From positions 104,519 through 168,518 of the forward strand of contig NZ_HE997452.1 in NCBI RefSeq assembly GCF_000312525.1: 64,000 bases of DNA, given 5' to 3'. The DNA comes from Bartonella florencae. GTDB lineage: Bacteria; Pseudomonadota; Alphaproteobacteria; Rhizobiales; Rhizobiaceae. A model generated the notes under the pieces. That model had not been told where the DNA came from and ran no database searches. It saw nothing but the letters and a program-made list of their open reading frames with translations. This document shows, piece by piece, positions 1-64,000 of the stretch. Every line of letters begins with the position of its first letter. Position 1 is the stretch's first letter. Both the position numbers and the translations under genes were made by a program.

Positions 1-552
1 TCCAAAAGAAAACAGTGTGCCAAGAGCTTTAAGACGGATTCCACTCTCAAAATCCAGCATGCTGTCATCAAGCCTTGACATATTGGCTTGTATAGCCCCC
101 ACATCATAACCAATGACACCGCGGCGAAAATCAGAGCGCAAGCTTTTGGAAAGGTCGACAATGGCTTCAATTGCCTCAAGATCACCTCGTTCAGGCAAGT
201 GATCAAATTCAAGTTGGAAGGAATTCCACCATGCACGCTCTGACCACGCGGGTGTAAAATGTACTGAGAGTCCAAGCCATTGAAGACCCATATCAATTGC
301 CGCTACAGAGCCACGTATCCGCTGCCATTCAAGTCCTTGGTCAAGAAGATCATAGAGGTTTGGAACATAAGGGGTGAGTTCTTGTAAACCATATTCGTCA
401 ATTAAGAAGGGTAACCAAGAAGGGGGACGCGTGATCAATTTGGCACGCACAATATCTTCAAGAGCCCTTTTGACTTGCGGGGAAAGAGCCATGGCCCCAG
501 CCAAACAGCGTTCAAACAAGCTTGAATTTGGGGGCAAAAGTGAGGAAAGCAT
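1..552 (-). CDS. Phage tail protein I (P2 gpI-like), partial at window edge
   Basis: P2/Mu gp48-type baseplate protein that joins the baseplate to the tail fibre. Its ATG overlaps the stop of the upstream J-like gene (TGATG at 550-554), the usual coupling of J and I. The visible 184 codons include WLPFLIDEYGL near residue 45 and GSVAAIDMGLQWLG near residue 83, both typical of this family. The gene is open to the window edge, so the C-terminus is not seen. Family call rests on motifs plus position after V, W and J. Confidence 0.8.
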   Translation of the reverse strand, partial: MLSSLLPPNSSLFERCLAGAMALSPQVKRALEDIVRAKLITRPPSWLPFLIDEYGLQELTPYVPNLYDLLDQGLEWQRIRGSVAAIDMGLQWLGLSVHFTPAWSERAWWNSFQLEFDHLPERGDLEAIEAIVDLSKSLRSDFRRGVIGYDVGAIQANMSRLDDSMLDFESGIRLKALGTLFSFG

Positions 553-1418
553 CAATAAGCATCCCCCCGTAATGATAAAGTAATTTCCCCTAGTGCTACC
601 GCCTCATGTGGAGCAACAAGAATATCTTCCTGTGGCTTTGTAACCTCCACATGGTGTACACCTTCAACCATGAGGCGGCTTAATATCCAACTTGAATATA
701 GATCACGCCCAAGTCTGCCTGCACGCGCCCATTCTTCTCTTAAATTCTGCTCTGCCCTTTCTAAAAGCTGTTCTCGCTCACCGGGTAACAACCAAAGGTT
801 AGCCGAAATATCAATCACCCGCTGGATGGCACTTTTGACCAAGAGGGTATCATTGGTCATTTTAACATGGGGGGCATCAAGGGCTGCTTGAACCTTGGCA
901 ATCAAAGCCTCATCGGCCACTCCTGAAGGGGCATCACTAAAAAGAGCCACATGAATAAGCGGGCTTTTGCCCACACGGTAAACAAAAGCATCTTTGACAC
1001 GGATATCACTGGAGAGAGCAAAATATTGATAGCGGGGTGCTGTGCCCCCTGTAGAATGCCCTTGCCGGCTTAAACGAATGCGGCGGCGAAAACGCTCATC
1101 ATCCTCATCTAAAAGGCGCGTGACCCCATGAAAATCCCCCAAATGGTCCAAACTTGTGCCATGCGCAAATTCGAGCAAATTATCCCGTGCCACTTCATTG
1201 ATCCGCTGGCGCAACAGCAATTCTTCATAAGCAGCCGCTTGTAATTGAATGACCACGGGATCATAAGCGGTCTTTTCCACATTGTAAGGGATATGATGCG
1301 CCGCAAAAAGCTCAGTCAAACGCGTGATCTTTTGCTCTAAAATGGCTTCAACAGAAAGCTCTTCAATCACTTGTGGTAGCGAGCGTTGTGAAAGGGATAA
1401 ATATTCAGGCTCTGCCAT
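552..1418 (-). CDS. Baseplate assembly protein J (P2 gpJ / Mu gp47-like)
   Basis: 288-residue baseplate wedge protein of contractile-tailed phages. The N-terminal half has AAAYEELLLRQRINEVAR followed by LEFAHGTSLDHLGDFHGV, the hallmark of the J family; the C-terminal half has the repeated beta segments of baseplate J proteins. It overlaps the upstream W-like gene by 14 bp and couples to the downstream I-like gene, so V-W-J-I form one translationally linked block. Length is normal for P2-type J proteins. Confidence 0.92.
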   Translation of the reverse strand: MAEPEYLSLSQRSLPQVIEELSVEAILEQKITRLTELFAAHHIPYNVEKTAYDPVVIQLQAAAYEELLLRQRINEVARDNLLEFAHGTSLDHLGDFHGVTRLLDEDDERFRRRIRLSRQGHSTGGTAPRYQYFALSSDIRVKDAFVYRVGKSPLIHVALFSDAPSGVADEALIAKVQAALDAPHVKMTNDTLLVKSAIQRVIDISANLWLLPGEREQLLERAEQNLREEWARAGRLGRDLYSSWILSRLMVEGVHHVEVTKPQEDILVAPHEAVALGEITLSLRGDAY

Positions 1419-1791
1419 AGGAGACCTCTAGCGGAAATTGCCTCTCTTGCCCATGGGACCAATCCCCCAAATGCCCATCGGGATAAAAAATGCCCCTTAA
1501 AACAAAGTGGAATGTTCCCTCACGCGTTGCTTTGATTAAATCAATTCTCTGCAGCGAAAACCCAGGTTCTCCGCATTCTGGATCATCGAGCGCTTGCACA
1601 ATTTCTTGATAAAGACGTAAAATCGTTGCAGGATTGGCATTGGCATCTTGGAAATCTTTGACACCACACCCATAATGGCGACGCAAGACCCGTGTTCCCA
1701 CCCGTGTCATCAAACATTTATGAATGGATTGTTGGCAATGCGCAAAGCCATATAAGAGAGAGCCATCCTTTTCGCTCATCCCACAACGCAT
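1405..1791 (-). CDS. Baseplate wedge protein W (gp25/gpW-like)
   Basis: 128-residue member of the P2 gpW / T4 gp25 baseplate family. Visible family features are an N-terminal QSIHKCLMTRVGTRVLRRHYG segment (single conserved R-RR-YG core), an L-x-L-Y-x-E segment near residue 60, and a C-terminal beta-rich tail. The ATG at 1791 is preceded by a G-rich Shine-Dalgarno-like run about 9 nt upstream; the internal ATG at 1779 has no proper spacing, so 1791 is preferred. It lies between the V-like and J-like genes as in P2. Confidence 0.88.
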   Translation of the reverse strand: MRCGMSEKDGSLLYGFAHCQQSIHKCLMTRVGTRVLRRHYGCGVKDFQDANANPATILRLYQEIVQALDDPECGEPGFSLQRIDLIKATREGTFHFVLRGIFYPDGHLGDWSHGQERQFPLEVSYGRA

Positions 1792-1794
1792 GAT

Positions 1795-1980
1795 TTAAGC
1801 CCCCTTTGTTGTTTTTGTAAGAGATACGGTTGGAGCTGGTTTTTCAGCAATCTGACCAAGAAGAAGCGGATATTTTGCCGCCTCTTCACTTAAACGAATT
1901 TCCTCACCTTTCCCCGGTGAACGTTGACCTGCCACAAAATCGGCATTGGTTAAAATAACATAAGTTTTCTCACGCATCAT
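1795..1980 (-). CDS. Small phage protein of unknown function
   Basis: 61 residues, not recognised. A strong Shine-Dalgarno (AAGGAG) sits 5 nt before the ATG at 1980, the gene ends 4 bp before the W-like gene, and it starts just after the V-like gene, so it is very likely translated. The sequence is charged, without a membrane segment. Mu-like phages often carry a small protein at the baseplate junction, but no specific family is claimed. Confidence 0.6.
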   Translation of the reverse strand: MMREKTYVILTNADFVAGQRSPGKGEEIRLSEEAAKYPLLLGQIAEKPAPTVSLTKTTKGA

Positions 1981-1989
1981 AAAGCTCCT

Positions 1990-2583
1990 TTAAAGAGGAC
2001 TAGAGGTTGTGGAGGTCCCCATTTTGACCCCACCATGTTTGTGGCTTGCTCCAACAGATTTTTGATTGTGCTTTAAATCTTCTGCTTCAATCTGCACACT
2101 GCCCGTTAATTCAACACGGGTTGATTGGTGACAAAGCATGAGCCCTTGTGCACTCAAACGGATTTGGTTTTCACCATGGGAGAGAATAAGTTCATCTTTA
2201 GTCATTCGCAGTGCACCACCTGCATAACAAAGCGCAAGCTCTTGCGGCGAGCGCGCCTGGTTTTGTGCATCGTCACTATAGCTATCGCGCACCACCAGAG
2301 ACGCAGAGCCAATTTCGCCATGGGGGTTTAACAAGCGCACCGGATCACCAATGTTTAAAGGCATATTGCTTGAAACAGCACCAGCCGCTTCTTGTGCTTG
2401 TAGCCAAGGCGATAAAACTGCTTGACCATTGGCACTTTCACAAGAAAGTTTGACCCGCACCCTATGTCCATCAATTTGCGCCACCCGCCCCATCATGTGC
2501 TGGTTGGCAAGACAGCGTTCAAGCGCATCAAGGCGCTTCATGATTTGCCGAAAAGTCTCGCCCAACAAATGCGCATCATTCAT
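1990..2583 (-). CDS. Baseplate assembly protein V (tail spike, gpV-like)
   Basis: 197-residue P2 gpV / Mu gp45-type protein that forms the membrane-piercing spike. An N-terminal helical segment (FRQIMKRLDALERCL) is followed by an OB-like beta domain (MGRVAQIDGHRVRVKL) and then a beta-helical part ending in the His-rich tail SHKHGGVKMG, typical of spike apices that bind iron. The ATG at 2583 overlaps the TGA of the upstream gp37-like gene (ATGA), so this start is chosen over 2589. Confidence 0.9.
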   Translation of the reverse strand: MNDAHLLGETFRQIMKRLDALERCLANQHMMGRVAQIDGHRVRVKLSCESANGQAVLSPWLQAQEAAGAVSSNMPLNIGDPVRLLNPHGEIGSASLVVRDSYSDDAQNQARSPQELALCYAGGALRMTKDELILSHGENQIRLSAQGLMLCHQSTRVELTGSVQIEAEDLKHNQKSVGASHKHGGVKMGTSTTSSPL

Positions 2584-3107
2584 GAACACACCTCATCATC
2601 ACATGAGATCAATCCGGCTTTAAGTTGTCGTTTGTCTTCACCCGCAAAAATATCTTGTCCTAAATGATGCAAATCTTGATGCCATTCCACCACACTAATC
2701 GATACACCGCGCTGCTTAATCGCCGCAGAAATAATGGGGTCAATTGACACATCCTGCGGGGCGCTTACATGCGTTAACCCCCACAATTGTCCGCTATGGC
2801 ATAAAACCCCTATCGCTTCTGCCAAAAGCCAACTGGAAACATCCCGTTCCTTGCCCGTGGTGATAATAAATGCCCCTAAATGAAGCTCTGCACTGATCTG
2901 ACCAGAAGCAACAGAACTTAAGCGGCTTTCTAACACTGCAACACGTATTGCTGGCGCAACAAGCATTTGTGTTTCAAGTTCTTCCAAGTTAAAACGCCCA
3001 AATTGGCAGGCACAATCGCGCACATCCGGCAGAGCGCTTTTAAGGCTCCTTATCACCGCCTCACGAAACGCATTAATACGCCCTGCTTGTTTGACTGTTT
3101 GACTCAT
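2580..3107 (-). CDS. Mu gp37-like protein (DUF1834-type)
   Basis: 175 residues from the ATG at 3107, which overlaps the stop of the gpG-like gene as ATGA. Position between the gpG-like gene and gpV, size and overall pattern (N-terminal helix, mixed alpha/beta body) suit the Mu gp37 family, thought to act in head-tail joining or tail completion. Direct motif evidence is modest, so the family name is an inference from context. Confidence 0.6.
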   Translation of the reverse strand: MSQTVKQAGRINAFREAVIRSLKSALPDVRDCACQFGRFNLEELETQMLVAPAIRVAVLESRLSSVASGQISAELHLGAFIITTGKERDVSSWLLAEAIGVLCHSGQLWGLTHVSAPQDVSIDPIISAAIKQRGVSISVVEWHQDLHHLGQDIFAGEDKRQLKAGLISCDDEVCS

Positions 3108-3598
3108 GAAAAGACCCTTCCCAGCCAATCTTCTGCTGCTTTGATAATTTCCACTTTATTGTGTTCTGAAAGCCCTAAATAGGGGCGCGCCGGCATGGTC
3201 ACTTGAGGCACACAAACAAAGCGCTGTGCCTTGCTGCTTCTCAAGAAAAAGCGTAGGGTTTTGCCATTTTTCGGGCGAATAACCCCACCCAATTGATGAA
3301 TCCGCGCATAAACCAACCCAGAGCCCACAATCACCTGTTCTGGTGAGGCTTTCATATCAATAGAGCGTGAGAGTGCCCCACTGGCATAAAGAATGGAGGT
3401 GCGAGCATGATTGTTTTTCCACTTTTCTCCTTGGGGAGAATTTTTTTCGCTTTGAATCCGCCGCCTTGTGCTTTCTTGGATGAGACGCCCAACCCCTTGT
3501 GCCAAAGTCCCCATCGAGCTATCAGCTCCCTTTTGCAAAAAGGATAAAGCCGCTTCAAGCCCGCTCTCTTTAATCTCAATATGGGTTGAAACAGACAT
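3104..3598 (-). CDS. Phage virion morphogenesis protein (Mu gpG / P2 gpS-like)
   Basis: 164-residue tail-completion/virion-morphogenesis protein. Visible family signs are GVGRLIQESTRRRI near residue 35, W-K-x-N with an arginine/threonine patch near residue 61, and GSGLVYARIHQLGG near residue 92. The C-terminus has the proline-aromatic PARPYLGLS seen in this family. It starts 1 bp after the gp36-like gene ends and overlaps the next gene by 4 bp. Confidence 0.85.
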   Translation of the reverse strand: MSVSTHIEIKESGLEAALSFLQKGADSSMGTLAQGVGRLIQESTRRRIQSEKNSPQGEKWKNNHARTSILYASGALSRSIDMKASPEQVIVGSGLVYARIHQLGGVIRPKNGKTLRFFLRSSKAQRFVCVPQVTMPARPYLGLSEHNKVEIIKAAEDWLGRVFS

Positions 3599-3599
3599 G

Positions 3600-4022
3600 T
3601 TATCTTCCCATCAAACGCGGCTTAGCATGGAAAAAAGCCCCATCACGCACGGGACCATCTTCGCTCATAATTTTAGGCTCATCTATGCCTAAACCCGCTT
3701 TGCCTTCCGCAATGCGTTTCAAGAGTTCAACCGCCTGTTTGTAACGATCTTCAATGGTCGTGGTCAGTGCCGTATGGCGTATGGCTAAATTATAAACAGC
3801 AATATTGACACAGATCATGCCAAGAGCCGCCGGCTGTCCAGCAATGGGGACCAAGTAGCGATGAGAGAGATGCACATCAATCTCACCGCTTGCTTGGTTT
3901 AGAGCAAGGGCAATGGCTTGATCGAAAAGCATTGGATCAGCCTCATCATCAAAAGCACATAAGTCTTTCAAGAAATCATCACCCCAGAGCTCTTCAATCA
4001 ATGTTTTGCTTGCATACGCCAT
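3600..4022 (-). CDS. Mu gp36-like protein (DUF1320)
   Basis: 140 residues, DUF1320 type, a small head-tail connector component in Mu-like phages. Family signs are the start MAYASKTLIEELWG, A-IALALNQASGEIDVHLSHRY in the middle (written here in part), and the YNLAIRH segment. The ATG at 4022 follows a good Shine-Dalgarno (AAGGA, 7 nt); the longer open frame upstream would run back into the capsid gene. It follows the capsid gene as in Mu. Confidence 0.85.
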   Translation of the reverse strand: MAYASKTLIEELWGDDFLKDLCAFDDEADPMLFDQAIALALNQASGEIDVHLSHRYLVPIAGQPAALGMICVNIAVYNLAIRHTALTTTIEDRYKQAVELLKRIAEGKAGLGIDEPKIMSEDGPVRDGAFFHAKPRLMGR

Positions 4023-4033
4023 TAGTCTTTTCC

Positions 4034-5002
4034 TTAAACAACATCTTGCAGCAATACACCGGCATCTTTTGCGGCAACCAATTCGCACACCCGTTCACCC
4101 ACACGCACCCGTTTACCACCCGATAAACCAATATCTGGATCAGAGATCACCCCAGAGATACGCTCGCCCAATTGAGCACTAAAGCCCCAACTGATGACCG
4201 AACCATCCGCCTGTTGCTTGGTGGGATCAATATAAAGCAGAGCAATCTTATTGCCCCAAACGCGCGCCAATTGCGCCGTACGCCCTTTGCGAGCTAAATT
4301 CACTTGCGATTCACCAATGAGTAAACGATCGGGGTGTATTTCCATCAGATCAGCAAATTGCGCTTTGGTCACAAAACCATCAGCAGTGCCACCCCCCTTA
4401 ACGGCTTTGATGATTTTGGGATGACGTTTGAGTTTTGACCAAACAACTTTACCCATCACAATGGTGTTGGGCGTATAGACGAGAGCCTTATCCTTCGCCT
4501 CATCTAAGGTGGCATAAGGGTCTGATTTGTCATAATCACTGAATTTATCCTCACCCTTAAGCGTCATCACCCGCTCTGGTGCATAATTTTTATTGTTTTG
4601 CACAAGTTCTGCAACACGCACTTCACGCCCCAATTCCAGCAAATTGGCAAGCCCCTCTACAGCGGTCTTTTCAGGGTTATAACGAGAGCGCTTTTCTGCC
4701 CGTGCGCGGGCTGCTGCTTCAATATCTGAATTGGGAATAAGGTCATCAAGCCCGTAATCTCTCACACTGGCTTCCCGTTCAAAGGCAGAAAATTCCACCA
4801 CATTCGGGCGTCCTTTCCGTCCAATTTCAAGCTCAGGGACCGTAAAACTTTCCGCGAGCGGAAATTCACTATATTTAAACACTTCACTTAAAACACAAAC
4901 ACGGGGCAAAACTTTATCGCCAATAAGAGAACCTGCTGGATTGCGATACCCAATAGCAATAGCGGTAAGGGTTGGATCAATGGGAAAAGGTCTGTTCATC
5001 AT
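4034..5002 (-). CDS. Major capsid protein
   Basis: 322-residue shell protein, called from size, its place after protease and decoration genes, and sequence features common in phage coat proteins: an extended N-terminal arm (IAIGYRNPAGSLIGDKVLP), a charged helix (RARAEKRSRYNP), and a C-terminal Ala/Gly-rich part. CGAGG lies a few bases before the ATG at 5002. It does not look like a close relative of Mu gpT, so it is probably a distinct capsid lineage within the Mu-type head module. Confidence 0.75.
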   Translation of the reverse strand: MMNRPFPIDPTLTAIAIGYRNPAGSLIGDKVLPRVCVLSEVFKYSEFPLAESFTVPELEIGRKGRPNVVEFSAFEREASVRDYGLDDLIPNSDIEAAARARAEKRSRYNPEKTAVEGLANLLELGREVRVAELVQNNKNYAPERVMTLKGEDKFSDYDKSDPYATLDEAKDKALVYTPNTIVMGKVVWSKLKRHPKIIKAVKGGGTADGFVTKAQFADLMEIHPDRLLIGESQVNLARKGRTAQLARVWGNKIALLYIDPTKQQADGSVISWGFSAQLGERISGVISDPDIGLSGGKRVRVGERVCELVAAKDAGVLLQDVV

Positions 5003-5011
5003 AAGCCTCGA

Positions 5012-5353
5012 TTAATTAATTTTAAAAGAAATAACATCACCAGCAGAACCATCACTCATGGCAATGCCAATGGTGCGGTCTGCGGCTTCTGCCTTAATAG
5101 CCTGCCCCTTGGGGTCAGAGGTTAAAAAGTCACCAAAGGAAACATTGCCTCCACAAACCACTTCGCCCCAACCGCATTGAGCAACATCGATCATTTCGCC
5201 AGCCTTTGCTTTACAAGAGCCGGCAGTGCCTAATAATTTATCAGCCTTCCCAGTAGCCGTTGCCACCATTCCATCACTGCGCGCTGCAACAATAAAATAA
5301 GGAGAGATCTCTGCTGCAGTGCGAAAAGATTTAATCAAAATCGTCGTACTCAT
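5012..5353 (-). CDS. Capsid decoration/cement protein (DUF2190-like)
   Basis: 113-residue beta-rich protein that likely binds outside the capsid lattice and stabilises it. Evidence: Gly-rich repeats such as GKADKLLGTAG and GGNVSFGDFLTSDPKGQA (19 residues), a pattern typical of DUF2190 decoration proteins, and position between protease/scaffold and capsid. The ATG at 5353 overlaps the protease stop as ATGA, with AAAGGA upstream. Confidence 0.75.
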   Translation of the reverse strand: MSTTILIKSFRTAAEISPYFIVAARSDGMVATATGKADKLLGTAGSCKAKAGEMIDVAQCGWGEVVCGGNVSFGDFLTSDPKGQAIKAEAADRTIGIAMSDGSAGDVISFKIN

Positions 5354-5832
5354 GATTGGCGTTCCTTTTGTTCAGAAATATAATCAACCGCTTGGCTAAT
5401 GGTGATGTCGAAGCCTTGTGCTTTCTGCTCTTGTTGATAATGGCGTGCAGCAAGTGCAATATCTTCTGGCGCAAGCTGATGTTCTTGCACCAAGGCACAT
5501 GTTTCTAAAGGGCTTGTCGATGCGAGAACGGGCAATTTCTCAACCAAAGTTTGAAAATGTTCCATGCCCCCTTCAAGGGTACAAAGGGCACGATATTCTT
5601 CACGCGCAGCCGGCAAAATCTTGCCCTCTTCAATCGCTTTGTCTAAAAGACCCTCAATCGTCGCCTTTTTTTGCTCTTCCCGCAAAAGTGCTAAATCTTC
5701 TCGCGCTTTTGTTAATTGAGCATTTAATTCCACCCGTTCTTTTTCACGTGTTGCAATGCTTGCTAAAATTTCTGCAGGTTTTGCATCTTCTGCCAGCTCC
5801 AAAGCACTGGCAATGGCTGTTAAATCCATCAT
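5350..5832 (-). CDS. Nested in-frame scaffold protein (Mu gpZ-like), predicted
   Basis: Within the protease gene, in the same frame, two tandem ATG codons at 5832 and 5829 follow ACGGAGAAA, a good Shine-Dalgarno. Initiation here would make a ~160-residue protein that is only the coiled-coil scaffold half. Phage Mu makes scaffold Z by exactly this arrangement inside gene I, so a separate scaffold product is likely. The start is seen; its use is inferred. Confidence 0.55.
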   Translation of the reverse strand: MMDLTAIASALELAEDAKPAEILASIATREKERVELNAQLTKAREDLALLREEQKKATIEGLLDKAIEEGKILPAAREEYRALCTLEGGMEHFQTLVEKLPVLASTSPLETCALVQEHQLAPEDIALAARHYQQEQKAQGFDITISQAVDYISEQKERQS

Positions 5833-6408
5833 TTTCTCCGTCAAGGTTGTTGGGGACACCACAAGAGGTATCAAAGGGGGGGTTAAAGGGTGTTCACGGC
5901 TTAAAGCCGTCATCACAAGGGCAGGACGGTTCACCAGCCCTGCCCCTGCCAAACTTAAAATCTCACCATTTTTAGAATGACGAAACTCAGGGGAAAGATA
6001 GCGATATTCCCGCCCTACAATCTTTTTAGCTGCCATATCGGTCCATTTAACCCGACCCCAAATCGCACCATCCCGCTCTGCGAGTTCTTCAATCCAGCCG
6101 CTTGCCGGCGCTTCCAAGCCGTTCCTCGCTCTGTGATGTTGACCATGCTCATAATCAATCACAAGCGGTCCTTTATTGGCTGCAAAAGCCTTTAAAATCC
6201 TTTGTGGGTCATAATGCCATTCCCGTCCATCACGCGCCTTCACATTTGGCGCTTTGGGCAACAACTGCACCCATTCCGGTGCTTGGCTAACGGTGCCGTC
6301 TTGGCATAAAACGTCTGGGCAAAGATCTATGAACGCGGCATGAAATATCTCGTCATGACATCCTTCAGCATGCCCATCTTCTTGATCTTCGTGAAATTCC
6401 TGTTCCAT
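5350..6408 (-). CDS. Prohead protease with C-terminal scaffold (Mu gpI-like)
   Basis: 352-residue Mu gpI-type protease that matures the procapsid. The N-terminal two thirds contain the protease region, with VIDYEHGQHH near residue 84 and EYRYLSPEF near residue 137, then LVNRPAL. The last ~160 residues are a long charged helix of scaffold type (EKERVELNAQLTKAREDLAL). A candidate Mor-activated promoter dyad is centred 74 bp upstream of the start codon. The gene couples to the decoration gene by ATGA. Confidence 0.88.
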   Translation of the reverse strand: MEQEFHEDQEDGHAEGCHDEIFHAAFIDLCPDVLCQDGTVSQAPEWVQLLPKAPNVKARDGREWHYDPQRILKAFAANKGPLVIDYEHGQHHRARNGLEAPASGWIEELAERDGAIWGRVKWTDMAAKKIVGREYRYLSPEFRHSKNGEILSLAGAGLVNRPALVMTALSREHPLTPPLIPLVVSPTTLTEKMMDLTAIASALELAEDAKPAEILASIATREKERVELNAQLTKAREDLALLREEQKKATIEGLLDKAIEEGKILPAAREEYRALCTLEGGMEHFQTLVEKLPVLASTSPLETCALVQEHQLAPEDIALAARHYQQEQKAQGFDITISQAVDYISEQKERQS

Positions 6409-6475
6409 ACATTGCCTATTGCTTTACAATTATCATTGGCAATACAATGCACGAAATCCCCTTCAACTCATAAGC

Positions 6476-6488
6476 CTGACAGTGTCAG
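6476..6488 (-). promoter_or_regulatory. Candidate Mor-type activator site upstream of the head operon
   Basis: Palindrome CTGACAGTGTCAG whose centre lies 74 bp before the protease ATG. The flanks match the second copy at 13963-13975, giving about 24 shared bases that differ only at the central position. Mu Mor and C bind dyads just upstream of promoters that lack a -35 box. Together with a Mor-like gene in the same prophage this supports an activated late promoter. Confidence 0.65.
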
Positions 6489-6717
6489 TCAAAAGAGCAC
6501 TTCTTAAAAAAAGCACTTTTTTTCCCTCTTATAGCCTGTAAGAGAAACCCCAATACCAAACCCTCTCATAAAATCGTTTTCAAAGGCACTTCAAAGGCGA
6601 TAGAGCGCCGTTAGAGATCTTAAGGTACAAATTATCGTCTTAATACAAAAAGCCTCTCTCAAAACGCGTTTTTTTTAAAGATTGCTTTTGAATGTTTAAA
6701 CTGTTAGATTACCCGCG

Positions 6718-6790
6718 AGGCGTGAGCCAGTTATACCAGGACGGTTTTACCGGACCTGCGAGGAGTTGACCGCCCTCCACGCCTTCTCAT
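6718..6790 (-). ncRNA. GC-rich structured element with a 19-codon Arg-rich open frame
   Basis: On the minus strand, 54 nt after the gpF stop, AGGCGTG (6778-6784) pairs with CACGCCT (6718-6724). Between them are a GGAG/CTCC hairpin and an inner CGGT/ACCG hairpin (6742-6752). The same segment carries an ATG at 6790 with a GAGG Shine-Dalgarno about 4 nt upstream, encoding MRRRGGRSTPRRSGKTVLV. It may be a structured RNA, a tiny basic peptide, or both. It lacks the T-loop of a tRNA. Confidence 0.35.
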
Positions 6791-6843
6791 TTTCCTCGCC
6801 TCTTTTCCGTTAAAATCATAGGACTTTCTTCCTGTTGTTCTCT

Positions 6844-8049
6844 TTATAACAACCTCTCGCCCTTCTTTTCAGCAACATGTAACAAACGTTGAATTTCTCT
6901 GAAGCTCTTTTTATGCATGGAGGTCAGCCACCATTCTTGTTTGCTTGCTACCCATTTGACCACAAAGCGCCACCACGCCCCACCACTTTCACCAAAAAAC
7001 AAAACACTCGGCACATCTTTGCGTCTGATGATACCATAGGGTTTTATGAAGGTTTGAATGGCACCACGAAAATCCTCCAAGTAAAGAGACCGCGCTTGAT
7101 GCTCTAACAAAATATGTTTCACACTGTCTGAAGATAAACGAATAAGAGAATTGTCCCCACCAAAAACATCACGCACCTTTTCTATCATTGGGGCTATGGG
7201 AAGAAATCCACGAGGCATATGTCCTTCAAACATCGCTTCCAAAAGCGGTGAGCCCACAATATCTTCAATAGCAATGCGTTTGCGATTGTCCCCCATTAGG
7301 GAAATTTTATCACTTAAAAAATTGCTTAAATTTTGCGCGCGATGTTTCCCGGGGTTAGAATGCCATCCAGGATCAATGCCTACGGGTATCTTTTCAACAA
7401 GCCCCGTCCGCTTATTGCGCCAAACCCGCGTCTCCACATGGGGTGGTGCTGCCCCCTCTTCATAGCCTAAATTGTCTGCCTCATAACGGCTTACCTGCCG
7501 CACACTGCATTTACATCGCCAGCCATTGGGGGGATAAAGCCAATCCCAAATGGGATCATCAACCGGTGCCGTAAAACCCACCCAACTTTCATGTTCTAAA
7601 CGCTTATGTTCTGAACTCGACAACGCATAGGTCAGATAAGGCAAAAACTCTTTATTATTTTGTGTACGTTCCCATTCACCTGCCGCATGGGCACTCATGG
7701 TATTGGCCCAATAGACCGTTTCTAAACGCCGCGGGCTGCCCAATTGCACCACACTTTTTTCACCCGTTTTCGGGTCAATGCTGGTCTTTTTCCCCCACCA
7801 GCCCTTTTCCTGTAAAATCGGCATCAAATTTTTTTGAAAATCCTGAAAAGGAACTTGATGCTTGATAGCGTCTCCAACCGCTTGTTTAAAATCCTCTAAA
7901 ATGTCATAGCCTACTGATTTTGCCACCGTAAAGGAAAAGGCATGCTCTTCTGGTGCTATATCCCGCCAATCAAAGCTTGGAACAATATTTTTGGCGGCAA
8001 AATAACGGGTGACCTCTTTGGGTGCTGTTTTAAAAAGTTCCTCATCCAT
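6844..8049 (-). CDS. Mu gpF-like minor head protein with C-terminal PBECR-type nuclease-like domain
   Basis: 401 residues. The N-terminal ~230 residues are Mu gpF/SPP1 gp7-like: a helical start, VYWANTMSAHAAGEW, then PPNGWRCKCSVRQVS with the conserved CxC. These proteins sit at the portal inside the head. The last ~110 residues, from IRLSSDSVKHILLEHQ to LTSMHKKSFREIQRLL, resemble the barnase/EndoU/colicin E5/RelE-like (PBECR) nucleases found fused to gpF in polyvalent phage proteins. The start at 8049 overlaps the portal gene by 8 bp. Confidence 0.8.
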   Translation of the reverse strand: MDEELFKTAPKEVTRYFAAKNIVPSFDWRDIAPEEHAFSFTVAKSVGYDILEDFKQAVGDAIKHQVPFQDFQKNLMPILQEKGWWGKKTSIDPKTGEKSVVQLGSPRRLETVYWANTMSAHAAGEWERTQNNKEFLPYLTYALSSSEHKRLEHESWVGFTAPVDDPIWDWLYPPNGWRCKCSVRQVSRYEADNLGYEEGAAPPHVETRVWRNKRTGLVEKIPVGIDPGWHSNPGKHRAQNLSNFLSDKISLMGDNRKRIAIEDIVGSPLLEAMFEGHMPRGFLPIAPMIEKVRDVFGGDNSLIRLSSDSVKHILLEHQARSLYLEDFRGAIQTFIKPYGIIRRKDVPSVLFFGESGGAWWRFVVKWVASKQEWWLTSMHKKSFREIQRLLHVAEKKGERLL

Positions 8050-9643
8050 GATACCCCAGTCCCCGCGCAATCATTTGCACCTTTGCCAAGCGTGCTGCCA
8101 AAGCATGATGATCCATCTCGCCCAACAATTCATCTAAGCCTTTGAGGATATCCTCATAACTTTTAGCCTCTCTCACAAGCTTTTTAAAAGGCTCTAAAAG
8201 GGGTTCTAAATCCTCTTCCCAGTCACTTAAAGCCTCACTCGAAAGCCGATCCAATTCGTCGTGATGTTTTCCACTCTGCTCTTTTCCACTCTTACCCTCT
8301 CTTGTCACAGAAACATCAAAAGCCCCCCCACAATCAGCACAAACATGAGCTTTTTGTTGCCCCGCACCATCCTCTTGTCCCCTCTCATCATCAGGCGCAT
8401 TATCAGGAGCCTTTAAAACATCTTCTTCCCTTTTTGGTTGCGAAAAGCCAATCTTATTGCGTACTTCTTGCGCCCCAACACGCAATCCTAGAGGCACAAG
8501 TTTTTCTAAAGCATCACTAATCGCTTTAATATCTTCATTTTCCGAAATCGGCCAATAGACAAGGGGGTAGCGCTCTTGGCGCCCAAAATTAATCTCAACA
8601 AAAGGTACAATCAAATCACGATTAGCTGTCAAAGCCAATTGCCGTGCATCAGCTCTGGCAATATCATGGCGCACATTTTCATGGATGCGGGCTTGCGAAA
8701 AAGACGCCCCATCATCCGTCGTCATGGTTTGCCCCAACACCCCTTTAGAGATCTGTCGATCTAAATATTCCGCCTTTGCGGCAAAAACCGCATTGCCACT
8801 GCCTCCTGCCGCTTCAATAAACTCAATCTCCATCTCTTTGGGAATAATCGCCGCCGCATCACTGGATAAATCACGTACCGCTTGAATAAGAACCCGCCGC
8901 TCTGCTTCAGAAGAGCTCGCACCATATTTACCTACACGCAAAGGCATGCCATAAACTTCTAAGAAAGCCATCCAATCTTTCAAGGTATAAGACTTAAACA
9001 AAAATGCCCAAGCCGCAAGTCTGGCAAGCCCAGAACGGATTGGCAATCCACTTTTTAACTTTGGTCTGTGAATGGAAAATTTATAAGCAGGCAGTTCACT
9101 TCCGTGCAAAGATCCCTCTTCTTTTAAACGCAAATGAAAACCGTCTCGCCTATCCAATTGAAAAAACCGCTGATCACGCCACCTCCATGCAACCGGCCAC
9201 CATTCTTTGGCACTCTTATCCCACAAGGTTTCAACAACCGCATAGCCTTTGCCCAAGGCATCTAACAAATCCGCCACATAATCATCAACAAAAGTAGGCG
9301 CGCTAATCACTTCGCGCACCGCATCGGCTATTCTTTTATCCTGTGCACTGTTGCTTGCCGCAATCACCCCAGGCTCCACCCCCGTGAGGGCATTTTTACG
9401 CATGCCAAGCACCGCACGATAATGCAAATCACGCTCTTCCATATCATCCGCGAGTTGGAAAAACTGCTCTGGATGCCCCCGTGCTGCCTGTTGCAAAATA
9501 TCGGCAAGTTGAAGAGGGGTGAGACCACTGACAATGGTTTGTGACCATACATCACGAACACCACCAATGCTTGGGCTTGCCACTTCCCGTTCCAATCCCT
9601 TTATATGAAGCGCCCTACCCCATTGATCAACCAGTTTTACCAT
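8042..9643 (-). CDS. Portal protein (Mu gp29-like, DUF935)
   Basis: 533 residues. DUF935 portal signs include LADDMEERDLHYRAVLGMRK near residue 65, GYAVVETLWDK near residue 132, and VYGMPLRVGKYG near residue 230. A C-terminal CADCG motif near residue 430 lies in a charged insert followed by a helical tail. It follows the terminase gene by 12 bp, the Mu order 28-29-F. It would form the DNA entry ring of the head. Confidence 0.92.
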   Translation of the reverse strand: MVKLVDQWGRALHIKGLEREVASPSIGGVRDVWSQTIVSGLTPLQLADILQQAARGHPEQFFQLADDMEERDLHYRAVLGMRKNALTGVEPGVIAASNSAQDKRIADAVREVISAPTFVDDYVADLLDALGKGYAVVETLWDKSAKEWWPVAWRWRDQRFFQLDRRDGFHLRLKEEGSLHGSELPAYKFSIHRPKLKSGLPIRSGLARLAAWAFLFKSYTLKDWMAFLEVYGMPLRVGKYGASSSEAERRVLIQAVRDLSSDAAAIIPKEMEIEFIEAAGGSGNAVFAAKAEYLDRQISKGVLGQTMTTDDGASFSQARIHENVRHDIARADARQLALTANRDLIVPFVEINFGRQERYPLVYWPISENEDIKAISDALEKLVPLGLRVGAQEVRNKIGFSQPKREEDVLKAPDNAPDDERGQEDGAGQQKAHVCADCGGAFDVSVTREGKSGKEQSGKHHDELDRLSSEALSDWEEDLEPLLEPFKKLVREAKSYEDILKGLDELLGEMDHHALAARLAKVQMIARGLGYHG

Positions 9644-9655
9644 CTCACAATTCCC

Positions 9656-11296
9656 TTAATAAATCTTTGATCGCATCGTTGAAACAAAAGCGGGTGAAAA
9701 GAGCGGACTTTCATCAAAGCTATAAACCTCTCTCACAGGCGTATATTCGTAAATTTCCGGCGTCTGGCGGCTAGCAAAATAAGCCAAAGCGCAAGCAATA
9801 GCACTATCCCCATGGCGCATAAAACCATCACTGCCTTTAAAACGATGATTGTCTGGAATTTTCACAATGCCATTGACATAAGCAAGTGCTTGATGATCCG
9901 CCACAATATCACTATCGCGCGGCAAAACAATAGACCCATCCCCAAAGGCTTCCAAATAAGCCGGCATTTCTTTGCCATACCAACTTTGCGACAATTGTAC
10001 TTCCCTCACACACGCCCCATAACGCTGCGCTGCTTTTTCGGCTAAATAAGCCCCATTGCCCCGCGCATCTAACGCGCCCCCTAACAAACGTGGCAATCCA
10101 CTAACCCCATAAAATAAAATCTCTCTTTGTTGATCAAACGGCATATTGCGCAATTCCACCATAAACCGTACACGGCGTACCAAATCTTGTCCCACTTCCA
10201 TCACCACAATCGAGGTGGCATCGCCTGAACGCGCAAAATCAACGCCAAAAACATGTTGGCGCCGCCGATCAAGCCGAACATGCAGAGGCTTTACATGCTT
10301 CTCACACCAAGAAAACGCCACTTGACTTCGTTGATCATCCGATTGGTTCTTAAACTGATCTACACAAGCAAAACGCAACACCGCAATATCTGGTACACAA
10401 CAATTTTCAATCTGCAAGCGCGTTAAAGCTGCCCCTTCTTGATCAGCCGGTATAGCATCCAATTCTTGCCGCATAGCACTCAAACGCACCCCATAAGAAG
10501 CACGGATCTGCTCTTCCCATTGTTGTTCTGCTTCCCTACTCCACCCCTCCCCCTTCATGGCGCAAACCCGTTTAAACAAGCCATTTTTAACAGCCTCACC
10601 AAAGGGGTAACGATGCAGAGAAAAAGGAACTTTGCCTGCACGCGCCTCACGGATCAGTTCATTGAAAGGATTAAGCACCCCATTGTGTGTTGAGATCACA
10701 CGGATTTTACCGCCCCAAATCAACAAGGCATTCACCGCATCCAAAACAGCGCGCACATCTTGATGAAACGCTGCCTCATCAATCACCACAATGCCCTGTA
10801 GTCCGCGAATATTTTCAGGGCGGCTTGAAAGCGCTTCAATGCGAAACCCCGAAGCAAAGCGTACCCGATAAGCAGAGATATATTTTGTCGACCCATCCTC
10901 TTTTTGATCTGGAAATAAAAATTCTTCCACATCCCCACTGTGGCTGGTAAGTACTCTCGCAAAATTGCTCACATAGCCAATAAATTCACGCCCCTTTTCT
11001 TTGGTATCACCAATGTAAAAAACATTATCGCCCCCCGCCTTAAACGTTGCCGCCGCAATCAGCGTATCATCTAGAGCCTCTGCAAAAGTAATGCCGGTCC
11101 GGCGCCCTTTCTCAACCAACTTTAAGGGAGATTTATCCTCAATCCATGCCCGTTGATGCGCCATCAAAACCCCTTCAGCTAAGGGATCTTTCTCTTTTGG
11201 AAAAGCACTTGTCTGCCAAAGATCAAAACCCAACCGATCACCATTTGCATCATTGTTTAAAGGAGTCTGTTCAAAAGCCTCACACCCTTCAACCAT
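9656..11296 (-). CDS. Terminase large subunit (Mu gp28-like)
   Basis: 546-residue DNA packaging motor. The ATPase half shows a divergent Walker A (EKGRRTGIT near residue 61) and Walker B (GIVVIDEAAF near residue 168). The nuclease half shows FGVDFARSGDATSIVV near residue 349 and ALDARGNGAYLAEKA near residue 409, giving the acidic residues of the RNase H-like fold. It overlaps the small-subunit gene by 8 bp. Length and order match Mu gp28. Confidence 0.93.
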   Translation of the reverse strand: MVEGCEAFEQTPLNNDANGDRLGFDLWQTSAFPKEKDPLAEGVLMAHQRAWIEDKSPLKLVEKGRRTGITFAEALDDTLIAAATFKAGGDNVFYIGDTKEKGREFIGYVSNFARVLTSHSGDVEEFLFPDQKEDGSTKYISAYRVRFASGFRIEALSSRPENIRGLQGIVVIDEAAFHQDVRAVLDAVNALLIWGGKIRVISTHNGVLNPFNELIREARAGKVPFSLHRYPFGEAVKNGLFKRVCAMKGEGWSREAEQQWEEQIRASYGVRLSAMRQELDAIPADQEGAALTRLQIENCCVPDIAVLRFACVDQFKNQSDDQRSQVAFSWCEKHVKPLHVRLDRRRQHVFGVDFARSGDATSIVVMEVGQDLVRRVRFMVELRNMPFDQQREILFYGVSGLPRLLGGALDARGNGAYLAEKAAQRYGACVREVQLSQSWYGKEMPAYLEAFGDGSIVLPRDSDIVADHQALAYVNGIVKIPDNHRFKGSDGFMRHGDSAIACALAYFASRQTPEIYEYTPVREVYSFDESPLFSPAFVSTMRSKIY

Positions 11297-11870
11297 GTTT
11301 TATCCCCAACACTTGCGCACGAATAGCCCTTGCCGTCTCTTCTGAGAGCCCCGCTGCTGCCGCTGCTACATCAACCGCTTTACTTGCCTTACTTGTAAAA
11401 TCCTTCTCTAATCTTTGCCGTCTGGTCGTAGATAAATGTTCAGCAGCCAAAACCCCTTTAAGCGCATTAGCCAACTCTTGGGCAGCCTTTGGCGAAAGGC
11501 TTTTCCCACTGCTTAACGTGGAAAAAATAAGCTCTTTAATCGCTGCAGCTGTTAACAGAGTAATATTATCAGAAGCTTTGGCATCAAAGCGCTGAGAGAG
11601 GCTTGCTGCTATTTCACGCGTTTGTTCTAAGCGCCGTGACATCACCGCGAGCCGCAAAGAATAACGATTAAAACTGGAAAAAGAGGGAATAGAAAAATTG
11701 AGACCCATTTCTTTTTTTAAAGCCTTCAAAGCTGCTTTAAACTCATCATAAATGGCTTTTTGCGTCTTTTCACGCCCATTTAAAGCTTCAGCCGCCTCTG
11801 CAATAATTTGATCACAAGCTTGTGGCAATAAATCAATCGCCGTTAAGCGTCCACGCCCGACCTTGCGCAT
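11289..11870 (-). CDS. Terminase small subunit-like protein (Mu gp27, DUF3486)
   Basis: 193 residues. The N-terminus GRGRLTAIDLLP is the DUF3486 signature, followed by helices and SIPSFSSFNRYSLRL, the second family motif. In Mu, gp27 is the presumed DNA-recognition partner of the gp28 terminase, which is the next gene here. Overlaps of 38 bp upstream and 8 bp downstream point to tight coupling. Confidence 0.88.
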   Translation of the reverse strand: MRKVGRGRLTAIDLLPQACDQIIAEAAEALNGREKTQKAIYDEFKAALKALKKEMGLNFSIPSFSSFNRYSLRLAVMSRRLEQTREIAASLSQRFDAKASDNITLLTAAAIKELIFSTLSSGKSLSPKAAQELANALKGVLAAEHLSTTRRQRLEKDFTSKASKAVDVAAAAAGLSEETARAIRAQVLGIKHG

Positions 11871-12189
11871 CCCTCACCTCGTCTTTTATCGATGAACGTT
11901 TGGGGCGCTTAATCCCTTCAATGGAAAAACTACGATCTAAATGACGCGCCCCCCGTTCTGTTAAAGCTACAAGCAAAACAGACCCCACACATTTTAATGT
12001 AACAGCGCCTTGATCTTCCATAAAAGCCAGTTCATTGTGCACAAAATCGCGATCACGCCGAATACCATAACTGTATAAAAGCCGCTCAATCATCGCACTC
12101 GATAACGTTTCGCTCCGCTCACAAGCAAGCCCTTTTAAAATAATCAACCGCGCTTCTTCACGGATGATTTTATCCATATCTGCTTTCAT
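11833..12189 (-). CDS. Small winged-helix-like phage protein (Mu gp26 position)
   Basis: 118 residues. An N-terminal helical part (EEARLIILKGLA) and a pattern helix-helix-beta hairpin (ELAFMEDQGAVTLKCVG, VLLVALTERGARHLD) look like a winged-helix fold. It occupies the place of Mu gp26 between the gp25-like and gp27-like genes. Function is unknown. It overlaps the next gene by 38 bp and the previous one by 4 bp. Confidence 0.65.
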   Translation of the reverse strand: MKADMDKIIREEARLIILKGLACERSETLSSAMIERLLYSYGIRRDRDFVHNELAFMEDQGAVTLKCVGSVLLVALTERGARHLDRSFSIEGIKRPKRSSIKDEVRDAQGRAWTLNGD

Positions 12190-12500
12190 TTCTTGGCATT
12201 CTCCAGTAAAAACTCTTGCAAGCGCTCACCTATGGCTGCCACCGGTTGTAATTGCGCAGAAAGCGTGTTGAGACGACCATCTAAGCGTTCCAGATTCACT
12301 TCCAACCTTTGCAAAGCATCACGATCTGGCAAAAAATCCATCTCTGTTTCTAATTTTTGCACACGCTCTTTAAGCGCAACGATATCTTTCAGCATTTCCT
12401 TAGCGCCAGAAGAAAAATAAGCTCTCAAAACACCACAAATCGCAACAACCGATAAAAGCAAAGACAACCAACCATTGGCCACACTAATATCCAAATTCAC
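12186..12500 (-). CDS. Small membrane/coiled-coil phage protein (Mu gp25, DUF2730-like)
   Basis: 104 residues with one N-terminal membrane helix (LSLLLSVVAICGVLRAYF) and a long coiled coil (IVALKERVQKLETEM, LQRLEVNLERLDGRL). This build and the position before the gp26/gp27-like genes match DUF2730 (Mu gp25). Role unknown. It overlaps its neighbours by 4 bp on both sides. Confidence 0.75.
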   Translation of the reverse strand: MNLDISVANGWLSLLLSVVAICGVLRAYFSSGAKEMLKDIVALKERVQKLETEMDFLPDRDALQRLEVNLERLDGRLNTLSAQLQPVAAIGERLQEFLLENAKK

Positions 12501-12778
12501 GAACCCCTCCTTGACTTCATTAAAATGGCTTTGACAGCTGCTCGTCTGTGCTGTTCGCAGATCAATAAAGCAGCACGATCACGGCTCCAATAATGCACCA
12601 CTTCGCGTGCATTCAAAGCGCGTTCGGGCAACAAAGAAGGGCGGGCACACACCATGCGAACAACAGGCGGCAATTCAACCGATAAAAACTGATAAGCAAA
12701 ACTATCCCTTGGCTTGGGTGTTGAGCAAGCGCACACGCTCAAGCCCAATGCCACCGCCAGTAGTTGGCAATACTGCAT
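12497..12778 (-). CDS. Rz1-like outer-membrane spanin lipoprotein
   Basis: 93 residues. A short signal peptide (LLAVALGLSV) is followed by a cysteine pair CAC at residues 16-18; residue 18 is the likely lipidated cysteine (VCAC box). Its start lies inside the preceding Rz-like gene in another frame, the classic nested Rz/Rz1 arrangement. It would span the periplasm with Rz to fuse the membranes at lysis. Longer than lambda Rz1. Confidence 0.65.
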   Translation of the reverse strand: MQYCQLLAVALGLSVCACSTPKPRDSFAYQFLSVELPPVVRMVCARPSLLPERALNAREVVHYWSRDRAALLICEQHRRAAVKAILMKSRRGS

Positions 12779-13040
12779 TGACCTCCTCCATTTTTGTAAG
12801 CCTTTGTCTTAAAGCAGAAATCACCCCTTGTGCTTGCAGCTCTGCTCTTTGTGCTGCCTCTCTTTGCTGTTGCTGCTCAAACTCTGCTTGTAGGGAAATC
12901 TTGGCAATTTCTAAGCGCCAATACACATCACGCGCTTTTTCTGCTTTTAAAACTTGCCCCTTCATCCAACCAAACAACATGAAAAGGAAAAGCGCAAAAA
13001 AAAGCACCCCAAAAGACAGCTTTAAAGAAGGATTAAACAT
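12702..13040 (-). CDS. Rz-like inner-membrane spanin
   Basis: 112 residues: one N-terminal membrane anchor (FGVLFFALFLFMLFGWM) then an extended coiled coil rich in Glu, Gln and Ala (LQAEFEQQQQREAAQRAEL). This is the i-spanin architecture. It starts 6 bp after the holin-like gene and overlaps the Rz1-like gene by 77 bp out of frame. GAAGG lies a few bases before the ATG. Confidence 0.7.
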   Translation of the reverse strand: MFNPSLKLSFGVLFFALFLFMLFGWMKGQVLKAEKARDVYWRLEIAKISLQAEFEQQQQREAAQRAELQAQGVISALRQRLTKMEEVNAVLPTTGGGIGLERVRLLNTQAKG

Positions 13041-13046
13041 TCACCT

Positions 13047-13319
13047 TCACCCCCTCCATAACCCATCATTGCACCCGTATTTCCCGCTCTCAGGAGGATT
13101 AAAACGCTTTCTATTGGAAAAATCCAAAGAACCAAAACCGCGATGCACTCCCAAATTCCCAACAATAATTGCCACCATCGAAGGAATAGAAATCGCCGCC
13201 ATATCAACAATACGGGGTGCTCCAAACAAACCTCCCAAAATGAGCAAAAAAATAACCCCCCAAGCAAACCAAAAGGACCACCATAAATAACGCCGAGACC
13301 CCCGATACGATGGCTTCAT
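13047..13319 (-). CDS. Putative holin
   Basis: 90 residues with a basic N-terminus and two hydrophobic segments (FWFAWGVIFLLILGGLFG; IVDMAAISIPSMVAIIVG), a small-holin layout. The ATG at 13319 overlaps the endolysin stop (ATGA), so release of endolysin and holin is linked. The holin call is by size, topology and position in the lysis cassette; no family motif is recognised. Confidence 0.6.
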   Translation of the reverse strand: MKPSYRGSRRYLWWSFWFAWGVIFLLILGGLFGAPRIVDMAAISIPSMVAIIVGNLGVHRGFGSLDFSNRKRFNPPESGKYGCNDGLWRG

Positions 13320-13897
13320 GACGTCACCTCGCATGAAAGCCCCAAAAGCTTTTTGGCCTGATTAAGATACGTTAAACGCTGAACAAGACCATTTTTCCCA
13401 CCATTAATCGCTTTGGTAATTCTAAGCAAATCATCTTGATCTGCTAACTTATTCAAGCCGTTCCTCTGCCAAAACCAAATGGCAGACCAAAGCGCTGCCG
13501 GAAATTTTTCCAGCACTTCTGGAAAAGCTTCACAATCAACCGCTTGTTCATCGACTAAGCCCCAAAACTTGCTAAAACGGCGATAATTATTACGCCCCGT
13601 CAATTGGATCAAACCACGCCCCTTAAAGCGCACACCATCACCAGGGTTGACATTGCCTAAATCACGCCGTCCTTCATAAGCGCGCCCTGAGGCATATTCA
13701 CAAAGGGTAAAAAAGCCATCACTCTCATGGGCACATTGGCTTAAAAAATGTGCAATACGCAAAGGTGTCGTGAGTGCCCCATAAGACAAAACTTCAGGCA
13801 AGAAACGTGCCATCTCAACAATAATATAATCTTGGCGCGCATGATGCGCCAATTTAGGCGCAAGTTGATGAAGAAAAGAAGCATCTATTGAAATCAT
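13316..13897 (-). CDS. GH19 family endolysin (chitinase-type muramidase)
   Basis: 193 residues. The glycoside hydrolase 19 core is clear: FLSQCAHESDGFFTL near residue 50 supplies the catalytic glutamate, ASGRAYEGRRDLGN follows, and FKGRGLIQLTGRNNY near residue 93 is the family signature. There is no signal peptide, so it depends on a holin. ATG 13897 is preferred to the TTG at 13912. A candidate Mor-type dyad is centred 72 bp upstream, so this is probably the first late gene. Confidence 0.92.
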   Translation of the reverse strand: MISIDASFLHQLAPKLAHHARQDYIIVEMARFLPEVLSYGALTTPLRIAHFLSQCAHESDGFFTLCEYASGRAYEGRRDLGNVNPGDGVRFKGRGLIQLTGRNNYRRFSKFWGLVDEQAVDCEAFPEVLEKFPAALWSAIWFWQRNGLNKLADQDDLLRITKAINGGKNGLVQRLTYLNQAKKLLGLSCEVTS

Positions 13898-13962
13898 AAA
13901 AAAACCGCTCAATGAATAAAATTCATTCGCAGTTTATGAAATCTCACCCCTCCAATATAAGC

Positions 13963-13975
13963 CTGACACTGTCAG
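13963..13975 (-). promoter_or_regulatory. Candidate Mor-type activator site upstream of the lysis operon
   Basis: Palindrome CTGACACTGTCAG, directly after the mor stop codon and centred 72 bp before the endolysin ATG. It shares its flanks with the copy at 6476-6488. The matching spacing to both downstream start codons is the main evidence for a promoter function. Confidence 0.65.
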
Positions 13976-14392
13976 TCAAATATCACAACACTCATAAAGT
14001 TCTGGAAATAACAAACCTTGGGGTTCTCGTGAAGAAATTCTCTTCTTTAAGCGATAAGCTGTGCGCACATGCATACCAGAAACCGCAGCCGCTGCATCCA
14101 CCGACCAGCCTTTTTGCAAGGCTTTGACCATTTTTTGCCGACGTTCAGCATCTCTACCAAGGGGGATAAGAAGGCGCACACCAGAACCATTAAAACAAAA
14201 ATACTTGATCAATTGCTCCGCCTCTTCAAACCCAACAATTTCAATCAACCAATCCGCATTCTCAAGACGCCCAGGGATATAAACTTCTCGCCCGCCAAAA
14301 GCCCGCATCATATTCCATGCTGCCTCACTGCCCGCAACAGCGGCTATTTCACGCAATAAGGCAGGAAAATCGCTATAGACTTCCTCGTGCAT
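13976..14392 (-). CDS. Mor/C-family transcription activator
   Basis: 138 residues. In Mu, Mor turns on the middle promoter. Family signs: an N-terminal dimerisation part (FPALLREIAAVAGSEAAW), GGREVYIPGRL near residue 33, and a C-terminal helix-turn-helix (KGWSVDAAAAVSGMHVRTAYR). It follows GemA by 6 bp and precedes the lysis genes, the Mu order. A candidate operator abuts its stop codon. No separate C gene is seen, so one protein may serve both steps. Confidence 0.88.
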   Translation of the reverse strand: MHEEVYSDFPALLREIAAVAGSEAAWNMMRAFGGREVYIPGRLENADWLIEIVGFEEAEQLIKYFCFNGSGVRLLIPLGRDAERRQKMVKALQKGWSVDAAAAVSGMHVRTAYRLKKRISSREPQGLLFPELYECCDI

Positions 14393-14398
14393 GCATGC

Positions 14399-15028
14399 TT
14401 ACCCCTCGCTTTTAACACCTTGACGAATAATCCGCCCCCAAACATTCATCACTTCTATAAAATCGCCCCCACTCATCTCGCCCAAAGCTTTACCACTTAA
14501 CGCCACAACACTTTGATGAAAAGCCCCAAGGTCAAATACAACATCGGGATTCAAACGCTTCCATTGGGCACGCAAAATTAAATATCCTGGCATCTTTTGC
14601 CAGGAATCTTGAATCTTTTTCCCCTTCCAGTCAACCCCACCCTCACGCTGCAACCAGCTTTTCAACGCCTCAATAGCTCTACACGCATCATCGCTATCGC
14701 GTAAAAAGCGAATATGATCAATCCCTGTCTGTCTTTTGACAAAACGCACCAAGGCTTGATCTGAACGATCACGAATGATGCCAAGATTCCACCCTGCAAT
14801 CCATAAAGCTTGAAGCTTTTTGGCATATTTGCCCTCTAAAAGCTTAGCTTTTGGTTGAAAACCACACGCGCGCATCTCATCCATCACCAAACGCTTCTCT
14901 AAAACACTCAAATCTTTTGCCGAGTACTTGCCTGTCAGACGATAAAGCAGTGCGCGATAGGTCTCATCATCAAGACCTAACGCGCGTTTGCTCATATGAA
15001 TAGCCGCTAAAGACATGGTTTCCCTCAC
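14399..15028 (-). CDS. GemA-like regulator (Mu gp16, DUF1018)
   Basis: 209 residues. DUF1018 signs: IHMSKRALGLDDETYRALL at residues 10-28 and WIAGWNLGIIRDRSDQALVR near residue 76. In Mu, GemA modulates host gene expression and DNA topology early in infection. It overlaps DUF3164 by 4 bp upstream and precedes the Mor-like gene. Confidence 0.88.
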   Translation of the reverse strand: MRETMSLAAIHMSKRALGLDDETYRALLYRLTGKYSAKDLSVLEKRLVMDEMRACGFQPKAKLLEGKYAKKLQALWIAGWNLGIIRDRSDQALVRFVKRQTGIDHIRFLRDSDDACRAIEALKSWLQREGGVDWKGKKIQDSWQKMPGYLILRAQWKRLNPDVVFDLGAFHQSVVALSGKALGEMSGGDFIEVMNVWGRIIRQGVKSEG

Positions 15029-15648
15029 GTCTTAGCCATATCAAGGGTCACCGCACGCCAAGGACTTTCTAATGTGTCTCGTTCATAAAAACGCACATAT
15101 TCCTTAGAGGTCGTCACACGGATGGCTTCACGGATTGCCCGCATTGCTTCTCTCCAGCGGGGATCACTGATATCCAAGCGCAACAGCATAAAAATTTCGC
15201 CCCGATTCACCTTGCCTTCCTTATCCGTATTAAAAGCACGCGTAATAATCGCACGGATTTCAGGGCGCGCATCCGCAGACCATTCATTCAAACACTCATC
15301 AAGAAGGCTTTTGGCAATTTGCAATTGCGGTCCAAAATCAAAGCTTTCTTGTACCTGCACCTTAATACGCTGCAAACCATCAAAACTTGTGTAAGTACAA
15401 TTGCCCTTTTTACCACGCCGCGCTACACCATATTCTTGCGCAAGCAAATTATCAAAATCACTCAAATCCGCAATCGTATGGTTGTTAAAACGCGCAATCC
15501 TTGCCGATAACTCCTTCGCATACCCCATAACCTTCCGCACCGTCTCATCTTCCAGCAAATCCGCAGGGCGGATCATATCCACCGGCACCAAAGCCCCTTT
15601 CGCATCCTTCATATAATGCGTGCCTTCAAGTTCAATCTGTTTATTCAT
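15025..15648 (-). CDS. DUF3164 family early phage protein
   Basis: 207 residues from the ATG at 15648. The start (YMKDAKGALVPVDMIRP) and the central GNCTYTSFDGLQRIKV are typical of DUF3164, common in Mu-like early regions and of unknown function; later RGEIFMLLRLDISDPRW fits the same family. The open frame continues upstream without a good start, so 15648 is preferred. Confidence 0.82.
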   Translation of the reverse strand: MNKQIELEGTHYMKDAKGALVPVDMIRPADLLEDETVRKVMGYAKELSARIARFNNHTIADLSDFDNLLAQEYGVARRGKKGNCTYTSFDGLQRIKVQVQESFDFGPQLQIAKSLLDECLNEWSADARPEIRAIITRAFNTDKEGKVNRGEIFMLLRLDISDPRWREAMRAIREAIRVTTSKEYVRFYERDTLESPWRAVTLDMAKT

Positions 15649-15913
15649 CGCAAAACTCCTCCTTCTTTTCCTGAAAACGACGAAACGGCAAAACTTCACC
15701 TGAATGAGGCGCACATCCCGCTTTCAATTGCCAACGACACCGCATAAGTTCATGTCCTAAAATGTGGTTATAGCCCGCTAAGCGCCGTAAATAATCATTC
15801 AATTCTCTCACATCTTGTCCATGCAAAAAAATCCCATTCAGTTCATGCTTCAAAAAGCCAGAGCGCAAAGCAATCAAGCAATCTCTCACCATATAAGGGT
15901 TCCGTTCCATCAT
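15641..15913 (-). CDS. Hypothetical early phage protein
   Basis: 90 residues, not recognised. Mostly helical and basic, with one long helix (DVRELNDYLRRLAGYNHIL). It overlaps the preceding gene by 4 bp (15910-15913) and the DUF3164 gene by 8 bp, which supports translation as part of the early operon. Confidence 0.6.
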   Translation of the reverse strand: MMERNPYMVRDCLIALRSGFLKHELNGIFLHGQDVRELNDYLRRLAGYNHILGHELMRCRWQLKAGCAPHSGEVLPFRRFQEKKEEFCDE

Positions 15914-16173
15914 TTTCCGCCTCCAAAATCCATATAAATCACACGATTGCTCTTATCCGCATCAGTGCTGTCACACTCACTCAAAACTTCTGAAACTTGG
16001 GCTTCCAAAACTGCACCCGCTTCACCCAAACGGTGAACACTCAACTCCAATTCAAGCGATAATGCCAAATCCACACACAATTTAAGTTCTTGGCTAATAT
16101 CCAAACCGCATTGATAATCATCATAAAGACCAACAAGCGTATCGGATAATTCCTTAGGGCTTAAGCTCATCAT
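15910..16173 (-). CDS. Hypothetical early phage protein
   Basis: 87 residues, not recognised. Acidic and helical (LKLCVDLALSLELELSVHRL), without a signal peptide or metal-binding motif. It overlaps the MuB-like gene by 4 bp and the next gene by 4 bp, so it is part of the early operon. Confidence 0.6.
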   Translation of the reverse strand: MMSLSPKELSDTLVGLYDDYQCGLDISQELKLCVDLALSLELELSVHRLGEAGAVLEAQVSEVLSECDSTDADKSNRVIYMDFGGGK

Positions 16174-17162
16174 GCCAATTCCTCCACATTACGGTTTTTC
16201 CATGCGGCTTTGACATGTTTAAGCGTCACCTCACTCTCATCCCCAAGGGCTGCCATGCGCGCCAACATCATGGTTTTATCAATCTGCCGTAAAGCCCCAG
16301 CTTTCAAACCAATACCGGTCAAAAACTTTATCGCCCCAGCATCTTCAATCCCCCAATCGTGAATGCGCGCCGCAATATCCTCACTATAAGGTTTGCGACG
16401 TTTCAAATGCATCGCCAAACGACTTTTAATTTGTGCATAAGAAGGTCCATTTTGACGATGCACGAGACGCCCCGAAATCTCATCATTGCCAACCAAAGCA
16501 AGCCCCGTACCATTGATATCAACAAAATGACGTAACTGATTAATCGCCTCATCCGTTAAATTTTGCGCCTCATCAACGATCAACAATGTTCCACCACCCA
16601 CACGCTCTAATCTCTTGCCAATGGCACGGGTTAAGCGGGTGGGATTATATTCCACCACGTCCAATTCTGCTGCCATATCATTCAAAATACCATGAACACT
16701 GCGTGTATGCGGGCTTGCTGTGACCAGATAAACATGCGGGCGGGTGGCGCGGTAATGGCGGCAAGTTTCCGTTTTGCCACTGCCCGCATCAAGGGTAATC
16801 ATCACCATATCCCCCGTACTTTGTGCCAGTGTTAACGTGTCAATGATTTCACAAGCTATACGGTTCTTTTGAAATGCAGGCTTTTCAGGGATCATCTCCA
16901 AAAGCCCTGCCGTTTCTTTTAACGCTTCAACCCATTGTTGAACTTTGGCATTTTGCTTGCCCAATTGCCCCGCATAACTGCCCGCATACCACTGCGAAAA
17001 GGTGCCATCCGGCATACCTATGCGCCGCGCTACTTCTGCTTTAGTCCAGCCATTCGTCCGTCCTAAAGCGCGCACGGAATCCACAAGCGCATCCCATAAA
17101 GCAATATCATCACTATTGCGGTTTTGTGCTGTCCCATCGGGCTGTTTTTTGGTCGCTCCCAA
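16170..17162 (-). CDS. MuB-like transposition ATPase; N-terminus probably in another frame
   Basis: 330 residues as open frame. MuB is the AAA+ ATPase that selects target DNA and activates MuA. An N-terminal HTH (TKAEVARRIGMPDGTFSQW) is followed by Walker A DAGSGKTE near residue 125 and Walker B LLIVDEAQN near residue 191. The frame begins with TTG without a Shine-Dalgarno. A better start, ATG at 17200 behind AAAGGGGA, reads MKYTINATVDKNPWERPK and joins this frame by a -1 shift at 17144-17150, giving 343 residues. Confidence 0.85.
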   Translation of the reverse strand: MGATKKQPDGTAQNRNSDDIALWDALVDSVRALGRTNGWTKAEVARRIGMPDGTFSQWYAGSYAGQLGKQNAKVQQWVEALKETAGLLEMIPEKPAFQKNRIACEIIDTLTLAQSTGDMVMITLDAGSGKTETCRHYRATRPHVYLVTASPHTRSVHGILNDMAAELDVVEYNPTRLTRAIGKRLERVGGGTLLIVDEAQNLTDEAINQLRHFVDINGTGLALVGNDEISGRLVHRQNGPSYAQIKSRLAMHLKRRKPYSEDIAARIHDWGIEDAGAIKFLTGIGLKAGALRQIDKTMMLARMAALGDESEVTLKHVKAAWKNRNVEELA

Positions 17163-17289
17163 GGATTTTTATCAACGGTTGCATTTATCGTGTACTTCAT
17201 ATATATTCCCCTTTCGTATTGATTTAGACATCGACAAGGGGAAGGGCTAAAATCTTGCCCCTTGTCTTTTGTCTTCAATGAACATTTAA

Positions 17290-17314
17290 AGCCGTACGCG
17301 ATACTAAAACGGCT
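17290..17314 (-). repeat. Hairpin copy 1 with conserved ACGCGATAC loop
   Basis: Stem AGCCGT (17290-17295) with ACGGCT (17309-17314), loop ACGCGATACTAAA on the plus strand. Copy 2 lies 189 bp away with a different stem but nearly the same loop. The paired stem change suggests selection on structure. Confidence 0.55.
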
Positions 17315-17478
17315 AACCTGACAAATCCCCCTCTCTTTCTTACACATCGGGGAACTTGCTAATTTCAAGGCTTCGCGCTCAAATCAAGGCAAAAACACCT
17401 GAAAACTTAATTGTATTGATTTAAAATATTGAAATGGATTAAGACTTCTCCTCCCCCCTTTCTTTGTTAACGCTTCAA

Positions 17479-17502
17479 GCTGGTACGCGATACAAAACCA
17501 GC
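17479..17502 (-). repeat. Hairpin copy 2 with conserved ACGCGATAC loop
   Basis: Stem GCTGGT (17479-17484) with ACCAGC (17497-17502), loop ACGCGATACAAA on the plus strand. It lies 42 bp after the MuA stop in transcription order. Confidence 0.55.
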
Positions 17503-17543
17503 CCCCCTTATAGGCACTCTTATAAGTCCCCCCCTCTCTTTTC

Positions 17544-19541
17544 TTATCTTCTAGGAAACTTAATCACTTCATGCGCCTCACTTGAAGCGCTAAGGCGCCT
17601 TAAAGCTTGGTGCAAATGTTGACTAAACTCTCCGGAATCCAAAGCCTCATCATCCCCTAAAACTGCATCATGAGCCTTTAAAGCCAGATTCCCCGCATTC
17701 TTTGGCATCAAACGGCTCACCTTTGGGGAAACAGGACGCTTGGACTTTGCATCATCACCCCTCCTTGCAACTTTTGCATAAACATCCGCCAACTGATCCG
17801 GCGCAAGCTTTGCCGCCAACTGCTTTTCTGCTTTAACAGCCTTCACATATTCTTTACGCAAACGCCCATTCAAACGCGCCGCCTGCTGGTCGTAAAAACC
17901 CACATCCGCAAGGCAAGGCGCCAAACAAAGCAACTGATTATTCAAATCATAAACCCGTAAATCTTGATGCAAATTATCCGAGTCAAAGCGTACAATCACC
18001 TTTTGCCCCGCATAGCTATTCAACGCCCGCGCCCAATAACGATTGCCATAAAAATGAATCTCACCTGTCCCCTTTTGCGTACGCAACGCCTCTGAAGTCA
18101 AAAGCCATAAAGCCCTCTGAGCTGCACTTGCTTGCCGAACAATCGTCCCCTCGGCTTGCAAACTCTCAGTAAAGGTCTCATCAAAACTGCGCCCCGCACA
18201 TGTCAGCGCCTTGCGTCCTTCTTGCGCATTATGCGCCACAATCTGCGCCCCAACATGGGTTTTAAATTCTTCCAATTCCATCGCGCGCTTGCCATAATCT
18301 TCAGGCTTTGCATCCGGTTTATTACCCGTATAAGCCCCCGCACATAACGGGTGTTTTGAAATCGCCTCTGCCAAATCACGCCATGCCCGCTCAATCGGTT
18401 TAGACTGTCCGCTATAAGGGGTCGTCCATTGCAATTGAATACCCAAACTGGTCAAAAGACCCTGCGGTTCATCCGCCTTAATCTTAAAACGAAAGCGGTT
18501 TTGCACGCCTCCAGAAATCCATTTGCTGGTAAAAGCACGCCCATTATCCAAAGTCATGCGCTCTGGTATTCCATAAGCCTCCACCATATCCCCAATCACC
18601 AAACGTACGATTTCCCAAGTCTCAGCATCCGATAAGCGCCACGATAAAATCTTGCCTGAATAAAGGTCTTGAATGGCAATCAGATAAAGCCGCACAGGCT
18701 TTTCTGTCCAAGGAACACGCACAAAAACATCCAACTTATGCCCGTCCATATTCACCGCTTCCATTGCATGCAAGGCACGCCGATCACGCCGTTGTGCGGG
18801 ATAAAGCTTTTTTGCCTTCTCCTCGCCCTCACGCGCTAACGCTACAACCGCCTTGGAAACTTGCGCCTTAAAACGACGGCGTAACGCCCGCTCTGAAGGG
18901 ATCGGCGCCCAACCTTTCTCCCGCGCAACCCCAACCATCCGCCGATAACATGCCGAAAATGCAGGACGTGAAGGGCGTAAATAGTCCGAACATAAAACCT
19001 CAAAAGCCTCTTCATGACAGGGTGCAAACGGCGAAACAGTCTCCTCACCATAACAAGGCGCAAGCGCTGCCAACCAATCAGGGCGCTCATACCCTTCAAC
19101 CATCTGCCGCCAATTAAAAAGCGACATCCGGCTAACCCCAAATTGCACCGCGCACAAACTTGCTGCATCATGCACCCCCATACCAGCATGGAGTAAGTCC
19201 TCCATATAACAAAGTGCCTTCAAACGCTGTTCACAACGGCTTTTATGCACCTTTGAAAGCCCTTCATAACGCGCCCAAAGCGCTTCTTTTTGTCTCTTTT
19301 CCTCTGCCTTGCGCAAAACATCAACACTCCCCGCCCGCAACAACAACGCCGCCCGCGCTCCCTCCGGCAATAAAGAAATGTGAATCTCCACAACAGGACG
19401 AGAAACGCCTTTAACTTTACGTATCAATTCACTTTGATGACGCCATGTGGTCGCCAAAATTTTACGCAATCCGCCCTTACTTTGCGGCAATCCTGGCAAA
19501 GCCGCCTTGGCTAATTCAGCAATACTAAACCACTCTTTCAT
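17544..19541 (-). CDS. MuA-like DDE transposase
   Basis: 665 residues, the size of MuA. The N-terminus FSIAELAKAALPGLPQSKGG is the Mu end/enhancer-binding winged helix. The catalytic core shows MNMDGHKLDVFV (first Asp), MTLDNGRAFTSKW (second Asp) and KPIERAWRDL (Glu), the DDE triad of the rve fold. It would cut and join prophage ends for replicative transposition. It overlaps the upstream small gene by 4 bp. No disruption is seen. Confidence 0.95.
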   Translation of the reverse strand: MKEWFSIAELAKAALPGLPQSKGGLRKILATTWRHQSELIRKVKGVSRPVVEIHISLLPEGARAALLLRAGSVDVLRKAEEKRQKEALWARYEGLSKVHKSRCEQRLKALCYMEDLLHAGMGVHDAASLCAVQFGVSRMSLFNWRQMVEGYERPDWLAALAPCYGEETVSPFAPCHEEAFEVLCSDYLRPSRPAFSACYRRMVGVAREKGWAPIPSERALRRRFKAQVSKAVVALAREGEEKAKKLYPAQRRDRRALHAMEAVNMDGHKLDVFVRVPWTEKPVRLYLIAIQDLYSGKILSWRLSDAETWEIVRLVIGDMVEAYGIPERMTLDNGRAFTSKWISGGVQNRFRFKIKADEPQGLLTSLGIQLQWTTPYSGQSKPIERAWRDLAEAISKHPLCAGAYTGNKPDAKPEDYGKRAMELEEFKTHVGAQIVAHNAQEGRKALTCAGRSFDETFTESLQAEGTIVRQASAAQRALWLLTSEALRTQKGTGEIHFYGNRYWARALNSYAGQKVIVRFDSDNLHQDLRVYDLNNQLLCLAPCLADVGFYDQQAARLNGRLRKEYVKAVKAEKQLAAKLAPDQLADVYAKVARRGDDAKSKRPVSPKVSRLMPKNAGNLALKAHDAVLGDDEALDSGEFSQHLHQALRRLSASSEAHEVIKFPRR

Positions 19542-19996
19542 GGCTGCCCCCTTTTAATGCGAACCGGAACCGCACGCATGGCTTTCAACCGCGCCGCAAT
19601 CTCACGCTGTTCCTGCTGCAATCGTGCAATTTCTGCCAAACGTGCTTCATCCCCTTGCAACAACAGCAAACCATCTTCACTCACCACCTCATCCCAAAGC
19701 CAAAAGGCGCCAGTTGCCCGCACAAAAGCTTTAAAGCGCGGCAAGGAAATATCCACCTGCTTACTTTCCGCTACATAAGCATCCAAACTCGCCTTACTCA
19801 AACAACCAATGCCTAAATAATGTGCCATACGCTCTGCAATCTCACTGCGCTCATAGCGGCATTCACGCAAAGCCCGCGCCATCGCCCGCTTAATGCGTGA
19901 GCGAAACCGCCCTAAATCAATCTGCGCAACAGGTTCACGACAGGGGAAAACCGGACGTTGAAAAAAATCAAGTTGATGAGAACCACGCGTCTTCAT
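19538..19996 (-). CDS. Small HTH-containing early protein
   Basis: 152 residues from the ATG at 19996, which overlaps the ParB-like stop (ATGA). A putative HTH spans ERSEIAERMAHYLG and LSKASLDAYVAE, then an acidic linker and a C-terminal coiled coil (ARLAEIARLQQEQREIAARL). No family is named with certainty. Coupled to MuA by a 4-bp overlap, so it probably acts in transposition or early control. Confidence 0.65.
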   Translation of the reverse strand: MKTRGSHQLDFFQRPVFPCREPVAQIDLGRFRSRIKRAMARALRECRYERSEIAERMAHYLGIGCLSKASLDAYVAESKQVDISLPRFKAFVRATGAFWLWDEVVSEDGLLLLQGDEARLAEIARLQQEQREIAARLKAMRAVPVRIKRGQP

Positions 19997-20967
19997 GCCT
20001 GCTCCTCCCCCGATTGCTTGTTCAAATAAGCATAAAACCGCGCCCGTGTCTGTGCATCCGCTCTCTGCCATACCCCCAACAATTGAGCAAAAACCCGTTC
20101 CTGCTCATTAACTTTCGGGGGTATATTAATCCCATTGACCAAATCAACAGCCCGCCGTAAATCCCCCTCAACCTGTTGCAAAGCAATCGCCACCCGTCGC
20201 TGCGCAACCGGCTCCATCTTTGCCAACTTCAACAACTGCGCTTGATTATCCGCCAAAGCAGTCCCCCGCAAAACAGACCGCAACTCCGGCTGTAAATGCT
20301 GAGCAATGCTGTTAAGACGTCTTACTGATTTTGAAGACAAACCAATACGGTCCGCCACATGTTCGGCAAAAGATAAAACTGTTCCTTGGCCACTATCTTT
20401 ATCGGTATGAGAAATAGGGACAACTTGTCCTAATTTCTCATCACCGATCAAAGGATCAACTTGATCCTTTGATTTTTTATCCCCTTCACCCCCAGTTTCA
20501 TTGTGCTCTGAAGAGCCATCATTTGGCAAAGGGACAACTTGTCCTTTTGCCACTTTGTCCTTTGTATATTGATTACCATGGTCCCCACCACGTTGAATCT
20601 CCCCATACTTCTTTTCCCACAATTCGCGATACGTCTGCACAAAAAGCGCACGGTCAATCACTGACAATTCATTGCGAAACAAATTCTCTGCAACCTCTAA
20701 AAGCGCAGCATTTTCTTTATCTGCCTGCACCACAACCGCTTCAATAGCGCTATACCCTAAAAGCTCCGCCGCCCGTAATCGATGCGCCCCCGCAATCAAC
20801 GTATAATGCCCCTCTTTCGCATTGGGCGTATGGCGCACCGTAATCGGATTCATCAACCCTTCTCGTGCCATCGATTGGGCAAGCGCCTTGGCATGCTCAT
20901 CATCAACAGGGCGTATACGCTCCGGTACAACAATCAAATCTAAAGAAATCTCTTGAAACCGTGCCAT
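19993..20967 (-). CDS. ParB-like protein (ParB/Srx N-terminal domain)
   Basis: 324 residues. N-terminal ParB/Srx domain: IVVPERIRPVDDEHAKALA, GLMNPITVRH, then the nucleotide-binding GAHRLRAAELLG near residue 59 and ENLFRNELSVIDRA. A central linker (~125-200) repeats QVVP/QVDP units, and its DNA holds three palindromes. A helical HTH-like part (LSSKSVRRLNSIAQHL) follows. ParB-like proteins in phages act as CTP-dependent clamps or regulators; here the gene sits between Ner and transposase, so a transposition or segregation role is possible. Confidence 0.8.
   Translation of the reverse strand: MARFQEISLDLIVVPERIRPVDDEHAKALAQSMAREGLMNPITVRHTPNAKEGHYTLIAGAHRLRAAELLGYSAIEAVVVQADKENAALLEVAENLFRNELSVIDRALFVQTYRELWEKKYGEIQRGGDHGNQYTKDKVAKGQVVPLPNDGSSEHNETGGEGDKKSKDQVDPLIGDEKLGQVVPISHTDKDSGQGTVLSFAEHVADRIGLSSKSVRRLNSIAQHLQPELRSVLRGTALADNQAQLLKLAKMEPVAQRRVAIALQQVEGDLRRAVDLVNGINIPPKVNEQERVFAQLLGVWQRADAQTRARFYAYLNKQSGEEQA
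20418..20551. repeat. Three palindromes inside the ParB-like gene
   Basis: GGACAACTTGTCC at 20418-20430; a perfect 27-bp palindrome at 20447-20473 with core GGATCAACTTGATCC; and a 27-bp palindrome with one mismatched pair at 20525-20551 with core GGACAACTTGTCC. Centres at 20424, 20460 and 20538. They encode the QVVP-like repeats of the linker. Confidence 0.75.
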
Positions 20968-21365
20968 TATCCAACCGCCTTATCCATTTCTCGTAAAAAC
21001 AAATCCATCGCACGCCCCGCCCATCTTCGATAAGCTTTCGCAAAAACTGGTTCCATTAACCGCCGATTAATCACTTGGAGTGACAGAGAAATAGAAGTCC
21101 GTTGCCGTTCTTGTATAGCGACAATACGCCGCCGTGGAACCTCAAACTGATAATGCAAAATATGAATAGCAATCTGTCGTGCTAATGCCGCATCAAATAA
21201 GCCATGCGGAGGGTCAATAATATATCGGATTGGTACATGCCTAAATCCACCACTCACTGCCTTAAAAGAACAGGAAAGCATAATTTGTAATCGTTCAACT
21301 TCGGAATAAGGATTAACGATATCGCGTCTGACATCTGGGGTCCATAAATTATAAGCCGCAACCAT
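20967..21365 (-). CDS. DnaA C-terminal-like HTH protein
   Basis: 132 residues from the ATG at 21365 (a GTG at 21395 is possible). The middle (ALARQIAIHILHYQFEVPRR followed by RTSISLSLQVINRRL) resembles the DnaA domain IV helix-turn-helix, ending in a basic helix. It overlaps the ParB-like gene as TAATG. Likely a DNA-binding early regulator; assignment is by motif resemblance only. Confidence 0.55.
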   Translation of the reverse strand: MVAAYNLWTPDVRRDIVNPYSEVERLQIMLSCSFKAVSGGFRHVPIRYIIDPPHGLFDAALARQIAIHILHYQFEVPRRRIVAIQERQRTSISLSLQVINRRLMEPVFAKAYRRWAGRAMDLFLREMDKAVG

Positions 21366-21559
21366 AACCACCCCCGATAAAGAAAACTTGACCACAAAAA
21401 CCTAAAAAACAACCCATCCAATCGGCTGCTTGATGAGGCAACAGTGTGCAATCTTTCTTGTCTATTTTGTATTGATCTTTAGACATTGATAAACCTTTTT
21501 ATCTTATGGTATCTAAATACATGGCAAATGCGCTAACACGCAGAGCCGTGTGACGAAGT

Positions 21560-21865
21560 TTAAGCAGCATTACCGCGCAAAGCAGAATGCGCACGCGAAT
21601 CTGTATTGGCATGTTTTGCTGCTTTAAAAATGCGACGGCGACTTTTGGGGTAGCGGTCGCTAAAAACCTGCTCGACGGGCAAACCGATAAAATCGGCAAT
21701 GGCGCGTTCGGCTTTCTCGTTAGACCGTGTCCAAATGTGTTGAACACTGGATGACGAGAGTTGATAAGCTTTCGCGAGCTCCGCCAAGGTCATGTTCCGG
21801 CGGCGTAGCTCAGCTAAAATACTATGGCGATCCCATACTTGAATGCATGTTTGTGTGGTTGTCAT
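21560..21865 (-). CDS. Ner-like regulator
   Basis: 101 residues with an N-terminal Ner/Nlp HTH: WDRHSILAELRRRNMTLAEL then AKAYQLSSSSVQHIWTR. Ner of Mu represses early transcription from the operator between it and the c gene. It is divergent from the repressor gene with 102 bp between, the Mu arrangement. The tail (PKSRRRIFKAAKHANTD) is basic. Confidence 0.9.
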   Translation of the reverse strand: MTTTQTCIQVWDRHSILAELRRRNMTLAELAKAYQLSSSSVQHIWTRSNEKAERAIADFIGLPVEQVFSDRYPKSRRRIFKAAKHANTDSRAHSALRGNAA

Positions 21866-21883
21866 AAACTTTCGCTCCTGCTT

Positions 21884-21910
21884 AAAACGGATATTCCAAC
21901 TATCCGTTTT
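21884..21910. promoter_or_regulatory. Candidate operator between ner and repressor genes
   Basis: Inverted repeat with 10-bp arms AAAACGGATA and TATCCGTTTT around a 7-bp spacer, 19 bp before the ner start. A shorter GCCC/GGGC dyad lies near 21937-21954. Position suits binding of Ner or the repressor. Confidence 0.5.
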
Positions 21911-21967
21911 TTGTGGGGTTAATTGTAAAATATCTGCCCTCTATAGCGGGCGGTAATTAGAGGTATA

Positions 21968-22549
21968 ATGCCAAATTCGGCTTTTGTAAATACCGAAAAT
22001 GGATTTGGAGTGATTTTTTTGGCACGACCTGAAAAAGAACCTGCAACAGAACTCGCAAAACGATTGCGTGAAATACGGCACACCCTTGGTTTTACGGAGC
22101 GCAAACAATTTGCTAAACATTTTGAAATCCCCGAAACGACTATGCGTAATTATGAAACGGGTTTGCAAGAACCCCCTGCATCTATAATGCGAATATATAA
22201 AGATCGCTGTGGAATATCCTTAGACTGGCTCGTCACTGGAGAAGGCGAAATGTTTACAGATATGGCAAAAGCAAAAGCAGCAGGTTTTAAAGCACCTACT
22301 ATTCCTGCTGGTCTCATGAAAAAACTTGGTCGCATCGCTTATACAACCTATCGCGATGAAAATATAAAACTCCCCCCTGAAGATATAGCGGAACTCGCGG
22401 CGGAACTTTATAAAAAACTGCAAGAGCTGGTTCAAGACATCAACGACACGGAAGAAATAGAGCTTACCTTGCCTCTTCTAAAATTGCATTTAAAGCGCCA
22501 AATAGAAGCCGAAAGAGCACATCTAGAAACTACACAAGATACGGCTTAA
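21968..22549 (+). CDS. Prophage repressor (c-like, XRE-type HTH)
   Basis: 193 residues, the only clear prophage gene on the plus strand. After a short leader, ELAKRLREIRHTLGFTERKQ and IPETTMRNYETGLQEPPASI form a Cro/CI-type HTH, followed by GISLDWLVTGEGEMF. A C-terminal helical part (ELAAELYKKLQELVQDI) may form oligomers. AGAGG lies 5 nt before the ATG. It likely maintains lysogeny and is not obviously a LexA-type protease. Confidence 0.88.
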   Translation: MPNSAFVNTENGFGVIFLARPEKEPATELAKRLREIRHTLGFTERKQFAKHFEIPETTMRNYETGLQEPPASIMRIYKDRCGISLDWLVTGEGEMFTDMAKAKAAGFKAPTIPAGLMKKLGRIAYTTYRDENIKLPPEDIAELAAELYKKLQELVQDINDTEEIELTLPLLKLHLKRQIEAERAHLETTQDTA

Positions 22550-22573
22550 TGCCCCTTTAATATGAAAAATACA

Positions 22574-22675
22574 GGCGCGTTTCTCTTTACATTAAGAAAC
22601 TTAAATAACGCATTGTTTTTAAATAATTATTTTTACAAAAAATAGAAACGCGCCATATGGCGCATATCTTTTTTG
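22574..22675 (+). terminator. Repressor-gene terminator region and inverted repeat
   Basis: GGCGCGTTTCT (22574-22584) pairs with AGAAACGCGCC (22644-22654), and a second palindrome GCGCCATATGGCGC (22650-22663) is followed by a T run. The latter is a plausible terminator for the repressor gene. The two structures overlap at 22650-22654, so only one forms at a time. Confidence 0.5.
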
Positions 22676-22731
22676 CTTTTTTGATCATTTTTGGCTGATT
22701 TTGCAATGCGCTTCACACTTTATCGGATTTT

Positions 22732-22901
22732 TTTCAAAGGCTTTTCAAAGGCGGTTTTCTGGGCTTTCACAGACTTTTTAAAAATCTTCAAAGGATTTTC
22801 AAAGACCTTTCAAAGCCTTTTCGCATTTTTACGCTCAAATTCCGATTTTCGCTCTTTTTAGCTCTTTTTTACAATTTTAGGTGTCAAAATCCAATTTGAC
22901 A
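22732..22901. mobile_element. Putative left end of the Mu-like prophage (transposase-binding region)
   Basis: Beyond the repressor gene, five TTTCAAAG/CTTCAAAG words start at 22732, 22743, 22786, 22797 and 22808, mostly 11 bp apart. GCGAAAA words follow on the minus strand. The inverted repeat TGTCAAA (22882-22888) / TTTGACA (22895-22901) offers a TG...CA terminus at about 22901. The exact end cannot be fixed because the other prophage end is outside the window. Confidence 0.5.
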
Positions 22902-22928
22902 AAACACGCATTTAATGCTAAATTTTAT

Positions 22929-23303
22929 ACATAAAAACAATAAATTATCACGTATTCCTATCTAATCCCACCTCTTCCCACTTAGTACAAAACCTAGTGT
23001 CAAACTACACTGTGCATCAATGCATCCCTTTCAAAAGATTTTAAAAAAACTTTCTCAAAGAATAAAGAACATTAAAGGGAAATATCCATAGCACACAAAA
23101 AGCTGTTGGTTTCTCACATCATGGTCGAGATTCAGAATCAAAATGCCTTGATGTTAGAAATTTTCTTGTAAAGTCACTAAAACTCAATCTAGAAAATAAA
23201 GTATTCATGGTAAAAAATGTGCATAAAAGAATGAATTATCATGCATTCCTATCTCATTCGTCCTGTTCCCCCAGTAAAAAGCTACTCTTAAACTATACTG
23301 AGA
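22929..23303. repeat. Diverged direct repeat pair in the prophage-pgi gap
   Basis: A segment of about 85 bp at 22929-23013 recurs at 23220-23303 with many substitutions; shared words include AATTATCA and ATTCCTATCT. The rest of 22910-23446 shows no credible gene. Likely a host intergenic repeat family rather than phage sequence. Confidence 0.5.
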
Positions 23304-23446
23304 CAGCATATGATTTATAATATTGTGGATGCTCTCAAATACAAGAATTGTCGTGATATTTTGAATTGATGAAAGAATGATGACGCTAGCTTGCACCTTC
23401 CTAAGCTTAAAGATGGTGCCACACAAAAGACTTTGCGGATTCTGTA

Positions 23447-25111
23447 TTATTCTGCGCGTCTTGCTTGAATATGTGCTAATAACCCTAATGTTGAACTATC
23501 GCGCTTATTTGCTTTGTTTTCTCCACGCAGTATCGGTAACAGTTCATTTGCTAATTCTTTACCAAGTTCTACACCCCATTGATCAAATGAATTAATGTTC
23601 ATCAAAATACCTTCAACAAAAATGCGATGCTCATAAAGTGCAATGAGACGACCAAGCGCAAAAGGTGTCAACAAATCCTGAACCAATATAATATTGGGAC
23701 GGTTTCCCTCAAAACTTCTATGAGGCGCTAAATTATCTGCTTCATGCTCACTCATACCATTTTTTAACAGGATACGCCGAGTATCTTCAACACTGCGTCC
23801 TTTCATGAGAGCCTTTGATTGCGCTAAACAGTTCGCTACCAACATTTCATGCATAGAATGTAAATTTTGCTCATGCCCTTTTACAAATAAAATAAATTCT
23901 ACAGGAATAACATCTGTTCCTTGATGCAGAAGCTGAAAAAAAGCATGTTGACCATTTGTCCCTGAATCCCCCCAAACAACCGGACAACTTGAAAAATTTA
24001 ATGGTTTGCCATCCAAAGAAACACGCTTACCATTTGATTCCATATCAAGCTGTTGTAAATAAGCTGGAAAATGCCCCAAACGCTGTGCATAAGGAATGAT
24101 AGCACGTGATGTATAACCACAAATAACACGATGCCAAAACCCTAAAAGAGCAAATCGAATAGGAATGTTTTCATGCAACGACGCCATTTTAAAATGTTGG
24201 TCCATTTGTAGCGCGCCCTTGAGAAATTGGCGAAAATTCTGCCCCCCTATTGCTAACATCACAACAAGACCAATGGCAGACCAAATTGAATAACGCCCTC
24301 CAACCCAATCCCAAAATCGAAAAACTCTTGCAAAATCTATGTCAAATTTCGCCACTTTATCAAGAGCACTAGAAACAGCAACAAAATGTCTACCAACAGC
24401 CTTTTCTCCTAAATGTGAACGAATCCATTGACGCGCAACTTGAGCATTTGCAATCATTTCTGCTGTTGTAAAGGTCTTAGAAGCAATGACAAACAGTGTC
24501 GTTGCCGGATTCAAAACAGAGAGAATATCAGAAATGTGTGCACTGTCAGCATTAGAAACAAAATGGCAATGTGGACCATCATGATAAGGTTTCAAAGCAC
24601 GTGTAACCATCGCAGGTCCAAGATCAGAGCCACCAATACCAATGTTAACAATATCACTTATCTTCTCGCCACTGCCCCCCTTATAGCTGCCATTACGTAC
24701 TTCTTTAGAAAATTTTTCCATATCATGAAGAACAGCCTGAATATCCTGAACCAAATCATGGTTACCCAACATGAAAACTTCATCAGCAGGCAAACGTAAT
24801 GCAACATGAAGAACTGAGCGTTTTTCCGTTGTATTAATGGATTGACCGGAAAACATTGCTTCACGCCTGCCTAATACATCTGCTGCAACAGCTAAATCAT
24901 CTAGCAGTTGTAATGTTTTTAACGTCACACCACATTTTGAAAAATCAAAAAGGAGATCATCAAGCCTTAAAGAAAAACGGGAAAAACGTTGCGAATCTTC
25001 TAAAAAATGTCTACGGACATTACATACACCATCCTTTGTGGCATGTTCTCTTAAAGCTTGCAAAGCTGTCTCAAAAGCTTTTTTATTTTGAATCAATAAG
25101 CCATCTCCCAT
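23447..25111 (-). CDS. pgi: Glucose-6-phosphate isomerase
   Basis: 554 residues from the ATG at 25111 (ATG 25126 also possible). It interconverts glucose-6-phosphate and fructose-6-phosphate in the cytoplasm. Motifs: VNIGIGGSDLGPAMV near residue 155, VIASKTFTTAEM near residue 210, RFWDWVGGRYSIWSAIG near residue 270, and the C-terminal WGVELGKELA. Length is normal and no catalytic region is missing. It points toward the prophage left end with about 0.5 kb of AT-rich DNA between. Confidence 0.97.
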   Translation of the reverse strand: MGDGLLIQNKKAFETALQALREHATKDGVCNVRRHFLEDSQRFSRFSLRLDDLLFDFSKCGVTLKTLQLLDDLAVAADVLGRREAMFSGQSINTTEKRSVLHVALRLPADEVFMLGNHDLVQDIQAVLHDMEKFSKEVRNGSYKGGSGEKISDIVNIGIGGSDLGPAMVTRALKPYHDGPHCHFVSNADSAHISDILSVLNPATTLFVIASKTFTTAEMIANAQVARQWIRSHLGEKAVGRHFVAVSSALDKVAKFDIDFARVFRFWDWVGGRYSIWSAIGLVVMLAIGGQNFRQFLKGALQMDQHFKMASLHENIPIRFALLGFWHRVICGYTSRAIIPYAQRLGHFPAYLQQLDMESNGKRVSLDGKPLNFSSCPVVWGDSGTNGQHAFFQLLHQGTDVIPVEFILFVKGHEQNLHSMHEMLVANCLAQSKALMKGRSVEDTRRILLKNGMSEHEADNLAPHRSFEGNRPNIILVQDLLTPFALGRLIALYEHRIFVEGILMNINSFDQWGVELGKELANELLPILRGENKANKRDSSTLGLLAHIQARRAE

Positions 25112-25306
25112 GGTCTTATTCCCCATTATAACAGGCAATGAAATTTATATACAAACAATAACAAAACAGAGAGCGCCTCCTTATATTGTTAGCCATTTTT
25201 ATTGCTCGCATACAAAATGAAGGGGTACAAAAATGGAAAGATAAGACCCGAAAACGACATTTTTAAAACAATAGTAAAAAAAATCAAAGAGTTCCCAGCA
25301 AAAATA

Positions 25307-28300
25307 TTATTTAACTTGGCTTAATTCTTTTGCTAAAAGCAAGCTTTCTTCTGCTTTTGGTGATATAAAACGCCCAAGTAAAAGATAAGCAACAGGTGTT
25401 ACGTAAAGGGTGACAAGTGTTGCCAAACCTAAACCACCAACAATTACCCAACCCAAGGCTATACGCGCTTCTGCACCAGCACCTTTTGCTAAAACCAAAG
25501 GAATACCTCCTAAAATAGCGCAAATCATCGTCATACAAACCGGACGAAGACGAATATTTGCTGCCTCTTCTATAGCGTCACGAACACTCTTACCTTGATC
25601 ACGCAACTGATCTGCAAACTCAACAATAAGAATACCATTCTTAGCCATAATACCAATCAACAAAATCAAACCAATTTGACTATAAATATTAAGGCTTACG
25701 CCGCTCAAAAGCATAGCAATTGCAGCACAACCAAGCCCTAACGGTACAGTAGCCATAATAATAAAACCCGAAACAAAACTTTCAAACTGCGCTGCTAAGA
25801 CCAATAAAATAATGATAAAAGCAACACCAAAAACAATAATGAAATTTGAAAAGGTTTCGTTAAGCGTTGCGGCACTCCCTAAAGGAATAATATACTCTCC
25901 ATCAGACAACAGAGGAGAAGCACTTTCTTGAACAATCTGGTAAGCTTCTCCTAAAGAAAAAGTGGGGGCAAAATTGGTGCTTAAAACAACAGCATTCATG
26001 CGTTCTTCTCGTTTTAATTGGGGTGCAATAGCTTTTTCATGCAAATTTGCCACAACTGAGAGAGGAACATATTTATTATCTTTTGTTTTTAAGAAAACAT
26101 TTTCCAAATGAGCAGGATTGTTAATAGGATTTTTACGCGAAGTAAGCTTTACATCATAAGAGCGGTTATTGACATGAATAGAACCTATTTTCTTTCCATC
26201 TAATATTGTTTGTAAAACATCGCTAATATTGGTGACATTAATTCCTAAATCAGACGCTCTTTCTCGATTAATTTCAATAAAAAATTGTGGTTGTGTTGCA
26301 TCAATAGCAAGCCGTGGACGCATAAAACGGGAATCTTTTTGCAAAACATTGACAAGCTTATCAGCAATAGACTGCAATTTGGTGTAATTATTTCCAAGGA
26401 TTGCAAATTGCAATCCTTGCCCAATTCCAGAAGTTCCTAAAGAATTCCCTTGGGCAACAAATGCAAATACTGCCGGAAAAGCTTTCAATTTTACATTAAT
26501 ATCTTTTACAATTTCTTGTTGGCTACGCGTACGCTTCTCCCAAGGAGAAAACAATAAAACGAGAAAAGCTGTATTAGGTGATCCCCCAATTCCCGCAATG
26601 GAATAACTGTTAGCAATTTCACCTGAATCATACAGTGGCTTTAAACTTGCTGCAATTTGCTCAACCTGCTCATTGAGATATTGTGTTGAAACTCCCTGCG
26701 GTCCATTAATAACCATAAGTACAACACCTCTATCTTCTTCTGGTGTAAGCTCCTTTTGTATTTTCATATAACTTCCAGCACAGAACACTAAAAAAACAAG
26801 TGATGCAAATACGACAATCCAAGGATGAGTTAAACATTTATGCAAATAATAAGCATAATTTCTGCTGAAAAACGCTCCTAAATTGTCTAGAAAAATGAAA
26901 CGATATTTTTTTTCTTCATTTCCTTTAACTTGTGCTTTAAGAAAGCGTGAAACAAGCATAGGACAAAGAGTCAACGCAACAATAGAAGAAAACAGTACAG
27001 AAACAGCTAAAACAAAACCAAATTCCCTAAAAAGTCCACCTACTTGCCCAGGAAGAAAAGAAATTGGCACAAAAACAGCAACCAAAGTCAATGTCGTTGC
27101 CACAACAGCAAAAAACACTTCTCGCGTTCCTAAAACTGCTGCCGATCGGGTTCCTAATCCCATATTTCGCCACCGAACAATGTTTTCTAAAACAACTATG
27201 GCATCATCCACGACAAGACCTGTTGCTAAAACAAGCCCTAAAAAGGTGAGAATATTCAATGAAAACCCTACAAGATAAATGGCAGCAATTGTACCAATCA
27301 AAGCGATTGGAATAGATAAAGCAGGAACAAGTGTTATACGAAAATCTCTTAAGAAAAGAAAAATGACAAGAATAACGCTCAATACAGCAATGAATAACGC
27401 GACCCCAACCTCATGAAGTGCACTTTTAATAAAGATTGCATCATCATTAATAATATCTACATGGACAGAAGGTGGAAGGATAGTTTTAAGATGTTTGAGA
27501 ACTTCTTGAACCCCTTCAGAAATACTAAGAGTGTTAGATTGTGCTTTACGTACAATGCCTAATCCAACGCCTGTTTTACCATTAATGCGAAGAATAACCT
27601 TTTCTGTATCCGGTGATAAAGTCACATGTGCAACATCGCCAACGCGTACATGAGGTTTTAATATAACTTTTTCAAAAGCTTCTGGTGTCGTCAAACGAGC
27701 GGTTGCACGCACAACTAAAGCCTGTTTAGAATTACGTAATGATCCTACAGGTGCATCGATAGACATATTAGAAAGAACACGCGAAATATCTGCTACTGTC
27801 AAACCGTAACTCGCGAGTTTTGCTTGATCAATATCAACTTGAAAAATCTTTGTATGTGCACTGGCAATTTGCACATCACCAACACCTTCAACCGCAGAAA
27901 TTGCGTCAACAATTTTCTCATCTACAATTGTTGTCAAATCATCAATATTCATTGTTGATGAAGTGACAACGATATACATCATTGCAGATGCATCTGCATC
28001 TGCTTTGATAATCAAAGGAGCATCTGCATCTTGAGGAAGAGCATATGAAATGCGAGAGAGAGCTTCTCGAAGATCAGAGGCAGCAACATTCAAATCAACA
28101 CCCACATGGAACATAATCTGTACACGAGAACGACCAAAAGAAGATGTTGAAGAAATCGTCTTCACTCCTGCAACACGAGATACTGTATCCTCTATAACTT
28201 TTGTAATTTCACGATCAATGGTTTCTGCTGATGCACCAGAAAAAGTTGTCACTATCGTCGTCACTGGTATATCTACATCTGGTAATTCACGCACATCCAC

Positions 28301-28441
28301 ATTCATCCATGCAGCAAACCCTGCAAGCAAAATCATCGCATTCAAGACAAAGGTTAAAACTGGTCTGCGAATAAATAACGCAATATAACCACCTTGTTTT
28401 GACTGTGCTAAAAGAGGTTCTGTTTTCAACTCTCCAGCCAT
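25307..28441 (-). CDS. RND efflux transporter (AcrB/MexB family, HAE1-type)
   Basis: 1044-residue inner-membrane proton/drug antiporter. The N-terminal membrane helix with DVRELPDVDIPVT, then porter domain, LATGLVVDDAIVVLENI (TM4 with the proton-relay Asp pair), EEDRGVVLMVINGP, and GIMAKNGILIVEFADQLR are all in place. Twelve membrane segments are expected. Its ATG overlaps the stop of the membrane-fusion partner (TAATG), so the pair is one operon. No outer-membrane channel gene is adjacent. Confidence 0.93.
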   Translation of the reverse strand: MAGELKTEPLLAQSKQGGYIALFIRRPVLTFVLNAMILLAGFAAWMNVDVRELPDVDIPVTTIVTTFSGASAETIDREITKVIEDTVSRVAGVKTISSTSSFGRSRVQIMFHVGVDLNVAASDLREALSRISYALPQDADAPLIIKADADASAMMYIVVTSSTMNIDDLTTIVDEKIVDAISAVEGVGDVQIASAHTKIFQVDIDQAKLASYGLTVADISRVLSNMSIDAPVGSLRNSKQALVVRATARLTTPEAFEKVILKPHVRVGDVAHVTLSPDTEKVILRINGKTGVGLGIVRKAQSNTLSISEGVQEVLKHLKTILPPSVHVDIINDDAIFIKSALHEVGVALFIAVLSVILVIFLFLRDFRITLVPALSIPIALIGTIAAIYLVGFSLNILTFLGLVLATGLVVDDAIVVLENIVRWRNMGLGTRSAAVLGTREVFFAVVATTLTLVAVFVPISFLPGQVGGLFREFGFVLAVSVLFSSIVALTLCPMLVSRFLKAQVKGNEEKKYRFIFLDNLGAFFSRNYAYYLHKCLTHPWIVVFASLVFLVFCAGSYMKIQKELTPEEDRGVVLMVINGPQGVSTQYLNEQVEQIAASLKPLYDSGEIANSYSIAGIGGSPNTAFLVLLFSPWEKRTRSQQEIVKDINVKLKAFPAVFAFVAQGNSLGTSGIGQGLQFAILGNNYTKLQSIADKLVNVLQKDSRFMRPRLAIDATQPQFFIEINRERASDLGINVTNISDVLQTILDGKKIGSIHVNNRSYDVKLTSRKNPINNPAHLENVFLKTKDNKYVPLSVVANLHEKAIAPQLKREERMNAVVLSTNFAPTFSLGEAYQIVQESASPLLSDGEYIIPLGSAATLNETFSNFIIVFGVAFIIILLVLAAQFESFVSGFIIMATVPLGLGCAAIAMLLSGVSLNIYSQIGLILLIGIMAKNGILIVEFADQLRDQGKSVRDAIEEAANIRLRPVCMTMICAILGGIPLVLAKGAGAEARIALGWVIVGGLGLATLVTLYVTPVAYLLLGRFISPKAEESLLLAKELSQVK

Positions 28442-29580
28442 TATATATCCTGCCCATTAGCTTCTGATTGTTTTTGTTGATGGGCTGTAACATCATTAAA
28501 AATAACCCTGCTTCCTGGATAGAGCATCTGAACCCCTTGAATCACAACTTTATCATCATTTTCCAAAGGCGCTTTAACTAACACCTGATCTGCTTTATGC
28601 TGAACAATTGATACGGGAATGGACTCTACTTTTCCCTCTCTTACACGCCAAACGAATGATCCTTTATTATTCCATTGAATGGCAAGAGGATTTACCACAG
28701 GGAAAGAACCACCATGAAATTTAAGCGTTGCTGTAAAAGACATACCAGACATGAGGATATCTCTTTCGTTATTGATTTCAACTTGGATATGAAGTGTGCG
28801 ACTTTCTGAATCAACAATATTATCAATCGCATAAATATGACCAACAAAAGTCTTATCTGGCTGTGCCGTTAATGTTGCCGTGACCTTATCCCCTTTATGG
28901 ATATACGATGCATAGCGTTCAGGAACCCATATATCAACTAAAATACGTTCTCTATTTTCAATCCGGCCTATGACAGTATTAACCGTCACAGCATTCCCCT
29001 CATCAATGGGTAAAATACCAACAATTCCGCTAATTGGTGAACGAATTGTCCGCCGATCAAGTTCTAATTCAGCATTACGTAAAGCCAAATTTGTGTTATC
29101 CAACTCTAAGCGGGCAGTAATTTCTTGAACCTCTGTTGCCGTCTTGCTCATACGTAATTTAAGGATACGAGAAAGTGTTAATGCACTATTATCACGTTGT
29201 ACTTTTGCTTTTTCAGCTGCTATTTGTTCTTTTTTAGAATCGAGTTTTATAAGCACATCACCTGCTTGTACTCTCATACCAGCTGACACAAAAATCTTAT
29301 CAACAATACCTGATGACCAAGGTGTCAATTCCACAGAAGCTAATGCTTTTCCACTGCCAAGCGCATTTAGCTGTTCATAAAAATCTTCAATTTTCACAAG
29401 ATCAACAACCACATTCATTGGCGGTCGTTCCGCCGGTGTTTTTGAGATTTCATGTGATGCATTTGTGGCTTTATCCACGATAGAAATGCGTTGTTGTGAA
29501 CTTTGTTTCCCTGCCCAATAAGTAATCATCAAAATGAGAATGAGAAATACCCATGGAAAGGTCTTTTTTAACAGCTCCAT
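28441..29580 (-). CDS. RND efflux membrane-fusion protein (AcrA/MexA family)
   Basis: 379-residue periplasmic adaptor. An N-terminal hydrophobic segment (PWVFLILILMITYWAG) anchors it. Biotinyl-lipoyl half motifs (GIVDKIFVSAGMRVQAGDVL near residue 89; RTIRSPISGIVGILPIDEG near residue 175) flank a helical hairpin, followed by beta-barrel and membrane-proximal parts. Its stop overlaps the start of the RND transporter gene. Confidence 0.92.
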   Translation of the reverse strand: MELLKKTFPWVFLILILMITYWAGKQSSQQRISIVDKATNASHEISKTPAERPPMNVVVDLVKIEDFYEQLNALGSGKALASVELTPWSSGIVDKIFVSAGMRVQAGDVLIKLDSKKEQIAAEKAKVQRDNSALTLSRILKLRMSKTATEVQEITARLELDNTNLALRNAELELDRRTIRSPISGIVGILPIDEGNAVTVNTVIGRIENRERILVDIWVPERYASYIHKGDKVTATLTAQPDKTFVGHIYAIDNIVDSESRTLHIQVEINNERDILMSGMSFTATLKFHGGSFPVVNPLAIQWNNKGSFVWRVREGKVESIPVSIVQHKADQVLVKAPLENDDKVVIQGVQMLYPGSRVIFNDVTAHQQKQSEANGQDI

Positions 29581-29943
29581 ACCTCTAACCTTGTTGCACC
29601 AATGAATATGTTAACTTTTCTGAAACAGTCCTCAACAGTTAAATCCGAATTTCATATAAAAACCGAACTGCAGATAGTATAAACTTACCCCCCTGTAAAA
29701 AACATATCTCATCTTTTATTTGACTATCTTTCGTAAATTAAAACGTCAAGTTAACTATCGTTCACATATCAAAGAAACTATTATAAAAAATCTCAGCAAA
29801 ATCAGAAATATAGAGAAGCTTTTTTAAAAAGCTCACATTAACAGAAAGATAAAATTTTTATTTTCACCAAGTTTCACTTGCAATTCCTCTATGAAACGAT
29901 TAGGAACCCTTTGTCATAATAAGATGGAAAATTGAAAATCTAT
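29581..29943. other. Intergenic region upstream of the efflux operon and tRNA-Arg
   Basis: AT-rich, no credible gene. It must hold the minus-strand promoter of the efflux operon and the plus-strand promoter of the tRNA gene, but no convincing boxes are called. Confidence 0.5.
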
Positions 29944-30020
29944 GCACCCGTAGCTCAGCTGGATAGAGCACCAGACTACGAATCTGGGGGTCAGGAGTTC
30001 GAATCTCTTCGGGTGCGCCA
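29944..30020 (+). tRNA. tRNA-Arg (anticodon ACG)
   Basis: 77-nt tRNA with encoded CCA. Acceptor GCACCCG pairs with CGGGTGC; D arm GCTCAGCTGGATAGAGC; anticodon stem CCAGA/TCTGG around CTACGAA, giving anticodon ACG (A34 is normally edited to inosine); T arm with GTTCGAATC. Confidence 0.97.
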
Positions 30021-30643
30021 CTCTCTCATTCCTCATTATTTAAGAGGATGCTTCTTTGTTGGAATATTTACCATTCTGTAATGATTGCATTGCTAGAAAA
30101 CAGAATATCCATTCTTTTGATTGTAAATCAAAAAGACTTCCTGAAATGTTTTTAAATGCATCAGATTTCCAATATGTTTTTATGCCTCTAAAGAATTCTG
30201 TTACCTTGTAATGACTCAAAACAAAATATTCTTCTCTTTATTTTAATTTTAAGAGCCTTTAGAATTTTAACAAAAACTTCTTTCACAAAACCTCCAGAGT
30301 TATGACGGCCTTTCTTATCAAGATATAGAAAACCTGAAAGAATGGACTATTTGGAAATCAAGAAAACAATAAATACAGGACGTCCCCATGAAAAATTTAA
30401 GACTGTGGTATCGTTTTTTTAAAAATCCTCCATTCTTTCTAAGCTTGTGAAAACGAAAAATCTCGCGATTCTTTTTCATAAAAATAATAAAATTGCTTGA
30501 TTTTTTCCGCTTTGGTTTTCCCTCTTGCACAGTATGTTATCGACCTCTATGATATCTTCCAACTCTATATTCTATAGGTTCTCTCGTCTGATGATAGTAC
30601 ACACTCTTAATGTCAACAAAAGCCAAGTTTAAAGAATTTTGCC
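30021..30643. other. Intergenic region between tRNA-Arg and fhs
   Basis: 623 bp of AT-rich DNA. Only short open frames without ribosome binding sites are seen; nothing recognisable. Confidence 0.5.
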
Positions 30644-32316
30644 ATGCCTAAAACAGATATTGAAATTGCTCGTTCTGCTCAAAAGAAACATATTACTGAA
30701 ATTGCCAAAAAAATTGGTATTACACATGAAGATCTTATTCCTTATGGACATGATAAAGCTAAAATTTCTTCTGCATATATAAAATCACTCAATAAAAATC
30801 CGGATGGTAAACTTATCCTCGTTACGGCTATTAACCCAACACCTGCTGGAGAAGGAAAAACGACAACAACAGTTGGTCTCAATGATGCTCTCAATCTTAT
30901 CGGAAAAAAACTATAGCCGCCTTGAGAGAACCATCTTTAGGTCCCTGTTTTGGTATAAAAGGTGGTGCTGCTGGAGGTGGCTATGCCCAAGTTGTACCGA
31001 TGGATGACCTTAATTTGCATTTTACTGGTGATTTTCATGCGATTACGGCTGTTCATAATCTTCTCGCCGCAATGATAGACAATCATATTTACTGGGGAAA
31101 TAATTTGAATATTGATCCCCGCCGTATTGTTTGGAGACGAGTCCTTGACATGAATGATCGTGCATTGCGCGATATTGTTACTTCCCTAGGTGGGGTCACT
31201 AACGGTTTTCCTCGTCAAACAGGTTTTGATATTACTGTTGCATCAGAAATTATGGCACTTTTTTGCCTGGCCGAAAATTTAGAAAATCTTACGCAAAGAC
31301 TCAAAAAAATTATTGTTGCCTATCGTTATGATAAAACACCTGTGACAGTTGCTGATCTCAATGCGGAAGGGGCAATGACTGTTCTCCTTAAAGATGCCAT
31401 GCAACCCAACCTTGTACAAACAATTGAAAATAACCCTGTTCTTGTTCACGGAGGTCCTTTTGCCAATATTGCTCATGGCTGTAATTCAGTTATAGCAACA
31501 AAAACCGCTTTAAAACTCGCCGATTATGTTGTCACAGAAGCAGGTTTTGGAGCAGATCTTGGAGCAGAAAAATTCTTCAATATTAAATGTCGACAAGCAG
31601 GGATCGCACCAAGCGCAACAGTGATTGTCACAACAATTCGCGCATTAAAAATGCATGGTGGTGTGGACAAAAAGAAGCTGACAGAGGAGAATATTACAGC
31701 TTTACAAGAGGGAGCAGCTAACCTTTTACGACATATCAAAAACATGGAGCACTATGGCATCCCCTGTGTTATCGCTCTTAATCATTTTGATACCGATAGC
31801 GATGCTGAAATAAGCACATTACAAAAAATAGTTGCAACAACTGGACACAAAGCCATTGTCTGCAAACATTGGAAACAAGGTGGAAAAGGCGCAGTAGCAC
31901 TTGCACAAGAACTTGTTACTTTGATTGAAGAAAAAGATTGCCATTTTAAAGTTCTGTATCAAGACACACTGCCACTCGTTCAAAAAATTAACGCTATTGT
32001 AAAAAATCTCTATGGTGGTCGTGGAGCTGTAATCGCTGACCCTCTTCTCAAACAGCTTGAATGTTGGGAAAAAGAAGGTTATGGTGCATACCCTATTTGT
32101 ATGGCAAAAACACCCTATTCCTTTTCTGCTGATCCCACTCAATACGGCGCTCCTGTTGATTTTGAAATTCCTGTACGTGAAGTTCGTCTGTTGGCAGGTG
32201 CAGGTTTTATTGTTGTCATTTGCGGAAATGTCATGACTATGCCTGGCTTACCGCATTGCCCTAGCGCTGAGAAAATTTATCTTGACGAAAATGATCAGAT
32301 ACAAGGGCTTTCATAA
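30644..32316 (+). pseudogene. fhs: Formate-tetrahydrofolate ligase gene, frameshifted at a poly-A run
   Basis: Codes for the ATP-dependent ligase that makes 10-formyl-tetrahydrofolate. The first 90 codons (to GKKL) include [18 protein letters not shown], the ATP site, and stop at 30914-30916. The remaining ~464 codons ([20 protein letters not shown] onward) are intact in the frame reached by a -1 shift at GGA AAA AAA (A run 30904-30910). One more A would give [10 protein letters not shown] and a ~557-residue enzyme. Either a real inactivation, a sequence error, or slippage-dependent expression. Confidence 0.85.
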
Positions 32317-32536
32317 GCTTATACCCATAAGCTCCATCATTCATTACGGATAGCACCTAATAACAAAAAAATAGAATTTTAAAAAGCGATATAGACAAAC
32401 ACCTTCTTTATGTGATATGTAGGTGCGTATTGTATGTATGGTATGTATATATGATATGTGTCCTTTTGGATATCTCTTTAAAAGAGAGTGGGTTTTTTCC
32501 TATTATTTATAAAACTGAAACAAAGCAGGATAAATA
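32317..32536. other. Spacer between fhs and rpsU with TATG-rich tract
   Basis: Low-complexity TATG/TGTATG sequence at 32411-32461, then a small dyad TCTCTTT/AAAGAGA (32473-32487) followed by a T run, perhaps a weak terminator for fhs. CAGGA before the rpsU GTG acts as its Shine-Dalgarno. Confidence 0.45.
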
Positions 32537-32770
32537 GTGCAAGTACTCGTTCGTGATAATAATATTGATCAAGCGCTACGCGCGTTGAAAAAAAAGATGC
32601 AACGTGAAGGTATCTTCCGTGAAATGAAAATGCGTGGTTATTATGAAAAACCATCAGAAAAACGTGCTCGTGAAAAGGCTGAAGCTGTTCGCCGTACACG
32701 CAAGCTTGCTCGTAAGCGTGCACAAAGGGAAGGTTTTGTTAGTAACGGTCGGACTTCTGCAGTAAGATAG
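32537..32770 (+). CDS. rpsU: 30S ribosomal protein bS21
   Basis: 77 residues from a GTG start at 32537 with CAGGA about 7 nt upstream. [20 protein letters not shown] is the bS21 N-terminus and the C-terminus is a strongly basic helix ([15 protein letters not shown]). bS21 sits at the 30S platform near the anti-Shine-Dalgarno region. Longer than the E. coli form, as is usual in Alphaproteobacteria. Confidence 0.97.
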
Positions 32771-34017
32771 TAGATGTTTGTTGGCATCTTAAAGAGTCAT
32801 ATAAGCAGTTGAATGGATAAATCATTAGGCTAGTTTGTTTGATATGGTAAACGGTTTTTCTTTATCGCTGTAATTATTCCTCTATTTTTTTAAGCAATGC
32901 ATTGATTTTTAATAATAATTTATTCTTTTATAGTGAATCAGATTCCCAGTATCGTAAAATTCTCTTATTTCAAACCCTCTTATAAAACCAATTAAAAATT
33001 AAAATTGTTTCCTTGCGCATCACAAATGGAGCTGGTGTGTGGGTATAGGGTGTTTGAGAAAGAAATATCTCTTACGAGCACTCTCAGATGCTACTGGCTG
33101 TCAATATTGGGGGCTCGTAAAAAGTATGATCGTGCTGGCTTGCTTCTTCATAAGAGTAAGGATGGTGGTGCACAGTGATATCTAAGCATTCAGACTCTCT
33201 CAATCAACTCAAATCGGGAAATATAAGCCAACTATCACAATATGTAATTGTGTGCACAAAGAATATAATATCGATCACACAACTTTCCTCTTCAACATTC
33301 ATTAAATGAGATGATAAATTCTATAACTTTTAGTATTTCATAACAATAGAGTTTCTCGTCTCATTTCTGGAACTAATAGGCATTTATAGAACCCTTATGC
33401 CTCTTCCTATGCTTATAGCATTGCCAAACTGGATAGCACTTACTTTATAACTTGAAAAGCTTGTAAGAAACGTAGGTATAAAGAATCACCTTATGTTTGT
33501 GAAATAATAATTTAGTTCCTCGTATCTTGGCTTATTCTCAATATTACAGAATACTTTTGCATTTGGTTGATTTACGAATACATATTTTATTCATCCTAAA
33601 GCTACTCTTCAAGTTATCTGCTGATCTCTTTACTGACCTGTTATTGAACAATTTTTTGATAATACCAGTATAACTGTAGCATCATTTATAAAACAAATCA
33701 GATAAAGAGATATAATACTCCCCCCCAATCTGTCATACAAAAACAGATATAACACGGACGAACCTAAAATATCTTCAATATTTATTGCAATCATACACTC
33801 CATGAGATGTCACGAACGATCTAAAAACACATTTTTGTAAATAAAGAAAACATTAAGAATGTTTAAATTTTTATCTTAACTTATCCTATAATTTTTGTAA
33901 CAATTTCTGCATTGTTTAGATCTCTTTAACTAGCAGTGTGTCATAGCTCTTTTATCAGTTTTCACTATCTTCCAGATCTTAAATTGCCAATATAAAAAAG
34001 AAATAAAAGGTTTAAGT
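32771..34017. other. 1.25-kb intergenic region without genes
   Basis: No open frame with a credible start and composition. The stretch 33120-33180 resembles 23385-23425 in short words (GCTTGC, then CTTC, TAAG, GATGGTG), hinting at a dispersed degenerate intergenic repeat. Nothing else is recognised. Confidence 0.5.
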
Positions 34018-34587
34018 GTGCAATATTCTTATTGGTTCCGATTTTTAGTGCTTACATTACATTTCTCCATAGCAGGATTCTTGATATTCAGTTTCCCTCG
34101 TTTTCTGCACGCACAAACACTCAATAAAAATTCTGGGGAAAATCTAGGACAAAGTGGCTTACCACTTCCACGATTTGCTTCCATTAAACCTACCCGTGTG
34201 AATGTGCGCATCGGACCAGGAAGCAATTACTCTATTATCTTTACTTATAAAAAACAGGGCCTTCCTATTGAAATCATCCAAGAATACGATCAATGGCGCA
34301 AAATTCGTGACGCCGAAGGTGATGAAGGCTGGGTATACCAATCGCTTCTATCAGGAAAACGGACCGCTATAACTATTCCATGGCAAAAAGATAAAACAAA
34401 AAGGCTGATGCTACGCAAAAACCCTACAGAAAATGCAGAACTGGTGGCAGAAGTAGAACCTAACGTCATTGGCAATATTCGCCAATGCAATGGACATTGG
34501 TGCGAACTAAATATTAATAATATTCGAGGATGGCTTCACCAAACTCAGTTATGGGGAATCTATCCTGATGAAAAAATAGAAAAATAA
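34018..34587 (+). CDS. Exported SH3-domain protein
   Basis: 189 residues from a GTG start with AAAAGG upstream. The N-terminus is a signal peptide or anchor (LVLTLHFSIAGFLIFSFP, then LHAQ). A bacterial SH3 domain follows: RVNVRIGPGSNYSIIFTYKK near residue 59, WRKIRDAEGDEGWVYQSLL near residue 99, and a second, SH3-like repeat (MLRKNPTENAELVAEV, WCELNINNIRGWLHQ). Probably periplasmic and cell-wall associated. Confidence 0.85.
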   Translation: MQYSYWFRFLVLTLHFSIAGFLIFSFPRFLHAQTLNKNSGENLGQSGLPLPRFASIKPTRVNVRIGPGSNYSIIFTYKKQGLPIEIIQEYDQWRKIRDAEGDEGWVYQSLLSGKRTAITIPWQKDKTKRLMLRKNPTENAELVAEVEPNVIGNIRQCNGHWCELNINNIRGWLHQTQLWGIYPDEKIEK

Positions 34588-35327
34588 AAAGTTGATGAAT
34601 CTTTAAATCAAATAAGTTTAATTTTTATTCTTTGTTATTCTTCTCTGTTCTTTGGCTTTCTTCTCACTCTAAGGCAACGGAATTACTACCTGTACTGATC
34701 TGTACACAGTCCGGCTTTTCTGCGATTCCACTTGACTTAACCACTTATATAATTCAATTCATAGGCTCTATGGATAAAGCCCCTATCCTAAATTCACCGT
34801 ACTCTCTAAGAAGGTCACTCCCCTTGTGCAAAACAAAATGCCAAAAAACACCGTTGTGTTGCCAATTCACACGCTTTCTTTAAAGAAATATGTCTCAATG
34901 CTCATAAACCCCTTTTACGACAGTAGACCATAAATGGTATAATGGTAAAATCATTATATACCACCACCTTTATATTTATAAAGATGCAATCTGATACCAT
35001 CATAATATGCAAGCCTCCAATATTGGCAAGCCCTTAGCACCTGAGAGCATTCATAAGAAGCATTTTATTCCTTTCTTAAACGCTACTCACATACCAACTC
35101 TCCTTATTGCTTATTGCACGCAAAAAGTTGATTTTAATTGATTTAATGTGAGAGAGTGTATGATGAGAAAATTACACTGTCTTCGGAATTATAATTCAAG
35201 TTAAAAAATAATTATTCAACATAACAAATCAATATGTTATCTAACGAGATACTCTCGCTTAAAACTTTATAGGCCTTACATTATAATCTTCAATGATGAT
35301 GTTCTACAAAATAACTGAATCATAAAA
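34588..35327. other. Intergenic region between SH3 gene and irr
   Basis: 740 bp. An 83-codon open frame at 34632-34883 lacks a ribosome binding site and any recognised motif, so it is not called. AT-rich; may contain decayed coding sequence but none is identifiable. Confidence 0.45.
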
Positions 35328-35822
35328 TCAGCTCTTTGGTTTTAACCGAACTATCAAATCAACATGCGAAATTTCCATCCCTTCCGGCGGTTTAGGCAAA
35401 TTTCCAATAATAGGAGCTTCTTCTAAATTGCAAGGAATATCAAGAATACGATTTTCACCTTCTATATAAAAATGATAATGATCCGATGTATTAGTATCAA
35501 ACCAAGTTTTGGAACCTTCTACGGCAATAATCCGTAATAACCCTGCTTCCGTAAATTGATGAAGCGTATTATAAACCGTTGCTAAAGAGACAGGTACACC
35601 CAATCTACTTGCCTCTTCATAGAGCTCTTCAGCGGCGATATGACGGTTGCCTTGAGAAAAAATCATATTAGCAAGTTCCAACCGCTGGCGTGTTGGTCGC
35701 AAGCCATTTTGACGTAAACGTTTTTCCAACATAGAGGCGGAATAATAACGTATAACTTTCCCACAATCTTTCACGGTTTGTTGTTCTTCATTCAAATCTA
35801 AATTGTCTGCGCTCACTGACAT
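35328..35822 (-). CDS. irr: Iron response regulator Irr (Fur family)
   Basis: 164 residues from the ATG at 35822. Fur-type winged helix (LRQNGLRPTRQRLELANMIF, SLATVYNTLHQFTEAGLL) and dimerisation/metal domain (SDHYHFYIEG with the HxH of Irr). Irr senses iron through haem and regulates haem, iron and iron-protein genes. The N-terminal GCPWHD haem motif of Bradyrhizobium Irr is absent. Divergent from fabA, the conserved Rhizobiales order. Confidence 0.92.
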   Translation of the reverse strand: MSVSADNLDLNEEQQTVKDCGKVIRYYSASMLEKRLRQNGLRPTRQRLELANMIFSQGNRHIAAEELYEEASRLGVPVSLATVYNTLHQFTEAGLLRIIAVEGSKTWFDTNTSDHYHFYIEGENRILDIPCNLEEAPIIGNLPKPPEGMEISHVDLIVRLKPKS

Positions 35823-36050
35823 ATTAAAAACCACAATATTTTTTTCAAATAAGGTTAAAATAAAAAAATGGAAAGGATACGATACAATTTTTATACTCCA
35901 TTTTTAAATAACCACTCACGCAGGATACATAAAAAAGGGCTTTTGTCATTAAAAATGATATAAAATCATTTCCCTCTCTTTAAAATTTGCTCTAAAAGTA
36001 AATTGAGAAAAGCGCAGAAGTCAAAATATACGTAAATAAATGGAGTAACA

Positions 36051-36560
36051 ATGGCTGAACAAAAGTCTCACTACACTTATGAAGAACTTTTAAGCTGCGC
36101 TCGCGGCGAAATGTTTGGCAAGGGTAATGCACAATTACCAGCACCACCAATGTTAATGATTCATCGAATCACCCAGATCAGTGAAACTAGCGGTGAATAT
36201 AATAAAGGAATGGTTCGTGCTGAATTTGACATTACTCCAGACCTCTGGTTTTTTGACTGTCACTTTATAGGTGATCCAGTCATGCCAGGATGTCTCGGTT
36301 TAGATGGTATGTGGCAGTTAACAGGTTTTTTTCTCGGTTGGTTAGGTGAATTAGGAAAAGGGAGGGCTATATCAACAGGTGAAGTAAAATTATCCGGTAT
36401 GGTGACTCCAAAAACCAAACTTCTTGAATATGGAATAGATTTTAAACGCATCCGGCGTGGGAATTTGGTACTAGGTATAGCTGATGGATGGGTAAAAGCA
36501 GATGGAGAAACTATCTATAAAGCAAGCGATTTACGTGTTGCTTTATTTAAAGAAGACTAG
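36051..36560 (+). CDS. fabA: 3-hydroxydecanoyl-ACP dehydratase/isomerase
   Basis: 169 residues, first gene of fabA-fabB-fabI. It dehydrates hydroxyacyl-ACP and isomerises the C10 product, starting unsaturated fatty acid synthesis. Hot-dog fold with [20 protein letters not shown] carrying the active-site His, and [14 protein letters not shown] with the partner Asp. GGAGTAACA precedes the ATG. Confidence 0.97.
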
Positions 36561-36616
36561 AATCATTTCCACTAAAAGGAACATTTTGTTATTCTTTATA
36601 GAACAAGGAGGTATGG

Positions 36617-37837
36617 ATGCGTCGAGTTGTTGTAACTGGAATGGGAATTGTCTCCGCAATTGGAAATAATCCAGAGGCTGTTTTAACCAGTTTGTATGAA
36701 GCAAAATCAGGAATTTCTTATGCACCCCAATATGCTGAGTTAGGTTTTCGTAGCAGAGTTTATGGCAAACCTGATGTTAATATAGAGGAATTGGTTGATC
36801 GGCGTGCTTTGCGCTTTCATGGACGTGGAACTGCTTGGAATCATATCGCTATGGATCAAGCAATCGCTGATGCGGGTTTAGAGCCTCATGAAATATCAAA
36901 TGAACATACAGGCATCATTATGGGTTCTGGAGGAGCTTCAACGCAATCCATCGTTGAAGCTGCTGACATCACGCGTCAAAAAGGCCCAAAACGTGTAGGT
37001 CCTTTTATTGTGCCTAAAGCAATGAGTTCTACAGCATCCGCAACGCTTGCAACTTTTTTTAAAATTAAAGGCGTGAATTATTCAATCTCTTCGGCTTGTG
37101 CTACCTCTAATCATTGTATTGGCAATGCTTATGAATTAATACAATATGGCAGGCAAGATCGTGTCTTTGCTGGTGGTTGCGAAGATCTGGACTGGACATT
37201 ATCTGTACTCTTCGATGCCATGGGCGCTATGTCCAGTAAATATAATGATACACCAGAAAAGGCTTCACGTGCCTATGATGTTAATCGTGATGGATTTGTT
37301 ATTGCTGGTGGAGCAGGTGTTTTGGTTCTTGAAGAACTTGAGCTTGCTAAAGCACGTGGTGCAAAAATCTACGGGGAAATTGTTGGATATGGTGCTACAT
37401 CTGATGGACATGACATGGTTGCCCCATCTGGTGAGGGAGCAGAACGGTGCATGCGCATGGCACTTGCAACTGTAAATAATAAAATTGATTATATTAATCC
37501 CCATGCAACAGCAACACCTGTTGGTGATCCTCCAGAAATAGAAGCTATTCGTCATATCTTTGGAGCAGGTGATCAATGTCCACCAATTTCTGCTACAAAA
37601 TCTCTGACAGGTCATTCCTTGGGAGCAGCAGGTGTTCACGAGGCAATCTATACACTGTTAATGATGAATCATGATTTTATTTGTGAGAGTGCTCATATTG
37701 AAGAACTTGACCCAGCTTTTGCTGATATGCCAATCGTTCGTGAACGCCTTGATCATCAACAACTTAATACTGTATTGTCAAATACATTTGGTTTTGGCGG
37801 TACCAATGCAACGCTCATTTTTCAACGCTATGCATAA
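36617..37837 (+). CDS. fabB: 3-oxoacyl-ACP synthase I
   Basis: 406-residue condensing enzyme that elongates unsaturated acyl-ACPs. Catalytic cysteine in [16 protein letters not shown] near residue 163, histidines in [12 protein letters not shown] near residue 298 and [13 protein letters not shown] near residue 333. AAGGAGG lies just before the ATG. It starts 56 bp after fabA and is followed by fabI. Confidence 0.96.
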
Positions 37838-37886
37838 ATAGGAGTTCTTAGCTGGTTGAAAAAAGCACGGTCTTACGGAGAATAAT

Positions 37887-38705
37887 ATGAAAGGTTTGAT
37901 GGAGGGCAAACGTGGCCTTATTATGGGGGTTGCAAATGACCATTCGATTGCATGGGGCATTGCATGCCAGCTAGCACAAGCAGGAGCCGAATTAGCATTT
38001 ACCTATCAAGGAGAGGCTTTTGGAAAACGGGTTCAACCTCTAGCAAAGCAGCTTGGTTGTAAATTGTTGCTTGAATGTGATGTTGAAAAAATTGAAAGTG
38101 TCGACCATGTCTTTGAATATCTTGAAAAAGAATGGAAAACAATTGATTTTGTTGTGCATGCCATTGGTTTTTCAGATAAAAATCAATTAAAAGGGCGCTA
38201 CGTTGATGTTACAACACGCGAGAATTTTAAACGTACGATGCTTATTTCGGCTTATTCTTTTACTGAAATTGCCCAGCGTGCCGGTAAACTTATGCCGAAT
38301 GGAGGCGCACTTTTAACACTCACCTATGGAGCTTCACAACAAGTTGTTCCTAATTACAATATCATGGGTGTTGCTAAAGCTGCTTTAGAAGCTATGGTAC
38401 GTTATTTAGCAGCAGATTTTGGTCCGCAGAATATTCGCGTTAATGCAATTTCAGCTGGACCTGTAAGAACTTTAGCGGGTAATGGCATTGCATCTGCACG
38501 TGCGATTTTTTCGTATCAACGCCGTAATGCTCCATTGCGCCGCACCGTAAACATTCATGAAATTGGTAAATCTGCTCTTTACCTTCTCTCTGATTTATCA
38601 TCAGGTGTTACTGGTGAAATTCATTATGTTGACTCAGGTTATAATATTATGTCTATGCCAACACTTGAAGAATTAAAACAAAGTGAGGAAATACGGGGAG
38701 AATAA
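37887..38705 (+). CDS. fabI: Enoyl-ACP reductase (NADH)
   Basis: 272-residue SDR-type reductase that completes each round of fatty acid elongation and is the triclosan/isoniazid-type target. GLIMGVANDHSIAWGIA forms the NADH site; the catalytic Tyr/Lys lie in NYNIMGVAKAALEAMVRY; GPVRTLAG follows. It ends with a charged tail. Third gene of the fab cluster, 49 bp after fabB. Confidence 0.96.
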   Translation: MKGLMEGKRGLIMGVANDHSIAWGIACQLAQAGAELAFTYQGEAFGKRVQPLAKQLGCKLLLECDVEKIESVDHVFEYLEKEWKTIDFVVHAIGFSDKNQLKGRYVDVTTRENFKRTMLISAYSFTEIAQRAGKLMPNGGALLTLTYGASQQVVPNYNIMGVAKAALEAMVRYLAADFGPQNIRVNAISAGPVRTLAGNGIASARAIFSYQRRNAPLRRTVNIHEIGKSALYLLSDLSSGVTGEIHYVDSGYNIMSMPTLEELKQSEEIRGE

Positions 38706-38997
38706 CTGTCCATAATGCTTTTAAAAAAGTGTAAAAATAACCATTTGCATAGCTTTTAAAAATATATTAGATGCGCTCTTTTTGTCTATAACATTTGTCA
38801 TGAGAGCAAATAGTTTATTTTTTAAAATGTGAATTAGATAGCGATCAAGTTTTTTATTTTTAAGTTATATTGCATAAAAAATGCTCTTCTCTCGCTTTCT
38901 AGTTTGCTAAAATTTTGTGCTTTGTCTCATGGTTTACGTCATATATTGTGAGCTATTCTATTATATGATATATGATCGCCATATCTTTTTGAAAAAT

Positions 38998-40023
38998 TTA
39001 AAAGCATACTGTATCATGCATCTCATCTTTGAGTGTTCTTCTCAATAATGTATTGGCTGCATCAACTACACTTTTATCGCAAAATAAGACTTGATAAATT
39101 TGTTCTGTAATGGGCATTTCCACCTTGATACGCCGTGCTAATCTATACACTTCTTCGGTATTTAAGTAACCTTCAACAACTTGGCCAATCTGTTTTTCTG
39201 CTTCTTTTGTATTCATTCCTTGACCAAGAAGCATACCAAAACGACGATTGCGCGATTGATTATCAGTACATGTCAAAACCAAATCACCTAAACCTGTCAT
39301 ACCCATAAATGTGGAAAGCTCAGCACCCATAGCGACACCCAAACGACTGATTTCCGCTAATCCTCGCGTGATAAGTGCTATTCGAGCATTTGCCCCAAAC
39401 CCCATACCATCTGATATTCCCGCACCGATAGCAATAACATTTTTGACTGCCCCACCTAATTGAACACCTATCATATCAGAATTTTTATAAACTCTAAAAC
39501 TTTTATCAAAATGGAAAAGTTGCTGTAGCTCTTCACTAAATTCAGCATCAGAAGCTGCCACCGTAATTGCAGTAGGCAGACCGATAGCAAGCTCCTTGGC
39601 AAAAGTTGGTCCAGAAAAAACAGCTAAAGGGATTTTATTCCCTAAAATCTCGCGAGCAACTTCTTGTAAGATACGTCCTGTCCCATGCTCCAAGCCTTTT
39701 GTGGCCCAAATAATACGTGAATGTTGATCCAAATAAGGTTGGATATTGTATAATACCTGATGAAACACATGGCTTGGTACAGCGATTAATATATCATGGC
39801 TTGCCGCTATTGCAGTTTCAAGCGAAGCCTCAGGGAATAAATTCTCAGGAAAGCGAATATCGGGTAAAAATTTCTGATTGCAACGATATTTTTGTAATGC
39901 TCTGATATGTTGAGGATTGTGCCCCCAAAGTAAAACACGGTGATCGTTACGAGCAAGAGCGACAGCTAATGCCGTGCCAAAAGAACCAGCACCAATAATT
40001 GTCATCGAAACGGGTTTCATCAA
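38998..40023 (-). CDS. gpsA: Glycerol-3-phosphate dehydrogenase (NAD(P)+)
   Basis: 341 residues. It reduces dihydroxyacetone phosphate to glycerol-3-phosphate for phospholipids. Nucleotide-binding [16 protein letters not shown] at the N-terminus, [17 protein letters not shown] near residue 138, catalytic [16 protein letters not shown] with Lys, and [14 protein letters not shown] near residue 242. No operon partner is evident; convergent with fabI. Confidence 0.96.
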
Positions 40024-40302
40024 ATTTTTTGATTATTCTCCAAATTTTTACTTTTAATCTCTCATGATTTTATTCTAACACAACATGAAACCCTGTCAAA
40101 ATTCTCATGCTCCCCTGTCTTGAACTGTATAAAAATCATTTTTTATCTCAAATTTCAGTAAAGATTTCACTAAATTTATCTATGAACTTTCTGTTTACAA
40201 TATAAAAACACATCCAAAATGATCCTCTTTAAATGGTTACTTCCTACCCCTTATTTATCAACTACCTCACATTCCATAAACTTGTTTGTGACGAATACTC
40301 AT

Positions 40303-40335
40303 AAAAAAAGAGCCAATGCACTTGGCATTGGCTCT
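40303..40335 (-). terminator. Rho-independent terminator of cyoABCD
   Basis: On the minus strand, AGAGCCAATGC/GCATTGGCTCT (40325-40335 with 40309-40319) form an 11-bp stem with a 5-nt loop, followed by seven T residues. It lies 25 bp after the cyoD stop. Confidence 0.9.
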
Positions 40336-40360
40336 ATGGATATTTTTATTCTTAATAATT

Positions 40361-40897
40361 TTACTGTACAGGCGTTTGCGTATTCGGTACTTGTTCCATG
40401 GGCATTTCTACCCTTGGTGCCTGCTCTATAGAAGATGGTGTATTTGGATCTTGTTCCTTGGATACCTGAGTGTTTAATAAATCTCCCACTGGTTTTTGTG
40501 TATCTGATAATTTTTCCGTCGATACAGAACTATCTCCTTGTACTTTTTCCGGCTCAACAATACGCCCTGAACCACCCATCATATTATAATTCAAATGGGA
40601 AATAGCCCACCAAGTACCTCCAATAATAATCACAACGCAAATGGCCGCAAACCACAAAGCGCTTAAATTCCATTTAGCATCTGGACCAGAACTTAAGTGC
40701 AAAAAGAAAACAATCTGCACAATAATCTGAATAATTGCCATCCCAATAAGATATGCAACCTTTGTGCTAATTGTCCAGCCTTCCATCATCCCATACATCA
40801 CAGGAATAAAAGAACCTAAAGTGAAGAATACAGCTAGAATAAAGCCAATTAAATAGGAACCAGTACTGGGACCATGTGTTTCATTATGCACGCTCAT
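40361..40897 (-). CDS. cyoD: Cytochrome o ubiquinol oxidase subunit IV, with long C-terminal tail
   Basis: 178 residues from the ATG at 40897, which overlaps the cyoC stop (TAATG). Three membrane helices (LIGFILAVFFTLGSFIPV, MAIIQIIVQIVFFLHL, LWFAAICVVIIIGGTWWA) match CyoD. After residue ~110 comes a ~65-residue Pro/Gln/Glu-rich tail with repeated PxxxEQ-type units, absent in the usual ~110-130-residue subunit. The tail is probably a lineage-specific disordered extension. Confidence 0.92.
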   Translation of the reverse strand: MSVHNETHGPSTGSYLIGFILAVFFTLGSFIPVMYGMMEGWTISTKVAYLIGMAIIQIIVQIVFFLHLSSGPDAKWNLSALWFAAICVVIIIGGTWWAISHLNYNMMGGSGRIVEPEKVQGDSSVSTEKLSDTQKPVGDLLNTQVSKEQDPNTPSSIEQAPRVEMPMEQVPNTQTPVQ

Positions 40898-41562
40898 TAC
40901 AATGCTCCTAACAAATAAACCATGGTGAAAACACCAACCCACACAATATCAAGTAAATGCCAGAAAATTGAAAGGCATGTTAGACGCGTTTTATTATCCC
41001 GATCTAAACCACTCCGACGTAGATGAAAAAACATCACCACCATCCAGAGAAGACCAACACTCACATGAAGACCATGGGTGCCAACCAAGGCAAAAAATGC
41101 TGACCAATAAGCAGATAAAATTTCTTTTCCAAAAAATTTTAAACCTGTTGCAGGATCAATACCAGCATAAGCAGTAGGATCGTAATAAAATACCTCACTT
41201 AAAAGCTCATGGAATTCATAAATTTCCATTCCAATAAAGCAGCCTCCAAGTACAAAGGTAATGGCCATCCATAAACGTACACCACTGAGATTACCTTTAT
41301 GCGCTTGTACCATAACAAACCCATAAGTAATCGATGATATCAATAAAATGGCAGTCTCAACCAAAACAAATTTTAAATCAATAAATTCACTGCCTGCTTT
41401 TCCTCCACCATAAGAAGCAGAAAAAACAGTAAAGGCTGAAAAAAGTGTTGAAAAGAGAATCAAATCCGAAAGAATATAGACCCAAAATCCAAACGTCATA
41501 ACAGAACTATTGTCATGATGGTGCTCATCAATGTGAGCATTATTCATTGTCACTGCACTCAT
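40897..41562 (-). CDS. cyoC: Cytochrome o ubiquinol oxidase subunit III
   Basis: 221 residues, haem-copper oxidase subunit III fold with five membrane helices. TFGFWVYILSDLILFSTLFS at the start and GTHGLHVSVGLLW near residue 153 are conserved. It overlaps cyoB by 4 bp and cyoD by 1 bp, so the complex subunits are translationally coupled. Confidence 0.95.
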   Translation of the reverse strand: MSAVTMNNAHIDEHHHDNSSVMTFGFWVYILSDLILFSTLFSAFTVFSASYGGGKAGSEFIDLKFVLVETAILLISSITYGFVMVQAHKGNLSGVRLWMAITFVLGGCFIGMEIYEFHELLSEVFYYDPTAYAGIDPATGLKFFGKEILSAYWSAFFALVGTHGLHVSVGLLWMVVMFFHLRRSGLDRDNKTRLTCLSIFWHLLDIVWVGVFTMVYLLGAL

Positions 41563-43577
41563 ACTGTTACTCCTTGCTCTTTAAGAACGGCTGTAAAGGC
41601 ATCTTCAGTTTTTTGTACTTCTTCAGCTGGAATATAATAACCATGATGATCACCTGTTAATGAATGACACAAAAGTGTTGCAATAAAACCAACCAGCCCG
41701 ATCGCAACAAGCCACCAAATATGCCAAACAAGCGCAAAACCAACAACTAATGAGAAAAGTCCCGCAATAACTCCAGCCGATGTATTCGATGGCATATGAA
41801 TTTTCGTAAATCCACTTGTAGGACGTTGATAACCACTTTTCTTCATATTCCAATAAGCATCATCAGTTTCTACTCTCGGAATTATCGCAAAATTGTAAGA
41901 AGGAGGAGGTGAAGAAGTAGACCATTCAAGAGTCCGTGCATCACCCCAAGAATCATTTAATGTTATTGGTAAGCGTCCCTTATGTTTGATACCATACCAA
42001 ATCGCCAAAACAACTTGCAGCACAAAACAAAGAATACCAAGCAAGATAATAACGGCCCCCAGTGCAGCAATCATAAACATTGGTTGCCAACTAGGTTCCA
42101 TATAATGTTGAAGACGACGTGTTGCACCCATTAGCCCAAGCGCATAAACTGGAAAAAAAGCAAGGTAAAAACCAATGAACCAACACCAAAAAGATGCAAT
42201 ACCAAGTGCTCGATTCGGTTTATAACCGAAAACCTTCGGAAACCAAAAAGCAAGCCCAGCTAAATAAGAAAACACTACACCCCCAATAATTGTATGGTGG
42301 AAATGCGCTACTAAAAAGAGCGAATTATGAAACTGCCAATCAGCAGGCACAATAGATAAGAGAACACCCGTTAATCCACCACCAACAAACGTAAAGATCA
42401 TTCCCATGCACCAAAGCATTGGAGGCTCAAAGCGTATCTTTCCTTTATACATGGTTAGCAACCAATTAAAAACTTTTACACCCGTGGGAACGGCGATAAT
42501 CATCGTGGCAATACCAAAGAAGGTATTTACAGCCTCACCTCCACCCATCGTAAAGAAATGATGCCCCCAAACAAGAAGTGAAAGAATCAAAATAACCAAC
42601 ATGGCCCATACCATTGAAGTATAACCAAAGAGGCGCTTTGAAGAAAAAGTTGAGACAACCTCAGAAACAATCCCAAAAGCAGGAACAACCAAAACATAAA
42701 CTTCAGGATGACCAAAAATCCAAACATAGTTAATCCATACCATCGGATTTCCGCCACCAACATTGGTGAAAAAATTCATACCCAAATAACGGTCACATGC
42801 TAAAAGTGCAAATGCGACAGTTAGGACAGGATAAATAACTAAAATAAGGATATTGCTAACGAAAGCGCTCCAACAAAAGACGGGCATTTTCATCATTGTC
42901 ATCCCAGGAGCACGCATTTTAATAATGGTTGCAACAAAATTGATCGCTCCCATCGTCGTTGCAATACCAGAAAGTTGAAGTGACCACAAATAATAATCCA
43001 CCCCTGTATCTGGACTGTTTTGCAACTCTGCGAAAGGTGGATACATCAACCAGCCACCTCGACCAAAATTTCCAATACCTAATGATATGTTAATCAATAT
43101 CGCTCCTGCTGCTGTAATCCAAAAACCTAAATTATTCGCAAAAGGAAAAGCAACATCACGAGCACCAATTTGAAGTGGTATAAGATAATTGAAAAGACCA
43201 AATAAAATCGGTGTCGCCATGAAGAAAATCATAATTGTACCATGGGCCGAAAAAATCTGATCAAAATGCTCAGGAGGCAAATAACCCGCTGTTTCACTTC
43301 CAAGAGCCAAAGCTTGATGCGTTCGCATCATAATTGCATCCGCGAAACCGCGAACAAGCATAATAATACCAAGCACGATGTACATAATGCCAATACGTTT
43401 ATGGTCAACTGTTGTAATCCAATTTCGCCATAAAACTCCCCACCATCGAAGCAATGTCAAAGCAAGAACAGCAATTAAACCAACCACCCCAATCGCAATA
43501 CATGTGTACAAAACAATCGGTTCATGTGCCAGTGCATGAAAAGCACCAGCCGTAGGATCTGTAAGTCTTCCAAACAT
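41559..43577 (-). CDS. cyoB: Cytochrome o ubiquinol oxidase subunit I
   Basis: 672-residue catalytic subunit that reduces oxygen with quinol electrons and pumps protons. Haem/copper ligands are visible: FSAHGTIMIFFM near residue 107, FGHPEVYVLVVPAFGIVSEV near residue 283 with the CuB His and Tyr, HH in WGHHFFTMGG near residue 333, and VAHFHHTIIGGVVF near residue 420. Length fits CyoB. An extra cyoE haem O synthase is not in the window. Confidence 0.97.
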   Translation of the reverse strand: MFGRLTDPTAGAFHALAHEPIVLYTCIAIGVVGLIAVLALTLLRWWGVLWRNWITTVDHKRIGIMYIVLGIIMLVRGFADAIMMRTHQALALGSETAGYLPPEHFDQIFSAHGTIMIFFMATPILFGLFNYLIPLQIGARDVAFPFANNLGFWITAAGAILINISLGIGNFGRGGWLMYPPFAELQNSPDTGVDYYLWSLQLSGIATTMGAINFVATIIKMRAPGMTMMKMPVFCWSAFVSNILILVIYPVLTVAFALLACDRYLGMNFFTNVGGGNPMVWINYVWIFGHPEVYVLVVPAFGIVSEVVSTFSSKRLFGYTSMVWAMLVILILSLLVWGHHFFTMGGGEAVNTFFGIATMIIAVPTGVKVFNWLLTMYKGKIRFEPPMLWCMGMIFTFVGGGLTGVLLSIVPADWQFHNSLFLVAHFHHTIIGGVVFSYLAGLAFWFPKVFGYKPNRALGIASFWCWFIGFYLAFFPVYALGLMGATRRLQHYMEPSWQPMFMIAALGAVIILLGILCFVLQVVLAIWYGIKHKGRLPITLNDSWGDARTLEWSTSSPPPSYNFAIIPRVETDDAYWNMKKSGYQRPTSGFTKIHMPSNTSAGVIAGLFSLVVGFALVWHIWWLVAIGLVGFIATLLCHSLTGDHHGYYIPAEEVQKTEDAFTAVLKEQGVTV

Positions 43578-43650
43578 TTCTTAACCCATATAAGATAAAT
43601 TTCATTCCAAAGAGACCTTATGTTTAAAGGTCTCTTTCTCAATTGATGCT

Positions 43651-44622
43651 TTAAATAGCACCAGGATCAAAAACTGAACAAAGTGCACCCCAAAGTGTCT
43701 GAGCAGCAGCACGCTTCATTAAGTCTTCATTACACACCGTATTTTCATCAACACATCGGTTAACAATCCGGTAGTAAAGCCGCTTCTCAACAGGTGCAAA
43801 ATAACGTACCTCTGCATCCTTTTCTTTTGCAGCAATATCGCCCATACGAGGCGCAACAGAAAGCTGACGATAAGATACACGATCAAGAACTTGACCATGA
43901 GTCCGAGCTTTAGTAATCCAATTATCAAAATCCTGCAAAGATACAGAATGCCATTTAAACCGCATCCCTGCGAAACCATCACCACTGTAATTTGCCGAAG
44001 TCCCTTTGAATACCCCTTGCTTATCAGCTACTAAATGCAATTTAGAATTCATTTGCGGCATAGCGTAAAGAACTGTGCCCACTTGTGGTACCCAAAAAGC
44101 ATTAACAGAACTCTCTGATGTCAACTGCAACAAAACCTGACGACCTTCAGGCACATAAATTTCATTGATGGATGCAACACCATATTCAGGATAAATAAAG
44201 AGCCATTTCCAATCAAGAGCCACAACATCTACTTGCAGCGGCTTTCCTTCACCAACAATTTCCACTGGAAGCGGATTTTCTGGTTCAAGTTTATAAGTGT
44301 AATAGGCTGTTAACGTACCTAAAACCAACACGATAACGACTGGAATACCCCACATAAATGCTTCAATTTTATTTGAATGCCCCCATTCAGGTAAATATTC
44401 TCCAGTGGTGTTCGATGCACGATATTTAATGGCCAAAAATACCACACCCACCATAACGGGAATCACAACACAAAGCATAACAACAACACAAATAACAATC
44501 AAAATAAGCTGTTGCCGCGCAACATACCCCGCCGGGTGAAGAACGTCCCACTTACAACCTGATAAAAGTAACACTACCCCTAAAACTACGAGCATCTTTA
44601 TTTGTTTAACAAAGTTTCTCAT
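43651..44622 (-). CDS. cyoA: Cytochrome o ubiquinol oxidase subunit II
   Basis: 323-residue membrane-anchored lipoprotein with lipobox LLLSGCKW. Two membrane segments (LILIVICVVVMLCVVIPVMV; GIPVVIVLVLGTLTAYYTY) precede a cupredoxin domain (LQVDVVALDWKWLFIYPEYG) that lacks the CuA ligands, as expected for a quinol oxidase. First gene of cyoABCD. Confidence 0.96.
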   Translation of the reverse strand: MRNFVKQIKMLVVLGVVLLLSGCKWDVLHPAGYVARQQLILIVICVVVMLCVVIPVMVGVVFLAIKYRASNTTGEYLPEWGHSNKIEAFMWGIPVVIVLVLGTLTAYYTYKLEPENPLPVEIVGEGKPLQVDVVALDWKWLFIYPEYGVASINEIYVPEGRQVLLQLTSESSVNAFWVPQVGTVLYAMPQMNSKLHLVADKQGVFKGTSANYSGDGFAGMRFKWHSVSLQDFDNWITKARTHGQVLDRVSYRQLSVAPRMGDIAAKEKDAEVRYFAPVEKRLYYRIVNRCVDENTVCNEDLMKRAAAQTLWGALCSVFDPGAI

Positions 44623-44736
44623 TTCACCTGCCCCATAATATAATCAGAAGTTGTCATCAAAAAATGACAAAATCTTAATGATATGCTTACCTATTTAAAA
44701 AGAATTATCAAGTAAATTCAAACACCCTTATCGATA

Positions 44737-45201
44737 TTATACAAGTTTTGATCCCTCTGTGCCAAATTTAAGCTTTTTAGCGATATATTCGAGCGCAAAC
44801 CAATACCCATCCGCCCCACAACCGGTAATAACCGCATCCACACCAGCAGACGTATAAGAATGGTGACGAAAAGCTTCACGCTGATAAATATGAGACAAAT
44901 GAATCTCTACTTTTGTCCCTGTAAACATTTTTAAAGCATCAAGAATTGCAACAGATGTGTGACTATAAGCAGCGGGATTGATAATCAAACCCGCACTTAC
45001 TCCAATTGATTCCTGTATCCACTCAACCAATTGTCCTTCATAATTACTTTGATAAAAATGTACTGTTACACCGGCTCTTTTTGCCCATTGCCTACAAAAT
45101 TTTTCAATATCTTCTAGAGTTTCAGTTCCGTAAATTTCTGGCTCACGTTTCCCAAGAAAATTTAAATTAGGACCATTTAAAATCGTTATGATTGTAGACA
45201 T
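44737..45201 (-). CDS. aroQ: 3-dehydroquinate dehydratase, type II
   Basis: 154 residues. Shikimate pathway step from 3-dehydroquinate to 3-dehydroshikimate. Catalytic Tyr in LGKREPEIYGTETL, QSNYEGQLVEWI, INPAAYSHTSVAILDAL and EIHLSHIYQRE with the catalytic His. The ATG at 45201 has AGAGG about 8 nt upstream, so the longer frame is not used. It follows recF. Confidence 0.95.
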   Translation of the reverse strand: MSTIITILNGPNLNFLGKREPEIYGTETLEDIEKFCRQWAKRAGVTVHFYQSNYEGQLVEWIQESIGVSAGLIINPAAYSHTSVAILDALKMFTGTKVEIHLSHIYQREAFRHHSYTSAGVDAVITGCGADGYWFALEYIAKKLKFGTEGSKLV

Positions 45202-45251
45202 AATAAGCCTCTTCTTCTTGATCAATCATTTATAAAAAATTTAGTAAGTTT

Positions 45252-46385
45252 TTACTGCAATAAAGTCCCATCTTTAATCTCAAAAAACTCTGCCCGTCCT
45301 TTTAAAGCATCAAATAAAACGCGATCTGTTCCTGTCATAAATGTTTGCCCCCCTAAATCATCAAGAATATCAAATAAAGCAGTACGCCGATGAGAATCAA
45401 GATGTGCTGCTATTTCATCAAGAAGAAGAATGGGAGTTCTCTCTGATATCATGCTTGTTAAACGTGCATGACACAAAACCAAACCTGTTAGCAGCGCCTT
45501 CTGTTCACCCGTAGAGCAAGATGTTGCAGCCATATTTTTATCAGCATAAAAAACCTGCAAATCTGTGCGATGCGGCCCTTCTAATGCCCGCCCAGCAGCA
45601 CGATCTATTGTGCGGTTATGCCGCAACCGATGAAAAAATTGTTCTTCAACCTCAACCGCTGATAGTTTATTCAGAGCTTCTTCTAAAAAACCATCAATTT
45701 GCAAAAAAGCCCTTGGGAAAACTCTCTGAGACGGCATTTGTGCAAACATATCATTTAAAAGTCGAATCACATCGATACGTGCCGCAGCAATAGCTGCCGC
45801 TAGCTCTGCCATTTGTTTTTCTAAAGCATCAAACCAAGCATAATCTTCATTTCCATCCAAAAATAAACGATTGCGTGCACGCATAACCTTATCATAATCT
45901 GCTATGCGGCGACTATGTAAAGGATCAATAGCTAAAACCATACGATCTAAAAAACGGCGCCGCTCAAGCGAGGAGTCTATAAAAAGCCCATCCATAGAAG
46001 GAGCTAGGACACTAATATGACAATAATCTGTTAAGCTATCCCCTGTCTCATTCACGCCATTAATATGTATTTTGCGGCTGTTATCACCAATTTCTAAAGT
46101 TGTACCAATATTTACTTCACCATAAAGAACACATTCAAGACGAGCAAAGACGACAAATCCATCGCCTTTACCATCTGCAAAACTAACATCAGAATAAGCT
46201 GCACGCCGTAAACCACGACCTGGGGAAAGAAAAGATAACGCCTCTAAAAGATTTGTCTTACCAGCACCATTGTGACCAGTAAAAACAACATGCTGACCCG
46301 AAAAATGAATATTCAAGGAAGAATAATTGCGATACCGCAAAAGCCTCAGCTGTCTCACTGCCACTTTGTGCACATGACCAGCCAT
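45252..46385 (-). CDS. recF: DNA replication and repair protein RecF
   Basis: 377 residues from the ATG at 46385 (the frame also opens at a TTG). SMC-like ATPase that helps load RecA at gaps. Walker A FTGHNGAGKTNLLEAL near residue 33, signature SCSTGEQKALLTGLVL near residue 290, Walker B PILLLDEIAAHLD near residue 322. It follows dnaN by 20 bp in the dnaA-dnaN-recF order. Confidence 0.95.
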   Translation of the reverse strand: MAGHVHKVAVRQLRLLRYRNYSSLNIHFSGQHVVFTGHNGAGKTNLLEALSFLSPGRGLRRAAYSDVSFADGKGDGFVVFARLECVLYGEVNIGTTLEIGDNSRKIHINGVNETGDSLTDYCHISVLAPSMDGLFIDSSLERRRFLDRMVLAIDPLHSRRIADYDKVMRARNRLFLDGNEDYAWFDALEKQMAELAAAIAAARIDVIRLLNDMFAQMPSQRVFPRAFLQIDGFLEEALNKLSAVEVEEQFFHRLRHNRTIDRAAGRALEGPHRTDLQVFYADKNMAATSCSTGEQKALLTGLVLCHARLTSMISERTPILLLDEIAAHLDSHRRTALFDILDDLGGQTFMTGTDRVLFDALKGRAEFFEIKDGTLLQ

Positions 46386-46405
46386 GCATTGCAAAATAAT
46401 TGCCC

Positions 46406-47527
46406 CTAAACGCGAATGGGCATCAGCACATAAAGTGCATTCGCATCATTATTATCACGAATGAGAGCTGGTGCTCCAGCTTCTGCCAACATAAAAACCA
46501 TCTCATCACTCGAAAGTTGCCCAGCAATATCCAAAAGATAACGTGAATTAAACCCTATCTCAAGTGGATCAGAGGTATAAGTTGCTGCTAATTGATCTTC
46601 TGCACTACCCGAATCAGGATTATTAACGACAAGCTTCAATTGCCCATGCTCAATCGTTAACTTTACTGCACGCCCACGGTCACTCGAAATTGTTGAAACA
46701 CGGTCAACAGCAGAAGAAAAATCCTGTCTGTTGACAATCAGCTTTTTATTATTTCCAAGAGGAATAACACGTTGATAATCTGGAAATGTTCCATCAATTA
46801 ATTTTGATGTAAAAACCACTGAACCTACAGAGAAACGAATCTTTGTCTCTGAGAGTTCTACACATACATCACCATTAATTTCTTCTGAAAGAAGCTTTTG
46901 TAACTCTCCTACAGCCTTACGAGGAATAATAACACCTGGCATATCACCAATACCTGCAGGAGCATCCATATCAACTTGTGCTAGACGATGACCATCAGTC
47001 GCAACCAAACGCAGTTTCAAAACACCATCATTAATAACATGAAAATAAATACCATTAAGATAATAACGCGTTTCCTCAGTAGAAATGGCAAATTGCGTAC
47101 AATCAAGTAAATGCTTTAACCCTGATGCGGAGAGAAAAAAACGGCAACCAAATTGACCAGGAAGAGACTCTGGAAAATCTATTTTCGGAAGACATTGAAG
47201 CTGAAAATGTGCACAACCCGAAACAACAGACATAGTGCTTGCTTGATTCTCATCAACGGATAAGACAATCTCACTGCCATCAGGAAGTTTTCGAACTATA
47301 TCGTACAACAAATATGCCGGAACAGTTATTGCCCCCGCTTGTTCAACATTGACTGTAAAAGATTCCGTAACCTCTAAATCAAGATCCGTTGCTTTTAATT
47401 TCACATTGCCATTTTCTGCATCAATCAACACATTAGATAAAATAGGAACGGCATTTCGACGCTCCACAACACGGTGAACACGACCAAGAGATTTAAGAAA
47501 TTGACTGCGATCAACGATAATACGCAT
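46406..47527 (-). CDS. dnaN: DNA polymerase III sliding clamp (beta)
   Basis: 373-residue ring-forming clamp. N-terminus MRIIVDRSQFLKSLGRVHRV and three repeated clamp domains (breaks near residues 125 and 250). RYYLNGIYFHVI and ATDGHRLAQVDMDAP are typical of the second domain, and the C-terminus YVLMPIRV of the hydrophobic pocket region. 184 bp after dnaA. Confidence 0.97.
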   Translation of the reverse strand: MRIIVDRSQFLKSLGRVHRVVERRNAVPILSNVLIDAENGNVKLKATDLDLEVTESFTVNVEQAGAITVPAYLLYDIVRKLPDGSEIVLSVDENQASTMSVVSGCAHFQLQCLPKIDFPESLPGQFGCRFFLSASGLKHLLDCTQFAISTEETRYYLNGIYFHVINDGVLKLRLVATDGHRLAQVDMDAPAGIGDMPGVIIPRKAVGELQKLLSEEINGDVCVELSETKIRFSVGSVVFTSKLIDGTFPDYQRVIPLGNNKKLIVNRQDFSSAVDRVSTISSDRGRAVKLTIEHGQLKLVVNNPDSGSAEDQLAATYTSDPLEIGFNSRYLLDIAGQLSSDEMVFMLAEAGAPALIRDNNDANALYVLMPIRV

Positions 47528-47711
47528 AAAATCTCCGTTACAATTTACAAAAAACTATAGAAATTCCCTAGAAATAACCTATCCCCTTAAGAATCATCTG
47601 TCGGATTTTATTTAACCTGTTTTAAAATGGCAAGTGACTCCCTATAAAAAGTAGCCATCTTATCTCTTCTCCTACAATATCTTTCTCAAGATAAAGGAAA
47701 GATTGTAAATA

Positions 47712-49283
47712 TTATGCAGCCTGTTCGCCAATCAACCGCTTCAACAACTCAAGCTCTTTGGCCAACGTCTGATCGCCACAAATTAAATCTTCAATTTTAC
47801 GAACAGCGTGTAAAACTGTCGTATGATCACGACCACCAAAACGACGTCCAATCTCTGGTAGTGAGCGAGGCGTTAACATTTTTGCTAAATACATAGCAAC
47901 TTGCCGTGGCTTTACAACTGTACGGGTTCGACGATTAGACAACAAATCCTGTTTAGAAACATTATAATGGCGCGCAACCGTGCGCTGAATTTCCTCGATC
48001 CGAATGCGCTTAGGCTCGCCAGAACGCGTCAAATGACCTAACAACTCATCAATCCGCTCTAAAGATAAATCCGATTCAAATGATTGGCGGAACAAGAGTT
48101 GATTAAATGCTCCTTCAATATCGCGTCCTGACCCTAAAACTGTTCTAGCAATATACTCCAGAATATCATCAGAAATTGAAAGCATGCTATCGTCTTGTTG
48201 TGCAACCTTCAATCGCTGCTGTAGCATTTTCAAACGCATTTCATAATCTGGTGCTTCAATTTCAAGAGCAACTCCTCCTTGAAGACGCGACCGAACCCGA
48301 AGATCAAGTGATTCTAATTCTGCTGGCGGACGATCCGCCGCAACAACAACTTGTTTGGCACTATCAAGCAACATATTCAGTAAATGACAAAATTCATGCT
48401 GAATCGACTTCCCTTGCAAAAATTGCATATCATCAATAATGAGAAGATCAATATCACGAAGCTGTTCTTTAAAAGAAAGAGCATCATTATCACGAATAGC
48501 CGTTGCAAAACGCCACATAAAATATTCAGCAGTGAGATAAATAACTCGCGCAGATGTCAAACGCTTTAGTGCTGTAGCCGCAATAGCTTGAAGCAAATGT
48601 GTTTTTCCCAAACCAACAGATGCATGAATAAAAAGAGGATTAAATCTTAAAGCACTTTTATGCCCTTCTGCAATCGAACGGGCAGCTGCTAAAGCAACAC
48701 GATTAGAAGCACCCTCCACAAAATTTTCAAAACTATAGCGAGAATCAAGCGGTGAACCAAAAACACCTGTTTGAACACTCTTGATAGCTTTCTCTGTATA
48801 ACTCTCAACAAAGGATGCAGTTGCTTGCTCCTCCACAACAACAGGAGCTGCACTTGTTTTACAAACCACCCCGCCAGAAACACGCTTCATACCCCGAACA
48901 ACAACTTCAACGCGAAGAATTGCTGAATTTTCTTGTTTCCATAAATTTGTCAAAAGAGAACCGTAGTGATTATTAATCCATGAGCGTAAAAAGGCTGTAG
49001 GAACAGAGAGTTTCACTAAATTACGGCTATATTCAGCAAGTTTCACGCGACCAAACCAACTGGTATAAGCCTCAATACCAACCTGTACCTTTAATTGTGC
49101 CATCACACGCGCGAAAGCTGCCGCACCTTCCTCCTCCGAAATAATAGGAAATTCTCCAGAAGCATTAGCATTTGTATTTACTGCTCCACCACTATCCGTC
49201 ATCTTTATAATTTTTTCTGCCGACAGGATATTCACCGAAACCCTTTTAAAGGAACTAGCTTTAGAGTTCAATTTATCCACCAT
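47712..49283 (-). CDS. dnaA: Chromosomal replication initiator DnaA
   Basis: 523 residues. Domain I near residues 55-120, a variable linker, AAA+ domain with Walker [17 protein letters not shown] near residue 223 and Walker [14 protein letters not shown] near residue 288, and domain IV with [20 protein letters not shown] and [16 protein letters not shown] for DnaA-box binding. The start at 49283 is uncertain; a later Met at residue 27 (MTDSGG) is possible. DnaA-box-like sites lie at the start and ~540 bp upstream. Confidence 0.96.
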
Positions 49284-49818
49284 CTTTCATCCTGATAAAA
49301 ACAAAAATCCGTTATGCCAAAACAACTAAAAACCAACTTAGCAAAGGCAAAACACCCTACCCCAAACAAGATTACTTATCCTCCCCTAGGATAGTCTCAT
49401 TACAACCCCACCAACAAAGATGACCAATAAGATTCACTTGTATTCGCGATACGCGCCATTCTTTAAAAATGACCAACATACCAACGAAAAAAACTAAAAA
49501 AACGTTAGAAAATCTATCCAACATGAGAGCCCATAACAGCCTAAGCCAAAGCATCTTCCACTCAAGCGTGATACAGGATAACAAACTGATATAAACCCTG
49601 TCCTCTTTTAGTTTCTGTAAGAACCATACAAAACAGCAGAGGTAAAATGCAAGAGGTCAAAATAAAATCAAAAATGCCTATAAACCAACTTGCATAAACG
49701 AGAAATGAGAAAAATAATTGATTCAATTCATTTTTTTCTCTAATTTTACCAATAATTAAAGAATTCTTTCGGATTTAAAAAAAAAATAAATATGCTTGAC
49801 AAAAAAGACTCTGTAAAA

Positions 49819-49839
49819 ATCCACAAAGCTTGTGGATAA
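49819..49839. promoter_or_regulatory. Facing DnaA boxes upstream of dnaA
   Basis: A perfect DnaA box TGTGGATAA (49831-49839) faces ATCCACAA (49819-49826); the arms ATCCACAA/TTGTGGAT are 8 bp with a 3-bp spacer. A further one-mismatch box TTATCCACC covers the dnaA start (49273-49281). Confidence 0.65.
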
Positions 49840-49930
49840 CCATACAAACTCTATAAACCTTCTTCTCTTTTTCATGGAGAGAATCGCTACTGATTCCCCT
49901 ACTTTATAAAGTAGAATATTTTGGGAAAAT

Positions 49931-49958
49931 AAAAAAACCAGCACCCGTGGATGCTGGT
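49931..49958 (-). terminator. Rho-independent terminator of rpsT
   Basis: Minus-strand stem ACCAGCA/TGCTGGT (49952-49958 with 49937-49943) followed by a run of T, 27 bp after the rpsT stop. Confidence 0.85.
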
Positions 49959-49984
49959 GTCATTTTTCATAATAATAGAAAAAA

Positions 49985-50251
49985 TTAAACGCTAAGCGAT
50001 TTCAAACGCTTTGCTAAACGCGATACCTTTCGCGCAGCAGCATTTTTATGAAAAACCCCTTTAGAAACCGCACGCATAATTTCAGGTTCAAAACTCTTAA
50101 ACGCTATTTCTGCAGACGCCTTATCGCCACCAGCCAAAGCATCATCAAATTTACGCATAAAAGTACGAACGCGTGAACGACGGGCCCTGTTAACCTGCGT
50201 GCGTGCCGCAACTTTGCGCACCGCTTTACGAGCGGAAGGTGTATTCGCCAT
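49985..50251 (-). CDS. rpsT: 30S ribosomal protein bS20
   Basis: 88 residues, helical and strongly basic: [18 protein letters not shown] at the start and KSAFEIM-type helices ([20 protein letters not shown]) with the C-terminal [16 protein letters not shown]. Binds 16S rRNA early in 30S assembly. Lies upstream of dnaA, as in other Rhizobiales. Confidence 0.97.
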
Positions 50252-50469
50252 AAATATATCTCTCTTTCAACGCATTGGATAGAGTGAGTACCAATGATAC
50301 TACCAATCCAAATAAATCCAATTCAAGCAATACTATAAAGTTGCTAATAACTGGTTGTTCTATAACGCAATCCTTAAGCCGACGTCAATCGAATTTTCAA
50401 AGGTAAGCATAAAAAATGAAACCTAACACTTCAATCTTTTAAAGAGACTCCTAAACGCATAAACGCGAT

Positions 50470-53157
50470 TCAAACTGCCAGATTACGCAAAACATATTGC
50501 AAAATTCCACCGTGATGCAAATAATCCAACTCATCTTCAGTATCAACACGGCACAATAATGGAACAGTTTTTACTACTCCATCAGAAAAAGTGATTGTGG
50601 CAAAAGTCTTTTGACGGGGTCTCAAGTTATGAATCCCTTCAATTGTTACCTTTTCATCCCCCTTTAAGCCCAAAGATCTCCAGCTCGTCCCCTCTTCAAA
50701 CACAAAAGGAACAATTCCCATCCCAACAAGATTAGAGCGATGAATCCGCTCAAAAGACTGAGCAATTACTGCTTTTACACCAAGAAGGTTGGTGCCCTTA
50801 GCCGCCCAATCACGAGAGGATCCATTGCCGTATTCAATACCAGCAAAAATAACCAGTGGAATCTCTTCCCGTTTATATGTCATGGCTGCGTCATAAATCG
50901 CTTGTTCTATTCCTGATGGATAATGAACCGTATAGCCTCCTTCACGACCATTTTCTCCTAACATGAAGTTACGAATACGAATATTGGCAAAAGTTCCACG
51001 CATCATTACTTCATGATTCCCACGACGCGTTCCATACTGGTTAAAATCGACCACTTTAACCCCATGATCTGTCAAATATTTACCAGCAGGAGAATCAATC
51101 TTAATAGAACCAGCAGGAGAAATATGATCCGTCGTGATTTTATCACCAAACAAACCTAAAATCCGTGCATCCTTAATATCTGGTAAGATATCAGGAATTT
51201 TCCGCATATCCTCAAAATATGGTGGATTACGCACATATGTCGATTGCTCATCCCAAGAATAGGTTGCACCCGTTGGAACCTGAACTTTTTGCCAATTTTC
51301 GTCTCCCTTAAACACATCAGCATATTTTTCGGCAAAAATCTTACGCGTCACATTCTTTTCGATAAACATCTGTATTTCTTGAGAGGTAGGCCAAATGTCT
51401 CTCAAATAGACTGGTTGACCATCTGAACCTTCTCCAAGGGGCTCCTTCGTTAAATCTTTACGCACCGTTCCTGCTAACGCATGTGCAACAACCAACGGTG
51501 GTGAAGCTAAATAATTTGCTTGCACATCAGGTGAAACACGCCCTTCAAAATTACGATTCCCAGAAAGAACCGCAGCCGCAATTAAACCATTATTATTAAT
51601 TGTTTTGGAAATAGCTGGATGTAAAGGACCAGAATTCCCAATACATGTCGTGCATCCAAATCCCACTAAATTAAATCCAAGTGCATCCAAATCCCTTTGC
51701 AGACCTGAATTGCGAAGGTAGGCTTCAACAACCTGTGAGCCAGGCGCAAGAGAAGTCTTAACCCATGGTTTACTCTTGAGACCTTTCACCACAGCATTAC
51801 GCGCCAAAAGACCTGCAGCAATCAGAACGCTTGGATTTGAGGTATTTGTACAAGAGGTAATTGCAGCAATCACCACATCGCCGTGACCAAGTGCATATTC
51901 TTTATCTTCAACTTGATAACGCTCATCTTGCCCTGAAGTTTTCTTATAATCCTCAATCAGAGCCTTATCAAAACCTTGACCAACACTTTCCAATGCAATA
52001 CGCCCTTCAGGACGTTTAGGACCAGCCATAGAAGGCACAACGCTTCCCATATCTAATTCTATTGTATCACTAAAGACCGGATTGATTACAGCTTCATCAT
52101 GCCACATCCCTTGTGCTCTAGAATAAGCTTCCACTAACGCTATCCGATTTTCATCACGCCCTGTCATATGAAGATAACGTACGGTTTCCTTATCAATTGG
52201 GAAAAAACCACAGGTTGCTCCATATTCGGGAGCCATATTCGCAATCGTTGCTCGATCAGCAAGTGTCATATGTTCCAGACCAGGACCAAAAAACTCAACA
52301 AATTTACCAACAACACCCTTCTTGCGTAGAATTTGTGTTACCGTTAATACTAAATCAGTAGCCGTTACACCTTCTTTAAGTTTACCTGTTAGACGGAAAC
52401 CAATCACTTCAGGCAACAACATAGAAACGGGCTGCCCCAACATTGCCGCTTCAGCTTCAATACCACCAACGCCCCAACCTAAAACACCCAAACCATTCAC
52501 CATCGTCGTATGTGAATCAGTTCCCACACAGGTATCAGGATAAACTGTCTGATGCTGCTCCTCATTTTTCAACCACACACATTGCGCTAAATATTCTAGA
52601 TTAACTTGGTGACAAATCCCTGTTCCTGGAGGCACAACACGAAAATTCTGAAACGCTTGCTGCCCCCATTTTAAAAAACGATAGCGCTCACCATTGCGTT
52701 CATATTCACGCTCAACATTTTCCTTGAAAGCCATAGGATTGCCAAAATCATCAACAATAATTGAATGGTCGATAACAAGATCAACGGGAATGAGAGGATT
52801 GATTTTTTCAGCACTTCCTCCAAGTTTAACCATAGCGTCGCGCATTGCAGAAAGATCAACCACCGCAGGAACTCCTGTGAAGTCTTGCATAAGGACGCGT
52901 GCAGGACGGTAGGCGATTTCTGCGCCTGCGCTGCCTTTGTCATTTAGCCACTTAGCAACGTTTAAGATGTCCTCTTTTTTAACCGTGCGACCATCTTCAA
53001 AGCGTAATAAATTCTCCAGAATCACTTTCATCGAAAACGGCAGATGAGAAACGCCATTGAGTCCATTCTTCTCCGCTTCGATCAAGCTATAATAAGTATA
53101 TTTCTTGTCACAAATATTTAAAGTTCTTCGACAATTAAAGCTATCAATTTGAGTCAT
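50470..53157 (-). CDS. acnA: Aconitate hydratase A (aconitase)
   Basis: 895-residue TCA-cycle enzyme converting citrate to isocitrate. Iron-sulphur ligands in TSCTNTSNPSVLI near residue 435 and GFGCTTCIGNSGPL near residue 500; GTDSHTTMVNGLGVLGWGVG near residue 213; C-terminal swivel domain with EYGNGSSRDWAAKG near residue 775. Length is typical of AcnA/IRP-type enzymes. Divergent from ccmA with an Irr-type palindrome between them. Confidence 0.97.
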   Translation of the reverse strand: MTQIDSFNCRRTLNICDKKYTYYSLIEAEKNGLNGVSHLPFSMKVILENLLRFEDGRTVKKEDILNVAKWLNDKGSAGAEIAYRPARVLMQDFTGVPAVVDLSAMRDAMVKLGGSAEKINPLIPVDLVIDHSIIVDDFGNPMAFKENVEREYERNGERYRFLKWGQQAFQNFRVVPPGTGICHQVNLEYLAQCVWLKNEEQHQTVYPDTCVGTDSHTTMVNGLGVLGWGVGGIEAEAAMLGQPVSMLLPEVIGFRLTGKLKEGVTATDLVLTVTQILRKKGVVGKFVEFFGPGLEHMTLADRATIANMAPEYGATCGFFPIDKETVRYLHMTGRDENRIALVEAYSRAQGMWHDEAVINPVFSDTIELDMGSVVPSMAGPKRPEGRIALESVGQGFDKALIEDYKKTSGQDERYQVEDKEYALGHGDVVIAAITSCTNTSNPSVLIAAGLLARNAVVKGLKSKPWVKTSLAPGSQVVEAYLRNSGLQRDLDALGFNLVGFGCTTCIGNSGPLHPAISKTINNNGLIAAAVLSGNRNFEGRVSPDVQANYLASPPLVVAHALAGTVRKDLTKEPLGEGSDGQPVYLRDIWPTSQEIQMFIEKNVTRKIFAEKYADVFKGDENWQKVQVPTGATYSWDEQSTYVRNPPYFEDMRKIPDILPDIKDARILGLFGDKITTDHISPAGSIKIDSPAGKYLTDHGVKVVDFNQYGTRRGNHEVMMRGTFANIRIRNFMLGENGREGGYTVHYPSGIEQAIYDAAMTYKREEIPLVIFAGIEYGNGSSRDWAAKGTNLLGVKAVIAQSFERIHRSNLVGMGIVPFVFEEGTSWRSLGLKGDEKVTIEGIHNLRPRQKTFATITFSDGVVKTVPLLCRVDTEDELDYLHHGGILQYVLRNLAV

Positions 53158-53441
53158 GACTGTCCACCCTCATACTACAAACCATCCAATTCCCTGGAAT
53201 GAACAACACAAACTACGAGTCAAGGTCGTAGCTTGAGTGCAGACGAAATCACATCCGCCATCCATTTCCTCCTCCACCTTTTCATCGGTAAATTCGGAAA
53301 TCGGCGCCAAAAACTGTTCTCCACCAGATCTTGATGTAATAGATGCCTTATAGAACTATTTCTAGAACTATTCTAGGTACAATTACATAAAAAACATGTT
53401 TTTTTATTTATAATGTAATAAATTACAGAAATAAAAGCAAA
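53158..53441. other. acnA-ccmA divergent promoter region
   Basis: 284 bp with no gene; includes the ICE-like palindrome at 53362-53376 and an overlapping TAGAA-N4-TTCTA at 53351-53364. Confidence 0.6.
53362..53376. promoter_or_regulatory. Candidate Irr box (ICE-type palindrome)
   Basis: CTAGAACTATTCTAG, with perfect 6-bp arms and a 3-bp spacer, about 66 bp before ccmA and 205 bp before acnA. It resembles the iron-control element bound by Irr in Rhizobiales; irr is in this window. Acn and Ccm are known types of iron-dependent targets. Confidence 0.5.
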
Positions 53442-54101
53442 ATGGACAAACGTATGGTGTTATCGGGCACAGATTTAGCAGCACACAGAAACGAAGAAAT
53501 TCTGTTTCAAGGCTTTTCTTTTTGTTTGTTCCCGCAGCAACTTATGACAATCATGGGGCCAAATGGAATCGGAAAATCTACATTACTGCGAATCATTGTT
53601 GGGCTTCTTAAAGCTACTGAAGGGAATATTATACTTAAAGATCAAGAACAAACATACCCTGTAGCAACTGCATGCCATTATCTTGGTCCCCAAAACGCTA
53701 TGAAACCTTTCTTATCTGTCATCGATAATCTACAATTTTGGTCAGCATTTTATGGACAACATCTATACCATCCCCGTGAAGCCCTTGCAGATATTGGTCT
53801 TTCTGATTTTGAGCACTTACCCTTTAATGTTCTCTCAACCGGACAAAAAAGACGTGTAGCCCTTGCTCGCCTTTTACTTTCTTATCGTCCTATTTGGATT
53901 TTAGATGAACCACTATCAGGAATCGATAGCCATGCTCAAACTCTTCTTTCTTATATTTTTCAGCGCCATCTAAACCAAGGCGGTATGATTATTGCTGCAA
54001 CCCATAATTCCCTCGGTATTCCAGAAAACCATAAAATTGCTCTGGAAAAATTCTTACCTCCTCACAAGAGAGAAAATAATGAAAGCACTGTTTTGGCGTG
54101 A
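53442..54101 (+). CDS. ccmA: Haem exporter ATP-binding protein CcmA
   Basis: 219-residue ABC ATPase of system I cytochrome c maturation. Walker A MGPNGIGKSTLLRI near residue 38, signature NVLSTGQKRRVALARLLL near residue 128, Walker B IWILDEPLSGID near residue 150. With CcmB and CcmC it drives release of haem-CcmE. Its 3' end overlaps ccmB by 23 bp. Confidence 0.94.
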   Translation: MDKRMVLSGTDLAAHRNEEILFQGFSFCLFPQQLMTIMGPNGIGKSTLLRIIVGLLKATEGNIILKDQEQTYPVATACHYLGPQNAMKPFLSVIDNLQFWSAFYGQHLYHPREALADIGLSDFEHLPFNVLSTGQKRRVALARLLLSYRPIWILDEPLSGIDSHAQTLLSYIFQRHLNQGGMIIAATHNSLGIPENHKIALEKFLPPHKRENNESTVLA

Positions 54102-54747
54102 CCTTAAATTAACTTTAGCTCCACAAGCTTCTTCATTAACAGGGCTATTATTTTTCATCGCTGTTATTATGATAACCCCATTCGCCATTGGACCAAATCC
54201 TAAAGTCCTTGCACAAATAGGTCCTGGAATATTATGGTTTGGAGCTCTTCTCGCAGGGCTGCTTAATCTTAATAAGCTTTTTCAAGCTGATTATGATGAT
54301 GGAAATCTTGATCAATTCATTCTTTCTGGACAAAGGCAAAGTTTTATGCTGATTATATTGACCAAATGCTTGGCTCATTGGGTAGCAACCATGCTCCCCC
54401 TTATTGCAGCTACTCCGATTTTAGCATTCATGCTCTATTTAGATGCAATGACAATTTTTATAACAATACTCACCCTTCTATGTGGAACACCTGCTATTAT
54501 TTTTATTGGTGCTATAGGAGCTGCCCTTGCAACGTCATTGTCAAACAGTACTCTCCTCATTTTTATCATTATCTTACCTTGGATTATTCCCATCATGATT
54601 TTTGGCGTTTCAGCTGCTACAGCTCCCCAAAATCCAGATATCTCTTCTCTCACTCCCCTAATTTTCCTCATCGCTTTTTCTCTGCTTTTAAGCCTTTTTA
54701 GCTCTTTTGTTGCTGCTAGAACACTCAAGCTTTTATCAGAAGAGTAA
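54079..54747 (+). CDS. ccmB: Haem exporter membrane protein CcmB
   Basis: 222 residues from the ATG at 54079 within the end of ccmA (AGAGAAAATA upstream). Six hydrophobic segments (e.g. SLTGLLFFIAVIMITPFAI, TLLCGTPAIIFIGAIGAAL). The frame begins earlier but that part overlaps ccmA and lacks a start signal. Partner of CcmA. Confidence 0.92.
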   Translation: MKALFWRDLKLTLAPQASSLTGLLFFIAVIMITPFAIGPNPKVLAQIGPGILWFGALLAGLLNLNKLFQADYDDGNLDQFILSGQRQSFMLIILTKCLAHWVATMLPLIAATPILAFMLYLDAMTIFITILTLLCGTPAIIFIGAIGAALATSLSNSTLLIFIIILPWIIPIMIFGVSAATAPQNPDISSLTPLIFLIAFSLLLSLFSSFVAARTLKLLSEE

Positions 54748-54790
54748 AAGATGATTGCCGCACAGCAAAACTCTGCCTATTATAAATCTT

Positions 54791-55546
54791 ATGAACGAAA
54801 TATCTCGCACATATAAAATAAAATTACTCCCGAAAAGTGTAACCTGTTTTATGAAAATAAGCAGTGTCGTTTTGCCTTGGTTAACTGGTATAATATTGTG
54901 CCTTCTGATCTTAGGATTTATTCTAATTATTCATTCTCCTGATGACTATCAGCAAGGCATTACTGTTAAGATTATGTATATTCATGTTCCCTTTGCATGG
55001 CTCTCTACATTTTGTTATATCATCATAAGTGCTGCTGCTTTAGGAAGTCTGATCGGAAGGTATCATCTTGCTGATATAGCACTGAAATGTGGTGCTCCCA
55101 TTGGAGCAATTTTCACAGCCTTGGCACTGGTAACAGGTGCCCTTTGGGGACGCCCCACATGGGGAACATGGTGGGTATGGGATGCACGGTTAACATCGGT
55201 TTTGATTCTGTTCTTTATCTACCTTGCCATTATTATGCTTGCTCGTGCTTTTCATAATCAAGCAAAAGCTGCACGTGCCACAGCAATTCTCACACTCGTT
55301 GGACTGGTAAATATACCTATTATAAAATTTTCAGTTAATTGGTGGAATACACTCCATCAATCCGCATCGCTTTTACGTTCAGGAGGACCAACAATCGAGC
55401 ACACCATGTTATGGCCTCTCATAACAATGATATTTTGTTTTAGTTTTATGTTTGTTTGGCTCTATTTGATGGCTATGCGCAACGAGATCAATAGCCGTCA
55501 TATCCAAATACTTCAGATAAAAAAAACCCGTCGTGTGCAACATTAG
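54791..55546 (+). CDS. ccmC: Haem-binding membrane protein CcmC
   Basis: 251 residues from the ATG at 54791; the frame opens at a TTG 36 bp earlier. Delivers haem to CcmE. The tryptophan-rich haem motif WGTWWVWDARLTS near residue 129, with GALWGRPTWG just before it, is the family signature. Six membrane segments with flanking His residues (VPFAWLSTF near residue 64; TIEHTMLWPL near residue 198). Confidence 0.93.
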   Translation: MNEISRTYKIKLLPKSVTCFMKISSVVLPWLTGIILCLLILGFILIIHSPDDYQQGITVKIMYIHVPFAWLSTFCYIIISAAALGSLIGRYHLADIALKCGAPIGAIFTALALVTGALWGRPTWGTWWVWDARLTSVLILFFIYLAIIMLARAFHNQAKAARATAILTLVGLVNIPIIKFSVNWWNTLHQSASLLRSGGPTIEHTMLWPLITMIFCFSFMFVWLYLMAMRNEINSRHIQILQIKKTRRVQH

Positions 55547-55557
55547 GAATCTTCACC

Positions 55558-55809
55558 ATGCTCGAGCGCAATAGCATTCACAGCAGATTTTTAGGAAATA
55601 TCTCTCAGCAAATTGATCGGTTCCTTGGTACACTTCTCCACGAGCAAATTGTTGTTTTGAGCTATATGCTTTCCGCAATTACCCTTTTAGGTCTTATTGC
55701 ACATATCCTTTGCAAAGCCCTATATCAAAAAAAAATCCTACAACAGTTGAATAAAAAAGAGCTTTTTTGGAAAGAAAAACATAATGAAAAACACTCTTCC
55801 AAAATTTAA
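55558..55809 (+). CDS. ccmD: Haem exporter small protein CcmD
   Basis: 83 residues with a single membrane helix (VVLSYMLSAITLLGLIAHIL) and a basic C-terminus, in the CcmD slot 11 bp after ccmC. The family is short and weakly conserved, so position is important evidence. Its end overlaps the probable true start of ccmG. Confidence 0.8.
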   Translation: MLERNSIHSRFLGNISQQIDRFLGTLLHEQIVVLSYMLSAITLLGLIAHILCKALYQKKILQQLNKKELFWKEKHNEKHSSKI

Positions 55810-56373
55810 AAAAATACATTTTTATATCCCTTTCTTTGTCTTTCTGGGCCATTTGTGTTTTTTCTTCTTCTCACTCTGCTTTTCTTTTACTTTACGACGA
55901 ACAAATACTCCAATAATAATTCTCTATTAGCAAACACATTCCCTGAAAAACCTGCCCCTCAAATAAATCTTCCCCTCCTTGATCGTGAAAAATATCTTCT
56001 CCAGTCAGAACAATTTAAAGGACGCGTCACATTAGTCAATTTTTGGGGTTCTTGGTGCTTACCGTGTCGTCAAGAGCATTCACTTCTGATGAAAATTACA
56101 CAAGACCACCGTTTTGATCTTATTGGCATTAATTATAAAGATAGCAAAGAAAACGCTCAACGCTTTCTGAACAATTTCGGTAACCCTTTTAAAGCTATTG
56201 GCTTTGATGCTTCAGGGCACACCGCTATTAACTGGGGCGTATATGGACCACCAGAAACCTTTCTTTTGAATAAAGAAAGCATTATTATTGCTAAACATGT
56301 TGGCCCTTTAACATGGCAAATTTATCAGAAAAAAATCTTGCCAAAAATTGAAAAAGCTATAACAATAGAATAA
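55784..56373 (+). CDS. ccmG: Thiol:disulfide interchange protein CcmG/DsbE, N-terminus probably frameshifted
   Basis: Thioredoxin-fold reductant of apocytochrome c, with WGSWCLPCRQEH (CxxC) and GVYGPPETFLLNKES. An uninterrupted frame runs from GTG 55855 (172 residues). But the ATG at 55784, overlapping the ccmD end, reads MKNTLPKFKKIHFYIPFFVF, the expected start with membrane anchor, in the adjacent frame; a -1 shift at T TTT TTC (55858-55864) joins the two. One missing T, or slippage, is likely. Function kept only if the anchor is restored or the short anchor suffices. Confidence 0.85.
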
Positions 56374-56869
56374 TCAATACATTGATTGATAAAGATAATT
56401 CATTACTTTTCAACTTGAATGAGAACCCCAAATATTGTTATCCCTCATAACAAACCTGTTGATGGTGTATCAATCAAAATTATTTCCTTGCACTCTATAA
56501 ACAAGGCTAACTTATGGATAAAAACACTTACGCAAAACTAAGTGCAGAGTTGCGGTTGATAATGATACTGGTTTATAGCTTCATAAGGGTAAAAATGGCA
56601 GTAAACAATAGACCTCTTATTATACTACCATGGGCAGATAGGATTTAAAGTAAAGAAAGATTTTTTTAAAAGTGCATGAATGAAAACAGAAAAAATTGCA
56701 CCTCGATAGTATGTAAACACGCAATATACGAAAAATAATACTTTGATGTATCCTCTGATAGAAAAAACTCTATATTCACCAAAGGTTCTACTTTTGTATA
56801 TTCCTCTTTCGTAGCAGATTATAATGCGTGATTAGGTAGGAAAAGCAATATGAGGTACCATTGCAAACA
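56374..56869. other. Intergenic region between ccmG and gcrA
   Basis: About 500 bp, AT-rich, convergent genes on both sides. No gene, repeat or clear terminator is seen. Confidence 0.5.
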
Positions 56870-57400
56870 TTACACCCTTATCCGCCGTCTTTCAGATATT
56901 GGCTGAAATGCTATTTTAGCATGAAAAGTACAATAAGGGCTATTTTCACCGGAATCGGCACCACAAAAATGAAAATCTGATGATAAAGGATCTCCAACGG
57001 GCCATCTGCATGTATTCTCACTCAATTGCAAAAGATTAAGATGGCGTGATATAGGCACAACAACATTTGGTTTTTCAGGCACACTGGTTTCTTTTACATC
57101 CTCAGCTACCAACTCCACCTTTAAAGCCGTTACTCCAACACTGCAAGATGTAGAATTCGTTGGCAATACCGTCGATGGTGTGCGACGCATACGCGTAGAT
57201 GATGGGCTAGCAGCAGATGTCTTTTGTGCACGCGCCCCCCCTTGTGCTGTTTTACCACGCCCCGGTAACTTTAACCGATGCACTTTACCGATTACTGCAT
57301 TCCTGCTGACCCCACCTAACTGAGCTGCAATCTGACTTGCACTTAAGCCCTCACTCCAGAACTTCTTCAGAAGTTCAACGCGTTCATCTGTCCAACCCAT
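56870..57400 (-). CDS. gcrA: Cell cycle regulator GcrA
   Basis: 176 residues from the ATG at 57400 (GGAG about 8 nt upstream), chosen over the longer frame because GcrA proteins begin with this M-x-WTDERVELLKK segment. N-terminal HTH: SASQIAAQLGGVSRNAVIGK. C-terminal sigma70-binding domain: CRWPVGDPLSSDFHFCGAD, then SPYCTFHAKIAFQP. It binds methylated GANTC promoters with sigma70 in Caulobacter and relatives. A Ser/Thr-rich linker separates the domains. Confidence 0.93.
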   Translation of the reverse strand: MGWTDERVELLKKFWSEGLSASQIAAQLGGVSRNAVIGKVHRLKLPGRGKTAQGGARAQKTSAASPSSTRMRRTPSTVLPTNSTSCSVGVTALKVELVAEDVKETSVPEKPNVVVPISRHLNLLQLSENTCRWPVGDPLSSDFHFCGADSGENSPYCTFHAKIAFQPISERRRIRV

Positions 57401-57873
57401 ATCAGCACTCCATTTTATCACCCCATTGAGATGCCCCCTTTGCATCTTCAAAGGTTTGAATAACTTTTTCAATAAGCCGAATGAAAAATTCTATCCTCCA
57501 CCCCAAGCACAAAAACTTCACTCAACCTATGAAATTTAAAAATCTAAACACAACCTTGCTTGCTGATTTAAACTACAATATGCACCAACTCTCTGACAAG
57601 AGTCTTTCCCTCTTGAAGAGCTTATTTAGAATGTTTTCCCCAACTTGCAAATAAAGTACAAACCAAACTATCATATTTGCTTAAAATCTTCCCTATAAAT
57701 GCTTATTGTAGAACATTTATTGACTTTTTACCAATCGGTGTAATGATCTCTCATATGGATACGATAATTGACCATAGTGTAATAGCCATTGCACTGTAGC
57801 TAAAGACAGAGGATTGCTTTATCTGCAGCAGTGTTTTGTTTATTGTATCGTAAAGTTTAAATATAAGGAAATA
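57401..57873. other. gcrA-argD divergent intergenic region
   Basis: About 470 bp, AT-rich, no gene. AAGGA precedes the argD ATG; no operator is recognised. Confidence 0.5.
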
Positions 57874-59076
57874 ATGATGAGCACTACTGCTATATACCCA
57901 CTTTATAAGTGTTTTGCTCGCCGTAATTTATATTTTGAACAAGGGAGTGGTGTCTGGCTTATTTCCGACAAAGGAAAACATTATCTTGATTTGACATCCG
58001 GTATTGCTGTAAATGCATTAGGGTATGCACATCCAAAGTTGGTTGATACTCTCAAAAGACAAGCTGAAAAACTTTGGCATATTTCCAATCTTTTTCAATC
58101 ACCTGAACAAGAAGCTTTTGCCAAACGGCTTTGTGAAAATAGCTTTGCTGATAAAGTTTTCTTCTGTAATTCTGGCGCTGAAGCATTGGAATGCGCATTC
58201 AAAACTGCTCGCCACTACCATTATGCATCTGGTCATCCAACACGTGTTGAAATTATTACTTTTGAAGGCGCATTTCATGGGCGTACACTTGCAACGCTTG
58301 CCGCTACTGGGCATGAAAAATATCTTGAAGGTTTTGGACCAAAGGCTGGTGGATTTATTCAAGTTCCCTTTTGTGATGAAAGAGCCGTAGAGAATGTACT
58401 CAATAAAAATACTGCTGCCATTCTTATTGAGCCTATTCAAGGTGAGGGAGGAATCCGAACAGTTTCTCATGATTTTTTAAGATTTTTGCGCAAAATATGT
58501 GATGATCATAACTTGCTCTTGATTTTTGATGAAGTTCAAACCGGTATTGGACGAACAGGAAAGCTTTTTGCTTATGAATGGAGTAATATCATACCTGATA
58601 TTCTTACCCTTGCAAAAGGATTAGGAGGTGGATTTCCATTGGGCGCTTGTCTTGCAACAGAGAAAATTGCAGAAAATATGACACCAGGAACCCATGGATC
58701 AACTTTTGGCGGAAATCTTCTTGGAATGGCGGTAGGCAACAGTGTTCTTGATATCATATTAGAACCAGGATTTCTCCATCATGTTCAGTATATGGGCGAT
58801 AAGCTAAAAAATGGACTCTCAAAGATTCTCAATATATATCCTGATATTATCTGTGCAATTCACGGAGCGGGACTTATGGTGGGCATTCAATGTGTCATTC
58901 CTTCAAATCTTGTCGTCAATGCTCTAGAAAATGAATATGTCTTAAGTGTTGGTGCCAACAATAATGTAGTGCGTTTATTGCCTCCTCTTATCATTAAAGA
59001 AAAAGAAATAGATGAAAGTTTGCATCGTATCGAAAAAGCAATTGCTTATCTTTCGCAAACAAACAAAAAAAGGTAA
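57874..59076 (+). CDS. argD: Acetylornithine aminotransferase
   Basis: 400 residues from ATG 57874 (AAGGA upstream; the frame opens earlier at 57814). PLP enzyme of arginine biosynthesis. FFCNSGAEALECAFKTAR near residue 92, GAFHGRTLATLAATGHEKY near residue 132, FDEVQTGIGRTG, and the PLP lysine in LTLAKGLGGGFPLGA near residue 247. Followed by argF after 11 bp. Confidence 0.95.
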   Translation: MMSTTAIYPLYKCFARRNLYFEQGSGVWLISDKGKHYLDLTSGIAVNALGYAHPKLVDTLKRQAEKLWHISNLFQSPEQEAFAKRLCENSFADKVFFCNSGAEALECAFKTARHYHYASGHPTRVEIITFEGAFHGRTLATLAATGHEKYLEGFGPKAGGFIQVPFCDERAVENVLNKNTAAILIEPIQGEGGIRTVSHDFLRFLRKICDDHNLLLIFDEVQTGIGRTGKLFAYEWSNIIPDILTLAKGLGGGFPLGACLATEKIAENMTPGTHGSTFGGNLLGMAVGNSVLDIILEPGFLHHVQYMGDKLKNGLSKILNIYPDIICAIHGAGLMVGIQCVIPSNLVVNALENEYVLSVGANNNVVRLLPPLIIKEKEIDESLHRIEKAIAYLSQTNKKR

Positions 59077-59087
59077 GTATTATAAAC

Positions 59088-60025
<938 letters not shown>

Positions 60026-60057
60026 CTTACACAACAAATCATATAAAAGGCAAAGAT

Positions 60058-61059
60058 ATGCATGGAAAAATCACGAATGAATCTTCTCTCAATAATATCC
60101 ACTTGAGTGAAGATGATACTGTTATTCCCTTTCAAGTCGAAGAACTTGATATTCGTGGACGTGCTGTACAACTTGGTGAAGCTTTAAATTCTATTCTTAC
60201 AAGACACCAATATCCTGAACCCGTTTCTTATCTTCTTGCAGAAGCGTTGGTTTTGACCGTTTTACTTGGAACTTCCTTAAAACTTAAGGGGAAATTTATT
60301 TTACAAACCCATTCCAATGGACCAGTTAATATGTTGGTATGTGATTTTTCTCCTCCCTCTAGTCTACGTGGTTATGCGCGCTTTAATAAAGAACTGCTCA
60401 AAAAAGCAATCGCCAATGATCAAATATCTTCAGAAGCCTTGCTTGGAAAAGGTACTCTAGCTTTTACCATTGACCAAGGTCCCCATACGCAACCCTATCA
60501 AGGAATCGTTGCATTAGAGGGAACAAATTTACAAAAAGCTTCCCGTATTTATTTTGATCAATCAGAACAAATTCCTACCGATATTCGTTTGGCAGTCGCT
60601 ATATTAATCAACCGAGATCCACAAAGAAAAACACAGAAACTCTGGCGAGCAGGAGGACTTTTGACGCAATTCTTGCCCAAAGCATCCTCTCATCATGAAA
60701 CATGTGATCTAGGTCAAAAACAAGAAAAAACCAAAACTTCTGCACAATTTGAAGATCAATGGCAAGAAGCCAAAGCACTGACAGCAACCATTGAAAATGC
60801 AGAGTTAACAGATCCTCAAGTCGGTAGTAAGCGGTTATTATTTCGTCTTTTCCATGAACACAGTGTTAGAGTTTTTAATCCTTTTTCTCTTATCGACCAA
60901 TGCTCTTGTTCACGTGAAAAAATTAAAGAAATGCTGGAAAGCTTTCCCAGTAATGAACGAAATGAAATGGTTGAAAATAAATATATTTCCGTTACATGTG
61001 AATTTTGCTCAACAACTTACCGTTTTAAACTGCAAGAATTTTCTGAAGAAAAAACATAA
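60058..61059 (+). CDS. hslO: Redox-regulated chaperone Hsp33
   Basis: 333 residues from the ATG at 60058 with AAAGG upstream; the frame before it overlaps the argF remnant. Zinc/redox switch cysteines: CSCSREK near residue 283 and CEFC near residue 317. Substrate part includes LLAEALVLTVLLGTSLKLKG and GYARFN. It is active when oxidised. The gcrA-argD-argF-hslO order is typical of Rhizobiales. Confidence 0.93.
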   Translation: MHGKITNESSLNNIHLSEDDTVIPFQVEELDIRGRAVQLGEALNSILTRHQYPEPVSYLLAEALVLTVLLGTSLKLKGKFILQTHSNGPVNMLVCDFSPPSSLRGYARFNKELLKKAIANDQISSEALLGKGTLAFTIDQGPHTQPYQGIVALEGTNLQKASRIYFDQSEQIPTDIRLAVAILINRDPQRKTQKLWRAGGLLTQFLPKASSHHETCDLGQKQEKTKTSAQFEDQWQEAKALTATIENAELTDPQVGSKRLLFRLFHEHSVRVFNPFSLIDQCSCSREKIKEMLESFPSNERNEMVENKYISVTCEFCSTTYRFKLQEFSEEKT

Positions 61060-61385
61060 CAAATATTTCTGACAACTCAGAAAATATTTATTATAATTAA
61101 GTCTTAAAGACAACGAAAGCAAACCTTTAAAATATTTTAGTACTTCTTGCTCTTTTAGAGCTAACGGCTTTTTTATTGACTATAAAGCATACAATTTTTC
61201 AAAGCAACACACAGTCTCTATGCTTATGGCAAAAGGACTTCAAAATATGCTTTGTTTTTTTGAATCCTTTTTCATTTATTAAGCTATTTATTTTAATGAC
61301 AAATCACATTTTTTAGATTGAATAAATGCATTGCATATAATTATATTACCCTTTTTGAATCTTCTTATGAATAATCAAAAATTAT
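61060..61385. other. Intergenic region between hslO and smr gene
   Basis: About 325 bp, convergent genes. AT-rich; a weak AGC/GGCT dyad with a following T run near 61160-61177 could terminate hslO. Nothing else is seen. Confidence 0.4.
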
Positions 61386-61982
61386 TTACTTACGCGACAC
61401 AAAACGACGCAGTGAAATATAAAGTGCACCTCTACCCCCATGCTGGCGAGCTGCCTCTTCAAAAGCATGAACATAATATCGAAAAGTTGGTGTTGATAAC
61501 CAACGAGGCACAAACTGATACAGAGCACCATCACTTCCAAGTGAACGGCCTTTTCCTGTAATCACAAGTACATAACGCAATCCACTCTGCTGAGATGTTT
61601 GTAAAAATTCTTTTAAGAAAAAATAAGCTTCTTCCTGCATACAACCATGAAGATCAAGACGCGCCTCTATAGGATAATGACCTTTGGCAATTTTACGATA
61701 TGCAACACGATCAAAAAAATGGATTTTATGTGCTGAGCTACCCGCTCCCTTTTCTGTTTTTATAACTGTTTGTCTTTGTTGATTCTCCAGAAACAATGGA
61801 AAAATTGGAATTGCATGCTGTTTTTTATTATTAATATTTTCAGCATCTTTTGTAAGAGAAGAAGGAAGCTTATCATGAAGTGGTGTTATTGTACGACAAA
61901 CCATCTCCCATAAAAGACGATCTTGTGAAATCAAATCCCCCTTTTTTTGTCTCCATTCACCCATGGATATTTCAATCTTCAA
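61386..61982 (-). CDS. Smr (MutS2 C-terminal-like) domain protein
   Basis: 198 residues. A charged N-terminal part, then the Smr core: ARLDLHGCMQEEAYFFLKEF near residue 107, YVLVITGKGRSLGSDGALYQ near residue 136, and a C-terminal helix with GRGALYISLRR. Smr domains bind or nick nucleic acids. It starts 46 bp after the Tim44-like gene on the same strand. Confidence 0.9.
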   Translation of the reverse strand: MKIEISMGEWRQKKGDLISQDRLLWEMVCRTITPLHDKLPSSLTKDAENINNKKQHAIPIFPLFLENQQRQTVIKTEKGAGSSAHKIHFFDRVAYRKIAKGHYPIEARLDLHGCMQEEAYFFLKEFLQTSQQSGLRYVLVITGKGRSLGSDGALYQFVPRWLSTPTFRYYVHAFEEAARQHGGRGALYISLRRFVSRK

Positions 61983-62028
61983 TCTCTTATAAAGCTTGCT
62001 TTATATAATCTTATGGAAAAAAGAGAGT

Positions 62029-62727
62029 TTAATTTTCATCTTCTGTTGCAAAAAGCTTCCAATTTGGATCTGACGATAGGCTATTGCGCACAAAGGTCCA
62101 AATATCTCTAATTTCTACAATCGCATCAGGATCACCATCTATCGGCTCTCCTTGCTCATTATAGGTTACGGAAATCATTTCACTGATAATACGCACAGTT
62201 ACAAATTCGTCCTTGTTCTGTACTGCTGCTGCAACAAACTCAATTTTATTGATTCCAACAAAAGTAAACTGAATTCTTTCATTATTGTTTTCGCGTTTCT
62301 CAATGGCAGCACAAAAGCTTTTAAAAACATCTTGAGAAAGCAATTTTTTTAGTTGTTCACGATCACCTTTAGCAAAAGCTGTGACAATCATTTCATAAGC
62401 AACCCCTGCACCTTTTATAAAAAATTGAGGAGAAAAATGAAAATCAATTTTGCGAATCGCTCTTAAACCTTCATTTAATGCACTTCCTTCTGGCGAAATT
62501 GCATCAATTTCGCTAAAATCATTTTTCTTCGAATTGCCCTTATGAGGGAACGAAACAATATTCTCTGTCGTTTCTGCCTCAGCTTGAGCTTGTTTTTTAG
62601 AACAACGCGAATAAGGATCAAAGGGAGGTTTCTCAAAACCAATCCGTTTTCCTAATACATTACGGAGTTGCACAAAAACGATAACCATAATAACAAGAGC
62701 TATGACAAGTATAATGTCAAATTCCAT
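62029..62727 (-). CDS. Tim44-like membrane protein
   Basis: 232 residues. One N-terminal membrane helix (IILVIALVIMVIVFVQL) with LRNVLGKRIGFEKPPFDPYS, typical of the alphaproteobacterial Tim44 family, then a charged linker and the Tim44 lipid-binding-like domain (FFIKGAGVAYEMIVTAFAKG, WTFVRNSLSSDPNWKLFA). Related proteins sit near SecB and FxsA in Rhizobiales; role at the inner membrane is unclear. Divergent from fxsA. Confidence 0.9.
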   Translation of the reverse strand: MEFDIILVIALVIMVIVFVQLRNVLGKRIGFEKPPFDPYSRCSKKQAQAEAETTENIVSFPHKGNSKKNDFSEIDAISPEGSALNEGLRAIRKIDFHFSPQFFIKGAGVAYEMIVTAFAKGDREQLKKLLSQDVFKSFCAAIEKRENNNERIQFTFVGINKIEFVAAAVQNKDEFVTVRIISEMISVTYNEQGEPIDGDPDAIVEIRDIWTFVRNSLSSDPNWKLFATEDEN

Positions 62728-62931
62728 GGGTGCTGTTAATCTCCAAGCCTAAAATGATCTGTAATAAACATTTTAGTCAATAGCATTTATCAATAAATAT
62801 GTAAAATAAGGAATCTACTATTCAAATGTTTTTATAGCCTCTCTTTATTTTTATAGTTTCTATTCATTTACGTTGAAAAGAATAGCTCTTAATGATTTTT
62901 TACTTTAAACTCTCCAAAGAGGAATTTTCAT

Positions 62932-63438
62932 GTGATAAAGTCTTACCCTATAAATCTTCGCTTTTTTGTCATTATCCTCCTCAGCGCTTTCTTGATAGAA
63001 ATTGCTGGTTTTATCTTTGTTGGCAAAGAAATTGGAATTCTAGCAACTTTGAGTTTGATTGTTCTCACAACAATAGCTGGGAGCCTTTTGTTGCGAATTC
63101 AAGGGGTTAGCCTTTTAAAAAATATACAACGTGAACTTATCCAAGGACGTAGATTAGAAAACAATAGTATAGATGATGTTTTCATCATGGGTGGCGCAAT
63201 TTTGCTTATTCTGCCTGGATTTGTAAGCGATATTTTGGGAATATTACTCCTTATTAAGCCACTGCGTTCTCTTATTTGGCATTTCTTCTCATCATTTAGA
63301 AACAAAATGGGCATTCATACTAAAAATAAAACCAATGCTCAAAAAGATTCTGAAAAAATAATTGACCTTAAAGCAGAAGACTACAAAGTTTATGATACTA
63401 CAGAATCCCCATGGCGTAAAAATGATGATAATCATTGA
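62932..63438 (+). CDS. fxsA: FxsA family membrane protein
   Basis: 168 residues from a GTG at 62932 with GAGG upstream. Four hydrophobic segments, including LRFFVIILLSAFLIEIAGFI and GGAILLILPGFVSDILGILL, the family core. In E. coli FxsA overproduction interferes with phage exclusion. The charged tail is of unknown role. Confidence 0.9.
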   Translation: MIKSYPINLRFFVIILLSAFLIEIAGFIFVGKEIGILATLSLIVLTTIAGSLLLRIQGVSLLKNIQRELIQGRRLENNSIDDVFIMGGAILLILPGFVSDILGILLLIKPLRSLIWHFFSSFRNKMGIHTKNKTNAQKDSEKIIDLKAEDYKVYDTTESPWRKNDDNH

Positions 63439-63583
63439 AACGCTAAAAAATTCTGTAATGAACTAAAAAAATCAGCAAGACAAGAAGAGCGTTTCTTGCA
63501 ACCTTTTGCAAGGCATGATAACCAGCTTGATCTTTAGATCTAGATAGAAATATATACATCATTATAATGAGAAGGTTTGTACT
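63439..63583. other. fxsA-secB spacer
   Basis: Contains a short dyad region but no gene. GAGAAGG lies about 7 nt before the secB ATG. Confidence 0.4.
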
Positions 63584-64000
63584 ATGGCCGAAAGTGAAAT
63601 AAACAACAGTGGTGGAGAGCCCGTTTTTGCTGTATTAACTCAATATTTAAAAGATTTCTCATTCGAGAATCCGAGCGCTCCTCGTTCACTGCGTCCGCGT
63701 GAAAAAGCACCACAAATCGATATCAATATTAATGTCAATGCGAATCCAGTTGGTGATGACAATTATGATGTCGTTTTGTCCCTCTCCGTAAAAGCAGCTG
63801 ATGATGCTGAAACATTGTTTCATGTAGAGCTCATTTATGGCGGTGTTTTCCATATTAAAAACATTCCACAAGAGCATGTTATGCCTCTTGTTTTTATTGA
63901 ATGTCCTCGTCTTTTGTTTCCATTTGCGCGACAAATCATATCTGATGCTACCCAAAATGGTGGTTTTCCGCCTTTGTGGCTTGACCCGATTGATTTTGCA
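63584..64000 (+). CDS. secB: Protein-export chaperone SecB, partial at window edge
   Basis: The visible 139 codons run [20 protein letters not shown] then [13 protein letters not shown], the SecB start, and later [32 protein letters not shown]. SecB holds preproteins unfolded for SecA. The C-terminus is outside the window. Confidence 0.96.

Follow-up and report, generated by a model that had tools for sequence, protein, structure and literature searches.

A candidate single-activator late regulon in a Mu-like Bartonella prophage, and a probable recognition code among PHROG 836 phages

The window, that is, the whole 64-kb stretch of DNA analysed here, holds part of a Mu-like transposable Bartonella prophage. 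It contains two near-identical dyads, one in front of the endolysin gene that opens the lysis operon and the other in front of the protease gene that opens the head operon, together with a gene for a Mor/C-like protein next to the former. The features on which the following paragraphs are based are these:

14399..15028, minus strand: GemA-like gene, next upstream of the activator (Pfam GemA, E 4.6e-31)
13976..14392, minus strand: predicted late transcription activator, 138 aa, with an N-terminal domain and a helix-turn-helix (HTH); PHROG 836, Mor/C-like
14051..14068, minus strand: activator codons 109-114, start of the recognition helix in the predicted model; V109, R110, Y113 and R114 stand at the positions that covary with dyad bases 1, 3, 2 and 5, respectively
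13957..13980, minus strand: putative lysis promoter dyad with its conserved flanks, core 13963-13975; two 5-bp half-sites CTGAC with 3 bp between them
13933..13938, minus strand: predicted -10 hexamer CATAAA of the lysis promoter, 31 bases past the dyad centre; predicted start ~13926
13316..13897, minus strand: endolysin, first gene of the lysis operon (phrog_181, E 2.2e-54)
6470..6493, minus strand: putative head-operon (protease) promoter dyad with its conserved flanks, core 6476-6488
6444..6449, minus strand: predicted -10 hexamer CATTGT of the protease promoter, 33 bases past the dyad centre; predicted start ~6437
5350..6408, minus strand: Mu I-like head protease, first gene of the head operon (Pfam Mu-like_Pro, E 5.8e-48; phrog_328, E 4.7e-77)

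The dyad core on the protease side (6476-6488) reads CTGACAGTGTCAG and the one on the lysis side (13963-13975) reads CTGACACTGTCAG. Both are embedded in a common block, ATAAGCCTGACA-N-TGTCAGTCAAA, in which 23 of 24 positions are identical and outside which the two sequences are unrelated. The window has two copies of the exact pattern CTGACANTGTCAG, and 100 dinucleotide shuffles have none; for the 24-mer, with up to three mismatches allowed, the result is identical (two copies versus none in 100 shuffles). The bare 13-mer with two mismatches, on the other hand, is found twice where 1.67 copies are expected, which is not significant, so that the case is carried by the exact match and by the flanks in common. 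Both dyads are real and well above what chance would give: a chance origin is rejected by the empty shuffles, and a local duplication by the unrelated flanks beyond the block. The original prediction, made from the window alone, had described this pair with about 24 shared base pairs, and this description is borne out. Its distances also agree when recomputed, with 74 bp from the protease dyad centre (6482) to the protease ATG (6408) and 72 bp from the lysis dyad centre (13969) to the endolysin ATG (13897), and the Mor-like gene does end directly at the second dyad, since the activator ORF (13976-14392, minus strand) abuts position 13975.

The original prediction had noticed no other copy in the window. 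This holds, since no further copy was found there with up to two mismatches, but the prophage is cut by the window. In the whole host genome there are four exact copies of CTGACANTGTCAG, two of them in the window. The third one precedes the tail-sheath gene of this Mu-like prophage, outside the window and 4,982 bp beyond its left end, and the fourth one is found on contig C10, before a truncated sheath start. Besides the lysis, protease and sheath copies, no dyad was seen in the prophage, where stretches beside the sheath promoter, within the tail-fibre region, read N (in L005, next to the sheath dyad at 15019, and in part of L006).

The protein encoded next to the lysis dyad matches phrog_836 over nearly the full length of the profile (E 3.3e-29, residues 1-129, profile positions 4-132 of 133), and only weakly (E 0.03) PHROG 532, the second family of late activators that the scan covered. 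It hits Pfam HTH_23 with E 6e-8 and Pfam Mor (PF08765) with E 0.001 and 19.5 bits, under the cut-off of 24.9; at E <= 0.01, the Mor domain is matched by 29 of 38 aligned sequences, this protein included, the best of them at 2.3e-9. The predicted model (mean pLDDT 82) has a C-terminal helix-turn-helix formed by helices 98-105 and 109-121. Foldseek retrieves Mor chains only weakly with this model (9l0y_M at E 0.61, 1rr7 at E 1.3), Mor was not found among the best 50 VIA-align fold matches, and a profile of 12 sequences run against the PDB sequences reaches Mu Mor (1rr7) at E 0.008. When the host assembly (89 contigs, estimated completeness 99.99) was searched with the PHROG 836 and PHROG 532 profiles, this single gene was found and no second Mor/C paralogue, so the host genome does not show the two paralogues of the three-stage cascade of Mu (Mor then C). 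The GemA-like gene precedes the activator gene on the same strand, with a gap of 6 bp.

A strong match to the activator is present in 26 of 71 Bartonella genomes. The 24-mer, with up to three mismatches, occurs in all 26 of these and in nine of the 45 others, and the reversed control pattern gives one match each in three of the 71. In 15 of the 26 genomes with the activator, a single contig carries three dyads, which are about 0, 7.5-8 and 19-20 kb away from it. A 27th activator match (G057), 26% identical over residues 12-100, comes without the dyad. In the Ochrobactrum phage POA1180, with 48% identity between its activator and that of the window, the exact dyad occurs three times in the whole record of 41.7 kb, namely at lysis, protease and sheath. 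Not every phage has a sheath dyad: of seven phages with a sheath in the locus, two carry it. POA1180 also has two genes with chromate transport and chromate resistance annotations between its late genes and its repressor (L089:8684-9350).

In the nine dyad-bearing genomes without an activator, with at least one copy inspected in each, the dyad mostly stands before a broken sheath start of 11-68 codons. That all solo sheath copies in these genomes are decayed was nevertheless rejected, since some of them keep a full-length sheath frame: in three genomes (G016, G024 and G031) a sheath frame of 427-429 codons lies behind one dyad copy. In a fourth one (G039) a protease dyad copy is followed by a frame of 352 codons. 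Among the loci, lone sheath promoters with a broken sheath frame of 8-68 codons are found at L040, L047, L048, L055, L059, L060, L068 (~1502) and L006:9310, and lone sheath promoters followed by a frame of 427-429 codons at L042/L218, L054 and L222, the latter group in genomes without an activator match. If the cell also harbours an intact prophage, such lone copies could be switched on by it. At L040 and L067, the lone sheath promoter runs into a short HTH gene, which we take to be HigA-like. The genome of L220 (G039), also without an activator match, has a protease and a sheath promoter at 8116 and 19826, 11.7 kb apart, possibly a defective pair or one reliant on the activator of another phage. 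Several prophages of the same type can share a chromosome, as in G066:C2 and G026:C1, with 16 and 12 dyads, respectively, and four activator genes each.

No sigma-70-type pair was found at either window dyad, the sole match lying inside the endolysin gene. In the Bartonella leaders, where the -10-like hexamers were chosen by eye, such a hexamer lies 31 bases past the dyad centre in 17 of 19 distinct lysis sequences, and 32 bases past it in 17 of 19 distinct protease sequences and in 12 of 15 sheath leaders. A fixed -10 matrix, scanned over 88 promoters of 44 phages (see below), has its peak at an offset of 33 bases (z 5.9 versus offsets 41-84), counted from the dyad centre; by parity, the peak is at 33 for the 74 even dyads and at 31 for the 14 odd ones, and the pooled hexamer has A at position 2 in 72% and T at position 6 in 69%. 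Setting the hexamer start at -12 places the dyad centre at -43 to -45. At the level of the sequence, the window shows two traits of a Mu C-type late regulon: a common dyad in front of the lysis and head (I) operons, and a predicted -10 that lies downstream of the dyad where no -35 is present. At the Mu promoter Pm, which has no -35, the site bound by Mor consists of two 5-bp arms and has its centre at -43.5 (PMC4390567, PMC4287176).

In a sample of 397 genomes of the order, 91 match PHROG 836 at E <= 1e-3, some of them over the HTH only; in a sample of 398 genomes of the phylum, 81 match it at E <= 1e-7. For the comparison of dyads between phages, 146 activator loci were gathered: 94 from PHROG 836-positive sampled genomes, selected by the length of the contig, 50 from IMG/VR, POA1180, and the window itself. 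A protease was detected in 84 of them, and 74 were left below 85% activator identity. Since an unfiltered listing of palindromes was too noisy in GC-rich loci, a scored comparison of the lysis and protease palindromes was used instead. A palindrome shared by both leaders with a score of at least 24 is present in 45 of the 74 non-redundant phages, versus 468 of 5,402 cross-phage pairs, which include pairs of phages with a common word; the other 29 phages have none at this threshold. The removal of L258, whose two leaders overlap, leaves 44 phages. Their half-site words include CTGAC, CTGAA, CCGAC, CCGAA, GTAAC, GCGAC, CGGAC and GTGAA, among others, and the dyad length is odd in seven of them (the window and POA1180 included) and even in 37.

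In these 44 phages, with kinship ignored, the bases of the half-site go along with residues at the start of the recognition helix. Base 5 is C in 28 of 30 phages with R114 and A in 11 of 14 with other residues (table 28/2/3/11, Fisher p 3.1e-6, uncorrected for relatedness), and base 3 is G in 32 of 33 with R110 versus 1 of 11 with other residues. At base 1, E109 goes with C in 21/21 and R109 with G in 6/6; at base 2, an aromatic residue 113 goes with T in 18/19, leucine with T in 3/3 and glutamate with C in 4/4, and R113 with G in only 5/9. The window activator has V109, whereas 21 phages with C at base 1 carry E109. Contacts of arginine with guanine and of glutamate with cytosine are a textbook HTH pattern. 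The register was fixed by rule, with 3 bp inside odd dyads and 4 bp inside even ones, as a result of which L201 is read off-register. The fit is poor for several loci with more divergent helices (L125, L149, L150, L152, L153, L133, L151, L168 and L169), which, like L201, were all retained in the 44.

Plain mutual information between columns and bases was discarded as confounded by relatedness: residues 17, 21 and 49 score high in it, and the mean z is equal for residues 96-118 and those below 85. In a group-constrained permutation (41 phages, 300 permutations), labels were shuffled only within groups with similar N-terminal domains. Here z is 8.3 for 109 and base 1, 7.9 for 114 and base 5, 5.7 for 113 and base 2 and 3.6 for 110 and base 3, each with 0/300. 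Residues 109, 114 and 113 lead the ranking and 98 comes next; 110 and base 3 form the sixth pair, after those of 98 and base 2 and of 113 and base 1. Besides 113, residues 98 and 105 thus covary with base 2, and base 1 covaries with 113 as well as with 109. This covariation suggests that residues 109, 110, 113 and 114 of the activator read the dyad half-site.

The rule derived from the 44 phages was applied to the 62 loci without a detected protease, which had been held out and of which 30 were predictable. The predicted dyad is perfect in the own lysis leader of 13/30 loci. Against the leaders of phages for which the rule gives a different word, the prediction is perfect in 0/580 pairs; against all other held-out leaders, same-word phages included, in 165/1,682 pairs; and in shuffled own leaders, in 7/15,000. 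Among held-out loci less than 85% identical to one another and to the training set, 8/20 are perfect. Predictions other than CTGAC are perfect in 5/14 loci (two of which, L249 and L250, have the same helix) versus 1/804 pairs, and the hits include CGGAA, a word not in the training set, and GTGAC, present there once with a different helix (L138). Of the 17/30 imperfect predictions, two fall on truncated leaders (L242, L259), five belong to one divergent helix (L191-L194, L207), three to loci with tandem activators (L123, L124, L131), and L183 matches 9/10; for the remaining ones, no explanation was found.

Our main reading, to which we give a probability of about 0.92, is that a single Mor/C-type activator would open three late operons through these dyads, with residues of its helix reading the half-site. 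The activator (138 aa) would probably be produced from the end of the early operon and, as a dimer, would bind CTGAC-N3-GTCAG centred around -43 to -45. Once bound, it would substitute for the missing -35 and presumably recruit the RNA polymerase to the -10. Three late promoters would be opened in this way, that of lysis at 13963, that of the head protease at 6476 and, 4,982 bp beyond the left end of the window, that of the tail sheath. The half-site would be read by residues 109, 110, 113 and 114, where the recognition helix begins. The support for this mechanism is comparative, consisting of the conservation of the triplet, the match of dyads within a phage, the residue-base covariation, the held-out prediction and the fixed spacing to the -10; binding as a dimer, recruitment of the polymerase and the timing are what we infer. 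The Mor-like protein had been proposed to act on both dyads, which by comparison do behave as its cognate sites; the proposed regulon of two operons, however, has to be redrawn as lysis, head and tail.

Beyond this phage, we find it fairly probable that Mu-like late activators carry a simple, evolvable code, as the covariation and the held-out sites point to. In this code, residue 109 would set base 1 (E for C, R for G) and residue 113 base 2 (aromatic or L for T, E for C, R often for G), R110 would go with G at base 3, and R114 with C at base 5 (other residues mostly with A). Activator and promoters would change their word jointly, each lineage would thus have a private, insulated late regulon, and late promoters could be located from the activator alone.

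Two readings without an activator at the dyads were considered and rejected. Short, symmetric dyads of HTH type could be operators at which a phage repressor, from the CI/Ner-like genes at 21560-22549, or a host regulator represses the late genes, and the prophage does encode two HTH repressor-like proteins. However, no copy with up to two mismatches lies near the repressor genes, the dyad word tracks the PHROG 836 helix and predicts held-out sites, a -10 follows the dyad at activator spacing and, among the Bartonella genomes, the dyad accompanies the activator gene, all of which makes this explanation very improbable. We give even less credit to transcription terminators or RNA hairpins at the operon borders. 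A stem can form, 13975-13963 is a weak terminator-like match of 5 pairs in the scan, and T-rich sequence follows the sheath copy of POA1180; yet there is no terminator-like match in 6300-6700, the dyad is followed by CTTAT and not by a T run, and the -10 lies at a fixed spacing on the late-gene side. A constant word within each phage, covarying with the helix residues, would also be unexpected of terminators.

A different question is what drives the activator itself. It could work on the dyads and still be expressed from a separate middle promoter of another kind, as from Pm in Mu, where such a step exists (PMC4287176); three related loci with tandem activators, moreover, have an exact CTGAC dyad before the second one. 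Against this, one Mor/C-type gene was found in the genome, only 6 bp separate it from the GemA-like gene, and the window has no further dyad, and we regard a middle step here as possible but rather doubtful. These same three observations fit with the loss of a separate Mor step, and a single-step cascade would be plausible on this basis; the lack of a second paralogue supports a two-stage programme (early, late), without proving it. The tandem loci just mentioned (L123:905-1367, L124:919-1333 and L131:1002-1548; 0-based, activator on the plus strand) have two PHROG 836 genes each. Two dyads precede the second gene, one an exact CTGAC dyad and the other near-perfect, an arrangement that looks like a Mor-then-C cascade built from one family. 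No protease was found at them in 19.8, 12.6 and 20 kb of sequence, respectively.

Coming back to the single-activator reading, the use of one activator for both lysis and head, which the original prediction proposed in place of the separate Mor and C steps, is no change from Mu, since Mu C already works in this way, at Plys, PI, PP and Pmom (PMC4461284). If the code is true, the late promoters of PHROG 836 phages would be mappable from sequence, cross-activation between co-resident prophages would become predictable, the joint change of specificity of one activator and several promoters would become testable, and small orthogonal activator-promoter pairs would be on offer. In the open-access literature, largely represented by titles and the openings of abstracts, we found neither dyads of this kind in Bartonella phages nor a recognition code for Mor/C-type activators, and the words "promoter" and "inverted repeat" are absent from the main text of the POA1180 paper as available (PMC5492332).

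The three known systems resemble the Bartonella one in different respects. POA1180 (Abaiavirus) is similar in its dyad word at lysis, protease and sheath, in the 3-bp spacing and in an activator with 48% identity, but it is devoid of the CTTAT flank and its flanks are GC-rich. The Mor/Pm system of Mu shares a Mor/C-type activator and two inverted arms of 5 bp near -44 (-43.5 for Mor) in a promoter without a -35; the arms are 3 bp apart in the window, or 4 bp in the even dyads of 37/44 phages, versus 6 in Pm, and the Bartonella dyads stand before late operons, with no second paralogue found in the genome. The late promoters of Mu C share one activator for the lysis and head operons and a dyad upstream of the -10. 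In Mu the C gene stands directly before the lysis operon, as does the activator gene in the window. The differences from Mu C lie in the third dyad, which in Bartonella precedes the sheath gene and in Mu precedes P, and in the window protein, which matches PHROG 836 and only weakly PHROG 532 (E 0.03). What was already known is therefore the control of lysis and head by one activator, by Mu C; what looks new is the proposed family-wide code, together with a private late regulon for each phage.
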